DNA from: Alicyclobacillus sp.
Lineage (GTDB): Bacteria; Bacillota; Bacilli; Alicyclobacillales; Alicyclobacillaceae
DNA: 56,029 bases
Direction: 5' to 3'
Assembly: GCA_023511725.1 (NCBI GenBank)
Contig: JAIMAY010000019.1
Location: 1 to 56,029, forward strand
A program made the translations under genes and the position numbers. Within the stretch, counting starts at the first letter, position 1, and each line of letters starts with the position of its first letter. Positions 1 through 56,029 of this stretch are shown here, piece after piece. The notes under the pieces were generated by a model, which saw only the letters and a program-made list of their open reading frames with translations, searched no databases and had not been told where the DNA came from.

Positions 1-154
1 GTGTACCTCGGGTCGAGAGTTTGCCTCCAGCTTCCTTCAGATTCCACCTCGCGATGGACACCCTTGCTCTTGGCTAACGGTAGGTGTGTCGCCAACCCCC
101 GTTCGGGACTTTCACCCTAGAGAGACCGCCCATGCCGGGCGTACCGGAGCGCAC
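1..154 (-). mobile_element. Group II intron (bacterial class C), 5' end, truncated by window edge
   Basis: Read on the minus strand from 154 down, the sequence starts with GTGCG, the group II intron 5' boundary. It continues with a domain I sequence typical of class C introns: AGGGTGAAAGTCCC (about 123-110), a CAAGGGTGTCC block, then GGAATCTGAAGGAAGC and GGAGGCAAAC. Class C introns are known to insert just after intrinsic terminator hairpins, and here the intron begins immediately after an 11-bp GC-rich stem (155-180). The intron-encoded reverse transcriptase/maturase and domains V-VI would lie left of position 1, so completeness and activity cannot be judged. The recognition is by motif and context, not by a covariance search. 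Confidence 0.85.
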
Positions 155-180
155 AAGGCCCGGCCGAGGGGCCGGGCCTT
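155..180 (-). terminator. Terminator hairpin of the paa operon (intron target)
   Basis: Perfect 11-bp inverted repeat AAGGCCCGGCC / GGCCGGGCCTT with a 4-nt loop, 44 bp past the stop of the last minus-strand gene of the phenylacetate operon. On the minus strand the hairpin is followed at once by the group II intron, so the original U-tract has been displaced. On the plus strand it is followed by GCCGTTTT. Confidence 0.8.
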
Positions 181-224
181 GCCGTTTTGACATGTCGGAA
201 CCCGTGGCGTCACCATCCATGGGC

Positions 225-1667
225 TCACAGGCCAAACGAGATGAACTTGGTCTCGAGGAACTCGTCCATCGCGTGATGACCGCCCTCGCGGCCCAGGCCG
301 CTCTCCTTGAAGCCGCCGAACGGAGCCTGGGTCTGCACGGGTGCACCGTCGTTGACACCGACAATCCCGTACTCCAGCGCCTCCGACAGCCGGAAGGCGC
401 GGCCGACGTCACGCGTGTACACATAGGCGGCCAGGCCGTAGTTGGAGTCGTTGGCCATCTCGATGACCTGCGCCTCGTCCTTGAACGGGATGACGGGCAC
501 CACGGGGCCAAACGTCTCCTCGGTCAGGATCTTCATCTCCGGCGTGACATTCACCAGCACCGTGGGCTCGACGAAGTAGCCGTTGGCGTACTCGCCTTCC
601 GTCAACCGGCGGCCGCCGCACGCCACCACCGCGCCTTTGCTCCGCGCATCCTCGATGTGATCCAGAACCTTCTGCAGGCCGCGCTCATTGATGATGGGGC
701 CAACCTCCGTATCCTTCTGCCGCCCATCACCGACCTTCGCCCGCTTGACGCGCGCCACCAGTTTCTCCACGAATGCGTCGACGATGCTCTCGTGCACGTA
801 CAGCCGGTTGGTGCAGATGCACATCTGCCCCGTGTTGCGATACTTGCTCTCGAACACGCCCTTCACGGCCGCATCCAGGTCCGCATCCTCAAACACGATG
901 AACGGTGCATGACCACCGAGCTCGAGGCTCACACGCTTCACCTGCTTGGCCGCGCCCTCCATCAGGAGTTTACCGACACGCGTGGAACCGGTGAAGGCAA
1001 TCTTACGCACCTTGGGGCTCGTGAGGAACGCCTCGCCCACTTTCTCCGGCTGGCCGATCACGAGATTCACCACCCCTGCCGGGAAGCCCGCCTCGTGGAT
1101 CAGCTCGAACAGGCGAATGGCGCTGAGCGGTGTCCCCTCCGCCGGCTTGAGCACCACCGTGCAGCCCGCGGCCAGCGCCGGTGCAATCTTTCGCGCCACC
1201 ATGTTCACCGGGAAGTTCCACGGGGTGATGGCGCCAACCACCCCCACCGGCTGCCGGATCACCATAATCCGCTTGTCCGGGAAGGAGCTCGGAATGGTCT
1301 CTCCGTAAACGCGCTTGGCCTCCTCCGCATACCACTGGAAATAGTCGGCAGATCCAACCACCTCTCCCTTCGCCTCGCGAATGGGCTTGCCCATCTCTGC
1401 CGAGATGAGGGCGGCGAGTTCATCGCGCGCCTGGAACGTGAGTTCGTAGAGGCGATAGAGATAACGGGATCTTTCACGCGCGGTGAGCTTGGACCAGGCG
1501 GGAAACGCGGCGTGCGCCGCGTCAATGGCGCGCAGCGCGTCGCGCTCGTCGCCAAACGTCACCACGCCGACGAGCTCACCTGTGGCGGGATTGTGCACCT
1601 CCAGCGTCTCGCCGCCGATGGCTTCTACCCACTCACCGCCGATATACATCTTTTTGATGTCCGTCAT
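225..1667 (-). CDS. NAD(P)-dependent aldehyde dehydrogenase (succinate-semialdehyde dehydrogenase-like)
   Basis: A 480-residue member of the aldehyde dehydrogenase superfamily, full length for the family. Visible signatures are ITPWNFP in the cofactor domain, KPAEGTPLSA, FTGSTRVGK, the ELGGHAP segment with the general-base Glu, and catalytic Cys at about residue 283 in GQMCICTNR. The start is set by AAAGGGG seven bases before the ATG at 1667; an in-frame upstream extension has no such site. It is the last gene of the phenylacetate operon. The closest family look is GabD/succinate-semialdehyde dehydrogenase. In this setting it may instead oxidise the semialdehyde formed on ring opening, the job of the ALDH domain of PaaZ, which is absent here. 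Substrate is inferred only. Confidence 0.9.
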   Translation of the reverse strand: MTDIKKMYIGGEWVEAIGGETLEVHNPATGELVGVVTFGDERDALRAIDAAHAAFPAWSKLTARERSRYLYRLYELTFQARDELAALISAEMGKPIREAKGEVVGSADYFQWYAEEAKRVYGETIPSSFPDKRIMVIRQPVGVVGAITPWNFPVNMVARKIAPALAAGCTVVLKPAEGTPLSAIRLFELIHEAGFPAGVVNLVIGQPEKVGEAFLTSPKVRKIAFTGSTRVGKLLMEGAAKQVKRVSLELGGHAPFIVFEDADLDAAVKGVFESKYRNTGQMCICTNRLYVHESIVDAFVEKLVARVKRAKVGDGRQKDTEVGPIINERGLQKVLDHIEDARSKGAVVACGGRRLTEGEYANGYFVEPTVLVNVTPEMKILTEETFGPVVPVIPFKDEAQVIEMANDSNYGLAAYVYTRDVGRAFRLSEALEYGIVGVNDGAPVQTQAPFGGFKESGLGREGGHHAMDEFLETKFISFGL

Positions 1668-1717
1668 GCTGCAACCCCTTTCATGTCTGCCGGTACGTCC
1701 GCGTTCTGGCACACCCG

Positions 1718-2146
1718 TCAGCTCATGGCACGGATGCGCTCGTCAATCTTCGCCTTGGGCAGGATGAACTGCACGACCTCACCTTCGCCAATCCGGGCCT
1801 TGTCATGCTCGGCCCACACACGGCAATCGACGCGGCTGTCGGACACGTCCGTCACTTCCGCGTAGAAGCGGACCGTCTTTCCGACCGGCGCTGGGGCCAG
1901 ATGCTTCACCGACACGCCACCGCCGATGCCTTCCTCACCTTCAGCAAGGTACGGGAGAATCGTCAGACGAGCCACCCACTCCATATAGTACACCATGGTG
2001 ACCGTCGACATCGTCCGGTGCACCACCTGCCCCTGAAAAGCCGGGCACATGTCGTCCGTCACTGTGATCTCCCAGGTTTCCACGTGCCCTGGCTGAAGAC
2101 CCGGTTTCAATGCAGCGCCACCCCTTATCTTGTGTGCTGTTTTCAC
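1718..2146 (-). CDS. Hotdog-fold thioesterase, fluoroacetyl-CoA thioesterase (FlK)-like
   Basis: A 142-residue protein resembling the FlK-type hotdog thioesterases. It has the N-terminal LKPGLQPGHVETW segment, VVHRTMSTVTMVYYMEW with the conserved Glu, and the GVSVKHLAPAPVG stretch with the conserved His. The GTG start at 2146 overlaps the TGA of the upstream hydratase as GTGA and follows AAGGGCAG, so translation is probably coupled. In the paa operon such an enzyme may hydrolyse dead-end CoA thioesters and release trapped CoA, as PaaI does in proteobacteria. That role is inferred from context. Confidence 0.75.
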   Translation of the reverse strand: MKTAHKIRGGAALKPGLQPGHVETWEITVTDDMCPAFQGQVVHRTMSTVTMVYYMEWVARLTILPYLAEGEEGIGGGVSVKHLAPAPVGKTVRFYAEVTDVSDSRVDCRVWAEHDKARIGEGEVVQFILPKAKIDERIRAMS

Positions 2147-2913
2147 CTGCCCTTGAACTCGGGCGGCCGCTTCTCCATGAAGGCGCGCATCCCCTCGCGC
2201 TGATCCTCCGTGGCGAACAGTAGATAGAACAGATTCCGCTCCGCCTCCATCCCATCCTGGAGCGTGGTGTCCAGCGCCTGGTACACCGCTTCCTTGATCA
2301 TCTGCACTGCGACGGGCGGCCGTTCGGCGATGCGCTGCGCCAACGCCACCGCCTCCTCCAGACAGCGCGCATCGGGCACCACGCGGTTCACCAAACCGAG
2401 GCGGTAGGCTTCGTCGGCGGTGACGGGATCGCCCGTCCAGAGCAACTCCAGGGCCCGCGCCTTGCCCACGGCGCGCGTGAGCCACTGGGTCCCGCCCGCG
2501 CCGGGCATGACGCCCAGTTTCACCTCGGGTTGGCCGAAGCGGGCGCTCTGGCCGGCGATGATCAGATCACATGTCATCGCCAGCTCACAGCCGCCACCCA
2601 GCGCATACCCGGTCACGGCGGCAATCAGCGGCTTGGTGATGCCGCGGATTCGGTCCCACACGCGGAACTGCCCGAGCTTCTTCATCCCGATGGCCGTCTG
2701 ATCCGCCATCTCCGCGATGTCCGCACCGGCCGCGAACGCCTTTTCTCCGCCCGTGAGCACGATGGCGCGGATGCTGTCGTCGGCGTCACACGCCTCAAGG
2801 GTTGCGACGAGTTCATCCATGAGCGCCAGGTTCAGCGCGTTGAGCTGCTTCTCGCGGCAGATGCGCACCACCGACACCGCACCGCGGTCCTCCCGCTGAA
2901 TGTAGGTGCTCAC
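2143..2913 (-). CDS. Enoyl-CoA hydratase/isomerase (PaaF-like)
   Basis: A 256-residue crotonase-superfamily protein of normal length. It carries the AFAAGADIAEM oxyanion-hole segment, the GGGCELAMTCDLIIA signature, and the FGQPEVKLGVMPGAGGTQ block holding catalytic acidic residues. The GTG start at 2913 overlaps the stop of the EthD-like gene as GTGA. In phenylacetate catabolism a crotonase hydrates 2,3-dehydroadipyl-CoA (PaaF) and another isomerises the ring epoxide (PaaG). Only one crotonase is present here, so which reaction it performs cannot be read from sequence. Confidence 0.92.
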   Translation of the reverse strand: MSTYIQREDRGAVSVVRICREKQLNALNLALMDELVATLEACDADDSIRAIVLTGGEKAFAAGADIAEMADQTAIGMKKLGQFRVWDRIRGITKPLIAAVTGYALGGGCELAMTCDLIIAGQSARFGQPEVKLGVMPGAGGTQWLTRAVGKARALELLWTGDPVTADEAYRLGLVNRVVPDARCLEEAVALAQRIAERPPVAVQMIKEAVYQALDTTLQDGMEAERNLFYLLFATEDQREGMRAFMEKRPPEFKGR

Positions 2914-3218
2914 GGCTCCACCACGTCTCCTACCATCATGTAGACGATGTCGCCGGCGAAGCTCATGACGTCCTTTGCGGCAGCCTTGTTTTCCGGCGAC
3001 TTCATGGCCTGACGGTAGGTCTCCTCATCCTTGAAGTACATCTCCGCCAGCAGGTAGTACTGCGCCTCGCCGCCCATCACATCGCTGCGGATGCGCGTCA
3101 CCTCGAGCTTCTCAAGACCGGGGATCTGCCGTGCCAGCGGCGCGTGCACGTTCGCATAATGCTCGTCGAACGCCGCCTTATCAACCGGATGTTTGTACAG
3201 GACGACCAGTTTCACCAT
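2910..3218 (-). CDS. EthD-family protein
   Basis: A 102-residue protein with the EthD dimeric alpha+beta barrel pattern: MVKLVVLYKHPVDKAAFDEH at the N-terminus, then HAPLARQIPGL and a C-terminal hydrophobic strand. The ATG at 3218 follows AAAGGAG by 11 bases. Its TGA overlaps the GTG of the hydratase. Members of this family occur in aromatic and ether degradation clusters, but their reaction is mostly unknown. I assign no function beyond probable membership of the phenylacetate pathway. Confidence 0.75.
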   Translation of the reverse strand: MVKLVVLYKHPVDKAAFDEHYANVHAPLARQIPGLEKLEVTRIRSDVMGGEAQYYLLAEMYFKDEETYRQAMKSPENKAAAKDVMSFAGDIVYMMVGDVVEP

Positions 3219-3296
3219 TCGTATCACCGCTCCTTTGGATGGGCATGGGCGGAGGTACCGCCGCATCGCCATGAATGTGGGATCTCCGTTGGATCA

Positions 3297-4634
3297 TCAG
3301 CGGCTGGGGTACAGTTGCCGCTTGTCGATGATCCGCACGGCTTTGCCTTCGCTGCGCGGCAACTCTCCCGGCCGGCAGAGCCGAACCTCGGTGGTGACGC
3401 CGAGCGTGTGCTTGAGTGCCTCGGCCACACGGTGCGTCAAGCGCAGCACTGCCTCGTGCTCGGGATGGAAATCGCCGATGGCGCCGGCGAACGCCTCGGT
3501 GACCTCCGCCAACAGGGTGATGGTGTCGAGGGTACCCACCCTGTCCACGACCACCTGGTAGTGCGGCGCCAGCTCCTCGATGTTCAGCACCACGGCCTCC
3601 ATCTCGGACGGGAACACGTTGACGCCGCGGATGATCAGCATGTCGTCGATCCGCCCCTTGATCCGCGACATCCGCACATGCGTGCGCCCGCACCGGCACG
3701 GTTCGGGAATCAGGCTGGCGACGTCACCTGTGCGGTAGCGGATGACCGGCAGCGCCTCCTTCGTCAGCGACGTGAACACCAGTTCGCCCGTGGCGCCGAG
3801 AGGAAGAGGATTACGCGTGGCTGGATCAATGACCTCGACCAGGAAGTGATCCTCCGCCACGTGCAGCCCTTCCTGCGCTTCGATGCACTCGATGGCCACC
3901 CCCGGGCCCATCACCTCGGACAAGCCGTACACGTCCATCGCCTTCAGCCCGAACGCCTGCTCGAGCGTCCGCCGCATCTCCTCCGACCACGGCTCGGCAC
4001 CGAAGATCCCGTACTCCACACCGCTCGCCGCCGGATCCTTGCCCATCTGCCGCATCGTCTCAGCGATGTTCAGCACGTACGACGGCGTCCCTGCAATTCC
4101 GCGCGGCCGCAGGTCTTCAATCAGCGTCACCTGGCGCGGCGTGTTGCCCCCCGACACCGGCACCACCGTCATCCCCAGGCGCTCCGCCCCGTAGTGGAAG
4201 CCGAGCCCGCCCGTGAACAGACCGTAGCCGTAGATGACGTGGAACACATCGCCCGGACGACCGCCCGCCGTCACAATCGCGCGCGCCACGCACTCGCTCC
4301 AGTTCTCGATGTCGCGCCGCGTGTACCCCACAATCGTCGGTTTCCCCTTCGTGCCCGACGATCCGTGGATCCGCACAACCTCCGTCCGGTCCACCGCCAG
4401 CATCCCAAACGGATACTGCTCCCGGAAATCCTTCTTGCGCGTGAACGGCAGTTTTACCACATCGTCCACACTGCGGATGTCCTCCGGCTTCACCCCGTGA
4501 TGGTCGAACAACCGGCGGTAGAACGGCACCCTCTCGTACACCCGCTGCACCGTCTCCACCAACCGTTCCGACTGCAGACGCCGCAACGCCTCGCGCGGCA
4601 TGGTCTCCAACTCCGGCTGGTACATCATCGGCAT
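3297..4634 (-). CDS. paaK: Phenylacetate--CoA ligase
   Basis: A 445-residue PaaK-type adenylate-forming ligase. It shows the family N-terminus YQPELETM...RLVETVQRVYERVPFYRRLF, the AMP-binding loop SSGTKGKPT, YGLSE in the A5 region, YRTGD in A7 and a C-terminal AMP-binding_2 domain (from about residue 335) with GVNVFPSEME. It converts phenylacetate, ATP and CoA to phenylacetyl-CoA, the substrate of PaaABCD. AAAGGAGG lies 4 bases before the ATG at 4634 and 10 bases before a second ATG at 4628; either could be used. About 330 bp separate it from paaD. Confidence 0.95.
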   Translation of the reverse strand: MPMMYQPELETMPREALRRLQSERLVETVQRVYERVPFYRRLFDHHGVKPEDIRSVDDVVKLPFTRKKDFREQYPFGMLAVDRTEVVRIHGSSGTKGKPTIVGYTRRDIENWSECVARAIVTAGGRPGDVFHVIYGYGLFTGGLGFHYGAERLGMTVVPVSGGNTPRQVTLIEDLRPRGIAGTPSYVLNIAETMRQMGKDPAASGVEYGIFGAEPWSEEMRRTLEQAFGLKAMDVYGLSEVMGPGVAIECIEAQEGLHVAEDHFLVEVIDPATRNPLPLGATGELVFTSLTKEALPVIRYRTGDVASLIPEPCRCGRTHVRMSRIKGRIDDMLIIRGVNVFPSEMEAVVLNIEELAPHYQVVVDRVGTLDTITLLAEVTEAFAGAIGDFHPEHEAVLRLTHRVAEALKHTLGVTTEVRLCRPGELPRSEGKAVRIIDKRQLYPSR

Positions 4635-4964
4635 GTCGCCTCCTTTCTTCACGGCCATGGCACCGGGCCTTGCCTGCGGGCGCCGGCGCAGCGGGGCCGC
4701 GGGGTTGGCGGCCGCGCCATCCGCATCCAGCAGCATGGCCGATGACCTGCAAACGCTTACTTCCTGGATATTCCGTAAATCGGGCGACTGCGGCAACGGT
4801 GGAGGGCGAGATGGACCATGTTTAGGATGGCGACGTCGACGCGGTGCCTCCGGTGCGGCGCGATGGCGCCGCTTTCCTGCGTTATGTTGACTCCGTCGCG
4901 GCCCATCCGGGGTGATAATGCGGTCTAGCCACCTTATCGCGCCGTCGCATGCGCCCCCGCCCGC
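4635..4964. other. 330-bp gap inside the paa operon, no convincing gene
   Basis: No reading frame here has a plausible start, ribosome site and protein-like composition. The minus frame upstream of paaK is open but low-complexity (Arg/Pro/Ala). A 7-bp stem GCGGCGC/GCGCCGC with a 4-nt loop sits at 4855-4872. I found no clear promoter. It may be the relic of a lost operon gene; paaE would be the obvious missing subunit, but nothing in the sequence shows that. Confidence 0.4.
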
Positions 4965-5555
4965 TCACGGCTTGAAGCCCTCGAACGGTTGCCGGCAGCG
5001 TCGGCAGTAGAAGATGGCGCGGCACGGCGTGGGGCCGAACAAGTTCTCTATCTCGCCCCCCTCCGCCCCGCAGTACGGGCAGGGGGGCACCAGCGACGGG
5101 GCGCCGGGGCGCACGGGGGGCGCGATGCCGAACTGGCGCAACTTCTCGATGCCCTCCGGGGTGATCCGATCCGGGGTCCACGGTTCGCTCAGCACGAACT
5201 CCACCTCGGCGCGAATCCCAGCCTCCGCCAGCCGCCGGCGCGCAGCCGCGCGGATGAGATCGAGGGCAGGACAGCCCACGAAGGTCGGGAGGAGTTGGAC
5301 GTGGGCGTGATGGGCCGTCGTCTCGACGCGGTACACCATGCCCAACTCCCGCACGCTGACGGCGGGGATCTCCGGATCCTTGACCTCGTCCAGTACGGCG
5401 AGAACGCGCTCGCGCAGCTCGTCCGCCGCAGCCCGATCGCAAGTTACCGCTCCATCTGCCCCGGCAGCCGCGTCGCACTTTGTCAGCCGATCCGGCCCCG
5501 CAACCGCCTCGTCCGGTGTCATCGTTGTCTGGTCAGCGCGAATCATGGGTTCCAT
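4965..5555 (-). CDS. paaD: Phenylacetyl-CoA epoxidase accessory subunit PaaD (PaaJ), MIP18/DUF59 family
   Basis: A 196-residue protein. The MIP18/DUF59 domain contains LDEVKDPEIPAVSVRELGMVY. A C-terminal zinc ribbon follows, CPYCGAEGG ... CRAIFYCRRCRQPFEGFKP, with four cysteine pairs as in PaaD. PaaD is needed for maturation of the PaaABC di-iron epoxidase. The start at 5555 follows AAGGGGGG. The first ~45 residues are a low-conservation extension, making the protein somewhat longer than usual (~160). A downstream GTG or ATG could be the true start. Confidence 0.93.
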   Translation of the reverse strand: MEPMIRADQTTMTPDEAVAGPDRLTKCDAAAGADGAVTCDRAAADELRERVLAVLDEVKDPEIPAVSVRELGMVYRVETTAHHAHVQLLPTFVGCPALDLIRAAARRRLAEAGIRAEVEFVLSEPWTPDRITPEGIEKLRQFGIAPPVRPGAPSLVPPCPYCGAEGGEIENLFGPTPCRAIFYCRRCRQPFEGFKP

Positions 5556-5585
5556 GTGACACCCCCCTTGTACCCCGCGGCCGCC

Positions 5586-6380
5586 TCACCAGCGCGCGGC
5601 CGGGTCGAGCCGGTGTACGCTGCCCATCGTGGTGAGCAGCTCCTCCAACCCAGGCGTGTGCACGCCGCGGCGGCCGCCGGCGGTATGCGCGCCACGCGCG
5701 GGCAGGCCGGGCCACGGAAGGCCCGCAGCCTCCAGAACCGGTCGCACCTGCTGCGCCCAGGCGTCCACCAGCGCCGCGGGAGGCTCAGGCAGAATGCCCG
5801 AGGAGACGAGCGTGTCGGCATGGGGGCCGAAATCGAACAGGTCCGGCAGGTCTGCCCACACGGGCTGCACCGCAGCGGTGAGGCGCTGAAGCGCTTCGCC
5901 CCCAGCTTGGCCGAGGCTCCTCACCCACATCTCCATGTGCATCCGGTGGTAGCGCTCTTCGCGCAGCATCTTCGCAGCCCCCTGCGCCAGAGCTGGTACC
6001 GATGACCGGGTCAACGCCTGCAGCCGCACCGCGTCCCACACGTCGTAGACGAAGTGGCGGAGGATGGTGTAGGCCCAGTCACCATTGGATCGCTCGAGCA
6101 GAAGGGCGTTGCGCCGCGCTGAAGGGGGCCGGTCGAACGCGAGTTCGTCCGGATGACCTTCGCCGAGGTCCTGCAGAATTTCGTAGTAATACACCGCATG
6201 GCCGATCTCGTCCTGCGCAATGGAGGAGAACGCCACATCCTCCTCCACATCCGGGGCGAGGCCCAGCCACTCCGAGTCGCGGTGCCCGAGGGTCAACTCG
6301 TCATCGGCCAACTGCCGGACGAAGTCCACCAGCGCCGTGCGCACCGCGGGCGTCAGTTCCTGTTCCAACTTGGCCGGCAT
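5586..6380 (-). CDS. paaC: 1,2-phenylacetyl-CoA epoxidase structural subunit PaaC
   Basis: A 264-residue ferritin-like helical protein matching PaaC. The N-terminal half has ADDELTLGHRDSEWLG and FSSIAQDEIGHAVYYYE, followed by WAYTILRHFVYDVWD. PaaC pairs with the catalytic PaaA subunit. The ATG at 6380 follows GAGAGGGG by about 8 bases. An in-frame GTG at 6389 forms GTGA with the paaB stop but has no usable spacing to a ribosome site. Immediately downstream of paaB and upstream of paaD. Confidence 0.94.
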   Translation of the reverse strand: MPAKLEQELTPAVRTALVDFVRQLADDELTLGHRDSEWLGLAPDVEEDVAFSSIAQDEIGHAVYYYEILQDLGEGHPDELAFDRPPSARRNALLLERSNGDWAYTILRHFVYDVWDAVRLQALTRSSVPALAQGAAKMLREERYHRMHMEMWVRSLGQAGGEALQRLTAAVQPVWADLPDLFDFGPHADTLVSSGILPEPPAALVDAWAQQVRPVLEAAGLPWPGLPARGAHTAGGRRGVHTPGLEELLTTMGSVHRLDPAARW

Positions 6381-6385
6381 GCTCC

Positions 6386-6781
6386 TCACCCCTCTCGCAC
6401 ATCGTGGATGACGTCCTCAATGCTCATGGCCCGCGCCTTGAACCGCTTCCAACGCTGCGCATTGTCGGAGTATCCGGAGACCTCGCGGTACTTCCGGTCA
6501 AACTCGCGCGCGAAGAAGTCCTCATCCTCGTACGGCGTGGCGGCGATATCGCGCCGCCGCACCACCCACAGATTCACCGCAGAGCCGCGACGCGTGAAGT
6601 TCTCGCGCGCCACCTGAATGGCCCACTCGGGCGAAGGCGCCCAGACGCTGCCGACGTGCGTATGCGGTTCGAGCTGCGATGGCTGCACAAAAACTTCGTA
6701 GACCTCATAGCCAACCGGCGGCTTCTGCGACAGGGACGCATCCCCCTGCACCGCCCCCGGCCGCTGCGTCGACTGCGTCAT
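6386..6781 (-). CDS. paaB: 1,2-phenylacetyl-CoA epoxidase subunit PaaB
   Basis: A 131-residue PaaB protein with the diagnostic GYEVYEVFVQPSQLEPHTHV and GSVWAPSPEWAIQVARENF segments and NLWVVRRRDIA. PaaB bridges PaaAC dimers and is required for the assembled epoxidase. The start at 6781 follows GAGGAGGA by 7 bases. The gene lies 13 bp after paaA. Length is slightly above the ~95-residue proteobacterial form because of N- and C-terminal extensions typical of Gram-positive versions. Confidence 0.94.
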   Translation of the reverse strand: MTQSTQRPGAVQGDASLSQKPPVGYEVYEVFVQPSQLEPHTHVGSVWAPSPEWAIQVARENFTRRGSAVNLWVVRRRDIAATPYEDEDFFAREFDRKYREVSGYSDNAQRWKRFKARAMSIEDVIHDVREG

Positions 6782-6794
6782 GCTGCATTCCTCC

Positions 6795-7730
6795 TCACAC
6801 GGCCTGGCGCTGCCGCGCCCGCACCAGCGCCTCGCGCACCCAGCTCTGCTCCGTGTGCGCGCGCCGCCGCAGGCCAATCCGCTCCTGTGACTTCGGGCCG
6901 GTGTTCTCCCGCACCATGCGGCCCAGTCGCTCCCAATCCGGCTCGGTGTAGACCCAACGCTGCGCCGCTTCGTCGTAGTGCAGCTTGGGATCCGGGATGG
7001 TCAGACCGACCGCACGGATGCGCGGGATGTAGCGATTCAGGAACTTCTGGCGGAGTTCCTCGTTGGTGCGGGATCGGATGCGATACTCCATCATCTTGCG
7101 CGCCGAATCGGTCACCTCCGGCGGGCCGAAGAAGAACAGCAGCGCTTCCCACCAGCGGTTGAGCGCTTCCTGCAGCATCTCGCGCTGCTCGTTCGTGCCC
7201 TCCGCCAGCGCGAGGATGATGGATTCGCCATGCTGCATGTGGAAGCTCTCCTCCGCGCAGATCCGCTTGAGCACGCGCGCATAGGGTCCGTACGAGCAAT
7301 CCAGCAGCGCCGTCTGCGTGATGATGGCCGCACCGTCGACGAGCCAGCCGATGATGCCCGCGTCAGCCCAGGTCGGCGCCTCCATGTGGAACACGTTGTG
7401 GAACTTCACGCGCCCGGTGATGACGTCGTTCATGAGATCATTCCGATCCCGCCCCAGCGGCGCCGCCAAGTCCTCCGCCACCCGCAGCAGCAGCTGGCCA
7501 TGCCCAATCTCGTCCTGCACCTTCGCCATCAGCGAGAGCTTGCGGCGCAGCGTCGGCGCCTGCGGCACCCACTCCTTCTCCGGGTAGGCGCCCATGATCT
7601 CACTGACGGCGTGCATGTGGATCAATCGCAGCAGCAACATCCGGTAATCGTCCGGCATCCAATCGGTCGCTTCAATCTTTTCCCCGCGTTCAATGCGCTC
7701 CATGAAGCGAGTGTACAGTGCTTCCGTCAT
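6795..7730 (-). CDS. paaA: 1,2-phenylacetyl-CoA epoxidase catalytic subunit PaaA
   Basis: A 311-residue di-iron monooxygenase subunit. The two ExxH pairs expected for the di-iron site are visible at E74-H77 (DEIGHGQLLL) and E161-H164 (AEESFHMQHG). It uses O2 to form the 1,2-epoxide of phenylacetyl-CoA. The start at 7730 follows AAGGAAGG. The 5' end lies inside the 3' end of the tetR-type gene (41-bp overlap), so the two are co-transcribed. The usual reductase PaaE is not found in this window; electrons must come from another reductase. Confidence 0.96.
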   Translation of the reverse strand: MTEALYTRFMERIERGEKIEATDWMPDDYRMLLLRLIHMHAVSEIMGAYPEKEWVPQAPTLRRKLSLMAKVQDEIGHGQLLLRVAEDLAAPLGRDRNDLMNDVITGRVKFHNVFHMEAPTWADAGIIGWLVDGAAIITQTALLDCSYGPYARVLKRICAEESFHMQHGESIILALAEGTNEQREMLQEALNRWWEALLFFFGPPEVTDSARKMMEYRIRSRTNEELRQKFLNRYIPRIRAVGLTIPDPKLHYDEAAQRWVYTEPDWERLGRMVRENTGPKSQERIGLRRRAHTEQSWVREALVRARQRQAV

Positions 7731-8340
7731 GGGCCTTCCCTTCCTTTGCGTCGAGGTCCGCCTCGGCCGGCGCCGCCAGCCCGTACAGCAGCAGCCGCCA
7801 GAATCTGTCGGCAATCTCCTCCGGCGTGAGTGCACCGTCAGGTCGATACCACTGATAGACCCAGTTGGCGGCCGAGAGGAGAAGGATGCGGGCAAACTTG
7901 GGATCATCCGCGCGAAGGCTGCCGTCACGCATACCCTCGTCCAGCAACCGTGCCCAGCACGCCTCGTAGGCATCGCGCTTGGCCTGAATGATGGTCCTGC
8001 GGTCGTCCGAGAGCGCACGCCACTCGTGGAAGAACACCTTGGACGCCTCCAGGTGCTCCGCCACCACCCGCACATGCGCCCGTAGACCGTACCTCATCCG
8101 ATCCAGCGCGGACCCCGGCTGCCGCTCCATGTCGGCGGCGGCCGCCAGGAACGCCTGCGCACCTTCGTCGGCAATCTCGAACAGCAAATCTTCCTTCGAC
8201 TGGATGTGCGCGTACAGGCTCCCCGACAGCAGCCCGGCCTCGTCGGCAATCTCTCGAATCGTGGTGCCATGGTACCCCTTGCGGCTGAACAGGTGCCTAG
8301 CCGCCGCAAGGATCTGCTCCTTCTGACTCGGCCTCGGCAT
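7690..8340 (-). CDS. TetR/AcrR-family repressor of the phenylacetate genes (PaaR-like)
   Basis: A 216-residue TetR-type regulator. The N-terminal helix-turn-helix is at about residues 10-50 (ILAAARHLFSRKGYHGTTIREIA, then GLLSGSLYAHIQSKEDLL). The C-terminal half is a ligand domain of the acyl-CoA-responsive kind (WRALSDDRRTIIQAKRDAYE). The ATG at 8340 follows a GAAGGGAG site. It is the first gene of the paa operon and lies just behind a palindrome at 8361-8376 that recurs in front of the neighbouring dehydrogenase operon at 13149-13164. The inference is that it represses both operons and is released by phenylacetyl-CoA, as PaaR proteins are. The ligand is not shown by sequence. Confidence 0.9.
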   Translation of the reverse strand: MPRPSQKEQILAAARHLFSRKGYHGTTIREIADEAGLLSGSLYAHIQSKEDLLFEIADEGAQAFLAAAADMERQPGSALDRMRYGLRAHVRVVAEHLEASKVFFHEWRALSDDRRTIIQAKRDAYEACWARLLDEGMRDGSLRADDPKFARILLLSAANWVYQWYRPDGALTPEEIADRFWRLLLYGLAAPAEADLDAKEGKAHDGSTVHSLHGAH

Positions 8341-8360
8341 TGCGGACTCCCTTCTCTTCA

Positions 8361-8411
8361 AAACAAGCGCTTGCTTGCTTTCATCATAGCGTACCGATCC
8401 CGCTTTTGCAA
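8361..8411 (-). promoter_or_regulatory. Promoter and TetR-type operator of the paa operon
   Basis: On the minus strand: -35 TTGCAA (8411-8406), 17-bp spacer, -10 TATGAT (8388-8383), then a near-perfect 16-bp dyad AAACAAGC/GCTTGCTT at 8361-8376, about where transcription would start. The dyad has one mismatched pair. The same arrangement, including a shared CTATG(A/C)TGAAA stretch, occurs at 13149-13198. Binding there would block RNA polymerase. Confidence 0.8.
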
Positions 8412-8430
8412 TCCGCAATGTCCCGAATCG

Positions 8431-9816
8431 TCAGCGCAATTCCGCCCAGAGCAGATCCGGATTTTCCAGCAGCGCCTTGATGCGGTTGGTGAAACGAACC
8501 GCCATGGCGCCGTCGATGATGCGGTGATCAAACGATAGCGAGATGTGCATCATCTTGCGTATCACCAGCTGCCCGTCGCGCACCACCGGGCGCGGCTCCA
8601 TCTTGTGCAGACCAAGGATGGCCGCCTCGGGGTGGTTGATGATGGGCGTGGCGTACAGTCCGCCGATGGGCCCCACATTCGACACGGTGAACGTGCTTCC
8701 GGTCACCTCGTGCAGGGCGAGGCGGCCTGCGCGGGCGCGGGAGGCGAGATCGGCCACCTCTGCGGCGATGTCGAACAGCGACTTCTGGTCCGCATGCCGG
8801 ATCACCGGCACAATCAATCCCTCGTCCGTGTCGACGGCCACGCCGATGTGGTAGTAGCGCTTGAGCAGGATGCGCTCGCCGGCGTTGTCCACCGATGCGT
8901 TCAGGTACGGGAACTCGCGCAGCGCCACGGTCAACGCCTTGATGTAGAACGGCAGGAAGGTGAGCTTGACACCGCGCGCCTCGGCCGCGGGCTTGAGCCG
9001 CTGGCGCAGGGCATCGACAGCTTCCATCTCCACCTCGTCGACGTGCGTGACGTGGGGGATGGTCTGCACGGATTTCACCATGTGCTCGGCAATCCGGCGC
9101 CGGATCCCGCGCAGCGGCACTTCCTCCACCGGTTCCGCCCCCTGGGGCACCGGTTTGACCACCGCGGCGGCCGCTGTGCGCGGAGCCGCCTGGCCCTCTC
9201 GGGTCGGCTGCGCAGGCCGATCCGCCCTCGCCAGCGCCGCCACGTCTGCCTCATGTCCGCCCACCGCCGCCTGCGCCGCTTCCTTCAGCGCCGCCACAAA
9301 CCGCTGCAGGTCCTCCTCGGTCACGCGACCTGCCGGCCCGGTGCCGGGCACCTCGTCGATGTTTACGCCCAGCTTGCGCGCCAGGCTGCGCACATGCGGG
9401 GTCGCCAGCGCCCGGCGCCCGCGGGGCGATGCAGCCGTGGACGCAGAGTGCGCCGCCGCGGCCGGCACCGCATGGACCTCGGCCGATCCGCCCCCGTGTC
9501 CTCGTGCCTCCGCGGCCCTGCCTTGGTCGCCCCGCATTTCAGCTATCCCGGCCTCCGCGGTGCCGTCGCCCTGCTGTGCGGCGCTGTCCTCCAGGATGGC
9601 GAGCACCGTCCCCACCGGCACAACGCTGCCCTCGCTCACGCACAGCTTGCGCACCACGCCGCTCACCGGCGCGGGCAACTCGGCCGTCACCTTGTCGGTC
9701 TGCACCTCGACCAACGGCTCGTCCGCTGCCACCTGCTGGCCCTCCTGCACGAGCCAGCGCCGAATCTCGCCCTCATGCATGCCTTCGCCGATATCCGGAA
9801 GCTTGAACTCGTACAT
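8431..9816 (-). CDS. 2-oxoacid dehydrogenase E2, dihydrolipoamide acyltransferase
   Basis: A 461-residue E2 protein. The lipoyl domain (residues 1-78) carries the lipoylated Lys42 in VEVQTDKVT. A long Ala/Gly/Glu-rich linker follows, then the peripheral subunit-binding domain (about 133-172) with ATPHVRSLARKLGV and GTGPAGRV. The catalytic domain from about 235 ends in SFDHRIIDGA (His431, Asp435). It transfers the acyl group made by E1 to CoA. The ATG at 9816 follows GAGGAGGA. It is the last gene of the operon; no E3 (dihydrolipoamide dehydrogenase) gene follows, so E3 must be supplied from elsewhere. Confidence 0.95.
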   Translation of the reverse strand: MYEFKLPDIGEGMHEGEIRRWLVQEGQQVAADEPLVEVQTDKVTAELPAPVSGVVRKLCVSEGSVVPVGTVLAILEDSAAQQGDGTAEAGIAEMRGDQGRAAEARGHGGGSAEVHAVPAAAAHSASTAASPRGRRALATPHVRSLARKLGVNIDEVPGTGPAGRVTEEDLQRFVAALKEAAQAAVGGHEADVAALARADRPAQPTREGQAAPRTAAAAVVKPVPQGAEPVEEVPLRGIRRRIAEHMVKSVQTIPHVTHVDEVEMEAVDALRQRLKPAAEARGVKLTFLPFYIKALTVALREFPYLNASVDNAGERILLKRYYHIGVAVDTDEGLIVPVIRHADQKSLFDIAAEVADLASRARAGRLALHEVTGSTFTVSNVGPIGGLYATPIINHPEAAILGLHKMEPRPVVRDGQLVIRKMMHISLSFDHRIIDGAMAVRFTNRIKALLENPDLLWAELR

Positions 9817-9867
9817 GGTTCCTCCTCGTGGATACCCGTTCGTCGGCGCGCGTGGCACACGGGCGCG

Positions 9868-10851
9868 TCAGAACAGGATGGTCTCTTCGATGCCTTGACG
9901 GATCCGCGCCTCCGTCGGCAGGTAGTCGTCCTCGACGGAGAACATGGGTACCGGCACGTCGAACCCCGCGATCCGCTTGACAGGCGCACGCAGGTACAAC
10001 AGCGCCTCATCGTTGATCAGCGAGATGATCTCGGCCCCCAGCCCGGCCGTTTTGTGCGCCTCGTGGACCACAAGGGCGCGGCCCGTTTTCTGCACCGAGG
10101 TGATGATGGTCTCCCTATCCAGCGGATACAGCGTCCGCAGGTCAATCACCTCGCACCGCCAACCCCGCTCCTGCTCGATTTGCTCCGCCGCGCGCAGCGC
10201 CGTCCGCAGCATGGATCCCCAGGCGAAGATGGACAGATCCTCGCCTTCGCGCACCACCTTCGCCTGACCGAGCGGAACGCGGTACAAGCCCCCCGGCACC
10301 TCCTCGCGGAACGCGCGGTAGATACGCGTGGGCTCCAGGAACACCACCGGGTCCGGGTCCTCGATGGCCGAGATCAACAGGCCTTTGGCGTCGTAGGGGC
10401 TGCTGGGCACGACCACCTTCAGACCCGGCGTATGAGCGAAGAACGCCTCGACGCTCTCCGAATGCAGCTCCGGCCCGCGGATACCGGCACCGTACGGCGT
10501 GCGGATCACCATCGGTACGCCGAACTGACCGCGCGTGCGGTGGCGCATCCGCGCCGCGTGCGAGAGGAGCTGTTCCAATCCCGGAAAAATGAACGCGAGA
10601 AACTGGATCTCCGCCACCGGCACCATGCCGTTCAACGCCATGCCGATGGCGGTGCCGATGATGCCCGACTCGGCCAGTGGCGTGTCGATCACGCGCTTCT
10701 CCCCATACTTCGCCAACAGCCCGTCGGTGGCTCGGAACACACCGCCGTTGACGCCGATGTCCTCGCCCAGGAGGACCACGCGTTCATCGTCGGCGAGTTT
10801 GAGGTCCAGCGCTTCCTGGATGGCCTGCAGCATCGTCAACTCACGGCTCAA
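9868..10851 (-). CDS. 2-oxoacid dehydrogenase E1 component, beta subunit
   Basis: A 327-residue transketolase-like E1beta. Conserved stretches are LTMLQAIQEALDLKLADDERV, LLGEDIGVNGGVFRAT, DTPLAESGIIGTAIGMA, and the C-terminal LRAPVKRIAGFDVPVP. I place the start at the TTG at 10851, which forms a TTGA overlap with the E1alpha stop. GAGGGGGT lies 8 bases upstream, and the resulting N-terminus is the usual one for this family. The enzyme decarboxylates a 2-oxoacid with thiamine diphosphate. Family resemblance spans pyruvate and branched-chain types. Confidence 0.94.
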   Translation of the reverse strand: MSRELTMLQAIQEALDLKLADDERVVLLGEDIGVNGGVFRATDGLLAKYGEKRVIDTPLAESGIIGTAIGMALNGMVPVAEIQFLAFIFPGLEQLLSHAARMRHRTRGQFGVPMVIRTPYGAGIRGPELHSESVEAFFAHTPGLKVVVPSSPYDAKGLLISAIEDPDPVVFLEPTRIYRAFREEVPGGLYRVPLGQAKVVREGEDLSIFAWGSMLRTALRAAEQIEQERGWRCEVIDLRTLYPLDRETIITSVQKTGRALVVHEAHKTAGLGAEIISLINDEALLYLRAPVKRIAGFDVPVPMFSVEDDYLPTEARIRQGIEETILF

Positions 10852-11966
10852 GCGTGCGCACCCCCTCGGGCCGTCGCCAACTCCCGCCGCTGCTCCGCGA
10901 GATGCCACGGCTCGTCGGCATAGACGTGGTCAAACATCGCCAGCGGGTCCGCCGGTCCGGCGGCCATCGCCTCCTGCACCGCGGCGTCCACCCGCGACGC
11001 CACCTCGGCCTGCCACGCCTCCTCCTGCCGCGCGTCCCACAGGTCGTGGCGCTCGAGGTAGAGGCGAAGGCGGGTGACGGGATCGCGCTGGGTCCGCCAT
11101 TCATCCGATAGGCGCTGCTGGTCGCGGTACCGCGTTGGATCATCCGCCGTCGTGTGCGCACCATAGCGGAAGGTCACCGCTTCAATCAGCGTCGGCCCCA
11201 GCCCGGCCGCAGCTCGCTCGCGCGCCTGCCGCACGGCGCGGTAGACAGCGAACACATCGTTGCCGTCGACGCGCACGCCCGGGATGTCGTAGGCGACAGC
11301 ACGCTGCGCGATGGTGCGCGACGCGGACTGACGCGAGAACGGCACGCTGATGGCGTAGCCATTGTTCTGGCACAGGAAGATCACGGGCAACTGGAACACG
11401 CCGGCGAAGTTGAGCGCCTCGTGAAAATCTCCTTCCGACGTGGCGCCGTCTCCGAAGTAGGCGATGGCCACCATCGGCTCGCCGCGCCACTTGGCAGCCC
11501 ACGCCGCCCCCGCCGCGTGGAGCAAGTGCGTCGCGATGGGCACGCACGGCGGCAGGATGTGCTTGCCCGGCGGGCAGACACAGCCTTCCATCCGGCCCAT
11601 CCAGTACAGCACGACCGTCGCCAGCGGCTGGCCGTGGACCATGGCAGCGGCGTGATCGCGATAAGTCGGAAACATCCAATCCTCCGGCGCCAACGCCAGC
11701 GCGCTGCCGACCTGGGCGGCCTCCTGACCTTCGAACGGGGCATACGTGCCAATGCGTCCCTGCCGCTGCAGGATCACGCACTTTCGATCAAACGCGCGCA
11801 CCAGCACCATCCAGCGGTACATCTCGCGCATCACATCCGGCGAGATGTCATCGACGGGACCCGTCACCTCGCCGTCCGGCTTAAGCACCTGAATCTCCTC
11901 AAACAACCTGTCTGAATGCGCTTTCATCTGCATCCACAACTGTGCCCGATCATTCTCCGTCAACAC
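10848..11966 (-). CDS. 2-oxoacid dehydrogenase E1 component, alpha subunit
   Basis: A 372-residue thiamine-diphosphate-binding E1alpha. The cofactor motif is GDGATSEGDFHEALNFA ... FLCQNNGYAIS, and the phosphorylation-loop region reads RYGAHTTADDPTRYR. The GTG start at 11966 follows AAAGGAGGAG by about 10 bases. It follows the HisC-like aminotransferase after 65 bp and overlaps E1beta by 4 bp. Family calls would usually say pyruvate or branched-chain. The shared operator with the paa operon suggests phenylpyruvate as the natural substrate (inference). Confidence 0.94.
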   Translation of the reverse strand: MLTENDRAQLWMQMKAHSDRLFEEIQVLKPDGEVTGPVDDISPDVMREMYRWMVLVRAFDRKCVILQRQGRIGTYAPFEGQEAAQVGSALALAPEDWMFPTYRDHAAAMVHGQPLATVVLYWMGRMEGCVCPPGKHILPPCVPIATHLLHAAGAAWAAKWRGEPMVAIAYFGDGATSEGDFHEALNFAGVFQLPVIFLCQNNGYAISVPFSRQSASRTIAQRAVAYDIPGVRVDGNDVFAVYRAVRQARERAAAGLGPTLIEAVTFRYGAHTTADDPTRYRDQQRLSDEWRTQRDPVTRLRLYLERHDLWDARQEEAWQAEVASRVDAAVQEAMAAGPADPLAMFDHVYADEPWHLAEQRRELATARGGAHA

Positions 11967-12031
11967 GGGCTATCTCCTCCTTTAACCAGGCCGCCATCTC
12001 CCTGATTCGGTGAAGGGCGGTGCAGCGCCTG

Positions 12032-13129
12032 TTACAGTGCGCGCCGCAGCGCCTCGACGAACGCCTGGTTCTCCTCCGGCGTGCCCACCGTCACGCGGAT
12101 GCTGTTCGGGATACCGAGCTGCTCACCTGGCCGGACAATGACACCCTGCATCAGCAGCCGCTGCCCCACCTCCGTGCCGGACGTGGGCAGATGAATGAGG
12201 ATGAAGTTGCCCTGCGAAGGGTAGCTCGACAACCCCAGCGCCGCCGCCGCTTGCGCAAGATATGCGAGCCCCTCGGCATTCGCCTCTCGGCAGCGCCGCA
12301 CCCACTCCGCGTCATCCAGCGCCGCCAGCGCCGCCGCCTGCGCCAGGCGATTGGTATTGAACGGCCCGCGCACCTTGTGCAGCTCCGCGATGATGGCGGG
12401 ATGCATGAGTCCGTAGCCGATGCGCAGCGCCGCGAGCCCGTAGATCTTGCTGAACGTCCGCAGGATGATCAGGTTCGGATGTGTATCGAGAAGCGGCACC
12501 GTCTGCAGGTAGTCAGATGCCGTCACGTACTCGTAATAGGCCTCATCGACAACCACAATCACGTTCGCCGGCACCGCCTCAATGAACCGCCGCAGTGCCT
12601 CTGCCCCGACGATGGTCCCCGTCGGATTGTTGGGATTGCAGACAAACACCATGCGCGTCCGCGGCCCCACCGCGCGCAGCATCGCATCCAGGTCATGAAC
12701 GCCATCCACGCACGGCACCTTCACCGGCACGCCGCCGTCGATGATGACGTTCTGCTCATAGCGCGAAAACGTGGGATCCGCCACGACCACTTCGTCACCC
12801 GGCTGGACGTACGTGCGGGTGAGCAATCCGATGATCTCGTCGGACCCGTTGCCGAGGAACACACGCTCGACGTCAACACCCCAATGCCGGGCTATCCGCT
12901 CCGCCAACGCCGGGGCCGACGACTCGGGGTACAGGGCACATTGGCCCATCTCCTGGATCATGGCCTCCCGCGCAGCCGGCGGACATCCGAAAGGGTTTTC
13001 ATTGGAAGCCAACTTAATAATCCGCGCCAACCCCAACTCCCGCTGCACCTCTTCCACCGGCCTGCCGGGCACATACACGCCAAGGCCGGCCAGCGACGGG
13101 CGAGCCGCAATGTGTTGCTGCGAAGACAC
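12032..13129 (-). CDS. Histidinol-phosphate/aromatic aminotransferase family (HisC-like)
   Basis: A 365-residue class I/II PLP aminotransferase of the HisC family. It shows SNENPFG near residue 42, CNPNNPTGT at 164-172, VDEAYYE with Asp195 and Tyr198, and TFSKIYGLAALRIGYG with the Schiff-base Lys228. The GTG start at 13129 follows a G-rich site (GGGGGTG). It is the first gene after the 13149-13198 promoter/operator and is transcribed with E1alpha, E1beta and E2. HisC proteins of Bacilli are known to accept aromatic amino acids. With no other his gene nearby, a role in transaminating phenylalanine to phenylpyruvate fits the context better than histidine synthesis (inference). Confidence 0.9.
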   Translation of the reverse strand: MSSQQHIAARPSLAGLGVYVPGRPVEEVQRELGLARIIKLASNENPFGCPPAAREAMIQEMGQCALYPESSAPALAERIARHWGVDVERVFLGNGSDEIIGLLTRTYVQPGDEVVVADPTFSRYEQNVIIDGGVPVKVPCVDGVHDLDAMLRAVGPRTRMVFVCNPNNPTGTIVGAEALRRFIEAVPANVIVVVDEAYYEYVTASDYLQTVPLLDTHPNLIILRTFSKIYGLAALRIGYGLMHPAIIAELHKVRGPFNTNRLAQAAALAALDDAEWVRRCREANAEGLAYLAQAAAALGLSSYPSQGNFILIHLPTSGTEVGQRLLMQGVIVRPGEQLGIPNSIRVTVGTPEENQAFVEALRRAL

Positions 13130-13148
13130 ACGTACACCCCCATCGGAA

Positions 13149-13198
13149 AAGCAAGCGCTTGCTTAGTTTCAGCATAGCAGATCTCTCAACTTTGTCAA
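13149..13198 (-). promoter_or_regulatory. Promoter and TetR-type operator of the aminotransferase/dehydrogenase operon
   Basis: On the minus strand: -35 TTGACA (13198-13193), 16-bp spacer, -10 TATGCT (13176-13171). It is followed directly by a perfect 16-bp palindrome AAGCAAGC/GCTTGCTT (13149-13164). The same dyad in the same position relative to the -10 lies before the tetR-paa operon (8361-8411). Confidence 0.85.
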
Positions 13199-13260
13199 AT
13201 GGAAGACAAGAGTAAAGCGCGCGGCGGGGGGCCGCCCCGCCGAGCTCGCGATCGCGCCGC

Positions 13261-13728
13261 ATAAGCCGGAAAAACCCGCTTATCCGCCTCGACGAGGCTG
13301 CCGCCGCGCCGCATAAGCCGGAAAAACCCGCTTATCCGCCTCGACGAGGCTGCCGCCGCGCCGCATAAGCGGGAAAAACCGCCTTATGCGCCCCGATGAG
13401 GCCGTCGCGGCGCCGCATAAGCGGGAAAAACCGCCTTATGCGCCCCGACGAGGCCGTCGCGGCGCCGCATAAGCCGGAAAAACCGACTTATCCGCCTCGA
13501 TGAGGCCGTCGCGGCGCCGCATAAGCCGGAAAAACCGCCTTATCCGCCTCGATGAGGCCGCCGCGGCGCCGCATAAGCGAGAAAAACCGCCTTATCCGCC
13601 TCGATGAGGCCGCCGCGGCGCCGCATAAGCGAGAAAAACCGCCTTATGCGCCCCGATGAGGCTGCCGCGGCGCCGCACAAGCGGGAAAAACCGGCTTATC
13701 CGCCTCGATGAGGCCGCCGCGGCGCCGC
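13261..13728. repeat. Nine tandem 52-bp repeats with hairpin potential
   Basis: Units begin at 13261, 13313, 13365, 13417, 13469, 13521, 13573, 13625 and 13677, with an exact 52-bp period. Each holds an imperfect hairpin ATAAGCsGG-AAAAA-CCsvCTTAT, a short hairpin CCTC-GAT/GAC-GAGG and a CG-palindromic tail. GAAAAACC is invariant. Copies 1 and 2 are identical. Units 3, 4 and 8 carry GCGCCCC where the others carry CCGCCTC. The period is not a multiple of three and stop codons interrupt all long frames, so this is not a coding repeat. There are no variable spacers, so it is not a CRISPR array. It lies between divergent genes, behind both of their promoters. Confidence 0.95.
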
Positions 13729-13848
13729 GCCCACGCCGCTCAGGGCACCGGCCCGCGTAAGACCTGTGGCCTACCCGAACTTGCGCCTTGCCCCCGCTGA
13801 ACTCCATGCGCGATACTGGCCGTGAACAACCGAAGGCGAGGTCGTCGC

Positions 13849-14712
13849 ATGTCCGGCTCTGTCTTCGCTCTCCTGATGCTGGCCGCACTGGGGCACGCGG
13901 TGTGGAATGCCATCTCGCGGCGGATCCCCGAACGGGATGCCTTCTTCACGCTCATCCTGATGGTGGCCGTGGTCCTGTGCGCTCCCGTGGCGGGGTATCT
14001 CCTCCAAAGTCACCCCATCCCGGTCCGCGCGTGGCCCTGGATGGGGCTGAGCACGTGTTTCGAAGTGCTGTACTTTGCCGCGCTAGCGAAGGCGTACCAG
14101 AGGGGCACCTTTCTCACGGTTTACCCGGTGGCCAGGGGATCCGCACCCATCGTGGCCACCGTCCTCAGCATCACCCTCATGCGGCAGAGCGTCACCGGAA
14201 TGGGGCTGGTGGGCATCCTCATCACAGTCATGGGGATCCTGCTGATCCACCAGGAGAAGTTCTTGCTGCGCGATTGGGGCTTATCCCTCACGCACCCCGG
14301 CGCTCGCTGGGCGCTTGTCACCGGATCGTGCACCGCCTGTTACAGCGTCGCCGACGGCATGGGCGCCGCCATCATGTCGCCCATCCTCTTTAAGTACATC
14401 GTGTTCGTCGGGATGTGCGCCGGCAAGCTGCTGTACGACCACCGCTTTGCCCACCGCGTCTCATACCTACAGTTGCTGCGGCGGTATCCGGTGGAGAGCG
14501 TGATCGGCGGGGCGCTGGTGTTCGGCGTCAACGCGATGGTCGTGTCCGCCATGCGGAGCACGCCCGTGGCGTTCGTCTCGGCGACGCGCGAGGTGAGCAT
14601 CGTGTTCGCGACCCTGATTGGCGTCATCTGGCTCCGCGAAAGGCTGCGCCCCGTCTCGGTTCTGGCGATCCTGCTGATCTTCGCCGGCGTCGTCATCATA
14701 AAGGTCAGCTGA
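13849..14712 (+). CDS. EamA/DMT-family transporter
   Basis: A 287-residue integral membrane protein with about ten hydrophobic helices in two homologous halves, the EamA (drug/metabolite transporter) layout. The first half shows the family pattern LGHAVWNAISRRIP and the PVARGSAPIVATVLS segment. The second ends with IGVIWLRERLRPVSVLAILLIFAG. The ATG at 13849 follows GAGGT by 6 bases. Substrate cannot be predicted. The only upstream DNA before the repeat array is about 120 bp. Confidence 0.88.
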   Translation: MSGSVFALLMLAALGHAVWNAISRRIPERDAFFTLILMVAVVLCAPVAGYLLQSHPIPVRAWPWMGLSTCFEVLYFAALAKAYQRGTFLTVYPVARGSAPIVATVLSITLMRQSVTGMGLVGILITVMGILLIHQEKFLLRDWGLSLTHPGARWALVTGSCTACYSVADGMGAAIMSPILFKYIVFVGMCAGKLLYDHRFAHRVSYLQLLRRYPVESVIGGALVFGVNAMVVSAMRSTPVAFVSATREVSIVFATLIGVIWLRERLRPVSVLAILLIFAGVVIIKVS

Positions 14713-14893
14713 GCCTCGCAGAGGACGCTGACACGGTGCTCAACGGTACCGATGGCCCGCCCGGACCGGGGGTGGGATGGGTGAAGCGTTGGGCTTGCGG
14801 AAAAAGTTCCGCTGCGGCGTGCTGGCAAGGTCGCGGTTGCGTCGCCTTGTGCAAAAACCCTCCGCTCTCGGCTGCGATCCTGCCCCAGCCGCC

Positions 14894-15841
14894 TCACATC
14901 CCGGCGGATGCCCCCGCCTTACGCAGGACCTCCGCGCCCAAAACAACCTCGGTGCCTGCAAGCCCCACGGAGAAAAACAGGGTGACGTCATTGGCCGAGT
15001 GCCGCCCGGCGAATTGTCCCGCCACAATGTCCGACAACTCGACGATTCGTCCCGCCTGGGACGACCGCATCGCGATGTGAGGCTCGGGGTAGGCCATGAG
15101 TTGCTCCAGGGAATCCGTCGCCATCACCCTGCTTCGCTCGATCAATTCGAGCGGGATTTCGTGCGCATCCTCGTATTTCGGCCCGAGCGTGTTGATGTGG
15201 GCACCGTCCTTAACCCATGCGGCGTCGAACACCGGCACCGGGCTGTTCGTGGCACAGAGGATCACGTCCGCTCCTTCCACACACGCTCGCGCCGAGTCCA
15301 CCGCACATATGTCCCTGCGAAGGCGTCGACTCATCCACTCAGCAAAGTGCCGGCGCCGATCCGGGTCGCGGCTGTAAACCTTGATGATCCTGAAGTCACG
15401 AACCGCCACCGCAGCCATCAGCTGTGCGCGGGCCTGCGCACCCGTGCCCAGGATAGCCAGAGCCCGCGCGTCGGGCGACGCCATGTGCTTCACGGCCACG
15501 CCGCCAAGGGCGCCGGTCCGCATGATACCGATGGCGTCGCCGATGACAATCCCGACCAATGCCCCCGTCTGCGCGTTGAACACCGCGACCAACTGCTGTC
15601 GATCCGGCTCGTCCCCGGGAAACGTATCGTACACGCGAAAACCCACCACGTTCTCCTGCCCCGTCGCGGCACCGGCAGTGAAGACCAACGCCCCCGCGCC
15701 GGCCTGCACGCGGAATCTCGGCGGCGCCGTTAGCGTGCCACCCGCCTTTTCTCGCAGCGCATCCTCCATCTTTCGGATAGCGTCCTCCATCGAGAGCAGA
15801 GCGTCCACGTCACCGTCCGTCAGGATGCGGTATGCTGCCAC
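14894..15841 (-). CDS. Ornithine cyclodeaminase/mu-crystallin family protein
   Basis: A 315-residue protein of the ornithine cyclodeaminase/alanine dehydrogenase/mu-crystallin family. The Rossmann segment ALAILGTGAQARAQLMA is at about residue 130, preceded by GDAIGIMRTGALGGVAVKHMA and followed by ADVILCATNSPVPVFD. The family uses NAD(P) to deaminate or reduce imino acids. The GTG at 15841 follows AAAGGGGGGG and is preferred over an upstream ATG. It lies 48 bp after the lactate-oxidase-like gene, probably in one operon. The exact substrate is unknown. Confidence 0.85.
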   Translation of the reverse strand: MAAYRILTDGDVDALLSMEDAIRKMEDALREKAGGTLTAPPRFRVQAGAGALVFTAGAATGQENVVGFRVYDTFPGDEPDRQQLVAVFNAQTGALVGIVIGDAIGIMRTGALGGVAVKHMASPDARALAILGTGAQARAQLMAAVAVRDFRIIKVYSRDPDRRRHFAEWMSRRLRRDICAVDSARACVEGADVILCATNSPVPVFDAAWVKDGAHINTLGPKYEDAHEIPLELIERSRVMATDSLEQLMAYPEPHIAMRSSQAGRIVELSDIVAGQFAGRHSANDVTLFFSVGLAGTEVVLGAEVLRKAGASAGM

Positions 15842-15889
15842 CCAGGTCCCCCCCTTTACCCCGCCCACGGCCATCGCACGCGGCCCTAG

Positions 15890-17062
15890 TCACGGTGCCA
15901 ACGCCAGCACCGACGGGTCGAGCTCCGCCACGCTACGGCGGCCGGAGAGGGCGAGGGTGAGATCGAGATCTGCCAACAGGTTGCGCAGCACCTGGCGCAC
16001 ACCGGCTTCCCCGGCCACGGCGAGACCGTACGCGTAGGGCCGCCCGACGAGGACGGCGGATGCGCCCAGCGCCAGCGCCTTGACGATGTCGGCGCCGCGG
16101 CGGATACCGCTATCCATGAGCACGGGGACGCGCCCCCGGACGACGCGGACAATGTCGACCAGCGCATCGAGCGCAGCCACCGCCCCGTCCACCTGGCGCC
16201 CGCCGTGGTTGGAGACAATGAGCCCGTCCACACCGTGGCGCAGCGCCTCCAGCGCATCGTCGGGGTGCAGGATACCTTTGAGCAGGATGGGCAGGCGCGT
16301 ATGGCGGCGGAGCCAGTCCAGGTCTGCCCAGGTCAGACCGGGGTTGCCAAACACCTGCGTCCACAGGGCGATGGCACTTGCCTTGTCTTGTTCAGGCGGT
16401 TTGGCGAGGCGGGATCTGAACACGGGGTCCGTCAGGTAGTTGCCAATGCCCTCTCCCAATAAAAATGGAAGATAGGTGTGCTCGAGGTCGCGCTCGCGCC
16501 AGGCCATCATCGGCGTATCCAGGGTGACCACGATGGCGCTGTAGCCCGCCCGCTCGGCGCGGCGCACGAAGCTGGCGGTGAGTTCGGGGTCTTTGCTCCA
16601 GTACAGCTGGTACCAGTGCGGGACCTCGCCGCACGCCTGAGCGATGTCTTCCATCGGATGCGTGGCCGCAGTGCTGGCAATAAACGGCACGCCCAGCGAC
16701 GCGGCGGCACGGGCGGCGCCACACTCGCCGTCTGGGTGGATGATGGACTGCACGCCGATGGGGGCCAGCAGCACCGGGAAGGGGAGGTGCCTGCCGAAGA
16801 GCGTGATCGACAGATCGCGTTCCGTCACGTCCCGCAGCATCCGCGGGATGATGCGCCAGCGGTCAAACGCCGCGCGGTTGGCTCGCATCGTATCGCCTGC
16901 ACCGGCCGCACCGGCGATGTACCAATATTGCGCGGACGGAAGCTTCTCCCGCGCGCGAGCCTCCCAGTCCTCGAACGACACCGGTAGCCTGTCCGACTCC
17001 GGGCGCGGCGCAAAGATCTGCTGATAGTATTCGAACTGCACCAGGTTCCCGATATTCGGCAT
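15890..17062 (-). CDS. FMN-dependent alpha-hydroxy-acid oxidase, lactate 2-monooxygenase type
   Basis: A 390-residue member of the FMN-dependent alpha-hydroxy-acid dehydrogenase family, the usual size of lactate 2-monooxygenase. It shows YIAGAAGAGDTMRANRAAFD, the FMN loop LLAPIGVQ, HWYQLYW, VTLDTP, and the catalytic SNHGGRQ (His286, Arg289) followed by DSGIRRGADIVKALALGA. Such enzymes oxidise L-2-hydroxyacids with O2. The start at 17062 follows GGAAGG. A 12-bp inverted repeat sits in its leader (17078-17120). Substrate is not fixed by sequence; mandelate or phenyllactate are alternatives. Confidence 0.88.
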   Translation of the reverse strand: MPNIGNLVQFEYYQQIFAPRPESDRLPVSFEDWEARAREKLPSAQYWYIAGAAGAGDTMRANRAAFDRWRIIPRMLRDVTERDLSITLFGRHLPFPVLLAPIGVQSIIHPDGECGAARAAASLGVPFIASTAATHPMEDIAQACGEVPHWYQLYWSKDPELTASFVRRAERAGYSAIVVTLDTPMMAWRERDLEHTYLPFLLGEGIGNYLTDPVFRSRLAKPPEQDKASAIALWTQVFGNPGLTWADLDWLRRHTRLPILLKGILHPDDALEALRHGVDGLIVSNHGGRQVDGAVAALDALVDIVRVVRGRVPVLMDSGIRRGADIVKALALGASAVLVGRPYAYGLAVAGEAGVRQVLRNLLADLDLTLALSGRRSVAELDPSVLALAP

Positions 17063-17077
17063 GTCGCATCAACCTTC

Positions 17078-17120
17078 CATCCGTTAGAAATTCAGACTTG
17101 CACCTCCATTCTAACGGATG
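17078..17120 (-). promoter_or_regulatory. 12-bp perfect inverted repeat upstream of the hydroxy-acid oxidase operon
   Basis: CATCCGTTAGAA (17078-17089) and TTCTAACGGATG (17109-17120) are exact inverted copies 19 nt apart, ending 15 bp before the start codon at 17062. It could be an operator for a dimeric regulator or a leader hairpin. No promoter with good -35/-10 spacing is obvious. Confidence 0.65.
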
Positions 17121-17174
17121 CGATAGCCGCAAGGACAGAACCCAAGCGCAGGCCGATCCCGCCCCCACGTGAAA

Positions 17175-17198
17175 GCCCGCCGCAGCCCCGCGGCGGGC
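17175..17198 (-). terminator. Hairpin terminator behind the cotF-like gene
   Basis: GCCCGCCGC / GCGGCGGGC, 9-bp perfect stem with a 6-nt loop, 22 bp past the stop codon on the minus strand. The following bases on that strand are TTTCAC, so the U-tract is weak. Confidence 0.6.
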
Positions 17199-17220
17199 CC
17201 TATTCGCCTGGTGGTCACAG

Positions 17221-17781
17221 TCAGTGCGCCCCGACAGTCGCCATCTCACGCACCGGCTGATAGGTCTGGCTCAGTTTCTGCAGATACGTGGTGGACGCTT
17301 GCTCCACAGGGTAGTAGCCCTTCTTCGCCAGCCACTGCCAGACTTCGTACGCGTGGCGACAGCACATCATGAACGCATCCTCGAGGAACGTGCGCAGCTG
17401 CGGATCCGTCGCCTCCATCGCCGACCACGCGTAGTCTCGGCCGGCACGCTTGAGCGTCAGCAGGTACGACGTGGCGATGGCCCTATCGTCGAACGATGTG
17501 GCGTTGGGATTCGGCGTCACTGCGGAAGGCGTCTTATTCTGCCCGTCCGCCGTTTTGCCCGGCATGGCCGGTACCTGCAGCTTCTGCGCGCAGGACTGCT
17601 TGTTTGCCCATTCCACCTTCATGTTGTAGTCCTGGATGTGCGCGGCCATGTGCTTCTGGAGCATGCCCTTGAGTTCGGGATCTGTCGCCTGGTTCATAAA
17701 CATGCCCATGCAGTTGATGCTGTTGACGCATGACATGAGAAGCTCGTTCAGATCGCAGGCTTCGTGGGCCATCAGTGCCAT
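17221..17781 (-). CDS. Spore coat protein, CotF family
   Basis: A 186-residue CotF-like protein. It has an N-terminal helical half (MALMAHEACDLNELLMSCVNSINCMGMF), a Pro/Asn/Thr-rich linker with NPNATSFDDRAIATSYLLTLKRAGRDYAWSAME, and a helical C-terminus (FLEDAFMMCCRHAYEVWQWLAKKGYYP), the CotF signature. The start at 17781 follows GAAGGAGAGG; an upstream in-frame ATG has no such site. Members are coat proteins of the endospore, so expression is expected in the mother cell. Confidence 0.85.
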   Translation of the reverse strand: MALMAHEACDLNELLMSCVNSINCMGMFMNQATDPELKGMLQKHMAAHIQDYNMKVEWANKQSCAQKLQVPAMPGKTADGQNKTPSAVTPNPNATSFDDRAIATSYLLTLKRAGRDYAWSAMEATDPQLRTFLEDAFMMCCRHAYEVWQWLAKKGYYPVEQASTTYLQKLSQTYQPVREMATVGAH

Positions 17782-17910
17782 CCCGTGATCCTCTCCTTCG
17801 TGAAATGGGTTGTACAACATCCCGTAGTGTGCGCGCACCGCGCCTGCAGCAAACGCGGGTTCGCCAGCGCCAACGAAACTTCAGAGGCGTCCCCGCTTTC
17901 ACGGAGATTG

Positions 17911-17964
17911 CATGCACCCACCGGTTCCCCACGACGACGGTCATGCACCCTCACCGGTTCCCCC
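17911..17964. repeat. Short direct repeat in a divergent intergenic region
   Basis: CATGCACCCACCGGTTCCCC (17911-17930) recurs at 17942-17963 with a 2-base insertion. Spacing is 31 bp. It lies between the cotF-like gene (minus) and the deacetylase gene (plus), and may be a pair of regulator sites or part of a structured minus-strand leader. Confidence 0.5.
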
Positions 17965-18014
17965 GGGCGAGGGTGACGCATACGATGGGGCGATCCTTTC
18001 GGAGGTGTTCACCC

Positions 18015-18806
18015 ATGTCCACCTCTTGCCGCCCACGGCTCACACGTCAGGTCACCGGTGGCGTCATCCCACACGAGGGCGGTCCAGAGCGGCCGGGGGT
18101 CCGGCATCCGTACACGCGCGTGATTGACTGGCACGCGCGCTATCCACAGGCCATCGTGCTGCACGGCCCGGCGCAGCCGAAGCGCTGCGCGCTCACGTTC
18201 GACGACGGTCCCGACAACCGCTGGACGCCGCGCGTGGCCACGGTGCTGGAACGCTACAACGTGCGCGCCACCTTCATGTGCGTCGGACAGCGCGTCGCGC
18301 AGAACCCGCATGTGCTGCAGCACCTGGTGCAGGGTGGGCACGTCATTGGCAATCATACGTGGAGCCACCCGCATCTGACCGAGCTGACGCCGGCCCAGGT
18401 GGAGTGGCAACTGCAGCGAACCAATGATGAAATCGCGCAGGTGGCGGGTGTGCGGCCACGGATCTTCCGGCCACCCTACGGCGCGCTGAACGACGAGGTC
18501 ATTCAAACGGCAACCCGGTTGGGCTTCCGCATCCTGTACTGGGATGTGGACTCGCTGGACTGGTCAGGACTCACCGCGCCGCAGGTGGTGACCAACGTGA
18601 TGTCGCACATGCACCCCGGCGCGATTGTGCTCATGCATTCGGCGGGGGGACGCGGCGAAGACCTGTCCGACACGGTTGGCGCGCTGCCCATCCTGATCCG
18701 CACGCTGCGCGATGAGGGCTACGAGCTGGTGACGGTGCCGGAGTTGCTGGGAGAAGCGGCGTACATGGAACCCGCCGAACCCGGCGGAAGCACGCCGAGT
18801 TCGTAA
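18015..18806 (+). CDS. Polysaccharide deacetylase (NodB domain)
   Basis: A 263-residue carbohydrate esterase family 4 protein. All NodB motifs are visible: TFDDGPD (motif 1), NHTWSHPHL with the HxxxH metal pair (motif 2), RPPYG (motif 3), DVDSLDW (motif 4) and IVLMHS (motif 5). Asp-His-His metal ligands are intact, so it should be active on N-acetylated sugars such as peptidoglycan or chitin oligomers. No signal peptide is seen in the ~60-residue N-terminal extension, which is unusual for a wall enzyme. The ATG at 18015 follows GGAGG by 9 bases. Confidence 0.92.
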   Translation: MSTSCRPRLTRQVTGGVIPHEGGPERPGVRHPYTRVIDWHARYPQAIVLHGPAQPKRCALTFDDGPDNRWTPRVATVLERYNVRATFMCVGQRVAQNPHVLQHLVQGGHVIGNHTWSHPHLTELTPAQVEWQLQRTNDEIAQVAGVRPRIFRPPYGALNDEVIQTATRLGFRILYWDVDSLDWSGLTAPQVVTNVMSHMHPGAIVLMHSAGGRGEDLSDTVGALPILIRTLRDEGYELVTVPELLGEAAYMEPAEPGGSTPSS

Positions 18807-18909
18807 CACGCCGGCCGTGGTGTTGGCCATAGCGTGTCCCCTCCCGGTGCAGACTAACCTCCGGACATGTGTGCGCCGTGCCAAACGGTTTCCCCGGAGG
18901 TGAAGGCCC

Positions 18910-19299
18910 ATGCGCCCGCCGAGCGTGTACCGAGACGCGCTATGGCTGCTCTGTGCCCAGAATGCCCTGATGAAGCTGGCCGGCTTCGGCGCCGTCCTGA
19001 TCTTCAGCCACTGGCTGTTCCCGGGCTTCTACGGCGCGGATTGGCGGCCGCTGTGGTTGGCCGTGCTCGCGCTGACCGCCGTCGGTACCGTGGCGGACGT
19101 GGTCATCGTGCCCCGACTCGGCAATGTGCCTTCACTGGCCATGGGTTGGTTCGGCATGACGTTCATCGTCTGGACGTGCGGCGCCATCTTCCCCGGCGCG
19201 GCGGTACCACTGTGGCAGGCGGGCTTCACCGCGCTCTTCGCTGCCCCGCTGGAGTGGGCTCTTCATCGCTGGATTCTGCGCAGCCTGTCCCGTTTGTGA
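18910..19299 (+). CDS. DUF2512-family membrane protein
   Basis: A 129-residue protein with four hydrophobic helices and a short polar tail (HRWILRSLSRL), matching the DUF2512 (YndM-like) family found in spore formers. The start at 18910 follows CCGGAGGTG. Function is unknown. It is followed after about 100 bp by the acyl-CoA synthetase fusion operon in the same direction. A separate promoter is possible. Confidence 0.75.
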   Translation: MRPPSVYRDALWLLCAQNALMKLAGFGAVLIFSHWLFPGFYGADWRPLWLAVLALTAVGTVADVVIVPRLGNVPSLAMGWFGMTFIVWTCGAIFPGAAVPLWQAGFTALFAAPLEWALHRWILRSLSRL

Positions 19300-19330
19300 A
19301 AAATTTGCCGTCCCCCCGCCATATTGACAC

Positions 19331-19358
19331 AAAACTCCGACGCCCATCGAACCGTATA
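19331..19358 (+). promoter_or_regulatory. Possible ECF-sigma promoter of the coiled-coil operon
   Basis: AAAAC (19331-19335), 17 bases, CGTATA (19353-19358) resembles extracytoplasmic-function sigma promoters (consensus TGAAAC-N16/17-CGTA). The -35 match is partial. No sigma-A promoter of good spacing is seen in the same interval. Confidence 0.25.
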
Positions 19359-19401
19359 GCAAATCGGAATCGCGCCATGCGACGTCAAAGGGGGGACGGC
19401 G

Positions 19402-21882
19402 ATGAACCTCGTCGAACTGCTGTACCAGGCTGTGGAGCGGTACCCGGACAAAGACGCGCTGCGCGTCAAGCGCAACGGCAAATACGAGGGGATCACCTTC
19501 CGTGCGTTGTGGGAGCAGATTCACGCGTTTGCCAACGGCCTGCGCCTGTGCGGCGTGAAGGAAGGCTCCAAGGTCGGTATCATTTCGACCAACTGTCCAG
19601 AGTGGCCGATCACGGATTTCGCCACACTGCTGATTGGCGCCGTGCTGGTCCCGGTGTATCCGACGCTGCCCGCAGGCCAAGTGGAGTACATCCTACGCAA
19701 CGGCGACGTGGAGATCCTCGTGGCGCAGGATGAGAGCCAGTACGAGAAGGTGAGGGATCACTGGCCTCCGCTGCTGCGCCGCGTGATTGTCATCCAGGGG
19801 TCCGGCATCAGCCTGGATGGACGCGTGATCTCCTTCGCCAACGTGATGGAGATGGGGCGCAACCCGCGGGGCAATCTGGCACCCATTCATTTCCGCGCGA
19901 TTCCGGAGGACAGCCTGGCCACCATCGTTCACACCTCAGGCACCTCGGGACAGCCCAAGGGCGTCATGCTGTCGCACCGAAACATCGTGTCGAACGTACA
20001 GTCGGCACTGACCACCCTGCCGGTGGGTGCGGAGGACGTCAGTTTGTCGTTCTTGCCTCTCTCGCACATTTTCGAGCGGACGGTCGGTCAATACGCCGCA
20101 CTGTCTGTGGGTGGCACTGTTGTGTACGCCGACAGCGTGGACACTGTGCCGCAACAGCTGCTCGAGGTGAAGCCGACCATCCTGATCACGGTGCCGAGAT
20201 TGCTGGAGAAGGTTTACGCCAAGGTGCAGGAAAACCTCGCCCATGCACCGGCTCCCGTCCGCCGGATGGCGGAGCAGGTCTCGAGCCAAGGCAAGGCCAG
20301 CGGTTTTCAGTACCGCTTGGTCGACCGTCTCGTCTACCGCAAGCTCCGCGCGGCGCTCGGCGGCCGCATCCGCTACGTCGTGTCGGGCGGTGCCGGGCTG
20401 AATGCGCAGATCGCCAAGTTCTACATCGGCGCCGGCATCCCCATCTACGAGGGTTACGGCATGACGGAAGCGGCGCCCGTGATTGCGGCCAACCCGTACG
20501 GCGCCAGCCGCCCGGGCACCGTGGGCAAGCCCATCCCCGGCGTGGAGGTGCGCATTGCCGAAGACGGAGAACTGCTGGTGCGCGGACCGAACGTGATGAT
20601 GGGCTACTACAAGCAGCCGGACGAGACGGAAAAGACGATTGACCCCGATGGATGGCTCCATACCGGCGACATCGCGGAACTGGATCCGGACGGGTATCTG
20701 CGCATCGTGGACAGGAAGAAGAACATCCTGGTGCTGGCGACGGGCAAGAACGTCGCACCATGGCCCGTAGAAAACGCCATCATTCTCAGCCGCTATATCT
20801 CGGAGGCCGTTCTGCTTGGCGACGGCCGCAAGTACGTGGCATGCATCCTCGTGCCCGACTTCGAAGCGCTGGCGCCGCTGGCGAAGGAACTGGGCCTCGC
20901 AGAAGATAAGACGACGTGGGTCAGGCACCCGCAGATCCGCAGCCTCATCGGCCGGGAGGTCGCCAAGCAGACGGAAGGTTTTGCGGATTTCGAGCGACCC
21001 AAGCGAGCCATTCTGTTGCCGCGTGAACTGTCGCTGGAGGATGGCGAGCTGACGCCGTCGCTGAAGGTTCGGACCAAGGTGCTCATGCAGAAGTACGGGC
21101 GTGAGATTGAGCGGATGTACGAAGGCATCGACTACATCCCCACGCTCGAAGGTGCCGGCACGCCCGGGCCGATGGGCGACGTGAACCCAGCAACCGACGA
21201 TGCGGCCCCCGCGACGGTGGCGGCCGTGGCGGTGACGGGTGCAGCCACGGCGGCAGCGCAGCAAGGCGCGGCCCCCGCGGTGACACCCACACCCGCGCGC
21301 ACTGGCGCGTCGTCTGCGGCAGCGGAGAGGAGGCGACGCCGGCGGCGGTGGCCCTGGGGCGTGGCGGCCATCGTGGTGATTGCCTTGGCGGCGGCTGCAA
21401 TGCACGCCCATGCGATGAATCCGACGGCGAGCCCGTTGCCGAAGCAGCTCAATCTGGTCGGCATGGTCTCTGACATCCGCAACAAGAACGACAAGTTGAA
21501 TCAGGTGAACGGGCAGATTGTGCAGTCGATGGAGCAGATCAGCAACATGTCCGAGACCACGGCATCCATCAGCAACAAGCTGGGGACGCTCAGCGGCGGT
21601 CTCAAGAACCAGTATGCGGCGCTGTCCACCTTGAACGACCTGAGCCAGCAAGAGGTGGATCTGAGCAACAGCCTGCACGGCCTGTCGATCACGGCCTACA
21701 CCGACATGCAGCGCATCGGCCAGGCTTCGAAGACGCAGGATGCGTGGATGCAGCAAATGCAGAGTCTGGCGCAGCAGCTCGGCGGTGCGGCGGGGCAGCT
21801 CGTGACCATTAACCAGACGATGGCGGGCAAACTCGACACCGCGCGCCAGAAGGCCGCGCACGTGGCCAGCGAGATGCCGTGA
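19402..21882 (+). CDS. Long-chain acyl-CoA synthetase fused to a transmembrane coiled-coil domain
   Basis: An 826-residue chimera. Residues 1-582 form a complete long-chain fatty-acid:CoA ligase: TSGTSGQPKG at 178-187, GYGMTE at 351-356, TGD at 421-423, DRKKN at 437-441, and Lys449 in ATGKNVAPW. Residues 590-648 are an Ala/Pro/Thr linker ending in an Arg cluster. About 650-672 is one hydrophobic helix. About 680-826 is a Gln/Asn/Ser/Thr-rich coiled coil. Typical FadD-type ligases stop near residue 600. The Arg-rich flank predicts the enzyme in the cytoplasm and the coiled coil outside. Four genes for similar membrane-anchored coiled coils follow. SD: GGGGGGAC before the ATG. Confidence 0.9.
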   Translation: MNLVELLYQAVERYPDKDALRVKRNGKYEGITFRALWEQIHAFANGLRLCGVKEGSKVGIISTNCPEWPITDFATLLIGAVLVPVYPTLPAGQVEYILRNGDVEILVAQDESQYEKVRDHWPPLLRRVIVIQGSGISLDGRVISFANVMEMGRNPRGNLAPIHFRAIPEDSLATIVHTSGTSGQPKGVMLSHRNIVSNVQSALTTLPVGAEDVSLSFLPLSHIFERTVGQYAALSVGGTVVYADSVDTVPQQLLEVKPTILITVPRLLEKVYAKVQENLAHAPAPVRRMAEQVSSQGKASGFQYRLVDRLVYRKLRAALGGRIRYVVSGGAGLNAQIAKFYIGAGIPIYEGYGMTEAAPVIAANPYGASRPGTVGKPIPGVEVRIAEDGELLVRGPNVMMGYYKQPDETEKTIDPDGWLHTGDIAELDPDGYLRIVDRKKNILVLATGKNVAPWPVENAIILSRYISEAVLLGDGRKYVACILVPDFEALAPLAKELGLAEDKTTWVRHPQIRSLIGREVAKQTEGFADFERPKRAILLPRELSLEDGELTPSLKVRTKVLMQKYGREIERMYEGIDYIPTLEGAGTPGPMGDVNPATDDAAPATVAAVAVTGAATAAAQQGAAPAVTPTPARTGASSAAAERRRRRRRWPWGVAAIVVIALAAAAMHAHAMNPTASPLPKQLNLVGMVSDIRNKNDKLNQVNGQIVQSMEQISNMSETTASISNKLGTLSGGLKNQYAALSTLNDLSQQEVDLSNSLHGLSITAYTDMQRIGQASKTQDAWMQQMQSLAQQLGGAAGQLVTINQTMAGKLDTARQKAAHVASEMP

Positions 21883-21939
21883 GGGGCGGAGGATGAGCGA
21901 GTTTCCCAGAAACCACGCTTGGAAAGGAGTGCAGGGGGC

Positions 21940-22449
21940 GTGATCGGCAAAGTTCTCGGAACCATCGGCGTGGTGGCGCTGTTCGGCGTGTTGGCGCAGA
22001 CGCAGGTGACCACGTACTACCTCGCGAAGATCGATATCGGGCTCAACTCCAGCCTGGACTCCACGCGCCGGCTGGTTACCGTCGAGCAGGCCATCATCGA
22101 TAAGAATAAGACGCTCGGGACCGTGATCCAACAGACGAAACAAATGGATCAGCAACTCGCCAGCACGCTCAGCGAGACCTTGACGATTGAGCAACACATC
22201 TTCCGGATCAACGATTTGAACGCGGCCACGCTCACCATCAACCGCGAGATGGCGCAGGTCGGCAATGCCGGGGCGCAGACGCTGACGGACGTGTCGGACA
22301 CCATGTCCAAGCTGAATCAGGCCACCTTGGCGCTGGGCAACTATCTCGCTTCACTGCGCCAGGTGGTGCTGCAGGACCGGCAGAACATGGACCTGATGAA
22401 GCAATACACGGATGAGATGAACCAAAAGACCCCGGAGGTGGGAGGATGA
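21940..22449 (+). CDS. Membrane-anchored coiled-coil protein 1, unknown function
   Basis: 169 residues. An N-terminal hydrophobic helix (VLGTIGVVALFGVLAQ) is followed by ~140 polar residues in heptad-like order rich in Gln, Asn, Ser, Thr and Leu, ending YTDEMNQKTPEVGG. GTG at 21940 follows AAAGGAG by 10 bases; an in-frame TTG upstream is less likely. Its TGA overlaps the next start as ATGA. I recognise no family. It looks like the periplasmic part of a chemoreceptor without HAMP or signalling domains. Confidence 0.82.
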   Translation: MIGKVLGTIGVVALFGVLAQTQVTTYYLAKIDIGLNSSLDSTRRLVTVEQAIIDKNKTLGTVIQQTKQMDQQLASTLSETLTIEQHIFRINDLNAATLTINREMAQVGNAGAQTLTDVSDTMSKLNQATLALGNYLASLRQVVLQDRQNMDLMKQYTDEMNQKTPEVGG

Positions 22450-22964
22450 GCGCCCTCAAGAGCATCGGCGTGCTGAAGCTCCTGGCCGTGATTGCGCTGC
22501 TCGGCCTCGGGGTCAATGGTCTGATCCAGGTGAGTCTGCAGCGGGATATGCAGAACAAGACCCAAGAACTGGCGCAGCGCACAGCCCAGGCCGTGCAGTT
22601 GTCAAAGCAGATGAACAACGGGCTGGTCAATCTGAGTGAACTTCAGAAGACCACCCAGCATATGCACAGCACGCTTGTACAGTTGCACCAAGCCACGTCG
22701 ACGATGAATCAGGGTCTTGCCACGCTGAACACGACGGTGCAGGGGATCAACCAGGCGGTGGCCGACATTGGCTCTTCCACCGCGGCGTCCAGCCAGCAGA
22801 TCAGCGCCGCCACCCAGCAGGCGGAATCCCTGCTCAGCGTGCTGCAACAACTGGCACAGATCAACCAGGACGTGGTGAGCAACCTGTCGCAGATGGTGGC
22901 AGACCAACAGGCCATCAATGCTGACCTAGAACAGATGAATCAGAAGACTCGTTATTTGCCGTGA
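22446..22964 (+). CDS. Membrane-anchored coiled-coil protein 2, unknown function
   Basis: 172 residues. One N-terminal hydrophobic helix (IGVLKLLAVIALLGLGVNGLI), then a long predicted coiled coil with repeated Q(L/M)xxxM, TxxM and QxxxSL steps and a C-terminal EQMNQKT. Its start overlaps the previous stop by 4 bp and follows GGAGG. Composition and layout match its neighbours, suggesting paralogues that assemble together. No known domain seen. Confidence 0.85.
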   Translation: MSALKSIGVLKLLAVIALLGLGVNGLIQVSLQRDMQNKTQELAQRTAQAVQLSKQMNNGLVNLSELQKTTQHMHSTLVQLHQATSTMNQGLATLNTTVQGINQAVADIGSSTAASSQQISAATQQAESLLSVLQQLAQINQDVVSNLSQMVADQQAINADLEQMNQKTRYLP

Positions 22965-22995
22965 CATCGGCGGCACGCGAAGGGGGGAATACCGG

Positions 22996-23805
22996 ATGGT
23001 CGGACTGAGCCTGGCACGCGACAAACGGGTGATCGTCGGCTTGCTGGCCGTGCTCGTGGTAGTGGGCGGCGTGGCCGCAGCACCGAAGGCGTTGGCCGGC
23101 GTCAAAACGCCGGATTTGCTAAAGAACAACATTTTCGCGCTGATTGACCAGATGAGCGGTACGACAGACGGGCTGCTCGCCAACACCGGTGCTCTGCATC
23201 AGCAGATCCAACAGGTGGAGGGGCAACTGGGCGAACTAGGCCAGCAGGATCAGATTGTCTCGCAGCAACTGCAAACGACGCAGCAGTTGCTGCAGGCGCT
23301 GTCGACGCAGGAGGATCTCACGCGCAACGGCGTGTCGCTGATGCAACAGATCATGTCGCGCGAGGAGGTCAGCGTGTCGCTGACGCATCAGGTCGCGACA
23401 CAGGCGCAGCAGATGAGCGGAGCCGTGCAGGGGAACGTGCAGGCGCTGAATCATGTGCTGTCCTCGCTCGCCGCCAGCAACACCGCCTCCGAGCAGATGA
23501 ACAGCAAGATGGATCAACTGCTGGCCGAGTTGTCCGATGCGGAGGATAACTTCAAGGTGTTCGGCCAACTGAACAGCATCCTGAACTCGCTGCACCTGCA
23601 GCTGCCCAAGCTGCCGTCGGTGAACCTGCCGAAACTGCCAAACCTGCCTATCCTCGGCGGCTCCGGTGGAGGAACATCCAGCGGCGGATGGTCCTCGGGA
23701 TCCGGCGGAACATCTTCCGGGAACACGACGAGATCCGGCGGCACGAGCTCCGGTGGCGTCCTGGGCACCATCGGCAACGCCGTCGGTTCACTTCTCGGCT
23801 GGTGA
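22996..23805 (+). CDS. Membrane-anchored or secreted coiled-coil protein 3 with Gly/Ser-rich tail
   Basis: 269 residues. A basic N-terminus and hydrophobic helix (VIVGLLAVLVVVGGVAAAPKALA) could be a membrane anchor or a cleavable signal (Ala-x-Ala near residue 35). A ~150-residue Gln-rich coiled coil follows. The C-terminal third is low complexity: LPKLPSVNLPKLPNLP, then ~45 residues of Gly/Ser/Thr, ending GTIGNAVGSLLGW. GGGGGGAA precedes the ATG. The short amphipathic end after a flexible linker could be a docking or membrane-touching element. Family unknown. Confidence 0.82.
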   Translation: MVGLSLARDKRVIVGLLAVLVVVGGVAAAPKALAGVKTPDLLKNNIFALIDQMSGTTDGLLANTGALHQQIQQVEGQLGELGQQDQIVSQQLQTTQQLLQALSTQEDLTRNGVSLMQQIMSREEVSVSLTHQVATQAQQMSGAVQGNVQALNHVLSSLAASNTASEQMNSKMDQLLAELSDAEDNFKVFGQLNSILNSLHLQLPKLPSVNLPKLPNLPILGGSGGGTSSGGWSSGSGGTSSGNTTRSGGTSSGGVLGTIGNAVGSLLGW

Positions 23806-23821
23806 CAAGGAGGCGACACCC

Positions 23822-24352
23822 GTGGCCAAATCCATCGCCATTTCCGCCATGTTGTGGCTCGCCGGGCTCGCCGGTGCGGGTATGTTCGGCTACAGCCTGA
23901 CGCAGCAGACGGCCATCCAGCTGCAGATGAACCAAACCATGAAGCAGATCAACCAGTCCATCGCGACCTCGAAGAAGCTCACGCAGCAGACGTCGGTGAT
24001 TCTTCAGCCGCTGGTCGGCACCACCGAGGCGCTGGCCGGCATAGAGCAGCTGGAGACGCAATCCCTGTCCGACATTGAGTCGATGAACAACCACCTGCGC
24101 GATATCGCCAAGGGCGAACAGGGCATCATCACCGGCTTGGATCACCTGAATGTCGTCACGGATCAGGCCCGAACCGGCCTCATCCGGCTGGCCTCGCTGA
24201 ACGGACAACTGCTGGATGCCAACCAGCAGACCGCCTCGATGGCCGCCGAGGAGGCCACGCGGGTCAGTCAACTCAACAGCATGACGGAAACGACCATCGC
24301 GCAGATGCACCAACTAAATCAGAAATTTGCCGCGCTGAAGATGGTGCCGTGA
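23822..24352 (+). CDS. Membrane-anchored coiled-coil protein 4, unknown function
   Basis: 176 residues starting at a GTG that follows AAGGAGG. One N-terminal hydrophobic helix (ISAMLWLAGLAGAGMFGYSL), then a polar helical region with QMNQTMKQINQSI heptads, ending QMHQLNQKF. The (M/L)NQK ending is shared with proteins 1 and 2. It is the last gene of the five-gene operon, 16 bp after protein 3. No recognised domain. Pairwise similarity to the other members is in pattern rather than strict identity. Confidence 0.82.
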   Translation: MAKSIAISAMLWLAGLAGAGMFGYSLTQQTAIQLQMNQTMKQINQSIATSKKLTQQTSVILQPLVGTTEALAGIEQLETQSLSDIESMNNHLRDIAKGEQGIITGLDHLNVVTDQARTGLIRLASLNGQLLDANQQTASMAAEEATRVSQLNSMTETTIAQMHQLNQKFAALKMVP

Positions 24353-24374
24353 CGGCACAGACCAAAAGCCCCAT

Positions 24375-24423
24375 GCCGGCCCACCGGATACGCCAGCCGC
24401 AAAAAAGCTGGCGGTGGGCCGGC
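24375..24423. terminator. Large hairpin behind the coiled-coil operon
   Basis: Outer stem GCCGGCCCACCG (24375-24386) with CGGTGGGCCGGC (24412-24423); inner stem CCAGC (24393-24397) with GCTGG (24407-24411) and an A-rich loop. It lies 23 bp past the last stop of the plus-strand operon. No U-tract follows on either strand, so it may end transcripts weakly or protect RNA 3' ends. Confidence 0.55.
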
Positions 24424-24556
24424 GCGAAATCCAACATGCGCCCGGACACCCCTCCTCGACCGTGGCTCAGGCGCGGCGCCAAGGGGCCCGCGTGGCGCGC
24501 CACCCGCTGCTCCGCATGCCCGCGTCTTCTACCGGAGGCCGCCGCACATTCGGCAG

Positions 24557-24590
24557 AAAAACGACAGGAGCGGACCTTCCGATCCGCTCC
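24557..24590 (-). terminator. Intrinsic terminator of the c-di-GMP riboswitch
   Basis: On the minus strand: GGAGCGGA / TCCGCTCC (8-bp perfect stem, 8-nt loop) at 24590-24567, followed within five bases by TTTTT (24561-24557). It begins 15 nt after the riboswitch aptamer and is its likely expression platform. Confidence 0.8.
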
Positions 24591-24605
24591 ATCCCGTCGC
24601 AGATC

Positions 24606-24697
24606 CCGGAAGGCAGCTGGCTGGCATGTGCCGCGTGGCACGAAGCCCCTCTAGCTTTGCGTCCCTGCCTTTCGGCAGGTTTGCCCTGAGACACCGG
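24606..24697 (-). ncRNA. Cyclic di-GMP-I (GEMM-I) riboswitch
   Basis: Read on the minus strand, the aptamer shows the conserved GEMM-I core: CAGGGCAAACC, a GNRA-type hairpin TGCC-GAAA-GGCA, GGGACGCAAAGCT, a second hairpin GTGCC-ACGC-GGCAC, and the closing ATGCCAGCCAGCTGCC. Known members bind c-di-GMP and switch downstream expression. A terminator follows at 24590-24557. Unusually, no sense gene lies downstream on this strand: the next DNA is the 3' end of the plus-strand coiled-coil operon. The nearest upstream minus-strand gene is galE, 160 bp away. Identification is by motif; a covariance-model search would settle it. Confidence 0.92.
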
Positions 24698-24791
24698 TGT
24701 ATGATGTCGCATGGATGCATGCCGAGCCGTGAGACCTCGGACGGTCCGCCGCATGACCACCATGGTCATTCCGGCTCATGCCTGTACTTTG

Positions 24792-24821
24792 ATTTTACAC
24801 CAGATCATTCCTTGCCTGCAA
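24792..24821 (-). promoter_or_regulatory. Candidate promoter of the c-di-GMP riboswitch RNA
   Basis: On the minus strand: -35 TTGCAG (24821-24816), 18-bp spacer, -10 TAAAAT (24797-24792), about 90 bp before the aptamer and inside the short interval behind galE. It would make the riboswitch an independent transcript. Read-through from galE is the alternative. Confidence 0.55.
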
Positions 24822-24858
24822 GTGATTCACGGCTGGCATCGGGGTCCCGAGCGCCTCG

Positions 24859-25848
24859 TTACGCTGTATAGCCGTTCGGATGCGTGCTGTGCCAGCGCCA
24901 GGCTGAGGCAATGATGTCGCGCAGGTCCGGGAACTGGGGCTGCCAGCCCAGTACCTCCCGCGCGCGCCGCGAGGACGCGACGAGGACAGCGGGATCGCCC
25001 GGGCGGCGCGGCGCGTCCTGCACCGGAATGTCGCGTCCCGTGACCTCCCGCGCGGTGATGATCACCTGCTGGACCGAGAACCCCTGCCCATTGCCGAGGT
25101 TGTATGCCTCCGCACCGACGTGCTGCGTGCGCAGACGCGCCACGGCAAGCCGGTGTGCGCTCGCCAGGTCCATCACATGGATGTAGTCCCGGATGCAGGT
25201 CCCATCCGGCGTCGGGTAATCCCGCCCAAACACCTGCACACATGGACGCTGCCCCAGCGCAGCCTGGAGCACGATGGGGATGAGGTGTGTCTCCGGTCGG
25301 TGGTCCTCCCCGATGGGCAGGCCGGGGTGCGCGCCCGCCGCGTTGAAGTAGCGCAGGCTGATGGAGGACAATCCGTAGGCGGCATGACACCAGTGCAGCA
25401 TCCGCTCAATCGCCAGCTTCGTCTCGCCGTATGGGTTGGTGGGCTGCTTCGGATCGTCCTCTTCAATCGGAGTACGCACGGGTTCACCGTACACCGCCGC
25501 AGTCGAGGACAGAACGAACCGCTTCACGCCTTCGGCAATCAGCGCCGACAACAGCTTCTGCGTCCCCGTCACATTGTTCGCGTAGTACTTGAGCGGATCC
25601 TTCACACTCTCGCCCACCAGCGAGTTGGCCGCGAAGTGAATGACAGCATCCACGCCGTGGCGCCCGATGATCTCCCGCACCGTCCGCTCATCCTGAATGT
25701 CCGCCTCGTAGAATGGCGCCCCCAGCACAGCCCCGCGGTGGCCCGTGCCCAGGTGGTCGAGCACCACCACCTCTTCGCCGTGCGCCACCAGTTCCGCGAC
25801 CGTGTGGCTACCGATGTACCCGGCGCCTCCGGTTACCAGGATGGCCAT
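24859..25848 (-). CDS. galE: UDP-glucose 4-epimerase
   Basis: A 329-residue extended SDR protein with TGGAGYIGSH at the N-terminus for NAD, the Ser-Tyr-Lys catalytic set in LSSTAAVYG and NPYGETK, and GIRDYIHVMDLA-like CIRDYIHVMDLA. It interconverts UDP-galactose and UDP-glucose in the Leloir pathway. Its start lies within the 3' end of galK (16-bp overlap). Last gene of the MFS-galT-galK-galE operon. Confidence 0.96.
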   Translation of the reverse strand: MAILVTGGAGYIGSHTVAELVAHGEEVVVLDHLGTGHRGAVLGAPFYEADIQDERTVREIIGRHGVDAVIHFAANSLVGESVKDPLKYYANNVTGTQKLLSALIAEGVKRFVLSSTAAVYGEPVRTPIEEDDPKQPTNPYGETKLAIERMLHWCHAAYGLSSISLRYFNAAGAHPGLPIGEDHRPETHLIPIVLQAALGQRPCVQVFGRDYPTPDGTCIRDYIHVMDLASAHRLAVARLRTQHVGAEAYNLGNGQGFSVQQVIITAREVTGRDIPVQDAPRRPGDPAVLVASSRRAREVLGWQPQFPDLRDIIASAWRWHSTHPNGYTA

Positions 25849-27059
25849 ACCCGCATCGCCTCCTCCGTCACCTCGTGCACGCCGTCACCGGCGTCGCTCA
25901 CGTAAAACGTGGGCTGCTTGCCCGTCGCCGCTTGATAGGCGCGTGTGACCTCCGCCTCAAAGGCGTCCAGGGCGTCCGCCTTCACAAGGCTCACGGTGCA
26001 ACCACCGAAACCCGCCCCCGTCATCCGCGATCCATAACAGCCCGGCGCATTCCACGCTGCCTCCGCCAGGGCATCCAAGGCAGGCCCGGTCACCTCATAG
26101 TCGTCGCGCAGCGACACGTGCGACTCGTTGAGCAGGCGTCCGAAGCCGATCACGTCCCCCGCCGCCACCCGCCTCGCCGCCTCACGTACCCGCGCCTGTT
26201 CCGTGACGACGTGGCGCGCCCGCCGGCGCAGCACATCATCCGTCAGCCGGGACTCCAGCGCGGGCCACTCCTCGGGGGGGATGTCGGCGAGCGCGCGTAG
26301 CGCAGGACGAACCTCCCGCAACAGCGCGAGCGCCCGCTCACACTCCGCGCGCCGCTGATTGTAGGCGGAATCCGCGAGCCCCCGGGTGTGGTGGGTGTTG
26401 GTGATCACCACGCGCGCGTCACCCAGATGCAGCGGAACCCATTCGCAGCGAAGCGTGCCGCAGTCGAGCAGCATGGCGTGACCTGCCCGCCCCGCCGCGA
26501 CCGCGAACTGGTCCATGATGCCGCATTGCACACCGATGAACTCGTTCTCTGCGCGTTGTGTGAGCAGGGCGAGATCGGCCGCGGGTAGGGTGCGGTCCGC
26601 GAACGCCGCCATCGCCGCCGCCGTCACCACCTCAATGGCGGCCGAACTGGACAGCCCAGCGCCGCTCGGCAGGTTGCTCGCGAACAGCATGTCCGCCCCC
26701 TGCACCGGTACGCCCGCCTGCGCCAACGCCCACAGCGCACCTTTGGGATAATTGGCGAAGCCGTCCGCCGCGGTGAACGCCAGATCCTCGGCTTGGGCCG
26801 TCACCTCGCCGGGGAAGGTGGTGGATGCAAACCGCAAGACGCCGTCCCATCTCGGCCTCACCACAGCCCACGTACCAAGCGTCAGCGCGGCCGGGAACAC
26901 CAGCCCGCCGTTGTAGTCGAGGTGCTCGCCGATGAGGTTCACGCGGCCCGGGGCGAAAAACACGCGCACCTGCTCCGCCGGCCCTGGCGACCAGCGGGCA
27001 AACTGGTGCAACGCCTCCACCAGTTCCCGCGGGGCATGCGCAGACCCGGACTGGGTCAT
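25833..27059 (-). CDS. galK: Galactokinase
   Basis: A 408-residue GHMP kinase. GRVNLIGEHLDYNGG is the galactokinase signature near residue 40, LPSGAGLSSSAAIEV is the ATP-binding GHMP motif, and the C-terminal GRMTGAGFGG motif appears here as SRMTGAGFGGCTVSLV. It phosphorylates galactose with ATP. The ATG at 27059 overlaps the galT stop as ATGA. Confidence 0.96.
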   Translation of the reverse strand: MTQSGSAHAPRELVEALHQFARWSPGPAEQVRVFFAPGRVNLIGEHLDYNGGLVFPAALTLGTWAVVRPRWDGVLRFASTTFPGEVTAQAEDLAFTAADGFANYPKGALWALAQAGVPVQGADMLFASNLPSGAGLSSSAAIEVVTAAAMAAFADRTLPAADLALLTQRAENEFIGVQCGIMDQFAVAAGRAGHAMLLDCGTLRCEWVPLHLGDARVVITNTHHTRGLADSAYNQRRAECERALALLREVRPALRALADIPPEEWPALESRLTDDVLRRRARHVVTEQARVREAARRVAAGDVIGFGRLLNESHVSLRDDYEVTGPALDALAEAAWNAPGCYGSRMTGAGFGGCTVSLVKADALDAFEAEVTRAYQAATGKQPTFYVSDAGDGVHEVTEEAMRVWPSW

Positions 27060-28036
27060 CGCGCCTCCCCCTTTCCCTGGGCCGCGCGGATGGCCTCACG
27101 CAAGCGCGGTGCGGTTTGCTCCACCGCCGTCGGGTTACACGGTGCCCACGCGCCCGTCTCGGACGACGCCAGGTACTTGATCTTATCCTTGTCTCGCAGC
27201 GGCGGGTAAAACTCAATATGAAAATGGTAGTACGCCTGCGTATCCGGCCGATGCGGCGGTGTTTGATGAAGCACCATCATGTACGGAAACGGCCGGTCAA
27301 ATAGCTGATCCATCCCCGCCACCACACGCCGCAATATCCGCGCCAGGTCATCCTTCTCCGCGTCCGTCATCTCCGGCAGCGCACCCAGGTGGCGCCGGCT
27401 CGAGATGAACACGCCATACGGGTAGTCGGTGAAAAACGGAATGTACGCGAGGAAATGCTCCGAGGCATCGACCACGCGCTGGCCCACCCGCTCTTCCTCC
27501 GCCTGGATGTCGCAGATCAAGCAGCGCCCCGTCTGTGCGTGGTGCGCCTCGCACTGTTGAAGCTCCACCCGGATCTTGAGCGGGATGTATGGATACGCGT
27601 ACAGCTGACCGTGCGGATGCGGCATCGTCACACCGACCTCCGGGCCGCGGTTCTCGAAGATGAGGATGTACGCATGCTGCGGGTCCGCCGCGAGTGCTGT
27701 ATACCGATCCGTCCACAGGTCCACCAGTTTCCGGACATGCGCATCCGACAACTGCGGCAGTGTGGCGTGGTGATCCGGAGAGTACAGGATCACCTCGCAC
27801 TTGCCGTAGGCTGGCGCCGTTCTGTATAGCGGCGTTGCCACCGAGTCTGGCGCTGGCGGGTTCGGGGACAACGCTGGAAAATCGTTGTCGTAGGCCAGCA
27901 CATCGTAATCATCCGGCACCCGGCCGGATCCCGGGCAGAACGGACACCAGTCGGTCGGCATGAGCGGCCGCTGCTGGCGGTGCGATGCCACCATCGTCCA
28001 GTCCCCCAGCAGCGGGTTCCAGCGAAGTTCAGACAA
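27056..28036 (-). CDS. galT: Galactose-1-phosphate uridylyltransferase
   Basis: A 326-residue HIT-superfamily enzyme. Zinc ligands are suggested by CPFCPGSG near the N-terminus, and the catalytic nucleophile lies in MPHPHGQ (HPH). LHQTPPHRP and HFHIEFYPPLR near the C-terminus are also typical. The TTG start at 28036 follows AAAGGAG by 10 bases. It exchanges UMP between UDP-glucose and galactose-1-phosphate. Confidence 0.95.
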   Translation of the reverse strand: MSELRWNPLLGDWTMVASHRQQRPLMPTDWCPFCPGSGRVPDDYDVLAYDNDFPALSPNPPAPDSVATPLYRTAPAYGKCEVILYSPDHHATLPQLSDAHVRKLVDLWTDRYTALAADPQHAYILIFENRGPEVGVTMPHPHGQLYAYPYIPLKIRVELQQCEAHHAQTGRCLICDIQAEEERVGQRVVDASEHFLAYIPFFTDYPYGVFISSRRHLGALPEMTDAEKDDLARILRRVVAGMDQLFDRPFPYMMVLHQTPPHRPDTQAYYHFHIEFYPPLRDKDKIKYLASSETGAWAPCNPTAVEQTAPRLREAIRAAQGKGEAR

Positions 28037-28068
28037 TCCAGGTCATCTCCTTTGCCATTGCGCACAGG

Positions 28069-29319
28069 TTATCTCGACGACGATTCAACGGACGCCGCAG
28101 ACCTCACCCGCCCGCGCGCAGCAGTGCGGCCGCTGGCCACCGCCAAGGCTGCGGCGACCAGAACAAGGCACAACCAGACCACCACCATGCTCGCGCCGAT
28201 GCCCCAGTGCTCTGCCGCAGCGCCAATCACCAGGTTGGTTCCCAAACTGCCGACACCCGCCGCCGTGAACAGCAGCCCCAGCACACGGCCGGCCTGGGCA
28301 GGGAAGAGATGGCTGGCCAACGCAGTGATGGTCGGGAAGATGGCGGCGAACCCCAGACCGGCGAGGCACAGCGCCGCGAGCGCAGCAGGCACCTGCGGCA
28401 GGAACAACCCGGCGACGGCCACCAGCGACAACGCCACAGCAGCGGCGAGCACGCGGCTGCTCCCAAAGTGCGTCACCCAGCGCGAGGCGGTCAGCCGCCC
28501 CAACGTGAACCAGAAGTAAAAACCCGAGATGAGGAAGGACCCTGTGCGCAGCGCAATCCCGTGTGTCCGTACGAGGTACAGGGTGCTCCATGTGGCGAGC
28601 CCCATCTCCGCCATCACGTACGCCAAAATCGCAATCAGCAGCACCCACAGCAGAGGATGCGCCCACCACGGACGGTCCGCTCGGCCGCGCCCAGACGCCG
28701 CGGCCTCCATGGCCGGCCGCTCGCCCGGCTCGGCGGCAGGAGCATCGGCGGACGCTGCGGCGCGGCGTAGCGGGAGGGGGCGAAGGCGGACGGCCCAGAA
28801 CGCGGTGACGAGGGTGGCCAACCCCAACACCGCGTAGAGGACGCGCCAGGCGCCGGGCAGCGCGATGACCAGTCCTGCGAACAGCGGGAACACAAACGCG
28901 CCCGCACCGTAGGCACCGTGCAACAGGTTGAAGCGGCGCGCCTGCGCCGCGGATCCTGACACCGTCGCTGGCACAACCGCGTTCACGGCTATCTCCAGCG
29001 TACCCCCGCCGAGACCTGAGCATAGAAAGCTCAGGAGAGCGAGGGGATAAGAGTTCGAGACCACCACGCCCGCGGTGCCGAGAATCTGGATGGCGCTGCC
29101 GAGCACCGCCACGCCGCGGACCCCGAGGCGCTCGACGAGCCAGCCGCTGAGGAACGTCCCGCCAAGGTAGCCGGTGGACCCGGCGGCAAACGCCGCGCCC
29201 AGGGTCGCGTAGTCGACGTGCCAGGCCCGCATCAAGAGCGGTGCGGCCAACCCGCGCAACATGTCGAACGCACCGAAGATCACCATGACCGATACGGCCA
29301 GCCACATCCACGGCCGCAT
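28069..29319 (-). CDS. MFS transporter, probable galactose permease
   Basis: A 416-residue major facilitator superfamily protein with about twelve hydrophobic helices and a polar central loop (about residues 185-215). SRWVTHFGSS lies at the second-half conserved loop. The ATG at 29319 follows AGGAGG. It is the first gene of the operon, 32 bp before galT, so galactose or a galactoside is the likely cargo (inference from position). Sequence alone would only support a sugar or drug MFS protein. Confidence 0.85.
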   Translation of the reverse strand: MRPWMWLAVSVMVIFGAFDMLRGLAAPLLMRAWHVDYATLGAAFAAGSTGYLGGTFLSGWLVERLGVRGVAVLGSAIQILGTAGVVVSNSYPLALLSFLCSGLGGGTLEIAVNAVVPATVSGSAAQARRFNLLHGAYGAGAFVFPLFAGLVIALPGAWRVLYAVLGLATLVTAFWAVRLRPLPLRRAAASADAPAAEPGERPAMEAAASGRGRADRPWWAHPLLWVLLIAILAYVMAEMGLATWSTLYLVRTHGIALRTGSFLISGFYFWFTLGRLTASRWVTHFGSSRVLAAAVALSLVAVAGLFLPQVPAALAALCLAGLGFAAIFPTITALASHLFPAQAGRVLGLLFTAAGVGSLGTNLVIGAAAEHWGIGASMVVVWLCLVLVAAALAVASGRTAARGRVRSAASVESSSR

Positions 29320-29412
29320 GTTTGTGCCTCCTGCCATTCGCATCACTCGCGTAGGCATCCTCCCGCAGGTTCATACTAAACGACGCCAAGACAACGGATG
29401 GAGGGACGTCGC

Positions 29413-29832
29413 GTGCAGATTTCGGATCAAGCGATGAAGGACCTGATGATGCAGACGCACACCATCGCGGTGGTGGGGCTGGCGAATCGGCCGGGATCGC
29501 CGGCGTATGATGTGGCGTCATATCAACAGTCTCAAGGATACCACGTGATCCCCGTGCATCCGCAAACCGGCATGGCGCTGGGACACAAAGGGGTCAAACA
29601 GGTTTCGGATAGCGACGAGCCGGTGGATATCGTCCATGTCTTCGGCCATGTGCAGGACGCCAAGCAACTCGCGGAGCAGGCGAAACAGAAGGGCGCGAAG
29701 GCCGTCTGGCTGCAACCCGGTGTGGACGAACCAGAGCTGGAGTCGTATGCGCAGAGCCAGGGACTGCAGGTGATCAAAGGGCGCTGCTTCAAACGCGAGC
29801 ACATGCGCCTGCTCGGCCGCGCACCGATGTAA
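29413..29832 (+). CDS. CoA-binding protein, YccU family
   Basis: A 139-residue Rossmann-fold CoA-binding domain protein. HTIAVVGLANRPGSPAYDVA is the nucleotide-binding loop, YHVIPVHPQ follows, then AVWLQPGVDEPELESYAQSQGL and KGRCFKREH. The GTG at 29413 follows GGAGGG. Homologues resemble the CoA-binding part of succinyl-CoA synthetase alpha; function is not established. Divergent from the galactose operon with under 100 bp between starts. Confidence 0.85.
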   Translation: MQISDQAMKDLMMQTHTIAVVGLANRPGSPAYDVASYQQSQGYHVIPVHPQTGMALGHKGVKQVSDSDEPVDIVHVFGHVQDAKQLAEQAKQKGAKAVWLQPGVDEPELESYAQSQGLQVIKGRCFKREHMRLLGRAPM

Positions 29833-29910
29833 AGCGACACGGCCGGGGCTGCATGCGGCGTGTGCAGCTGCGACGGGGCGGATCGTCACACAATTGTACC
29901 TGGGTTGCGC

Positions 29911-29939
29911 TTGCCTCGGCAGCGGACATCCGGGACAAT
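29911..29939 (+). promoter_or_regulatory. Promoter of the DUF420 gene
   Basis: -35 TTGCCT (29911-29916), 17-bp spacer, -10 GACAAT (29934-29939), 83 bp before the start codon at 30022. Confidence 0.45.
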
Positions 29940-30021
29940 GAGGACAAACGGCGCGGGCGCGGCCCATCCGTCGGGATGAGGCGGGCCCGCCGCCGAATCC
30001 GTCGCACCCAGGAGAGATCCC

Positions 30022-30477
30022 ATGAACTTCATGGCCGTTCTCAACGAATTTTTCATCCTGTCCAGCGCCGCCTGCATGGCGGTGGGGTGGGTGATGATCC
30101 GCCGCCACCGCGTTCGCGTGCACCGGCGGCTGATGCTGACGTCGGTGGTGCTGGCGGTGCTGTTTTTCGTCAGCTATGTGCTGAAGACCGTGCTGGTGGG
30201 AGACACCAGCTTTGGCGGACCGCGTGCCTACCTGCCCGCCTATCAGGCGTTCCTGCAGATCCACTCCGTGTTGGCGACGGTGGCAGCCATTCTCGGTATC
30301 TTCACGCTGCGCTTCGCGTTCAAGCGCAGGTTTCGTCAGCACCGGCGGATTGCCCGCTGGACCGCGGTATCGTGGTTTGTCACGGCGCTCACGGGCCTGG
30401 CCGTCTTTCTCCTGCTGTACGTCATCTTTCCACCCGGGCCGATGCACAACATGTTTCACACCATGGTGGGCCGTTAA
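30022..30477 (+). CDS. DUF420 membrane protein (CtaM/YozB-like)
   Basis: A 151-residue protein with four hydrophobic helices and conserved histidines in RVHRRLML, QIHSVLA and the Arg/His stretch RFRQHRRIARWTA. This is the DUF420 family, whose Staphylococcus member CtaM is needed to make active heme-A/B type terminal oxidases. The ATG follows CAGGAGAG. No oxidase gene is next to it here. Oxidase assembly is inferred from the family. Confidence 0.82.
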   Translation: MNFMAVLNEFFILSSAACMAVGWVMIRRHRVRVHRRLMLTSVVLAVLFFVSYVLKTVLVGDTSFGGPRAYLPAYQAFLQIHSVLATVAAILGIFTLRFAFKRRFRQHRRIARWTAVSWFVTALTGLAVFLLLYVIFPPGPMHNMFHTMVGR

Positions 30478-30623
30478 TGCCCGCCGGCGATCTCGCCTTG
30501 CCCCGCCCTATCCCCCCTTGCCGGTCTCCCTCCATCCTTGCCCTTCGGCTCGCTCCCCGGCGGTCCGCACGACGGCCCGTCTCGACTCTGCCAAGACAGA
30601 AAGAATTCACCTAGAAATGGCAG

Positions 30624-30718
30624 GATTTTCGAAGGAACTGTCGAATAGATATGAGTGTTGCCGGTTGCGCCGCAAGGCCGGCAGCTGGTTTCATCTGTGA
30701 GGCCGCCGCAACTCTCAT
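30624..30718 (+). ncRNA. Candidate structured leader RNA upstream of an MFS efflux gene
   Basis: ATGAGTGTTGC (30651-30661) pairs with GCAACTCTCAT (30708-30718) with a single mismatch, closing a 46-nt interior that itself forms GCCGG-TTGC-GCC-GCAA-GGCCGGC. It ends 19 bp before the MFS start at 30738. A TTTTCGAA...TGTCGAA pair (30627-30645), similar to Spo0A boxes, lies just upstream. No known riboswitch matches. The other bases of the 30478-30737 gap hold nothing I can identify. Confidence 0.35.
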
Positions 30719-30737
30719 GGGGTAAGGGTGTGACGTC

Positions 30738-32024
30738 ATGGCCGAATCGACCCAGGGGCAACCGGCGCAGAAGCGCTTTGCCGTACTGCGCAATCGGAAT
30801 TACTCGATTTTATTCATCGGTCAGGTGACCTCTCAGCTTGGCGACGGGATGTACACCATCGCCCTGATGTGGTGCATGTACCTGTTGGTGCACGCATCGC
30901 CGAGCGCCGCCATGTGGCTGGCTGTCATCCCCATCGCGACGTTCCTGCCGCGCGTGGTGGTCGCACCACTGGCCGGTGTGCTTGTGGACCGCTGGCGGAA
31001 GCTGCCCACGATGATCTGGACGGATGTGGTTCGGGGTGTGGCGGTGGCCGTGATCGCCATCTTGGTGACGACGCACAGCGCGTCACCGTGGGCGTTGGCC
31101 CTGCTGGCCTTCGTTCTCGCCGTGGCGGGTACGGCGTTTCAGCCAGCGCAGGCCGTCCTGATCCGACATATTGTCAGCCGGGAAGAGCTGATGCAAGCCA
31201 ACTCGCTGCGGGGTAGCGCAAACAGTGCCACGCAAGTGCTGGCGCCCGCCATCGCCGGTGCACTGCTGGCTTTTCCCAACGGGGCCGCCATCGCGCTGTG
31301 GCTGGATGCCGTGTCGTTCGGTGTCTCCATCCTGTCGCTACTGTTCATGCGCGTGCAGGAACCCCAGCCGCAGACGCGCCCACTCACGTCCGGTGTGCTG
31401 TTCGGCGACATCCGAGATGGACTGAAGGCCGTCTACGAACTGCCCTATACCAAGGTTCTGACACCTTTCATCGTGGCCTACAACTTTGCGGTCTGTGCTG
31501 TGGAAGCCTCGCTCATCTACCTGTACGTACCACGCTACATGCATGGGAACGGAAGCAGCATCGGTTTGATCAATGCGTCCCTCGGCATTGGCGAGGTCAT
31601 CGGAGGGTTGGTGTTGGCCGGGGTGACGGCGCGAATGGCCAAGGAGAAGACGATGACCCTGGCGATGCTCATCGCCTCGCTGTGCATGGCCACGTTCGGT
31701 GCGGTTCACATGGTGTGGGCCGGCGCAGTGCTGTTCTTCATCGGTGGGTTCTGCATGATCATGGTGAATGCGACATTCTTCACGCGGATCCAGGCGGAAA
31801 TCCCGCCGGAATGGCTCGGGCGCGTGTGGGCACTGCTGACAGCGGTGCTGAGTGCCACGCTGCCATTGTCCAACCTGGTCTTTGGGGCGCTGGCGACGTT
31901 TATCTCGGTCGGACCGCTCATCGTATTCTGCGGCCTGCTCGCGGCTGTGATCAGCTTCGCCGCCTTCATGCACCCGCTCGTCCGCCGCTCCTCCGCGGCC
32001 CCGAGCACCAGTGTGGAGGCGTGA
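30738..32024 (+). CDS. MFS transporter, efflux type
   Basis: A 428-residue major facilitator protein with twelve hydrophobic helices. The N-terminus LRNRNYSILFIGQVTSQLGDGMY and LAGVLVDRWRKLPTMIWTDVVRG (motif A) are typical of the macrolide/multidrug efflux group (MefA/YttB-like). The start follows TAAGGGTG. A hairpin terminator lies 80 bp past the stop. Drug is unknown. A folded leader upstream may control it. Confidence 0.88.
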   Translation: MAESTQGQPAQKRFAVLRNRNYSILFIGQVTSQLGDGMYTIALMWCMYLLVHASPSAAMWLAVIPIATFLPRVVVAPLAGVLVDRWRKLPTMIWTDVVRGVAVAVIAILVTTHSASPWALALLAFVLAVAGTAFQPAQAVLIRHIVSREELMQANSLRGSANSATQVLAPAIAGALLAFPNGAAIALWLDAVSFGVSILSLLFMRVQEPQPQTRPLTSGVLFGDIRDGLKAVYELPYTKVLTPFIVAYNFAVCAVEASLIYLYVPRYMHGNGSSIGLINASLGIGEVIGGLVLAGVTARMAKEKTMTLAMLIASLCMATFGAVHMVWAGAVLFFIGGFCMIMVNATFFTRIQAEIPPEWLGRVWALLTAVLSATLPLSNLVFGALATFISVGPLIVFCGLLAAVISFAAFMHPLVRRSSAAPSTSVEA

Positions 32025-32105
32025 TGGGGCAGGTGTTGCCGCACCGCAGCGAGCCGCGGCGCCGACCCGCCCGTGCCAGCTACGTACGCGCGGTATGAAG
32101 ATACG

Positions 32106-32142
32106 CGAGGCCGCCGATGCCCTGATGGCTTCGGCGGCCTCG
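32106..32142. terminator. Bidirectional terminator hairpin
   Basis: CGAGGCCGCCGA (32106-32117) and TCGGCGGCCTCG (32131-32142), a 12-bp perfect stem with a 13-nt loop. It lies between the convergent MFS gene (plus) and the last gene of the B12 operon (minus). On the plus strand CTTCATTCTT follows. Confidence 0.75.
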
Positions 32143-32183
32143 CTTCATTCTTGCCGTGGGATGGATGCGCCGCCCACGGAGGG

Positions 32184-33272
32184 TCACTCCACCGCGAGAC
32201 GGCGCAGTGCATCGAGCAGCCTGTCGTTCTCCTCCGGCGAGCGAATGGCGAGGCGCCACACGGCGTCGGACAGCCCGGTGAAAGAGCCGCACAGCCGCAC
32301 GAGAATGCCCTGTTCGGCCAAGCGGCGCGCCATCGCCCGGGCCATCGCTTGGGACGGCAGCCGCACGGTGTAGAAGTTCACCTGGCCCGGCAGACGATCC
32401 CACGCCGGCAGTGCCTCCCGCCAAGCGGCATCCAGCCTGGCACGCTCCTGAGCCAGCCAGTGGCGCGTCTCCCGCAGAAATTCGTCCTCGAGGTAAGCGG
32501 CGGCCGCCGCGGCCTGCGCCAGGGTGTTGACGCTCCATGGGTCCCTTTCTTCCGCAACGCGCCGCGCGACGTCCGGACTGACGACCGCGTATCCGAAGCG
32601 AAGACCGGGGATGGCGAAGATCTTGGTGGCGGATCGAACCACCGCCAGCCGGGGATGTTCGCCAAGCGCGAGTGCGGTGTACTCCGCCTCGTCCGCGAGA
32701 AAATCCATAAAGGATTCGTCCACCAGCACGAATGCACCGGCGTCCAACCACGTCCGCACCAGCCCCTCCCACGCACTTCGCGGCCAGGCAAAGCCACTGG
32801 GGTTGTGAGGATGATTGAAGCAGACGGCGTCTCCTGGACGAATGGGTGCAGCCGCTGCGGCGTGCAGTGAGGGGCCGTGGCGATATGTTTGCTCGGTCCA
32901 CATCGTCACCGAAGCCACCGGTATCCCGAAGCGCCGCGCGATGGCAGCGTACTCCCCGAACGCCGGTTCGAGCACCACCACACGCCGCGGACGCCACACC
33001 CGCAGCACGCACTCCATGGCCTCGACCGCGCCGTTGCCGCACACGATGCGCTCCGGGTCGACGCTGAGGCGGCGTCCCAGCACCTCGCGAACCCGCCTGT
33101 GCGAGGCGTCCGGGTAATGCCGAATTTGCGGCAGCGCCGTATGAATGGCTTGCCACACGCCGTCGGGCGGTCCAAAGGGATGGATGTTGGCGCTGAAGTC
33201 GAGCACCTCGTTCACGTCACGGCTGTGCATGCGAGCCCACTCGTGGACCTGGCCGCCGTGTGTGGCCGGCAT
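32184..33272 (-). CDS. cobD: Threonine-phosphate decarboxylase-like PLP enzyme (CobD/CobC)
   Basis: A 362-residue class I/II aminotransferase-fold protein. FSANIHPFGPP near the N-terminus is typical of CobD; CFNHPHNPSG, VDESFMDF and VVRSATKIFAIPGLRFGYA carry the PLP-binding residues including the Schiff-base Lys. CobD decarboxylates threonine phosphate to (R)-1-amino-2-propanol phosphate for the nucleotide loop of cobalamin. Placement 12 bp after cobS in a cobalamin-riboswitch operon supports this over HisC. The start at 33272 follows GAGGAGGGGAGG. Confidence 0.88.
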   Translation of the reverse strand: MPATHGGQVHEWARMHSRDVNEVLDFSANIHPFGPPDGVWQAIHTALPQIRHYPDASHRRVREVLGRRLSVDPERIVCGNGAVEAMECVLRVWRPRRVVVLEPAFGEYAAIARRFGIPVASVTMWTEQTYRHGPSLHAAAAAPIRPGDAVCFNHPHNPSGFAWPRSAWEGLVRTWLDAGAFVLVDESFMDFLADEAEYTALALGEHPRLAVVRSATKIFAIPGLRFGYAVVSPDVARRVAEERDPWSVNTLAQAAAAAAYLEDEFLRETRHWLAQERARLDAAWREALPAWDRLPGQVNFYTVRLPSQAMARAMARRLAEQGILVRLCGSFTGLSDAVWRLAIRSPEENDRLLDALRRLAVE

Positions 33273-33284
33273 GGCCTCCCCTCC

Positions 33285-34127
33285 TCATCGGCTGCACGCG
33301 CACAGCGCGAGCCATCCGAACCACTCGATGGCTTCGCCCAGCGCGCCGTACAGGTCTCCGGTCATCCCGCCGAAGCGACGCCTCATCCACCCCGTAAAGC
33401 CGACGCTGCCGATCACGCCCCCGACCGCCAGCATCCCTGTGAAGGTGAGCACCCGGGCGTGCGCTGGGGATGGCGCCACCCACACGGCCAGTGCCAGCGC
33501 CAGCCCCGGCCACACCGCGCCGAGCAGGCACCACCCGGGGACCGCCCGCGCGAACGCCGCCCCGAGACCGCCGATCGGCCGGGCGTAGGGCGCAAGGCGC
33601 ATCGCCAGCACCATGGCCCAGCGGCTGGTGCCCAGCACCGCGCACGCTGCCGCCACCCGCCAGGCGACGCCTCCGCCCGCACCGGTACCGGAGAGCACCG
33701 CGGCGATGGCGCTCCACTTGCCGAGCAGCAGCAGGGCGCCGGCCGCCGCACCCACCGCGCCGACGCGGCTATCACGCATGACCGCCAGCGCCTCCGCCGC
33801 GGGTCTGCGGCTGGCCAGGCCGTCTGCCAGGTCCATCCAGCCGTCGACGTGCAGAGCGCCGGTCAGTGCAGTCAGGAGGGTGAGCACCACCGCCGCCGCG
33901 GGCCCCGCCGGGACGCGCAGTACGGCGGCCAGGAGGGCCGCACAGCCGCTCGCCACGAGACCGAGCAGCACGCCGATGAGCGGATAGAAGAAGGTGCTGC
34001 GGCGGATATCCTCGAGGTCAGGCGCAAGGCGTCGGGAGACAGGCAGGATGGTCAGGAACGAGATGGCACACGCCAGCCACACCCTGATCCGCGTCAACGC
34101 GTGAGCATCAGCCCTGCCCACAGCCAT
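33285..34127 (-). CDS. cobS: Adenosylcobinamide-GDP ribazoletransferase
   Basis: A 280-residue polytopic membrane enzyme. SFLTILPVSRRL, the FFYPLIGVLLG helix and LLTALTGALHVDGWMDLADGLASRRP (the acidic active-site region) are the CobS pattern, as is MRDSRVGAVG. It joins GDP-cobinamide and alpha-ribazole(-P). Starts are ambiguous: ATG 34127 and GTG 34121 both lie behind GGGGAGGGGG; a TTG at 34097 forms TTGA with the cbiB stop but has no ribosome site. Confidence 0.92.
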   Translation of the reverse strand: MAVGRADAHALTRIRVWLACAISFLTILPVSRRLAPDLEDIRRSTFFYPLIGVLLGLVASGCAALLAAVLRVPAGPAAAVVLTLLTALTGALHVDGWMDLADGLASRRPAAEALAVMRDSRVGAVGAAAGALLLLGKWSAIAAVLSGTGAGGGVAWRVAAACAVLGTSRWAMVLAMRLAPYARPIGGLGAAFARAVPGWCLLGAVWPGLALALAVWVAPSPAHARVLTFTGMLAVGGVIGSVGFTGWMRRRFGGMTGDLYGALGEAIEWFGWLALCACSR

Positions 34128-35143
34128 CCCCCTCCCCACACCGCGGCCACCAGTGCCGTCAAGCCACACGACGCATGGACCAGCCGCACCATGCGCACAA
34201 TGTCGTCCGCCTCCAGCGGCCGCTGCCCTTCCCCGAGTCGCGGGCGCAGCGACGGCACTCCGCCATAGGTGTTGAGGCCGCCGAGCGTCACACCCAGGGC
34301 GCCGGCCGCCGCCGCCTCCGCGAAGCCGCTGTTGGGACTGGGGTGCTTGCGCGCATCACGCCGCATGATGCGAAACGCTTGACGAGCGTTAAGCCCGCAC
34401 ACCCGCGCCGCGAGCGGCAGGATCAGCCAGCCCGTGAGCCGGGCCGGCAGGTAGTTCGCCGCGTCATCCAGACGCGCCGAGGCCCAGCCGAAGGCTCGGA
34501 ACCTGTCGTTGCGGTAGCCCACCATCGAGTCCAGCGTGTTGATGGCCCGGTACAGCAGAGCGCCTGGGGCACCGGCCACCAGGGCGAACAGGAGGGGTGA
34601 CACCACCGCATCGACGATGTTCTCGGCGAGCGTTTCCACCGCCGCCCTCACCACCTCGGGCTCCGACAGGGTGTCCGTGTCTCGCCCGACGATCCGCCCG
34701 ACAGCCCGCCGCCCAGCGTCGAGGCCGCAGCGCGAGATGGCCCGATATACGTCGCGGCCCGCCTCCACCAAACCGCGCCAGGCGATGGTGGTGGAGCTGA
34801 GCCACAGGGCCAACACAAAGTGCAGCCACGCCGCGCACAGGCCCGCCAACCACAGGATGGCCTCGCTCAGCACCAAGACGGTGGCGAGCACCGCCACGGC
34901 CATGCATGCACCCAGCACACGGCGCCGGGCATCGCCCAGCGCGGATATGTTCCAGCGGCGTTCCAGCGCGCTGATCATCCGCCCCACGAGGACCACGGGG
35001 TGTGGGAGGCGGGGCGGATCGCCCACACACAGGTCCACCCCCAGGGCGCCGAGCCCCAACACGGCGTGCGCCGCCCACAACGCCGGCCAAGGTGCCGGGC
35101 GGCCGCCGCCAGCCGCCCACACCTCGGCCAGCCACGCCGTCAT
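34094..35143 (-). CDS. cbiB: Adenosylcobinamide-phosphate synthase
   Basis: A 349-residue membrane protein of the CbiB (CobD in pseudomonads) family: DLCVGDPPRLPHPVVLVGRMI at the N-terminus, ENIVDAVVSPLLFALVAG, NTLDSMVGYRNDRF, and HPSPNSGFAEAAAAGALGV near the C-terminus. It attaches aminopropanol phosphate to cobyric acid. The ATG at 35143 overlaps the cobU stop as ATGA, and its own end overlaps the cobS start region. Confidence 0.95.
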   Translation of the reverse strand: MTAWLAEVWAAGGGRPAPWPALWAAHAVLGLGALGVDLCVGDPPRLPHPVVLVGRMISALERRWNISALGDARRRVLGACMAVAVLATVLVLSEAILWLAGLCAAWLHFVLALWLSSTTIAWRGLVEAGRDVYRAISRCGLDAGRRAVGRIVGRDTDTLSEPEVVRAAVETLAENIVDAVVSPLLFALVAGAPGALLYRAINTLDSMVGYRNDRFRAFGWASARLDDAANYLPARLTGWLILPLAARVCGLNARQAFRIMRRDARKHPSPNSGFAEAAAAGALGVTLGGLNTYGGVPSLRPRLGEGQRPLEADDIVRMVRLVHASCGLTALVAAVWGGGWLWAGLMLTR

Positions 35144-35700
35144 CCGCCGTCCTCCTCGGCCCAAGCCGCCTGCAGCCGGCGCAGTTCCACGGGGATGCCC
35201 GCACAGACCCAGTAGACCTCGTCGACCACCCGCGCCACAGCCTGATTCAGCATCCCGAGCATATCGCGGTACAGGCGCACCTCCGGCGATGCCGGCACGA
35301 TGCCCTGGCCCACCTCGTTGCTGACGATCACGATGGCGTGCGCCGCACGCCGCACCGCCTCGCACAGGGCATCGGCCCGGCGGCGCAGGTGGTCCTCCTC
35401 TGCAGATTCCAGCCACATCCAGTTGTTGAGCAGAAGCGACAGGCAGTCGACGACCACCACCTGCGGCGGCGCGGCTTCCAGCCACGGCGCCACGTCCAGC
35501 GGCACCTCCGCCGTCTGCCACGTGGCCGGGCGAGCGACACGGTGGCGCTGGATCCGCGCGGCCATCTCCTCATCCGAGGGTTGCGCCGTCGCCACATACG
35601 TGACGGGCCAGCCTGTCTCCGCCGCCCAGCGCTCCGCCAACCGCTCGGCCGCAGCCGTCTTGCCGCTACGCGCACCGCCAATCACGAGCGCTTTGCGCAT
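35140..35700 (-). CDS. cobU: Adenosylcobinamide kinase / guanylyltransferase
   Basis: A 186-residue bifunctional CobU. The P-loop GGARSGKT is at residues 7-14, VTYVATAQPSDEEM follows, HR in IQRHRVARPATWQT includes the GMP-accepting His, and VVDCLSLLLNNWM and SNEVGQGIVP complete the family pattern. The start at 35700 follows GGAGGAGG. Its 5' end overlaps the ATPase gene by 19 bp. Confidence 0.95.
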   Translation of the reverse strand: MRKALVIGGARSGKTAAAERLAERWAAETGWPVTYVATAQPSDEEMAARIQRHRVARPATWQTAEVPLDVAPWLEAAPPQVVVVDCLSLLLNNWMWLESAEEDHLRRRADALCEAVRRAAHAIVIVSNEVGQGIVPASPEVRLYRDMLGMLNQAVARVVDEVYWVCAGIPVELRRLQAAWAEEDGG

Positions 35701-36509
35701 GCGGGCACAACCTCCTCCACCTCCCGCGGCGGGTGGCTGCCGGCGCCGTCCACCGTCTCCGGCCAACTCAGCCGGAGGTGGCCGGTGTGCGGATCCGGAA
35801 ATACCTGCACGCTGAGGCCAAACACCGCCTCCACCGCCTCCGGCGTGAGCACCGCCTGGGGTTTCCCCGCCTGGTACACCCGCCCGTTTCGCAGCAGCAC
35901 CAACTCATCACAGAACGCGGCCGCCAGTTCCAGGTGATGAATCGCCATCACGACGAGTCGACCCTCGCTGGCAAGCCCGCGCACAATCTGCAGGATCTCC
36001 CACTGATAGTGCAGGTCCAGGTTGGAGATGGGTTCATCGAGCAGCAGTACACCGCTCTCCTGGGCCAGGCAACGCGCGATGGCCGCCCGCTGACGCTGGC
36101 CGCCGGAGAGGTACTTTATGGGGTTGTGGGCGAGATCGGCCAGCTCCAGGCGGGACAAAGCCTGATCCACCGCGGCTCGGTCAGCCCTCGACAGCGCTCC
36201 GATGCGCGGCCGATGCGCATACCGCCCCATCTCGACGAATTCGCGCACCGTGAACGGGATGTCGTCCGGAAGCTGCTGCGGAAGGTAGCTGACATGGCGC
36301 GCACGCTGGCGCGGCGACAGCTGGTGGACGCTAAGCCCCGAAACCCGGACCTCGCCGCTCGTGGGCGACCAGATCCCGGCCAGCACGCGCAGCAGCGTGG
36401 ACTTGCCGGCGCCGTTGGGGCCCACCAAACCCACCAGGCGCCCTGCCGGCCACGTCTGCGTCACGTCGTGAAGGATACCTCGAAACGATACGCCCGCCGC
36501 TTCGAGCAT
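35682..36509 (-). CDS. btuD: Vitamin B12/corrinoid ABC transporter ATP-binding protein
   Basis: A 275-residue FecCD/BtuCD-type ATPase. Walker A GPNGAGKST, Q-loop SYLPQQLPDD, signature LSGGQRQRAAIA, Walker B VLLLDEPISNLD and the switch His in MAIHHLELA are all intact. It energises the permease encoded 7 bp upstream. Substrate assigned as corrinoid because of the riboswitch and Cob neighbours; heme or siderophore ATPases look alike. Confidence 0.92.
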   Translation of the reverse strand: MLEAAGVSFRGILHDVTQTWPAGRLVGLVGPNGAGKSTLLRVLAGIWSPTSGEVRVSGLSVHQLSPRQRARHVSYLPQQLPDDIPFTVREFVEMGRYAHRPRIGALSRADRAAVDQALSRLELADLAHNPIKYLSGGQRQRAAIARCLAQESGVLLLDEPISNLDLHYQWEILQIVRGLASEGRLVVMAIHHLELAAAFCDELVLLRNGRVYQAGKPQAVLTPEAVEAVFGLSVQVFPDPHTGHLRLSWPETVDGAGSHPPREVEEVVPACAKRS

Positions 36510-36516
36510 GCTGGGA

Positions 36517-37530
36517 TCACCCCCACGCGCCGCGCGCGTACTGGCGGCGCAGAAGATACAGGAAAAATGGTGCGCCGAGGCACGAGGTGACGATGCCGAT
36601 GTTCAGTTCCACCGGTGACAGCGCCATGCGCGCAATCACGTCCGACAGCGTCAGCAACACCGCGCCGCCGAGTGCGCAGACGGGGATCAGGACGCGGTGC
36701 GCGGCGCCGAACCACAGCCGCAGGAGGTGCGGTACAATCAGTCCCACAAAGCCTATGACGCCACTGATGCTGACGCACGCCCCCACCACCAGCGCGCTGA
36801 CCAGCATCGCCACACGCCTTACGCGCTCGAGGTGTACGCCGACGCCCTCCGCCTGCTCCTCGCCGATGGAAATGATGTCGAGGGCGGGCGCCATCGCGAT
36901 GAACACCACCAGACCCACCAGCACCGCGCTCCCCGCCACCGCCACATGCACCCACGTGATGCCGTCGAGACCGCCCATCAGCCAGAACATCATCTGCGCC
37001 ATCGTTTGGAACGGCACCAGCGATAGCAACAGCGTGACGATGGCGCTGCACAGCGAACTCACCGCAACCCCGGACAGGAGCAGGCTGTGGACCGCGGTAC
37101 GGCCACCGATGGAACCCAGCCGGTACACCGCCAGCACCGCCGCCAAACCCAGGGCGAAAGCGCACAGCGGAGGCAGCCACGGGCTCACGGCGCCGAGCCC
37201 CAGGCTGATGGCCAGCACCGCCCCCAGCGCGCCGCCGCTGGACACGCCGATGATGCCTGGATCAGCCATGGAGTTGCGAAACACCGCCTGCAGCACGCAG
37301 CCGCTCACGGCGAGACCGGCCCCCACGAGGATGGCGGCGCACAGCCGCGGCCAGCGGATGGCCCCCATCACCACCGCGTCGGCATCGCGGCTGCCGTGCA
37401 GGTACGCCCACGTCTGGGAACCAATCTGACGGATGGGAATGCTGACCGGCCCCCAGCTGATCTCAACCCAAGCGGCGATACATAACAGAAGGAAGAGCCC
37501 AATCAGGCCCGTCCGGCGCCTGCGGCTCAT
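36517..37530 (-). CDS. btuC: Vitamin B12/corrinoid ABC transporter permease
   Basis: A 337-residue FecCD-family permease with about ten hydrophobic helices. RWPRLCAAILVGAGLAVSGCVLQAVFRNSMADPGIIG is the conserved family region and GFVGLIVPHLLRLWFG the cytoplasmic loop contacting the ATPase. ATG at 37530 overlaps the btuF stop as ATGA. Confidence 0.93.
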   Translation of the reverse strand: MSRRRRTGLIGLFLLLCIAAWVEISWGPVSIPIRQIGSQTWAYLHGSRDADAVVMGAIRWPRLCAAILVGAGLAVSGCVLQAVFRNSMADPGIIGVSSGGALGAVLAISLGLGAVSPWLPPLCAFALGLAAVLAVYRLGSIGGRTAVHSLLLSGVAVSSLCSAIVTLLLSLVPFQTMAQMMFWLMGGLDGITWVHVAVAGSAVLVGLVVFIAMAPALDIISIGEEQAEGVGVHLERVRRVAMLVSALVVGACVSISGVIGFVGLIVPHLLRLWFGAAHRVLIPVCALGGAVLLTLSDVIARMALSPVELNIGIVTSCLGAPFFLYLLRRQYARGAWG

Positions 37531-38495
37531 TGCGGCAGCTTCACATCCGGGTACAGGACGTGCGCCACGTCCTCCACCCCTTTATAGACATACTGGCTGA
37601 CGCTCGTCAGATCCGCGGCAGGAATCTCGTACACGCGATGGTTCTTCACCGCGTTGATGGTCTGGTACTTCGGATCATGCAGCAGCTTATCCTTGAAGCC
37701 CGTGTCATCAGCCGCCACGATGATCACATCCGGGTTCATCTTCACGACCTGCTCCGGCGTGACCTGCTGCCAACCCTGCAGATTGCCGGCGGCGTTCACA
37801 CCGCCCGCGTCGACGATCACGTCATTCACCGTCGTCCCACTGCCCGCGACGTACCCGTAGGAGCTGTAGTTGAGCACGGTCGGATGGGGCTTGTCCTTGA
37901 CCGCCGCCTCGATAGCGCTGAGCTTCTGCTCAAGGTCCTGGACCATCTGCTGAGCCTTCTGGGGCTCGCCGACGAGCTCACCGACAACTTCAATGTTCTG
38001 CTCGATGGTCTTGATGGACGTGAAGTCGGCGAACTCGTACGTGGGGATGCCCGCCTGCTCCACCTGCTGCACCACGCCGGGCTTGGTGTACGTGGCCAAC
38101 AGCACCAGGTCCGGGTGTTGCGCGATGATAGCCTCCGCATTGGCATCCTTCATGGCTGGGATACCCTGGGCGAACGAGACAATGTTGGACTGCGTGGGAT
38201 CTGTGGCGTACTGCGTGACGAGGACAATGTCGTTCTTGGGCACGAGCCCGGACAGGATCTCATCCGTACCGAGTGTACCGGAGGCAATGCGCTCCGGCTT
38301 CTTGGCGATGGTGACCTTGTGCCCCGCCTGATCCGTCACGGTCAGCGGGAACGTCACGGCCGTCGCCTGTCCCCCGCTTGCACCGCCAGCCGACGCGTTC
38401 TGCGCGGTGTTGTTGGCACCGCCGGTGGCACCGCAACCCGCCGCCGCCATGACCGCGGCCAGCGTCAACAGCATGACACCCGCACGAGCTTTCAT
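37527..38495 (-). CDS. btuF: Corrinoid-binding lipoprotein of the ABC transporter
   Basis: A 322-residue substrate-binding protein with a lipoprotein signal (MKARAGVMLLTLAAVMAAAGCG; lipobox AAGC), a Gly/Ala/Asn spacer, and a Fe/B12 periplasmic-binding domain (PERIASGTLGTDEILSGLVP ... HPDLVLLATY ... MNPDVIIVAADD). The start at 38495 follows AAGGGGG. First gene under the cobalamin riboswitch. Confidence 0.92.
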   Translation of the reverse strand: MKARAGVMLLTLAAVMAAAGCGATGGANNTAQNASAGGASGGQATAVTFPLTVTDQAGHKVTIAKKPERIASGTLGTDEILSGLVPKNDIVLVTQYATDPTQSNIVSFAQGIPAMKDANAEAIIAQHPDLVLLATYTKPGVVQQVEQAGIPTYEFADFTSIKTIEQNIEVVGELVGEPQKAQQMVQDLEQKLSAIEAAVKDKPHPTVLNYSSYGYVAGSGTTVNDVIVDAGGVNAAGNLQGWQQVTPEQVVKMNPDVIIVAADDTGFKDKLLHDPKYQTINAVKNHRVYEIPAADLTSVSQYVYKGVEDVAHVLYPDVKLPQ

Positions 38496-38717
38496 CGAGT
38501 GCAACCCCCTTGTCCGCATGCGACCATGCATCTCATCAAAATCTCGTAAAAGCGGACGTGTGGCAGCTTGCATCGACCACGGGGATGGCGAGAAGCTTCA
38601 GCGCCGCAGGACGACGGCGCGCGGTGGGAAAAAGAGGAATACATGTCGCAGAAGGTCGGGGATGGGATGTGCGGTTGCACGGGTAGAACCCGGCCGTCCG
38701 CGAAAACCTCTCCTCGG

Positions 38718-38925
38718 AAGCTTTCGCGCATCCCTCCGGGCAGGTCTCCTGGCTCTCAGCACGGGTCCCCGGCGCCTTCCCAGCGGGCGGCCCGCGGCGC
38801 ATCGCCGCAAACCGCACCCCCAGTGACACCGGCCCATCGCACGCTGATCACAGTGGCGGGACCGCATCGGATTTTCACCGATTTCCCTATTCTCTCTCGC
38901 GAATTGCGCGAGAGCACCCGGAAGG
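38718..38925 (-). ncRNA. Cobalamin riboswitch
   Basis: On the minus strand the conserved elements appear in order: GGGAAATCGGTGAAAATCCG, GCGGTCCCGCCACTGTGA, the GTCACTGGG segment, CTGGGAAGGCGC, and the B12 box AGCCAGGAGACCTGCC (about 38754-38739). An upstream 9-bp stem GCTCTCGCG/CGCGAGAGA-like helix starts the structure. About 220 nt of leader separate it from btuF and should hold the expression platform. It senses adenosylcobalamin and represses the btu-cob operon when B12 is plentiful (family knowledge). Confidence 0.97.
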
Positions 38926-38949
38926 TCGATGTGCTGATTGTCCACTCCC

Positions 38950-38978
38950 ATGGTATGGTCCCCGGGCTTGAATGTCAA
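38950..38978 (-). promoter_or_regulatory. Promoter of the btuFCD-cob operon
   Basis: Minus strand: -35 TTGACA (38978-38973), 17-bp spacer, -10 TACCAT (38955-38950), about 25 bp before the start of the riboswitch. Divergent from the PBP promoter 14 bp away. Confidence 0.75.
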
Positions 38979-38991
38979 TCGCCGCTAAAAT

Positions 38992-39020
38992 TTGATGCGA
39001 CAGGCTCCGCGCATTACGAT
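38992..39020 (+). promoter_or_regulatory. Promoter of the penicillin-binding protein gene
   Basis: -35 TTGATG (38992-38997), 17-bp spacer, -10 TACGAT (39015-39020), 44 bp before the PBP start. The -35 boxes of the two divergent promoters are only 13 bp apart. Confidence 0.6.
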
Positions 39021-39063
39021 ACACTTGTTGTGAAAGGATTGTTTTGAACTTACTGCAAGGAAT

Positions 39064-41115
39064 ATGGGGGAATTAGATGTGAGAGGCTGGGCGGCGCTCG
39101 CCCTCAGCGGTGTGCTGACCGCTTCCCTGGTCACAGGATGCGGCCACCAACCGGGGCCCTACGACGTACTCGAACAGTACCTGACGGATTGGTCCCACGG
39201 CGACTTTCGTGGCATGTACGCCCTGCTGTCGACGCAGGCACAAAAACAGATCTCCCAAGCCGACTTTGTCACGCGGTATAAATCCATCGAATCCGGCATC
39301 GAGACGCAGTCCCTCACCACCGATTTGTCTCCGTCGAATCAACCCAACGTAAGCGGGAACGCTGCAAGCGTCACCTTTCGCGTCACGTGGAAAACAGCCC
39401 TCACCGAGCCGTTCACGGAAACCTACACCGCACGACTCGTGAAGGACCCCAACGGGTGGCGCATCGATTGGCATCCAGATCTGATCTTCCCCCAGCTGAA
39501 ACCCGGGTGGAAGGTGCGGGCCGAGACACTCCCACCCATTCGTGGGTCTATCATCAGCGCCGACGGAAAGGTGCTCGCGGGAAATGCCCCGGGTAAGGTC
39601 ATCGGCTTGGTTCCGCGCAAGATGACGGACTCGTCCGCAAAAGCGCTCGCTGAGGTCCTGAATCTGTCTGAGACCGACATTCAAAAGCTACTCCATCAGT
39701 CCTGGGTCACGCCGGATGTCTTTGTCCCTGTGAAGACGGTGCCTGAACAAACCGAACAAACACTGGAGAGGAAGTTGCTGCGCATTCCGGGTGTACTGAT
39801 TGAGGACAGTCCCACGCCAGTTCGCGTGTATCCTGAAGCCGCGCTGGCGGCCCACGTCATCGGATATCTTGGCCCCATCACGGCCGAGGAATTGACACAG
39901 CAGCGGAAAGCGGAGGGGTATACGTCCACGGACGTGATCGGACAGACGGGGCTGGAAGCGGCGTTGGACCTTCAATTGCGGGGTCAGCGGGGTGGGAAGA
40001 TATGGTTGCTGGATGAGCGGGGACAAGAGCAGGTCTTGATCGCCCAGCGCGAGCCCAAGGCGGGTGCTGATGTCACGGTCACGTTGAACAGCGAGGTCCA
40101 GGAGGCGTTGGCCAACGCATTGAAGGGACATGTGGGTTCGGCGGTTGCGTTGGACCCCGCAACCGGGGCGGTACTCGGGATCGCGAGTTCTCCGGAGTTT
40201 GATCCCAACGCATTGACCGAAGGTCTCTCATCCAGCGCCTGGCAATCCCTGCTGTCGGATCCCCAGAGCCCGTTGGTCAACCGTGCGCTCTCGGCCATCC
40301 CACCAGGTTCCACCCTCAAACCACTGGTGGCTGCCATTGGCCTGACCGACCACGCGCTGACCCCGTCAACGACGTTCGCCAGCGATGCGGAGCACTGGCA
40401 AAAAGACAGTTCGTGGGGCAATTACTTTGTCACCCGTGAACCGCACCCGGCCGGTACCGTGGACCTGCTCCATGCGCTGGTATGGTCGGACAACGTGTAC
40501 TTCGCGCAGGCGGGGCTGGCGATTGGAGCACAGTCCTTGGTGCAGGGTCTTGAACAGATGGGTTTTGACAAACCGCTCTCGTTCCCACTGGCCGTCGCGA
40601 AAGCACAGATCAGCAACAACGGTTCTATCCAGAACGACATTCAGCTCGCAGACACATCGTACGGGCAAGGCCAGGTGCTGGTCAGCCCGCTGCAACTTGC
40701 GTCGATGTACACGGCGTTTTTACACCAGGGGGACATCCTGTTGCCATACCTGGTGAGCAAGGTGACCACGGCATCCGGTGCCACCGTGAAGCAGCAGCCC
40801 ACGGGTGTGGTTCTGCACACGGGTCTATCCAGCGACGCCATCCAGGTGTTGAAGACCGACCTGCGGCAGGTGGTGGCGGATCCAACCGGCACCGCGCATG
40901 GCATCGCCGACCTTCCCGGCTGGACCATCTCCGGGAAGACCGGTACGGCAGAGAGCAATGGACAGGATTGGGGATGGTTCATCTCGTGGGGAACACCCGC
41001 CGGCCACAGCTCGCCCACCATCTTGGTGGCGATGGCCTTGGCGAACACGCAGGACCTGGGGGGAAGTCGTTTCACAGTCCAACAGGTTCGCAAGGTCTAT
41101 GCGGCGTTGAGATAG
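39064..41115 (+). CDS. Class B penicillin-binding protein lipoprotein (PBP3/MecA type)
   Basis: 683 residues. A lipoprotein signal ends at VTGCG; residues ~32-145 are a MecA_N/NTF2-like domain; the PBP dimerisation domain follows (IRGSIISADGKVLA). The transpeptidase domain carries Ser416-x-x-Lys419 (PPGSTLKP), Ser475-Asp-Asn477 and Lys625-Thr-Gly. It cross-links peptidoglycan at the outer membrane face of the cell membrane and may be beta-lactam tolerant like related PBP3/PBP2a proteins (inference). The ATG at 39064 has AAGGA only two bases away; the GTG at 39079 after GGGGGA is an equally good start. Confidence 0.93.
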   Translation: MGELDVRGWAALALSGVLTASLVTGCGHQPGPYDVLEQYLTDWSHGDFRGMYALLSTQAQKQISQADFVTRYKSIESGIETQSLTTDLSPSNQPNVSGNAASVTFRVTWKTALTEPFTETYTARLVKDPNGWRIDWHPDLIFPQLKPGWKVRAETLPPIRGSIISADGKVLAGNAPGKVIGLVPRKMTDSSAKALAEVLNLSETDIQKLLHQSWVTPDVFVPVKTVPEQTEQTLERKLLRIPGVLIEDSPTPVRVYPEAALAAHVIGYLGPITAEELTQQRKAEGYTSTDVIGQTGLEAALDLQLRGQRGGKIWLLDERGQEQVLIAQREPKAGADVTVTLNSEVQEALANALKGHVGSAVALDPATGAVLGIASSPEFDPNALTEGLSSSAWQSLLSDPQSPLVNRALSAIPPGSTLKPLVAAIGLTDHALTPSTTFASDAEHWQKDSSWGNYFVTREPHPAGTVDLLHALVWSDNVYFAQAGLAIGAQSLVQGLEQMGFDKPLSFPLAVAKAQISNNGSIQNDIQLADTSYGQGQVLVSPLQLASMYTAFLHQGDILLPYLVSKVTTASGATVKQQPTGVVLHTGLSSDAIQVLKTDLRQVVADPTGTAHGIADLPGWTISGKTGTAESNGQDWGWFISWGTPAGHSSPTILVAMALANTQDLGGSRFTVQQVRKVYAALR

Positions 41116-41118
41116 CGC

Positions 41119-41156
41119 ATGGGCCAACCGATCACGGCACCCATCGGTTGGCCCAC
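41119..41156. terminator. Hairpin between convergent PBP and hxlR-type genes
   Basis: GGGCCAACCGAT (41121-41132) with ATCGGTTGGCCC (41143-41154), 12-bp perfect stem, 10-nt loop, partly within the 3' coding end of the HxlR-type gene. No clear U-tract on either strand. Confidence 0.6.
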
Positions 41157-41437
41157 TCCTGCAGCGCGTCCATCACGGGTTCCAGCGCCCTCCCTTTCTC
41201 CGTGAGCTCGTACTCAATCCGCACCGGCGTCTCCGGATAGACGTGCCGAACCAGGATGCCCGCCGCCTCCAGTTCCTTGAACCGCTCGGCAAGCATCCTG
41301 TCACTCATGTTCGGGATCATTTCCGAGATATCCTTGAACCGCTTCGGCCCGCTGAGCAGGGCGCGGATGATCAGGCCGGTCCAGCGCTTGCCCAGCAGCT
41401 CGAAGGCGGCTTCGAACTTTGGACACATCTGTTCCAT
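41132..41437 (-). CDS. HxlR-family transcriptional regulator
   Basis: A 101-residue winged-helix protein of the HxlR/YodB/HypR group: CPKFEAAFELLGKRWTGLIIRALLSGPKRFKDI, then SDRMLAERFKELEAAGILVRHVYPETPVRIEYELTEKG. A conserved Cys lies near the N-terminus (MEQMCPKF), where YodB-type proteins sense electrophiles and quinones. The ATG at 41437 follows GGGAG; another in-frame ATG at 41461 lacks a site. Divergent from a quinone-reductase gene with two dyads between, so it likely represses that gene. Confidence 0.9.
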   Translation of the reverse strand: MEQMCPKFEAAFELLGKRWTGLIIRALLSGPKRFKDISEMIPNMSDRMLAERFKELEAAGILVRHVYPETPVRIEYELTEKGRALEPVMDALQEWANRWVP

Positions 41438-41469
41438 GGCGCACACGCTCCCACATCCCATGTTATCAC

Positions 41470-41567
41470 AGTTACTTGAACATCGTAAGCAACTGCGGCA
41501 GAGCTCCCCGCAAAGGATGTCTACATTTCAATAGCAACTTGACAATGATAAGTTACTGTGTAATAGC
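41470..41567 (+). promoter_or_regulatory. wrbA promoter with two HxlR-type operators
   Basis: Dyad 1: AGTTACTT-N9-AAGCAACT (41470-41494). Dyad 2: AACTT-N9-AAGTT (41536-41554). Both have arms separated by exactly nine bases. Dyad 2 covers the -35 TTGACA (41539-41544) of a plus-strand promoter with -10 TAATAG at 41561-41566. The layout fits repression of both divergent genes by the HxlR protein. Confidence 0.65.
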
Positions 41568-41642
41568 TTCGCATGGGCGGCCCAAGCGGCGCACACAATC
41601 AGCATGGGACCAAGCATAGGCTCACCGGAGGAGGCAGAAAAG

Positions 41643-42281
41643 ATGTCCCAAGTGAAGCTGGCCATCGTGTACTACAGCATGACCGGCACCAACTATAAGA
41701 TGGCTCAAATTGCTAAGAAAGCCGCGGAGGCGGCCGGTGCGGAGGTTCGCGTGCGGCGTGTGCAGGAGTTGGCGCCGGAGGAAGTGATCCAGGGTGTCGA
41801 ACCGTGGAAGAAACATGTGGAGGAAACGCAGCACGTCGCCGTGGCGCAGCCGGAAGACCTGGACTGGGCGGACGCCATTTTGTTTAGCATGCCGACGCGG
41901 TTCGGCAACGTGCCCTCGCAGATCAAGCAGTTCGTCGACATCATGGGCCCACTGTGGGCACAGGGCAAGCTGGCCAACAAATGCGTCAGCGCGATGACCA
42001 GCGCACAGAACCCGCACGGTGGCCAGGAACAAACGATTCTGCAGTTGTACACGTCGATGTACCACTGGGGCGCTATTGTGGTGGCGCCGGGATACACGGA
42101 CCAGGCGCTGTTCGCCGCCGGTGGCAACCCCTATGGCACAAGCGTTACAACACGCGAAGATGGCACCATCACGCCGGAGGAGCAGGAGGCCATCCGCGTG
42201 CAGACGCGGCGTCTGCTGCAGGTTGCTCAGTGGCTGAAGACAGGCCAGCAAGCCTCGCAGCCGGTGGGTACCGCGCGCTGA
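41643..42281 (+). CDS. wrbA: NAD(P)H:quinone oxidoreductase, WrbA family
   Basis: A 212-residue flavodoxin-like protein. KLAIVYYSMTGTNYKMAQ binds the FMN phosphate, ADAILFSMPTRFGNVPSQIKQFVD and AMTSAQNPHGGQEQTI are WrbA-specific, as is APGYTD. It reduces quinones by two electrons and protects against quinone stress. The start at 41643 follows GGAGG by 8 bases. A strong terminator follows at 42288. Confidence 0.93.
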   Translation: MSQVKLAIVYYSMTGTNYKMAQIAKKAAEAAGAEVRVRRVQELAPEEVIQGVEPWKKHVEETQHVAVAQPEDLDWADAILFSMPTRFGNVPSQIKQFVDIMGPLWAQGKLANKCVSAMTSAQNPHGGQEQTILQLYTSMYHWGAIVVAPGYTDQALFAAGGNPYGTSVTTREDGTITPEEQEAIRVQTRRLLQVAQWLKTGQQASQPVGTAR

Positions 42282-42287
42282 TCCACG

Positions 42288-42313
42288 AGCCCTCCCCATG
42301 GGGAGGGCTTTTT
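42288..42313 (+). terminator. Intrinsic terminator of wrbA
   Basis: AGCCCTCCCC / GGGGAGGGCT, 10-bp perfect stem with a 2-nt apparent loop, followed by TTTTT (42309-42313). It also touches the stop of the convergent SDR gene. Confidence 0.9.
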
Positions 42314-43088
42314 ACTCCGCATAAATCATCTTCACCGTCATCCCGCCGTCCACCACCAGATTCGTTCCCGTGATGAATCCTGCGCGCGATGATGCGAGGA
42401 ACAAACACGCCTCCGCGATGTCCTCCGGGCGACCGACGCGGCCGGCCGGGTGTTGGGCGTGATCGACCGGGCGCAGCTGAGGCTCGGAGCGGGCGCTCGC
42501 CTTTTTGTAGCTCGACACCTCAATCCATCCCGGGCTAATGGCATTGACGCGCACGCGCGGACCGAGCGACACCGCCAGTGAGTGGGTGAGCGCCAGCAGC
42601 CCGCCCTTCGCCGCCGAATACGGCTCGCTGTGGGGTTCCGACTGCAGTGCGCGCGTCGAGCAGATGTTGAGGATCACGCCGGGCTCCTTGCCGCGACCCA
42701 GATGCGGCGCGCAGTACTTGGCCAACATGTACGGCCCGCGCAGGTTGACGGCCAGCACCCTGTCGAACTCGGCCATCGGCCTCGTCTCGAGTGTCCCCGT
42801 CCAGCCGATGCCGGCGTTGTTGACCAGGATATCGATCCGGCCGTACGCACCCATCACCTGCTCCACGAGGCGCCGTACATCCTCCTCCTCGGCCACGTCC
42901 ATGCGCACGGGAAGCACCTCGGCGCCTTCCGCGCGCAGCGCATCGCTGTGTTCCTGCAGCGCTTCCGGATCAATGTCCGCGACCACCACCTTCGCTCCTT
43001 CGCGAGCGAAAGCGCGGCTCACCGCCATGCCAATCCCCTGCGCGCCCCCGGTGATAATGGCCACCTTGTGCTCAAACTCCACACCCAT
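42312..43088 (-). CDS. SDR-family NAD(P)-dependent oxidoreductase
   Basis: A 258-residue classical short-chain dehydrogenase. Cofactor motif TGGAQGIG at about 12-19, NNAGIG at about 90, catalytic Ser in NICSTRA, YSAAKGG (Tyr-x3-Lys), and C-terminal GTNLVVDGGMTV. Start 43088 follows a G-run (CAGGGGGG) closely; a GTG two codons on is an alternative. Substrate unknown. Divergent from cobT. Confidence 0.88.
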   Translation of the reverse strand: MGVEFEHKVAIITGGAQGIGMAVSRAFAREGAKVVVADIDPEALQEHSDALRAEGAEVLPVRMDVAEEEDVRRLVEQVMGAYGRIDILVNNAGIGWTGTLETRPMAEFDRVLAVNLRGPYMLAKYCAPHLGRGKEPGVILNICSTRALQSEPHSEPYSAAKGGLLALTHSLAVSLGPRVRVNAISPGWIEVSSYKKASARSEPQLRPVDHAQHPAGRVGRPEDIAEACLFLASSRAGFITGTNLVVDGGMTVKMIYAE

Positions 43089-43132
43089 CCCCCCTGTGCC
43101 ATCGGCCACACCGATCTGCGCGGCCACTGGTG

Positions 43133-43138
43133 TATAAT
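43133..43138 (+). promoter_or_regulatory. -10 box of the cobT operon
   Basis: Perfect TATAAT preceded by TGGTG, 59 bp before the cobT start. No good -35 is found 16-18 bp upstream. No cobalamin riboswitch motif lies in this leader, unlike the btu-cob operon. Confidence 0.5.
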
Positions 43139-43196
43139 GCAGCCACAACCATACCCATCATGCCACAGGCTGTCCAACCAAGGGAGAGGAAAAACC

Positions 43197-44285
43197 GTGT
43201 CAACGGGCTGGGAAGACATCTTTGCACATGGATCAACGGCGTCTGTGCACCCGTTTGATCCAGACACTGCCGCCCACGCCGCGGCGCGACTGGATCAATT
43301 GACCAAACCACCGGGCAGCCTGGGGCGGCTCGAGGAGCTCATCGTCCGGATGGCCGGTATCATCGGGCAGCCGGTCCCCCGGTTGCACAGGCCCGGCGTG
43401 CTCATCTACGCCGCGGACCACGGCGTGACGGAGGAAGGCGTGTCCGCCTATCCGGCCGAGGTCACCGTCCAGATGGCCATCAATATCTGCGCCGGCGGAG
43501 CGGTGAGCAGCGTTCTGGCGCGCGCGGCGGGAGCCGTGCTGCGACTCATCGATGTGGGCATCGCGGGCACGGTGGATCACCCGGCACTGGTCGTGCGCAA
43601 AGTTCGATCCGGTACGGCCAACTTCACCAAGGGTCCCGCGATGTCGTTGGAGGAGTGCCGCGCGGCGGTCCGCGCCGGCTGGGAGACGACGCTCGGGTTG
43701 CTGGATGAAGGCGTGGACCACGTGGTGTTCGGCGAACTCGGGATTGGCAACACGACCGCCAGCGCCGCGCTGCTCTCGCGCCTGTTGGCACGGCCGGCGG
43801 AGCAGACCGTGGGGCGGGGGACCGGAATTGACGAGGCGGGTCTCGCCCGCAAGCAGTCGGCCGTGCGCCGCGCCCTCCAGGCCAACTTCGAGGCGCGCGA
43901 ACCGTGGGCCGTGATGGCTGCACTGGGCGGACTGGAACTGGCCGCCATCGCCGGCGGTATGATGGCCTGTGCGACACGGCGAGTCCCCGTCCTCCTCGAT
44001 GGCGTCGTTGTGTCGGCCGCCGCGCTGTGGGCAGACAGGGTGATGCCAGGGGTTCGGGACGTGCTGGTGGCGACCCATACCTCGCCGGAACCTGCGCACC
44101 GGGCGGTTCTCGAGGTGCTCGGATTGCAGGCGCTGGTCGATTGGGGCATGCGTTTGGGAGAAGGATCCGGTGCGCTGGCCTTGCTGCCCGTGATCCGCAA
44201 TGCGTGCCTCGTCATGGCGGAGACGGCCACCTTCAGCGAGGCGGGGGTCTCGGAGCGAGTGACGAAGGAGGATGAGAGCCGATGA
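43197..44285 (+). CDS. cobT: Nicotinate-nucleotide--dimethylbenzimidazole phosphoribosyltransferase
   Basis: A 362-residue CobT. LDQLTKPPGSLGRLEEL near the N-terminus, YAADHGVTEEGVSAYP, FGELGIGNTTASAAL with the catalytic Glu, and GTGIDEAGLARK are family hallmarks. It makes alpha-ribazole phosphate, the lower ligand precursor joined by CobS. The GTG at 43197 follows GGGAGAGG. First gene of cobT-pduO-aroA. Confidence 0.95.
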   Translation: MSTGWEDIFAHGSTASVHPFDPDTAAHAAARLDQLTKPPGSLGRLEELIVRMAGIIGQPVPRLHRPGVLIYAADHGVTEEGVSAYPAEVTVQMAINICAGGAVSSVLARAAGAVLRLIDVGIAGTVDHPALVVRKVRSGTANFTKGPAMSLEECRAAVRAGWETTLGLLDEGVDHVVFGELGIGNTTASAALLSRLLARPAEQTVGRGTGIDEAGLARKQSAVRRALQANFEAREPWAVMAALGGLELAAIAGGMMACATRRVPVLLDGVVVSAAALWADRVMPGVRDVLVATHTSPEPAHRAVLEVLGLQALVDWGMRLGEGSGALALLPVIRNACLVMAETATFSEAGVSERVTKEDESR

Positions 44286-44842
44286 GGATCTATACGCGCG
44301 GCGGCGACCAGGGCAAGACGGCGCTGATCGGCGGGAGCCGCCGCTACAAGGACGACCTGCGCGTCGAGGCGTACGGTGCAGTCGATGAGGCGGGGGCCTT
44401 TCTCGGTTGGGCCGTGAGCCTGTTGGACCGACCCGAGGAACAGGACCTGCGCGATGTGCTGACCGAGGTGCAGCAAACGCTGTGGGACGTGGGCGCTGAT
44501 TTGGCAAACCCGAAACCAGACGGGCCCTTTCGCACGCCGGACGACGCCGCGGCGAAGATAGAACCATGGATCGACCAGTATCAAGCGCAGGCGCCGGAGG
44601 TCAAGCAATTTATCCTGCGAGGTGGCGATCCGGCCGCGGCCGCAGTCCACGTCGCCTGCACGGTGGTCCGGCGTGCGGAGCGCCGCGCGGTCTCCTTGAT
44701 GCGCGCCGAGACTGTGCACGCGCCGGCCGTCCGGTATCTGAACCGCGCCAGCGACCTGCTGTTCGTTGTCGCGCGCGCCATCAATGCGCGCCGTGGTACA
44801 GCGGATGTGGTGTACCGCAACAGCCCGCAGGTATTCCGCTGA
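44282..44842 (+). CDS. Cob(I)yrinic acid a,c-diamide adenosyltransferase, PduO type
   Basis: A 186-residue PduO/MMAB-type ATP:corrinoid adenosyltransferase: N-terminal ATP loop YTRGGDQGKTAL, AYGAVDEAGAFLGWA, CTVVRRAERRAV and YLNRASDLLFVVARA. It adds the 5'-deoxyadenosyl ligand to cob(I)alamin. ATGA overlap with cobT shows coupling. Completes adenosylation for the salvage genes at 32-38 kb. Confidence 0.94.
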   Translation: MRIYTRGGDQGKTALIGGSRRYKDDLRVEAYGAVDEAGAFLGWAVSLLDRPEEQDLRDVLTEVQQTLWDVGADLANPKPDGPFRTPDDAAAKIEPWIDQYQAQAPEVKQFILRGGDPAAAAVHVACTVVRRAERRAVSLMRAETVHAPAVRYLNRASDLLFVVARAINARRGTADVVYRNSPQVFR

Positions 44843-44854
44843 GGAGGGGTTCCG

Positions 44855-46234
44855 TTGAGCACACCGATGCCCGACTTGGAAGCACGCTCGCCATGGGCCA
44901 CGCTGACCGGCGTGCGCGCGGTCCACGTGGCACCGCTGCGAACGCCGCCCAACCTCGCGCTGCGCGTGCCGGGCAGCAAGAGCTTCACCAACCGCGCACT
45001 GCTGCTGGCGGGGGCAGCAGAAGGGCGCAGCCGCCTCCGCGGCATCCTCAGGTCCGACGATTCGTACTGGTGCATCGACGCACTCCGCCGCCTGGGCTGC
45101 GACATTCGCGTCGACGGTGACAGCGTCGAGGTGGACGGGTGCGGAGCGGCGTGGCGCCAAACGCGGGCCGAGTTGTACATCGGCGCGGCCGGGACGACCG
45201 CGCGGTTTTTACCTGGCCTCTTGGCGACCGCAGCCACGGGCGAGTGGCAGGTGCGCGGCAGCCGGCGGCTATCGGAGCGCCCGCTCGGGCCCCTTGTCGA
45301 CGCGCTCTCTGCGCTCGGGGGTCGCCTGCAGTACCTCTCCCCACCTGCTGCGCTCCCGCTTCGGGTATGGGGCGGTGGACTACGAGGCGGACGCATCGAG
45401 ATGTCGGGGAAGACATCGAGCCAGTTCATCAGCGGCGTGCTGATGGCCGCGCCGCGCGCGCAGGCGCCGGTTGAGGTGGTGATCCGAGACGAGATCGTCC
45501 AAGCCGCCTATGTGTCCATCACCACCGACCTGATGGCCGCGTTTGGCGCGCCGGTGGAGCGTCTGCCGGGAGACCGCACGGCGTGGCGGGTGCTGCCCCA
45601 ACCCTACCGCGCCGCGGATCTCACCCTGGAGGCCGACGCGTCAACCGCAGGCTACTTCTTCGCGCTCGCCGCCGCACATGGGGGGCGGACGCGCATAGAC
45701 AACTTGAAACCGGACACGCTTCAACCGGACATCGGCCTGCTCGACGTGCTCGAGCGCATGGGCTGCACAGTGACACGTGACGCGAGCGGGTGCGAGGTGC
45801 AAGGCCCAAGGCAACTGCGCGGCGGCTTCCGCGTGGACATGCGTCCCATGTCGGACCAGGCGCTGACCGTGGGGATGCTGAGTGTGTTTGCCGATGCACC
45901 CGTGACCGTCACCGGTGTAGCGCATATCAGGCAGCATGAGTCGGATCGGATCCGGGCGCTGTGCGAATCACTCGCGCGGCTGGGCATCCGCGCTGAAGAA
46001 CACGCCGACGGCTTCACGGTCTATCCAGGGCAACCGCGAGCCGCCCGTCTACCCTCCTACGATGACCACCGCGTGGCCATGTCGCTGGCTGTGCTGGGGA
46101 CGCGCGCGGAGGGCGTCGTGATTGAGGATCCGGGGTGCGTATCGAAAACGTGTCCTACGTTTTTTGATCTGCTGCAAGCATGCGGTGTGCAGGTGAGCTT
46201 TGAATCGGACGAGGACGGGCATACTACGGCCTGA
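44855..46234 (+). CDS. aroA: 3-phosphoshikimate 1-carboxyvinyltransferase (EPSP synthase)
   Basis: A 459-residue EPSP synthase. PGSKSFTNRALLLAG binds PEP and shikimate-3-phosphate, GAAGTTAR is at residues 110-117, SGKTSSQFISGVLMA, and C-terminal HESDRIRALCESLARLG and SYDDHRVAMSLAV follow. In E. coli the second segment reads GNAGTAMR; here Ala111 stands for Asn94 while the Gly equivalent to Gly96 is kept (Gly113). TTG start at 44855 behind GGAGGGG. It lies 12 bp after the adenosyltransferase, an unrelated pathway, so coupling may be incidental. Confidence 0.95.
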   Translation: MSTPMPDLEARSPWATLTGVRAVHVAPLRTPPNLALRVPGSKSFTNRALLLAGAAEGRSRLRGILRSDDSYWCIDALRRLGCDIRVDGDSVEVDGCGAAWRQTRAELYIGAAGTTARFLPGLLATAATGEWQVRGSRRLSERPLGPLVDALSALGGRLQYLSPPAALPLRVWGGGLRGGRIEMSGKTSSQFISGVLMAAPRAQAPVEVVIRDEIVQAAYVSITTDLMAAFGAPVERLPGDRTAWRVLPQPYRAADLTLEADASTAGYFFALAAAHGGRTRIDNLKPDTLQPDIGLLDVLERMGCTVTRDASGCEVQGPRQLRGGFRVDMRPMSDQALTVGMLSVFADAPVTVTGVAHIRQHESDRIRALCESLARLGIRAEEHADGFTVYPGQPRAARLPSYDDHRVAMSLAVLGTRAEGVVIEDPGCVSKTCPTFFDLLQACGVQVSFESDEDGHTTA

Positions 46235-46334
46235 CAGGCCTGACGGTCCCGCTCTCGGCCTGCGCGCGATCTGGACAGTCGCGCGCCAAGGTCATCCCCC
46301 AGGCGGCCGTCGGGCGTGCGAAGGAGGCCGCAGC

Positions 46335-46511
46335 ATGGACGAGAAGACGACGCGTATTCGCCCGAAAGCTGCTCGGGCACCGCAGGACCCGCAGATGTTC
46401 AGCGCCTTGGATAACCCCGATGACATGGCGTATGAAGGGAATCTGCCGGAACTCGAAAACGCCACCGACCCCGTGGAGTTTCGCCAGGTGGCGCCGGACG
46501 ATCACGACTAG
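46335..46511 (+). CDS. Small acidic protein, unknown function
   Basis: 58 residues, beginning MDEKTTRIRPKAARAP with a basic first third, then an acidic, Pro/Asn-rich remainder ending DDHD. No membrane segment, signal or known domain. Supported by AAGGAGG seven bases before the ATG and its position 100 bp behind aroA. Otherwise unrecognised. Confidence 0.55.
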   Translation: MDEKTTRIRPKAARAPQDPQMFSALDNPDDMAYEGNLPELENATDPVEFRQVAPDDHD

Positions 46512-46530
46512 GAGCACGGCCGAGTAATTT

Positions 46531-47162
46531 TTGAATCAGTTTTCCACAAGGAAAATTTCGAGATAATTGGCGAAGTTATCCATAGAAGCTGGATACCTCC
46601 ACCATTACGAAACCCTACGAACGTCAGGAGATTGCGGGACTGATGCTGGAGGCGGAACGGACGGACAGGCGGGAAGACAAACTGTCCGGCGACGCACGAG
46701 GGGATGAGTTGATGGCACGCAAGCTGAGGACCAGGGGTGGGTGAGCGATATACACCAAGCGGAAGGTCACTGTTGAGTCTGTGTACGGCCACATCAAGGC
46801 ATGCGTAAGATTGTTCGCTTTCCTTGCGTGGGCTAGCCAAGGTGCAGGGAGAGTGGCGTTTGGCGGCTAGGTTCCATAGTTTCCACGATTTATTGAAGAT
46901 ATTTCGGATCGTCGAGGTTGGCGACAGCCTGACCCGGTGCCGTGGGCGAGACAACACGGCGTAGGTTGGACGACCACAATTCACCACATAGATTACGTGT
47001 CGCCAATTTCCCATCCTTTGGAACACATCTTATTCCACAGTATCCTGGATGATACGGCGGGTAGCCCCGCAATTCCGTAGGGTTCCGCGATGACGGAGGT
47101 ATCCAGCTGTTACGGATAACTTCGGCCATGATCCGGAAATTACCTTCTGCAAACTGATTCAA
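46531..47162. repeat. ~105-bp imperfect inverted repeats enclosing an IS remnant
   Basis: The plus strand from 46531 to about 46640 and the minus strand from 47162 to about 47053 align end to end. Shared stretches include TTGAATCAGTTT, GAAGTTATCC, AGCTGGATACCTCC, AACCCTACG and ATTGCGGG, at roughly three-quarters identity with small indels. Both arms read inward and can encode related peptides (left ENFEIIGEVIHRSWIPP, right GNFRIMAEVIRNSWIPP), so they may be two copies of a coding fragment. Between them lies a decayed transposase. Confidence 0.75.
46712..46935 (+). pseudogene. IS1182-like transposase, C-terminal remnant
   Basis: Conceptual translation gives MARKLRTRGG, a stop, then AIYTKRKVTVESVYGHIKA, a frameshift near 46830, and GLAKVQGEWRLAARFHSFHDLLK. 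This is the C-terminal end of IS1182-family DDE transposases (RKVTVEPVFGQIK ... RGLxKVxGEWxL). The N-terminal three-quarters and the catalytic residues upstream are missing, so it is inactive. Identified from remembered family pattern only. Confidence 0.7.
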
Positions 47163-47180
47163 GGATTCACGCCCCAAGCT

Positions 47181-48458
47181 TCAACGATAGACGAGCTCCG
47201 ACTTGCCATAAGTCTGAACATATTCGACGCGGGCCTGTACTTCAACATGTACGTCTGCATTCGGAAACGCACTGCGCCACCAAGCCTCTCCGCGCCACGC
47301 GCCGGGATGGTGGCGGTAGAGCTCCCTGCCGAATCCAAAGACGTCGGAGTGCAAGCACGTTTGCGCATGCCGAATGGCGTTCGCAATCATGTCAGCCGTC
47401 TGTTCCTCGATTGCACTTTCGAGACTCTGAAGATCTCGGGGGCTTTCCCCAGTCACACATGGTCCTCCCTCCACCGTGCCGCGAAGTAGTACGTGCACAT
47501 TTATGGAAGGCACGCGTGAAGCGTTGCGGATAAAGATGTCTGCGTGACAGTTAGTGGATTTCACATCAACCACAAATCGCTTGCCAGGCTTCGTCGGACA
47601 CTCGTAGGGTACCGTCGATGGTGGAAACTGATTGTCAACCATTGACCATCCGATGTAGTCAGACCCGGTAAGATATCCCACAAATTTGTCATCCAAGAAC
47701 ACGGCAATGCCGATAATTTCCGGAGACGAAAGCTGTGGGTCGCTCTGGACGATGGTGAGGGCATAGGGTTCAATTCCCGGCGTGGCGAGGCGCTGATGAA
47801 ACCCTCCAACGGTTGCGTCGTAGGGACGATTGATCCACACGCGGTTTCTGAAGAAGTTTGATAAGTACATACCCGGGATAATGTCCAGGGCCGGCGACTT
47901 CTGCATGAACTCCTCCGTGGGAGAAGCGGATATGAAAACCGACACATTTCTACTGATAACCCGCGATTGCACAAGAGGGTTCAGGATCGTCAGTGTCCCT
48001 TCCTCGGCAATCTTCCGGTTAATGACAATGGCCTGAAGAAGGCCATAGAACAATTTTCGGTTTACGGACAGTTGGATCTTGCGGAGAGCCTCACTTACAT
48101 CGTTGCCTTGTTCAGAAATCGTCAATGTGGATGAATTGTCACCGGAACTGCCCGAACTGCTGGACGGAGGAATTCCCAGCCGGTGGGGCAGCGCGAGTTG
48201 AATGGTGACTCGGTATCGACCCGATGGATTTTTGCCTGGTGCGAGATCGTTTGCTGCCAAGGCATCCGGTGCATGGCTCTTAGCAACGGATGTACTTTGC
48301 TGGGAACTTTCGCCCGCATTAGTCTGTACCGGATCGAGGCCGATCATAAGAACAATGGCACGCTGTTGGAGCTCCACCCCATCCCAGCAGCCTGGGGCCA
48401 GCAAGGAGATAATAGCGACGAAGACCGTGATCAGAACTCGTTCTACACGGGTCACCAT
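47181..48458 (-). CDS. Ger(x)C family spore germination lipoprotein (C subunit)
   Basis: A 425-residue GerAC/GerBC-type protein. The lipoprotein signal ends LLAPGCWDG; the N-terminal VELQQRAIVLMIGLD and the C-terminal VQARVEYVQTYGKSELVYR region fit the Ger(x)C domains. C subunits sit on the outer face of the spore inner membrane. It follows the B-subunit gene directly. Sequence composition is lower in G+C than the left three-quarters of the window. Confidence 0.9.
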   Translation of the reverse strand: MVTRVERVLITVFVAIISLLAPGCWDGVELQQRAIVLMIGLDPVQTNAGESSQQSTSVAKSHAPDALAANDLAPGKNPSGRYRVTIQLALPHRLGIPPSSSSGSSGDNSSTLTISEQGNDVSEALRKIQLSVNRKLFYGLLQAIVINRKIAEEGTLTILNPLVQSRVISRNVSVFISASPTEEFMQKSPALDIIPGMYLSNFFRNRVWINRPYDATVGGFHQRLATPGIEPYALTIVQSDPQLSSPEIIGIAVFLDDKFVGYLTGSDYIGWSMVDNQFPPSTVPYECPTKPGKRFVVDVKSTNCHADIFIRNASRVPSINVHVLLRGTVEGGPCVTGESPRDLQSLESAIEEQTADMIANAIRHAQTCLHSDVFGFGRELYRHHPGAWRGEAWWRSAFPNADVHVEVQARVEYVQTYGKSELVYR

Positions 48459-48459
48459 G

Positions 48460-49542
48460 TTAGCTCACCCGGCCTCGAAATGCCATGGTAAGCGCGATAA
48501 CCGTCAGTAATGCCCCGAGGAACACTGTTGCTGCGTCGATCACGGCGACATACGCGCTCAACACAGTCCGCATTGAGGGTGGTCTGAGAGAAAGGAGAAC
48601 GACCACTGAACATAGCCCAATCGTGGCAAGCGCCGTGCGTGAACGCAAATAGTACGCAACAAGCCGATACGCAGCATACGTGGAAAGGTTGATCGCAGAC
48701 GAGACTGCGGTTAATACAGGAAGCAAAAACAACACCGTCCATCTCCCGTAATGCTGAATGCGTATGGCCTCGAAGACGGGCCAATTAAGAGATGCACCTT
48801 CATAGGCTCCAAAGTCTGCGAGCACGACGAACACATTGAGTGTCTGCAGTAATACCGCACCGAGGAATCCCAAGATTGCCATCCAGAGTACGGATCGTTT
48901 ATCGGCTCCCGCTGAGCGGAATATCGGCAGGTACATTGTCAGCAGCAACACGCCCCAACACAGGTATATCCACTGTGGCAATAAGTCGATGATATCTGAC
49001 CAGCTCACAGGCCAGAGCGGTAGCAGATTGGACATATCCGAGACTTCGAAACAGAGCAGGAGCATCAACACTCCTATGACCGTCGTGGGCCAGAATAACG
49101 TAATTTCGTACCTCAGTACGGAGTCCAGCCCCCCTCGGAAGAGTTGTACCGGAATCAACATGGCAAGACATGCAATGCTTATCATCGGGGTCGAAGGCAA
49201 GGCTATGTATTTGATGAGATTCATGGAGATACGAAGTACCATGCTCCCATAAACAACGCTTGTTATGAGCAGGGTCCCATGCACGACCCAGCGAAGCCAG
49301 CGCCGGTGAAATACCCCATCGAACGCAGTCAGAAGTCGGGTATCCAGGCGGTTATCACGAAACGTGACCTCAGTGAGTAACCAAATCAACACCACACCAA
49401 TACCGACGTATAACAGAATGGGAACCCATATGGCGGTGTGAACGTGCCTGAGCCAAATCGGTATCCACTCGAATGTAGCCGGTCCTATTGTAAGCTCAAA
49501 CGTCAAGATGGCTAATACGTTTCGGTTGCGTTGTTTCAGCAT
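48460..49542 (-). CDS. GerAB/GerB family spore germination permease (B subunit)
   Basis: A 360-residue APC-superfamily membrane protein with about ten helices, the usual GerAB size. NRNVLAILTFELTIGPATFEW starts helix 1; LPLWPVSWSDIIDLLPQWIYLCWGVLLLTMYLPIF is the mid-protein family region. B subunits bind germinants. The ATG at 49542 is best by length though its AAGGAG lies 18 bases away; a start a few codons upstream is possible. Overlaps the end of the A-subunit gene slightly if so. Confidence 0.88.
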   Translation of the reverse strand: MLKQRNRNVLAILTFELTIGPATFEWIPIWLRHVHTAIWVPILLYVGIGVVLIWLLTEVTFRDNRLDTRLLTAFDGVFHRRWLRWVVHGTLLITSVVYGSMVLRISMNLIKYIALPSTPMISIACLAMLIPVQLFRGGLDSVLRYEITLFWPTTVIGVLMLLLCFEVSDMSNLLPLWPVSWSDIIDLLPQWIYLCWGVLLLTMYLPIFRSAGADKRSVLWMAILGFLGAVLLQTLNVFVVLADFGAYEGASLNWPVFEAIRIQHYGRWTVLFLLPVLTAVSSAINLSTYAAYRLVAYYLRSRTALATIGLCSVVVLLSLRPPSMRTVLSAYVAVIDAATVFLGALLTVIALTMAFRGRVS

Positions 49543-49553
49543 TGTTTGTCGCT

Positions 49554-51008
49554 TTATCTTCTCCTTCTCGCCATGCGCCGACGACGTGCCCAAGAATTAA
49601 GGCTCCAGTAGGTTGCGGGGCGCAGTATCGACCGCTGTGCAGGTGCCCTCCAGAACGTATCTAACCAGTCCGGATAGGCGGCCTGTGCGAATGGCGTGAG
49701 ATACGGAACTCCGAACGACTTCAAACTTGACAAGTGCGCAAATACAATGAGCGTGAACCACAACGTCCCCACGACACCAAACAGGGATGTGACCATGAGC
49801 ATCGGAAATCGGATCATTCGCGTCACAAACGCTGCCTCGTAGTTCGGTATTGCGAAGGCTCCAAGAGCCGTTAGCCCCACAACCACCACCATCATAGGAC
49901 TTACAATGCCTGCTCTGACTGCGATGTCGCCCAGAACGAGGCCACCTACCACCGTAAATGATTGCCCCATCTGTTGAGGCATACGGTTGCCTGCTTCGCG
50001 TACGAGTTCCACCATGAATTCCATGAACATCGCTTCGAAGACAATCGGAAGCGGAATCCCTTCACGAGTAGCGGCTAATTGGATCAATAGATTGGCAGGG
50101 ATGAGTTCGGGATTGTACATAGTGAAGGCGATGTATAACGAGGGCGAAAAAATGGACAAAACTAACGCGAAGCTGCGGACAGTTCGGATGACAGAGCCGG
50201 GGATCCATCGTTGACTGTAATCATCCGATGTCTGAAAAAACGAGATCATGACGGACGGAATCAATAAGGCAAACGGGCTACCGTCTACAAGAATCGCCAG
50301 ACGCCCCTCCAATAGAGCAGACACCGTTTTATCAGGACGTTCAGTGGATTGGATCTGTGGGTACGGTGACCAAGGATTGTCTTCAATCCACTGTTCGAGG
50401 TTTCCGCTTTCGAGAAGCCCATCCAGTTGGACTGCCTGCAAGCGCTGCACGGCTTCCTTGACGATGTTGGGATTGGCTAAATCCTCGATGTAAATCAAAA
50501 GGACCTTGGTTTTTGTACGCGTACCGAATTCGAATGTCCTGAATACGACTTGCGCATCCCGGAGGCGAGTACGGATAAGGGAAATATTGGTGTCCAACGA
50601 TTCCGTGAATCCGTCCCTGGGTCCCCGCAGGGACATTTCGGCCGCGGGTTCTTCCGGAACGCGCCGTTGCGCACCCTGTACGTTTGCAATAACATAGCCG
50701 CCACGTACGCACAGTATCGCATGACCATCGAGAAGTTTCTTGACCGCCTCGTCATGGCTTTCGGTGAAGTCCACTTCTCCAATCTGGATTGTCTTTCTTG
50801 CCCAAGAAAGGAGGTGATGATTGGCTTTAGGAGGTCTCTCCAATAAAGGGCGTAGCAATCGCTCCTCCAAGCGAGTCACGTCGACGATACTGGACACATA
50901 AACGAGATCCATTTCTGATCCTGGAATGGCGCGAATTACCACATCGTAGGCGGTTTGCACTTTGTTTAGCAAAAGATGTGTCGACCGCATGAAGCGTTGG
51001 CGTGGCAT
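49554..51008 (-). CDS. GerA family spore germination protein (A subunit)
   Basis: A 484-residue GerAA-type protein. The soluble N-terminal domain includes SEMDLVYVSSIVD; TRTKTKVLLIYIEDLANPNIV and GRLAILVDGSPFALLIPSVMISFFQTSDDYSQR precede the membrane part with five or so helices (RSFALVLSIFSPSLYIAFTMYNPELIP, FVVGGLVLGDIAVRAGI-like). A subunits form the ligand-gated channel. ATG 51008 follows GAGGAGG. Operon order gerA-gerB-gerC. Confidence 0.93.
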   Translation of the reverse strand: MPRQRFMRSTHLLLNKVQTAYDVVIRAIPGSEMDLVYVSSIVDVTRLEERLLRPLLERPPKANHHLLSWARKTIQIGEVDFTESHDEAVKKLLDGHAILCVRGGYVIANVQGAQRRVPEEPAAEMSLRGPRDGFTESLDTNISLIRTRLRDAQVVFRTFEFGTRTKTKVLLIYIEDLANPNIVKEAVQRLQAVQLDGLLESGNLEQWIEDNPWSPYPQIQSTERPDKTVSALLEGRLAILVDGSPFALLIPSVMISFFQTSDDYSQRWIPGSVIRTVRSFALVLSIFSPSLYIAFTMYNPELIPANLLIQLAATREGIPLPIVFEAMFMEFMVELVREAGNRMPQQMGQSFTVVGGLVLGDIAVRAGIVSPMMVVVVGLTALGAFAIPNYEAAFVTRMIRFPMLMVTSLFGVVGTLWFTLIVFAHLSSLKSFGVPYLTPFAQAAYPDWLDTFWRAPAQRSILRPATYWSLNSWARRRRMARRRR

Positions 51009-51228
51009 GACGCGCCTCCTCGACTGCGAATCGCCGGCCCCAAGCATTATCATGAGCAGGATCGGACGGGTTATGCGCAATCCGTCGACGTTCCCTTACT
51101 CCCGGAGCGTTGCCGTTGTTCCAACTGGGAGTGAACATGGGATGCCCTGCGCATACTGTATGAGAGCTTTCTCTGGCACTAACGCCCGCATTGAGGAAGG
51201 TTATTATGCACCTGGGGGAAAGAATTCC

Positions 51229-52632
51229 ATGTGGTCGATGATCCACCCGTGGGCGGTCTGGGGCATCGGTGTCTGTTGCGGGATGTTGCTGGTTGCGGGA
51301 ACAGCGATCGCTTTCGTATCGACTTGGACACGATGGATAATGAAAAGGATGGTGAATGCAGTTACGTACCGGATATTCACGGAGCCCTATACCAAAAACC
51401 TGCTGGAAGCCCTCACCGCGCTCAGAAAGGTTGGCGTCCAATGGACGGCTGAAAACGAACTCCGCGCTCATGAAGGTCGAGGTCTTGATAAACCCATTGG
51501 TTCATCCCGTTCGTTCCCCCACTTCGATGGCCTCCTTTTCACCCCACCGCCCATATGGCGGCGACCTCTGGACTTGACGGTACCAGTGTCGTTGGAAACA
51601 GTGATTGGTAAGAATGCGCATCGCCCCATGTATCTCTCCATGCCTATCATGGTTTCTGCCATGGGATACGGTGTCGCACTCAGCAAACCGATGGTGCGCG
51701 CGATTGCGAAAGGTACGGCCATGGCCGGCACCGCCTGCAATGCCGGACAAGGGCCGGCGTTGGAGGAATTCCGAACCCTGGCACACCGTTTTGTCGTTCA
51801 GTTTCACCGTGCACCCTGGATGCCATCGGACGCGACGCTTCGCCAGGCCGACATGATTGAAATTCGCTTTGGCCAGGGGGCCAACGTGGGCGGCGGCACA
51901 TGGGTTTCGGGGACCGGACTCCCCCCCGAGACCCTCGCAGATTTAGGACTTCAAAGCGAAGAAGATGTCGCATATATTCCTGCTGGGCATCCGGAAGGGA
52001 GCAAGTGGAGTCGGCTCAAAGGTTTGGTGTCCCATCTACGAGAAGTAGGTGGCGGAGTTCCGATCGCGGTGAAAATCGCGGCGGGTCATCACTTGGAACG
52101 GGATCTCGACTTGTTGGTTCGAGCAGGTGCGGATGTGATTGTTATTGATGGAGCTCAGGGTGGCACTCACTCATCGCCAGCCATTCTTGTGGATGATTTT
52201 GGGCTCCCGACGCTGTCTGCGATTTGCCGAGCTGTTCGTTTTTTGGAGGAGCATGGATTGAAAGGGCGTGTGGATCTTGTCGTGTCTGGTGGGATTCGAA
52301 CACCCGGCGACATCATGAAAGCGTTGGCGTTGGGTGCTGATGGTGTGTACGTGGGTACTGCCGCCCTCTTTGCCACGGTGCACACTCAGCTGACCAAGGT
52401 TATTCCGTTTGAACCACCCACGCAGTTGGCTTGGGCAAATTCATCGATGTGGGATCATTTTGATGAGGATGCCGGGGCACTGAGTCTGGCAAAGTACCTA
52501 ATGAGTTGCGCAGACGAAATCGCTATTGGGTTGCGCGCTTTGGGTAAGAAGACGCTTCGAGACCTAAATGCCGATGACCTCATTGCGTGGGATCCAGAAG
52601 TTGCGCGAATCACGGGTCGACCTCTCGTCTAA
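51229..52632 (+). CDS. FMN-binding glutamate synthase-like protein with N-terminal membrane helix
   Basis: 467 residues. One hydrophobic helix at about 5-28, then a glutamate-synthase FMN domain: PIMVSAMGYGVALSKP, EIRFGQGANVGGG, GAD(V)IVIDGAQGGTHSSP, VSGGIRTPGDIMKALALGADGVYVGTAAL. This is the stand-alone 'FMN-binding glutamate synthase family', with no glutaminase or FAD subunit, so its reaction is uncertain. Cysteines for the [3Fe-4S] cluster are not evident. A paralogue lies inverted at 55183. Start follows GGGGGAAAG. Divergent from gerA with 220 bp between. Confidence 0.85.
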   Translation: MWSMIHPWAVWGIGVCCGMLLVAGTAIAFVSTWTRWIMKRMVNAVTYRIFTEPYTKNLLEALTALRKVGVQWTAENELRAHEGRGLDKPIGSSRSFPHFDGLLFTPPPIWRRPLDLTVPVSLETVIGKNAHRPMYLSMPIMVSAMGYGVALSKPMVRAIAKGTAMAGTACNAGQGPALEEFRTLAHRFVVQFHRAPWMPSDATLRQADMIEIRFGQGANVGGGTWVSGTGLPPETLADLGLQSEEDVAYIPAGHPEGSKWSRLKGLVSHLREVGGGVPIAVKIAAGHHLERDLDLLVRAGADVIVIDGAQGGTHSSPAILVDDFGLPTLSAICRAVRFLEEHGLKGRVDLVVSGGIRTPGDIMKALALGADGVYVGTAALFATVHTQLTKVIPFEPPTQLAWANSSMWDHFDEDAGALSLAKYLMSCADEIAIGLRALGKKTLRDLNADDLIAWDPEVARITGRPLV

Positions 52633-53723
52633 GCTTTTACACGGGCAGTCATGTATAAGGCCGCCGGCACACAGATCAGTACAACCCAACTCACAGGGAC
52701 CAACACCTTTTGCAAAAAGATGAACGCCTGAACCGGAGTGCCGAACGAACAGCAGGCGACAGTCAATGTGGCGACCGTGACAGCGGGCAACATAGAGGAA
52801 GCGACGTCTTCCGTAAGTTTACATATCCGCGCAACCAAGCTGCTGATGGCCCACAGATGGCAACTGACGAAGAGGACCGTGAACAGCGTTGAGAACAAGA
52901 TGACGAAGATGCCAACGCGTTCAATGGGCAAGCTATGGATAGTCACCAACCGGAGTACGAACGGCAGTGTGAAGGACAGTTGCGGCAACGGGGCGGGACC
53001 CAAGAGCCCCACCGTGGTATAAAACGTGACGATTGCGGCAGTTGCTCCAAGAATAAAACTGATGATGGGATAGTGAAAGCTCCACCTGGTGTCGGAGTGT
53101 TTGTAAAAGGGTGAGATCATCTGCAAAAAGTTTAAGCCGAAGTAGAGGGGCATCAGATGATAGGCGCCATTGACCATGGCTTTCCATGAGACCGGATGGT
53201 ATATCACCTGAAAGGGGGGAGTTTGGAGAACGGCGTACAGGCAGATGATCCCCATGCCCGTCCATGCCAAGGGATGTACCAGACTGGCCACTCTTCCCAA
53301 GCACTCGATGCCATACCATGCACCCACGAACGCGACCGACCCAATGGACGCGGCCAATACGGGAAGAGGCGTTTTGGGAAGGAAATCGTGGATAATCAAT
53401 ACAAAAAAGTATATGCTGGTTCCAGTAAACGCGACGTAGGCGACGGTGTAAAGAACGAGGATAGGTCGAGCTATCACTTCTCCCCAGAGCAGACATGCTG
53501 CATCTGCACCCGTCATATTCGGGAAGCGGTCATTCAGTGCAGCGATGAGCACTGTGGCCGCCAGCCCCCCGCACGTTGTGATCATCAGTGCCCAAAATGC
53601 ATCGGGACCAGCATACTGAACAGCGATCCGAGGGAAAAATGCAAACGCCAGCGGAATGAAGCTCGATGCGCCGAGGGTGATTGTCTCAAACCACGATAAT
53701 GTGATACGAGATGGTTTAGCCAC
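52629..53723 (-). CDS. Spore germination permease, GerAB family (orphan B subunit)
   Basis: A 364-residue protein with about ten helices (SWFETITLGASSFIPLAFAFFP at the N-terminus; LVHPLAWTGMGIICLYAVLQTPPFQ; MPLYFGLNFLQMISPFY). It resembles GerAB-type permeases but lacks neighbouring A and C genes. The GTG at 53723 follows AGAGGTG by 8 bases; a GTG at 53735 is the longer alternative. Its stop overlaps that of the convergent FMN protein by 4 bp. Confidence 0.82.
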   Translation of the reverse strand: MAKPSRITLSWFETITLGASSFIPLAFAFFPRIAVQYAGPDAFWALMITTCGGLAATVLIAALNDRFPNMTGADAACLLWGEVIARPILVLYTVAYVAFTGTSIYFFVLIIHDFLPKTPLPVLAASIGSVAFVGAWYGIECLGRVASLVHPLAWTGMGIICLYAVLQTPPFQVIYHPVSWKAMVNGAYHLMPLYFGLNFLQMISPFYKHSDTRWSFHYPIISFILGATAAIVTFYTTVGLLGPAPLPQLSFTLPFVLRLVTIHSLPIERVGIFVILFSTLFTVLFVSCHLWAISSLVARICKLTEDVASSMLPAVTVATLTVACCSFGTPVQAFIFLQKVLVPVSWVVLICVPAALYMTARVKA

Positions 53724-53735
53724 GATGAGGGTCAC

Positions 53736-54162
53736 CTCTATGTCAATTCATTGAGAAATCTAACTAAACGACCCTGCAAGGACATACGTTCAGCGATCCC
53801 CTCAGTTAGATGTCCACAAGAGTGATCAAAATCCTTTTCGGTTCGGCGCTGATTCCGAACTCGGCGCCACGATGTATGAACATGGACTTTATTTGTAGCG
53901 ATCGCGCTATCTCGCGCCTTATTATGAACGAGCGGCATACTTGGGTATACGTAGGGTCTGCTGACCGGTCGGCAATACTTCCTCAAGCGGACTCTTCGTA
54001 CTAGTCCGTTTTCGGACGAAAATGGCTCGTGTCGGCCTGCTGCCACAAACGGGAAGCCCCTAAACTGAAGGTGTGTAAGGGAGTATCGGTCCAACATCGG
54101 GGATTCATGAACGCACGAGCGTCGACCGACCTTCCTTGGTGAACCAATAAGGGGGCGAAACC
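53736..54162. other. 427-bp intergenic region, no convincing gene
   Basis: Several short frames cross it on both strands but none has a ribosome site with protein-like composition. A 5-bp hairpin GTCCG-TTTT-CGGAC at 54005-54018 and a mirrored GGTCCAAC/GTCGACCG stretch occur. It should hold the promoters of the germination permease and the cupredoxin lipoprotein genes, but no clear -35/-10 pair is seen. Confidence 0.5.
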
Positions 54163-55056
54163 ATGAAGAAGACGGTTTTGGCAGGAGTCGCGTTGATGGC
54201 AGTAATCCTGGCGGGATGCGGGGCAGACACAGCACAGCCATATTCTTCAACGCAGGCCAACCCAGCGACGAGTCCGGATCAAGGAGCCAATAATGGAACT
54301 TCCAACACGAGTCTACCGTCGCAACCTAACACTTTGGCTTTGAAGTCGCAGACGGTGACGCTGACGATTCTACCCGGCGGACGGCTCGGCCCTGACGGGA
54401 AGATGCACGATACCTTCACGGACCCGGATTTCACAGTGGTGCAGGGGGTTCCCGTGACGCTGACGGTATACAACTACGATGGAGGCAGCCACACGCTGAC
54501 CAACTCGGAGCTCGGATTGAACCTCCAGGCGAAGGGGTCCACAAAGAAAGGCGTCCCGGCTGTCACGACGGTGACTTTTACGCCAACCAAGGCAGGGGAC
54601 TTCAAGTGGCAGTGCATGGACCCCTGCGACGGCGACAACCAGGATTGGGCCATGACGCATGAAGGGTACATGCAGGGCATCATCCACGTGGTTCCATTTG
54701 CCGACAAGCAGTACGTGTATCTTACCATCAAGGACGGGTTGCAGTACGCTTCTGCAGATGGAAAATTGCACGATTCCTTCTCCCCCGCCAACTTCACGGT
54801 GCAACAGGGGATCCCGGTACAGGTGACGGTGGAAAACTTTGACACGGGTCAGCACTCCATCACCGCTCCGGACTTGAACCTCAATCAGGTGATTCAGGGA
54901 GCGAAAAAGGACGGGGTGCCGACCACGACCACCTTCACCTTTACGCCCGAGAAAGCCGGCACCTTCCACTGGCTGTGCACCATCCAGTGCGACGGGAACG
55001 GCTGGGCCATGAGCCACGACGGGTACATGGCAGGAAACATTACCGTTGATCCTTGA
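54163..55056 (+). CDS. Lipoprotein with two tandem cupredoxin domains bearing CuA-like ligand sets
   Basis: 297 residues. Lipoprotein signal MKKTVLAGVALMAVILAGCG, a Ser/Asn/Pro spacer, then two homologous ~105-residue beta domains (about 65-175 and 186-296). Domain 1 has His110, Cys151-x3-Cys155, His166, Met170; domain 2 has His231, Cys272-x3-Cys276, His285, Met289. The His, Cys-x3-Cys, His, Met order matches the dinuclear CuA site of cytochrome oxidase subunit II, but the Cys-to-His loop is 10 or 8 residues rather than 3. A membrane-tethered electron carrier is likely (inference). No oxidase gene is adjacent. ATG follows AAGGGGG. Confidence 0.85.
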   Translation: MKKTVLAGVALMAVILAGCGADTAQPYSSTQANPATSPDQGANNGTSNTSLPSQPNTLALKSQTVTLTILPGGRLGPDGKMHDTFTDPDFTVVQGVPVTLTVYNYDGGSHTLTNSELGLNLQAKGSTKKGVPAVTTVTFTPTKAGDFKWQCMDPCDGDNQDWAMTHEGYMQGIIHVVPFADKQYVYLTIKDGLQYASADGKLHDSFSPANFTVQQGIPVQVTVENFDTGQHSITAPDLNLNQVIQGAKKDGVPTTTTFTFTPEKAGTFHWLCTIQCDGNGWAMSHDGYMAGNITVDP

Positions 55057-55182
55057 GGGAAGGAATGCAAACGCGAAGGGCCTAGACGTACCTGTTGCCG
55101 GCGGATCCTTTGGTTTGATGAGCTACTCTTAGTATGATTTTCCTATCAAACTCGGTGAGGGAGACAAAGCGAATACGACGAA

Positions 55183-56029
55183 CTATACGAGGGGCACACC
55201 TGTGATGCGGGCAACATCAGGGTTGTAGGCCACGAGGTCATGCCGATTGACGTCGTGAACGGAGATCTTGCCCAGTGCTCTGACGCCCATCTTCATCTCT
55301 TCGCAGCAGCTTTGCAAAAAACGAGCCAGACTTCGAGCACCATCCTCCTCGTTGAACGCGTCCCACAGTTGCGCGTTAGACCACGCCAATTGGGTTGGAG
55401 GCTCAAAGGGAATCGCTTTGATAATCTGGGTATGGACGACAGCAAACAGGGCCGCGGTGCCGATGTACACCGCATCGGCACCCAGTGCCAGGGCTTTGAG
55501 CATATCACCGGGTGTTCGGAGACCGCCTGAAATTACGAGACTAATCTTGTCTCGACATCCTATTTCCTCTAAAAATTGAACGGTTCTTGTCAATGCCGTG
55601 AGGGTTGGCAGCCCGAAGTCGTCAACGAGAATGGCTGGAGCAGAATGGGTCCCTCCCTGCGCACCGTCGATTACAATCACATCAGCGCCTGCTTGAACGG
55701 CAATCCGGAGATCTTGTTCAAGGTCGTTCCCTGCCGCCAGCTTGACCGCAATTGGCACTCCTCCGCTCACCAACCTTAAACGGTGTATAAGCCTGCGCAA
55801 GTCGCCAATTCTTCGGACCTCTGGTTGCCCAGCTGGTATGTATGCATTGATGTCTGAAGGTGTCATGAGGAGGTCGTGTTTGATGGATTCCGTCAATCCC
55901 TCGGATGAGACCACTGTACCACAGCCGCCGTTTGCCCCTTGTCCAAAGCGAATTTCAATCATGTCCGCCTGACGCAAGATGTCCTTAGACGGCGTCCAAG
56001 CAGCGCCGTGATACTGAACGACCAAGCGG
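55183..56029 (-). CDS. FMN-binding glutamate synthase-like protein, partial
   Basis: The C-terminal ~280 residues; the gene continues past the right edge. MIEIRFGQGANGGCG, GADVIVIDGAQGGTHSAPAILVDDFGLPTL and VISGGLRTPGDMLKALALGADAVYIGTAALFAVVHTQ are nearly the same as in the gene at 51229, and both end ARITG(R/V)PLV. Read on the opposite strand to that gene. Clearly a paralogue; the N-terminal helix cannot be seen here. Confidence 0.88.
   Translation of the reverse strand, partial: RLVVQYHGAAWTPSKDILRQADMIEIRFGQGANGGCGTVVSSEGLTESIKHDLLMTPSDINAYIPAGQPEVRRIGDLRRLIHRLRLVSGGVPIAVKLAAGNDLEQDLRIAVQAGADVIVIDGAQGGTHSAPAILVDDFGLPTLTALTRTVQFLEEIGCRDKISLVISGGLRTPGDMLKALALGADAVYIGTAALFAVVHTQIIKAIPFEPPTQLAWSNAQLWDAFNEEDGARSLARFLQSCCEEMKMGVRALGKISVHDVNRHDLVAYNPDVARITGVPLV

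Follow-up and report, generated by a model that had tools for sequence, protein, structure and literature searches.

The stretch of Alicyclobacillus sp. DNA analysed here (56,029 nucleotides, hereafter the window) encodes a c-di-GMP-I (GEMM-I) riboswitch on the minus strand, between galE and the 3' end of a convergent operon for coiled-coil-like proteins. We read it, with a probability of roughly 0.53, as a termination riboswitch that was stranded from its sense gene when galT-galK-galE moved between the operon and its old neighbour. Antisense-oriented c-di-GMP riboswitches are an already predicted class, and the window is a new case of this known kind. The region contains the following features:

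19402 to 24352, plus strand: operon encoding an AMP-binding protein that has a coiled-coil-like tail, followed by four short proteins of coiled-coil-like appearance (by eye); the operon recurs in relatives
24273 to 24437, minus strand: ORF of 54 residues preceded by a Shine-Dalgarno match, taken as non-coding from codon score, Pfam and relatives
24375 to 24423, no strand assigned: strong hairpin after the operon stop, with A6 in the loop (plus strand), not immediately followed by a T-run on either strand
24567 to 24590, minus strand: intrinsic terminator stem-loop from the terminator scan, with a T-run to 24557
24599 to 24613, minus strand: predicted 5' strand of an antiterminator (CCUUCC, 2-nt bulge, GAUCUGC), pairing with 24587-24575
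24609 to 24695, minus strand: c-di-GMP-I aptamer (RF01051, 70.3 bits; model R1, 100.8 bits)
24694 to 24697, minus strand: 5' arm (CCGG) of an outer P1-like helix, pairing with 24609-24606 in the minimum free energy (MFE) fold of 24700-24555
24696 to 24858, minus strand: 163-base spacer from the galE stop to the aptamer, with no terminator found and a promoter-like match at chance level
24859 to 25848, minus strand: galE (PF01370, PF16363), the next same-strand gene upstream of the riboswitch
25833 to 28036, minus strand: galK and galT (galactokinase, GHMP kinase and GalP_UDP_transf models)

A first-pass annotation had placed a GEMM-I aptamer on the minus strand between galE and the last stop codon of the operon (24352). 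Its coordinates, orientation and location proved correct in a check with the Rfam covariance model RF01051, which the aptamer (24695-24609) matches with 70.3 bits (E 8.4e-12), above the gathering score of 35, in an alignment that spans model positions 1-87 and is not cut off. The aptamer contains GGCAAA, GCAAAG and the final GCC, which may correspond to the ligand-contact bases G20, A47 and C92 (Vc2 numbering). It is of a sequence type marked by CUA-N-AGGG and by CAGCCAG-Y-UGC on the 3' side, as defined from the 13 aligned sequences of this type from which a second covariance model (R1) was built; its 100.8 bits against R1 were obtained with the aptamer itself in the training set. The RNA is real and intact-looking and is a predicted c-di-GMP sensor. 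c-di-GMP-I matches are widespread, with 59 of 61 genomes containing them, the source genome included, and the source assembly (2.66 Mb, 76 contigs) encodes four such aptamers. The window also contains a cobalamin riboswitch (38722-38936, minus strand, 101.6 bits) and the 5' part of a group II intron (RF02001, 1-58, minus strand, 49.1 bits), the latter cut off by the window edge.

The R1 model gave 53 matches in 50 sources, one of which (L168) was dropped as it lies at the same place as L294. The resulting 52 rows comprise the best fetched places for R1 and the three other aptamers of the source genome; the set was not drawn at random, and each orthologue in it counts on its own. All 51 other rows have a sense candidate behind the aptamer, and the window row alone is without an accepted one. 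By the Shine-Dalgarno rule alone, 45 of these 51 rows pass, as does the window, and the remaining six have same-strand ORFs of 168-668 residues without a Shine-Dalgarno match. Targets among the rows include EAL and PAS-GGDEF-EAL proteins as well as proteins with signal-peptide-like starts (by eye). The source genome's other three aptamers, which are of the general type and score lowest or near lowest of the rows (42.5-62.8 bits), face an EAL protein, a MazE_antitoxin-domain protein and a 276-residue protein without a Pfam match. Terminator-like hairpins were identified in 31 of 51 distinct aptamers, that of the window included.

Further candidate orphans among these rows were rejected. The aptamer of L066/L179 had been considered a second orphan facing a convergent gene (purU-like by eye), but a 61-residue sense ORF without a Pfam match, presumably YjfB-like, lies between the two (3135-3320, plus strand, in L179). 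L002, from the source genome, carries the MazE_antitoxin-domain gene behind its aptamer, and sense ORFs are present in L026/L178, L277, L283, L289, L291 and L294. Short sense ORFs of 45-61 residues follow the aptamers in L066/L179, L165 and L279; those of L165 and L279 (45 and 53 residues, from two genomes) are similar-looking, membrane-like and directly behind the aptamers. In L055/L158 (the same place), an A replaces the first G of GGCAAA, presumably the position that marks 3',3'-cGAMP-type riboswitches, and the aptamer precedes a secreted-looking 251-residue protein. L275 contains two divergent c-di-GMP-I aptamers, 1804-1907 (minus strand) and 2045-2144 (plus strand), 137 bases apart. The source genome also encodes a homologue (33%; L194, 1261-2838, minus strand) of a secreted-looking protein that is preceded by aptamers in L060, L068, L148 and L150. 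This homologue was rejected as the target of the window riboswitch, since nothing ties the two together and none of the genome's four aptamers lies on that contig.

Downstream of the aptamer, a terminator scan confirmed the intrinsic terminator of the first-pass annotation, with 10 pairs between 24590 and 24567, a GGAA loop and the T-run to 24557. It is the single terminator found on both strands of 24300-25000, compared with a mean of 0.3 in 50 shuffles. Two competing states are predicted in the fold of 24700-24555: one with the outer helix, in which CCGG (24697-24694) pairs with 24609-24606, and one with an antiterminator, in which CCUUCC and GAUCUGC (24613-24599) pair with GCGGAUCGGAAGG (24587-24575) and would sequester the 5' arm of the terminator. 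The hallmarks of a termination riboswitch, a terminator and a competing antiterminator that overlaps the outer helix, are thus both present as predictions, with competition confined to the CCUUCC half, which overlaps the outer helix; the GAUCUGC half (with GCGGAUC) is compatible with that helix, and both form in the fold at 24575. The duplex between the antiterminator and the 5' half of the terminator has a predicted energy of -21.1 kcal/mol, which was reached by 25 of 2,000 shuffles that preserve dinucleotides, by 4 of 2,000 that preserve mononucleotides and by 5 of 5,000 19-mers drawn at random from the window; the tested segment had been picked after the fold was seen.

With the RNA 3' end at 24575 to 24569, the antiterminator state is predicted to be better than the outer-helix state by 3.3-5.9 kcal/mol, and from 24567 on, where the terminator is complete, the outer-helix state with the terminator is favoured. 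Since the ligand should hold the outer helix, the platform is tentatively assigned as an OFF switch. This direction is tentative because the GAUCUGC half coexists with the outer helix and because a longer leader removes that helix: when the leader is extended to 24785, the MFE fold retains the terminator and loses the outer helix. Two inverted 13-base arms, 24570-24582 in the terminator and 24737-24749 in the leader, are 92% complementary, either as a further competing pairing or by chance.

The first pass had also assigned the riboswitch a candidate promoter of its own, which was not borne out: a promoter scan reported none, and the score of the best hexamer pair in the spacer between galE and the aptamer (8/12) was reached in 258 of 500 shuffles. 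The terminator scan likewise found no terminator between galE and the aptamer, so gal transcripts may enter the aptamer. This absence is weak evidence, because the same scan found a terminator within 163 bases behind galE in just 2 of 11 relatives and none in the other nine. The closest match of the source galT, among the matches listed, is from Alicyclobacillus herbarius (75%).

According to the first-pass annotation, no sense gene follows the terminator. None was accepted here, but one minus-strand ORF of 54 residues (24437-24273) with a non-coding-like score passes the Shine-Dalgarno rule, with AGGAGG 13 bases away. Its codon score of -0.27 per codon is one that only 0.1% of window-gene slices fall as low as and that 66.8% of antisense slices reach; the score was trained on the same window genes that were used for the slices and was computed for the window ORF only, and the first 29 codons alone score 0.017, a value that speaks for neither reading. 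The ORF has no match in Pfam, and in 60 relatives it has two weak matches, both with stop codons inside. The hairpin falls within its first half, and its second half runs antisense to a conserved gene. The presence of such an ORF is mildly unusual, comparable ORFs being held by 34 of 1,000 shuffles and found antisense to two neighbouring operons once in 4,951 bases and not at all in 3,178 bases. On the codon score, the missing Pfam match and the two stop-interrupted matches it was rejected as a sense gene, and we take it to be non-coding, with some room left for the contrary. The sense gene that a cis-acting riboswitch would control is thus represented behind the aptamer by a sole candidate that is not coding-like and is possibly the truncated start of a relic; nothing recognisable as the remains of a lost sense gene was found.

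Gene order was compared in relatives, of which 60, together with 40 other family genomes, were searched; none of these is of the same genus. The last gene of the coiled-coil operon is matched in 16 of the 60 relatives, and 15 of these loci were fetched (14 from the same family and one from the same order), L050 being left out as a broken fragment. All five operon genes match in all 15 loci, the first gene only partially in L143, and none of these loci contains gal genes. Conversely, galT-galK-galE occur together, without the operon adjoining, in 11 loci of relatives (nine from the same family and two from the same order). Downstream of the operon, 7 of the 15 loci carry one or more of the CoA-binding, DUF420 and second MFS genes, and the other eight carry none of them. 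L131 encodes the operon, a convergent first MFS gene and then the CoA-binding gene, which is the order of the window without gal. The CoA-binding, DUF420 and second MFS genes were named by eye with no Pfam run, as were the coiled-coil, signal-peptide, purU and glycosidase-like assignments.

Since the operon and the gal genes each occur alone in relatives, and in view of the order in L131, the gal block probably moved in between the operon and the gene that is likely to have adjoined it before. This ancestral order rests on seven relatives, and the full order on one, because eight of the 15 lack the window's right-hand neighbours. The riboswitch lies within 506 bases at the left junction of the gal block; on the right side, the gap between galT and the MFS gene is 32 bases. 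The comparison of synteny proposed in the first pass thus located a changed neighbourhood at the riboswitch junction, but revealed no lost sense gene. A rearrangement is the simplest explanation for the placement of the riboswitch.

Neither Rfam nor R1 detected a c-di-GMP-I aptamer in the 15 operon loci, one of which (L138) is visible for just some 250 bases beyond the operon, and R1 detected none in the 11 gal loci of relatives. With R1, none was detected in 80 galT loci scanned with up to 6 kb of flanking sequence, where one 15.1-bit match (E 0.54) was taken as chance, nor in 11 of these 80 loci when rescanned with Rfam. The 80 loci are the best-matching ones among at least 574, and some are from the same genomes as the 11 gal loci. 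An initial aptamer regex, which misses members, had no match among 29 further galK loci and 29 further galE loci, and covariance models were adopted because of these misses. A scan of a collection of genome contigs with the last coiled-coil protein gave no relative.

Read-through beyond the terminator would enter the last gene of the operon (23822-24352) as antisense RNA. Pfam gave no informative match for the coiled-coil parts of the operon. The end of the aptamer (24609) lies 257 bases from the operon stop (24352) in opposite orientation, within the 500-nt limit used for antisense placement in passages of PMC9943018, and the geometry would allow antisense RNA to extend into the operon. The hairpin at 24423-24375, which has a 9-base loop outside the reportable range of the terminator scan, stands in the path of such read-through; the 90 bases from the operon's stop codon fold with -39.6 kcal/mol. 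Conservation, a supporting and not strictly defining criterion of antisense action, was not observed, as the arrangement is not kept in the operon loci of the 15 relatives.

For the stranded riboswitch, we infer a rearrangement origin, feeding from gal transcription, an OFF direction and the lack of a selected target. Polymerase leaving galE, or coming from another start, would transcribe the aptamer. When c-di-GMP is bound, CCUUCC and CCGG would be held in the outer helix, the terminator would form and the RNA would end near 24557. In the ligand-free RNA, 24613-24599 would pair with 24587-24575 as the antiterminator, and some RNA would continue into 24556-24352, where it would meet the hairpin before running antisense into the last gene of the operon. 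The main effect would be a conditional end of gal-derived RNA, and any effect on the operon would be incidental. This origin is consistent with the position of the riboswitch at a place where the gene order is unlike that in relatives, with its status as the sole row of 52 without an accepted sense candidate, with the lack of c-di-GMP-I aptamers in the 15 operon, 11 gal and 80 galT loci, and with the presence of the aptamer, the terminator and a predicted antiterminator. Against it stand an aptamer and platform without the obvious decay expected in an old relic, the few relatives behind the ancestral order (7 of 15, with the full order in one), the tentative OFF direction, the weak evidence from the terminator missing behind galE and the lack of a recognised remnant of the lost gene.

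The first pass had offered a relic, an antisense switch and a free-standing sensor as possible readings, an interpretation that was supported in part. The relic fits best; the antisense switch is favoured by orientation alone and is opposed by the lack of an aptamer in the 15 relatives and by a promoter match at chance. As a selected switch, low c-di-GMP would lead to antisense RNA or a colliding polymerase that lowers the operon, and high c-di-GMP would release the operon by termination. The intact-looking platform, the orientation and the 257-base distance are in line with this, as are the 152 antisense (versus 2,554 sense) c-di-GMP riboswitches already predicted in passages of PMC9943018, but with the strong hairpin in the read-through path in addition to the two objections above we consider it unlikely, if still credible. 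A c-di-GMP-gated excludon, in which gal transcription and c-di-GMP would jointly set the conserved coiled-coil operon via antisense read-through, appears rather unlikely. The riboswitch might instead be kept for its own sake as a 3'-UTR element of gal, where c-di-GMP would set the end of the gal mRNA and hence its stability; it shares the strand of galE, begins 163 bases past the galE stop and has no other terminator beside it in this spacer, yet the 11 gal loci and 80 galT loci of other genomes contain no aptamer, making such a role improbable.

Control of a short sense product, such as the ORF at 24437-24273, either as it stands or as the truncated start of a gene since lost, would account for the AGGAGG match and for an ORF that is scarce in shuffles and on the antisense strands of neighbouring operons, and it has parallels in the short ORFs behind the aptamers of L066/L179, L165 and L279. 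It is quite improbable, given a codon score as in non-coding sequence, no Pfam match, stop-interrupted matches in relatives and an ORF that is half antisense to a conserved gene and holds a hairpin in its other half. A free-standing sensor or sponge RNA that ends at the terminator would resemble merRNA of Bdellovibrio (passages of PMC3627812) in combining an orphan aptamer with a terminator. Such an RNA needs abundant expression, and the single aptamer, with a promoter match at chance and no counterpart found in the compared loci, makes it very improbable. Finally, an assembly misjoin beside galE is barely credible: the arrangement is from one assembly of 76 contigs, but two misjoins would be needed, because likely old neighbours flank the gal block on both sides, as in L131.

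In terms of known systems, the window element resembles RF01051 riboswitches in aptamer sequence and structure (70.3 bits), terminator and predicted antiterminator; it differs from them in having no accepted sense gene and in sitting at the 3' end of a same-strand operon. c-di-GMP riboswitches showed the strongest bias, with the lowest P-value, among 27 families in the passages of PMC9943018 used here, before which only two antisense-acting riboswitches had been described according to the same passages. With such riboswitches (SAM/ubiG of Clostridium acetobutylicum, cobalamin/pocR of Listeria and the predicted set of PMC9943018) it shares placement past the 3' end of a gene on the opposite strand at less than 500 nt, but the window case is known from sequence alone and was not found in the operon loci of relatives. 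merRNA of Bdellovibrio bacteriovorus, an orphan c-di-GMP riboswitch RNA and proposed reservoir in passages of PMC3627812, likewise has no conserved ORF behind it; it is a massively expressed RNA of 445 nt, whereas the window element is a single aptamer, with a promoter match at chance, predicted from its sequence. Passages of PMC9943018 further describe transposase cases, in which insertions lie beside riboswitches that served other genes. Common to these and to the window would be inserted DNA that leaves a riboswitch facing a gene it does not serve; in the window, the inserted block would be a gal operon, and no former sense gene was identified. Expression of Clostridium difficile c-di-GMP riboswitches is reported in PMC3649979, the available passages of which mention no antisense case, and a literature search on Alicyclobacillus, riboswitch and c-di-GMP returned nothing related by title.

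If the riboswitch acts on the operon as an antisense switch, it would provide an experimental handle on a class that is known mostly from prediction. If it is a relic, a rearrangement that stranded a working riboswitch beside a convergent operon would represent a route by which such placements originate. The relic would then be raw material for antisense control, and would advise caution against inferring function from orientation alone.
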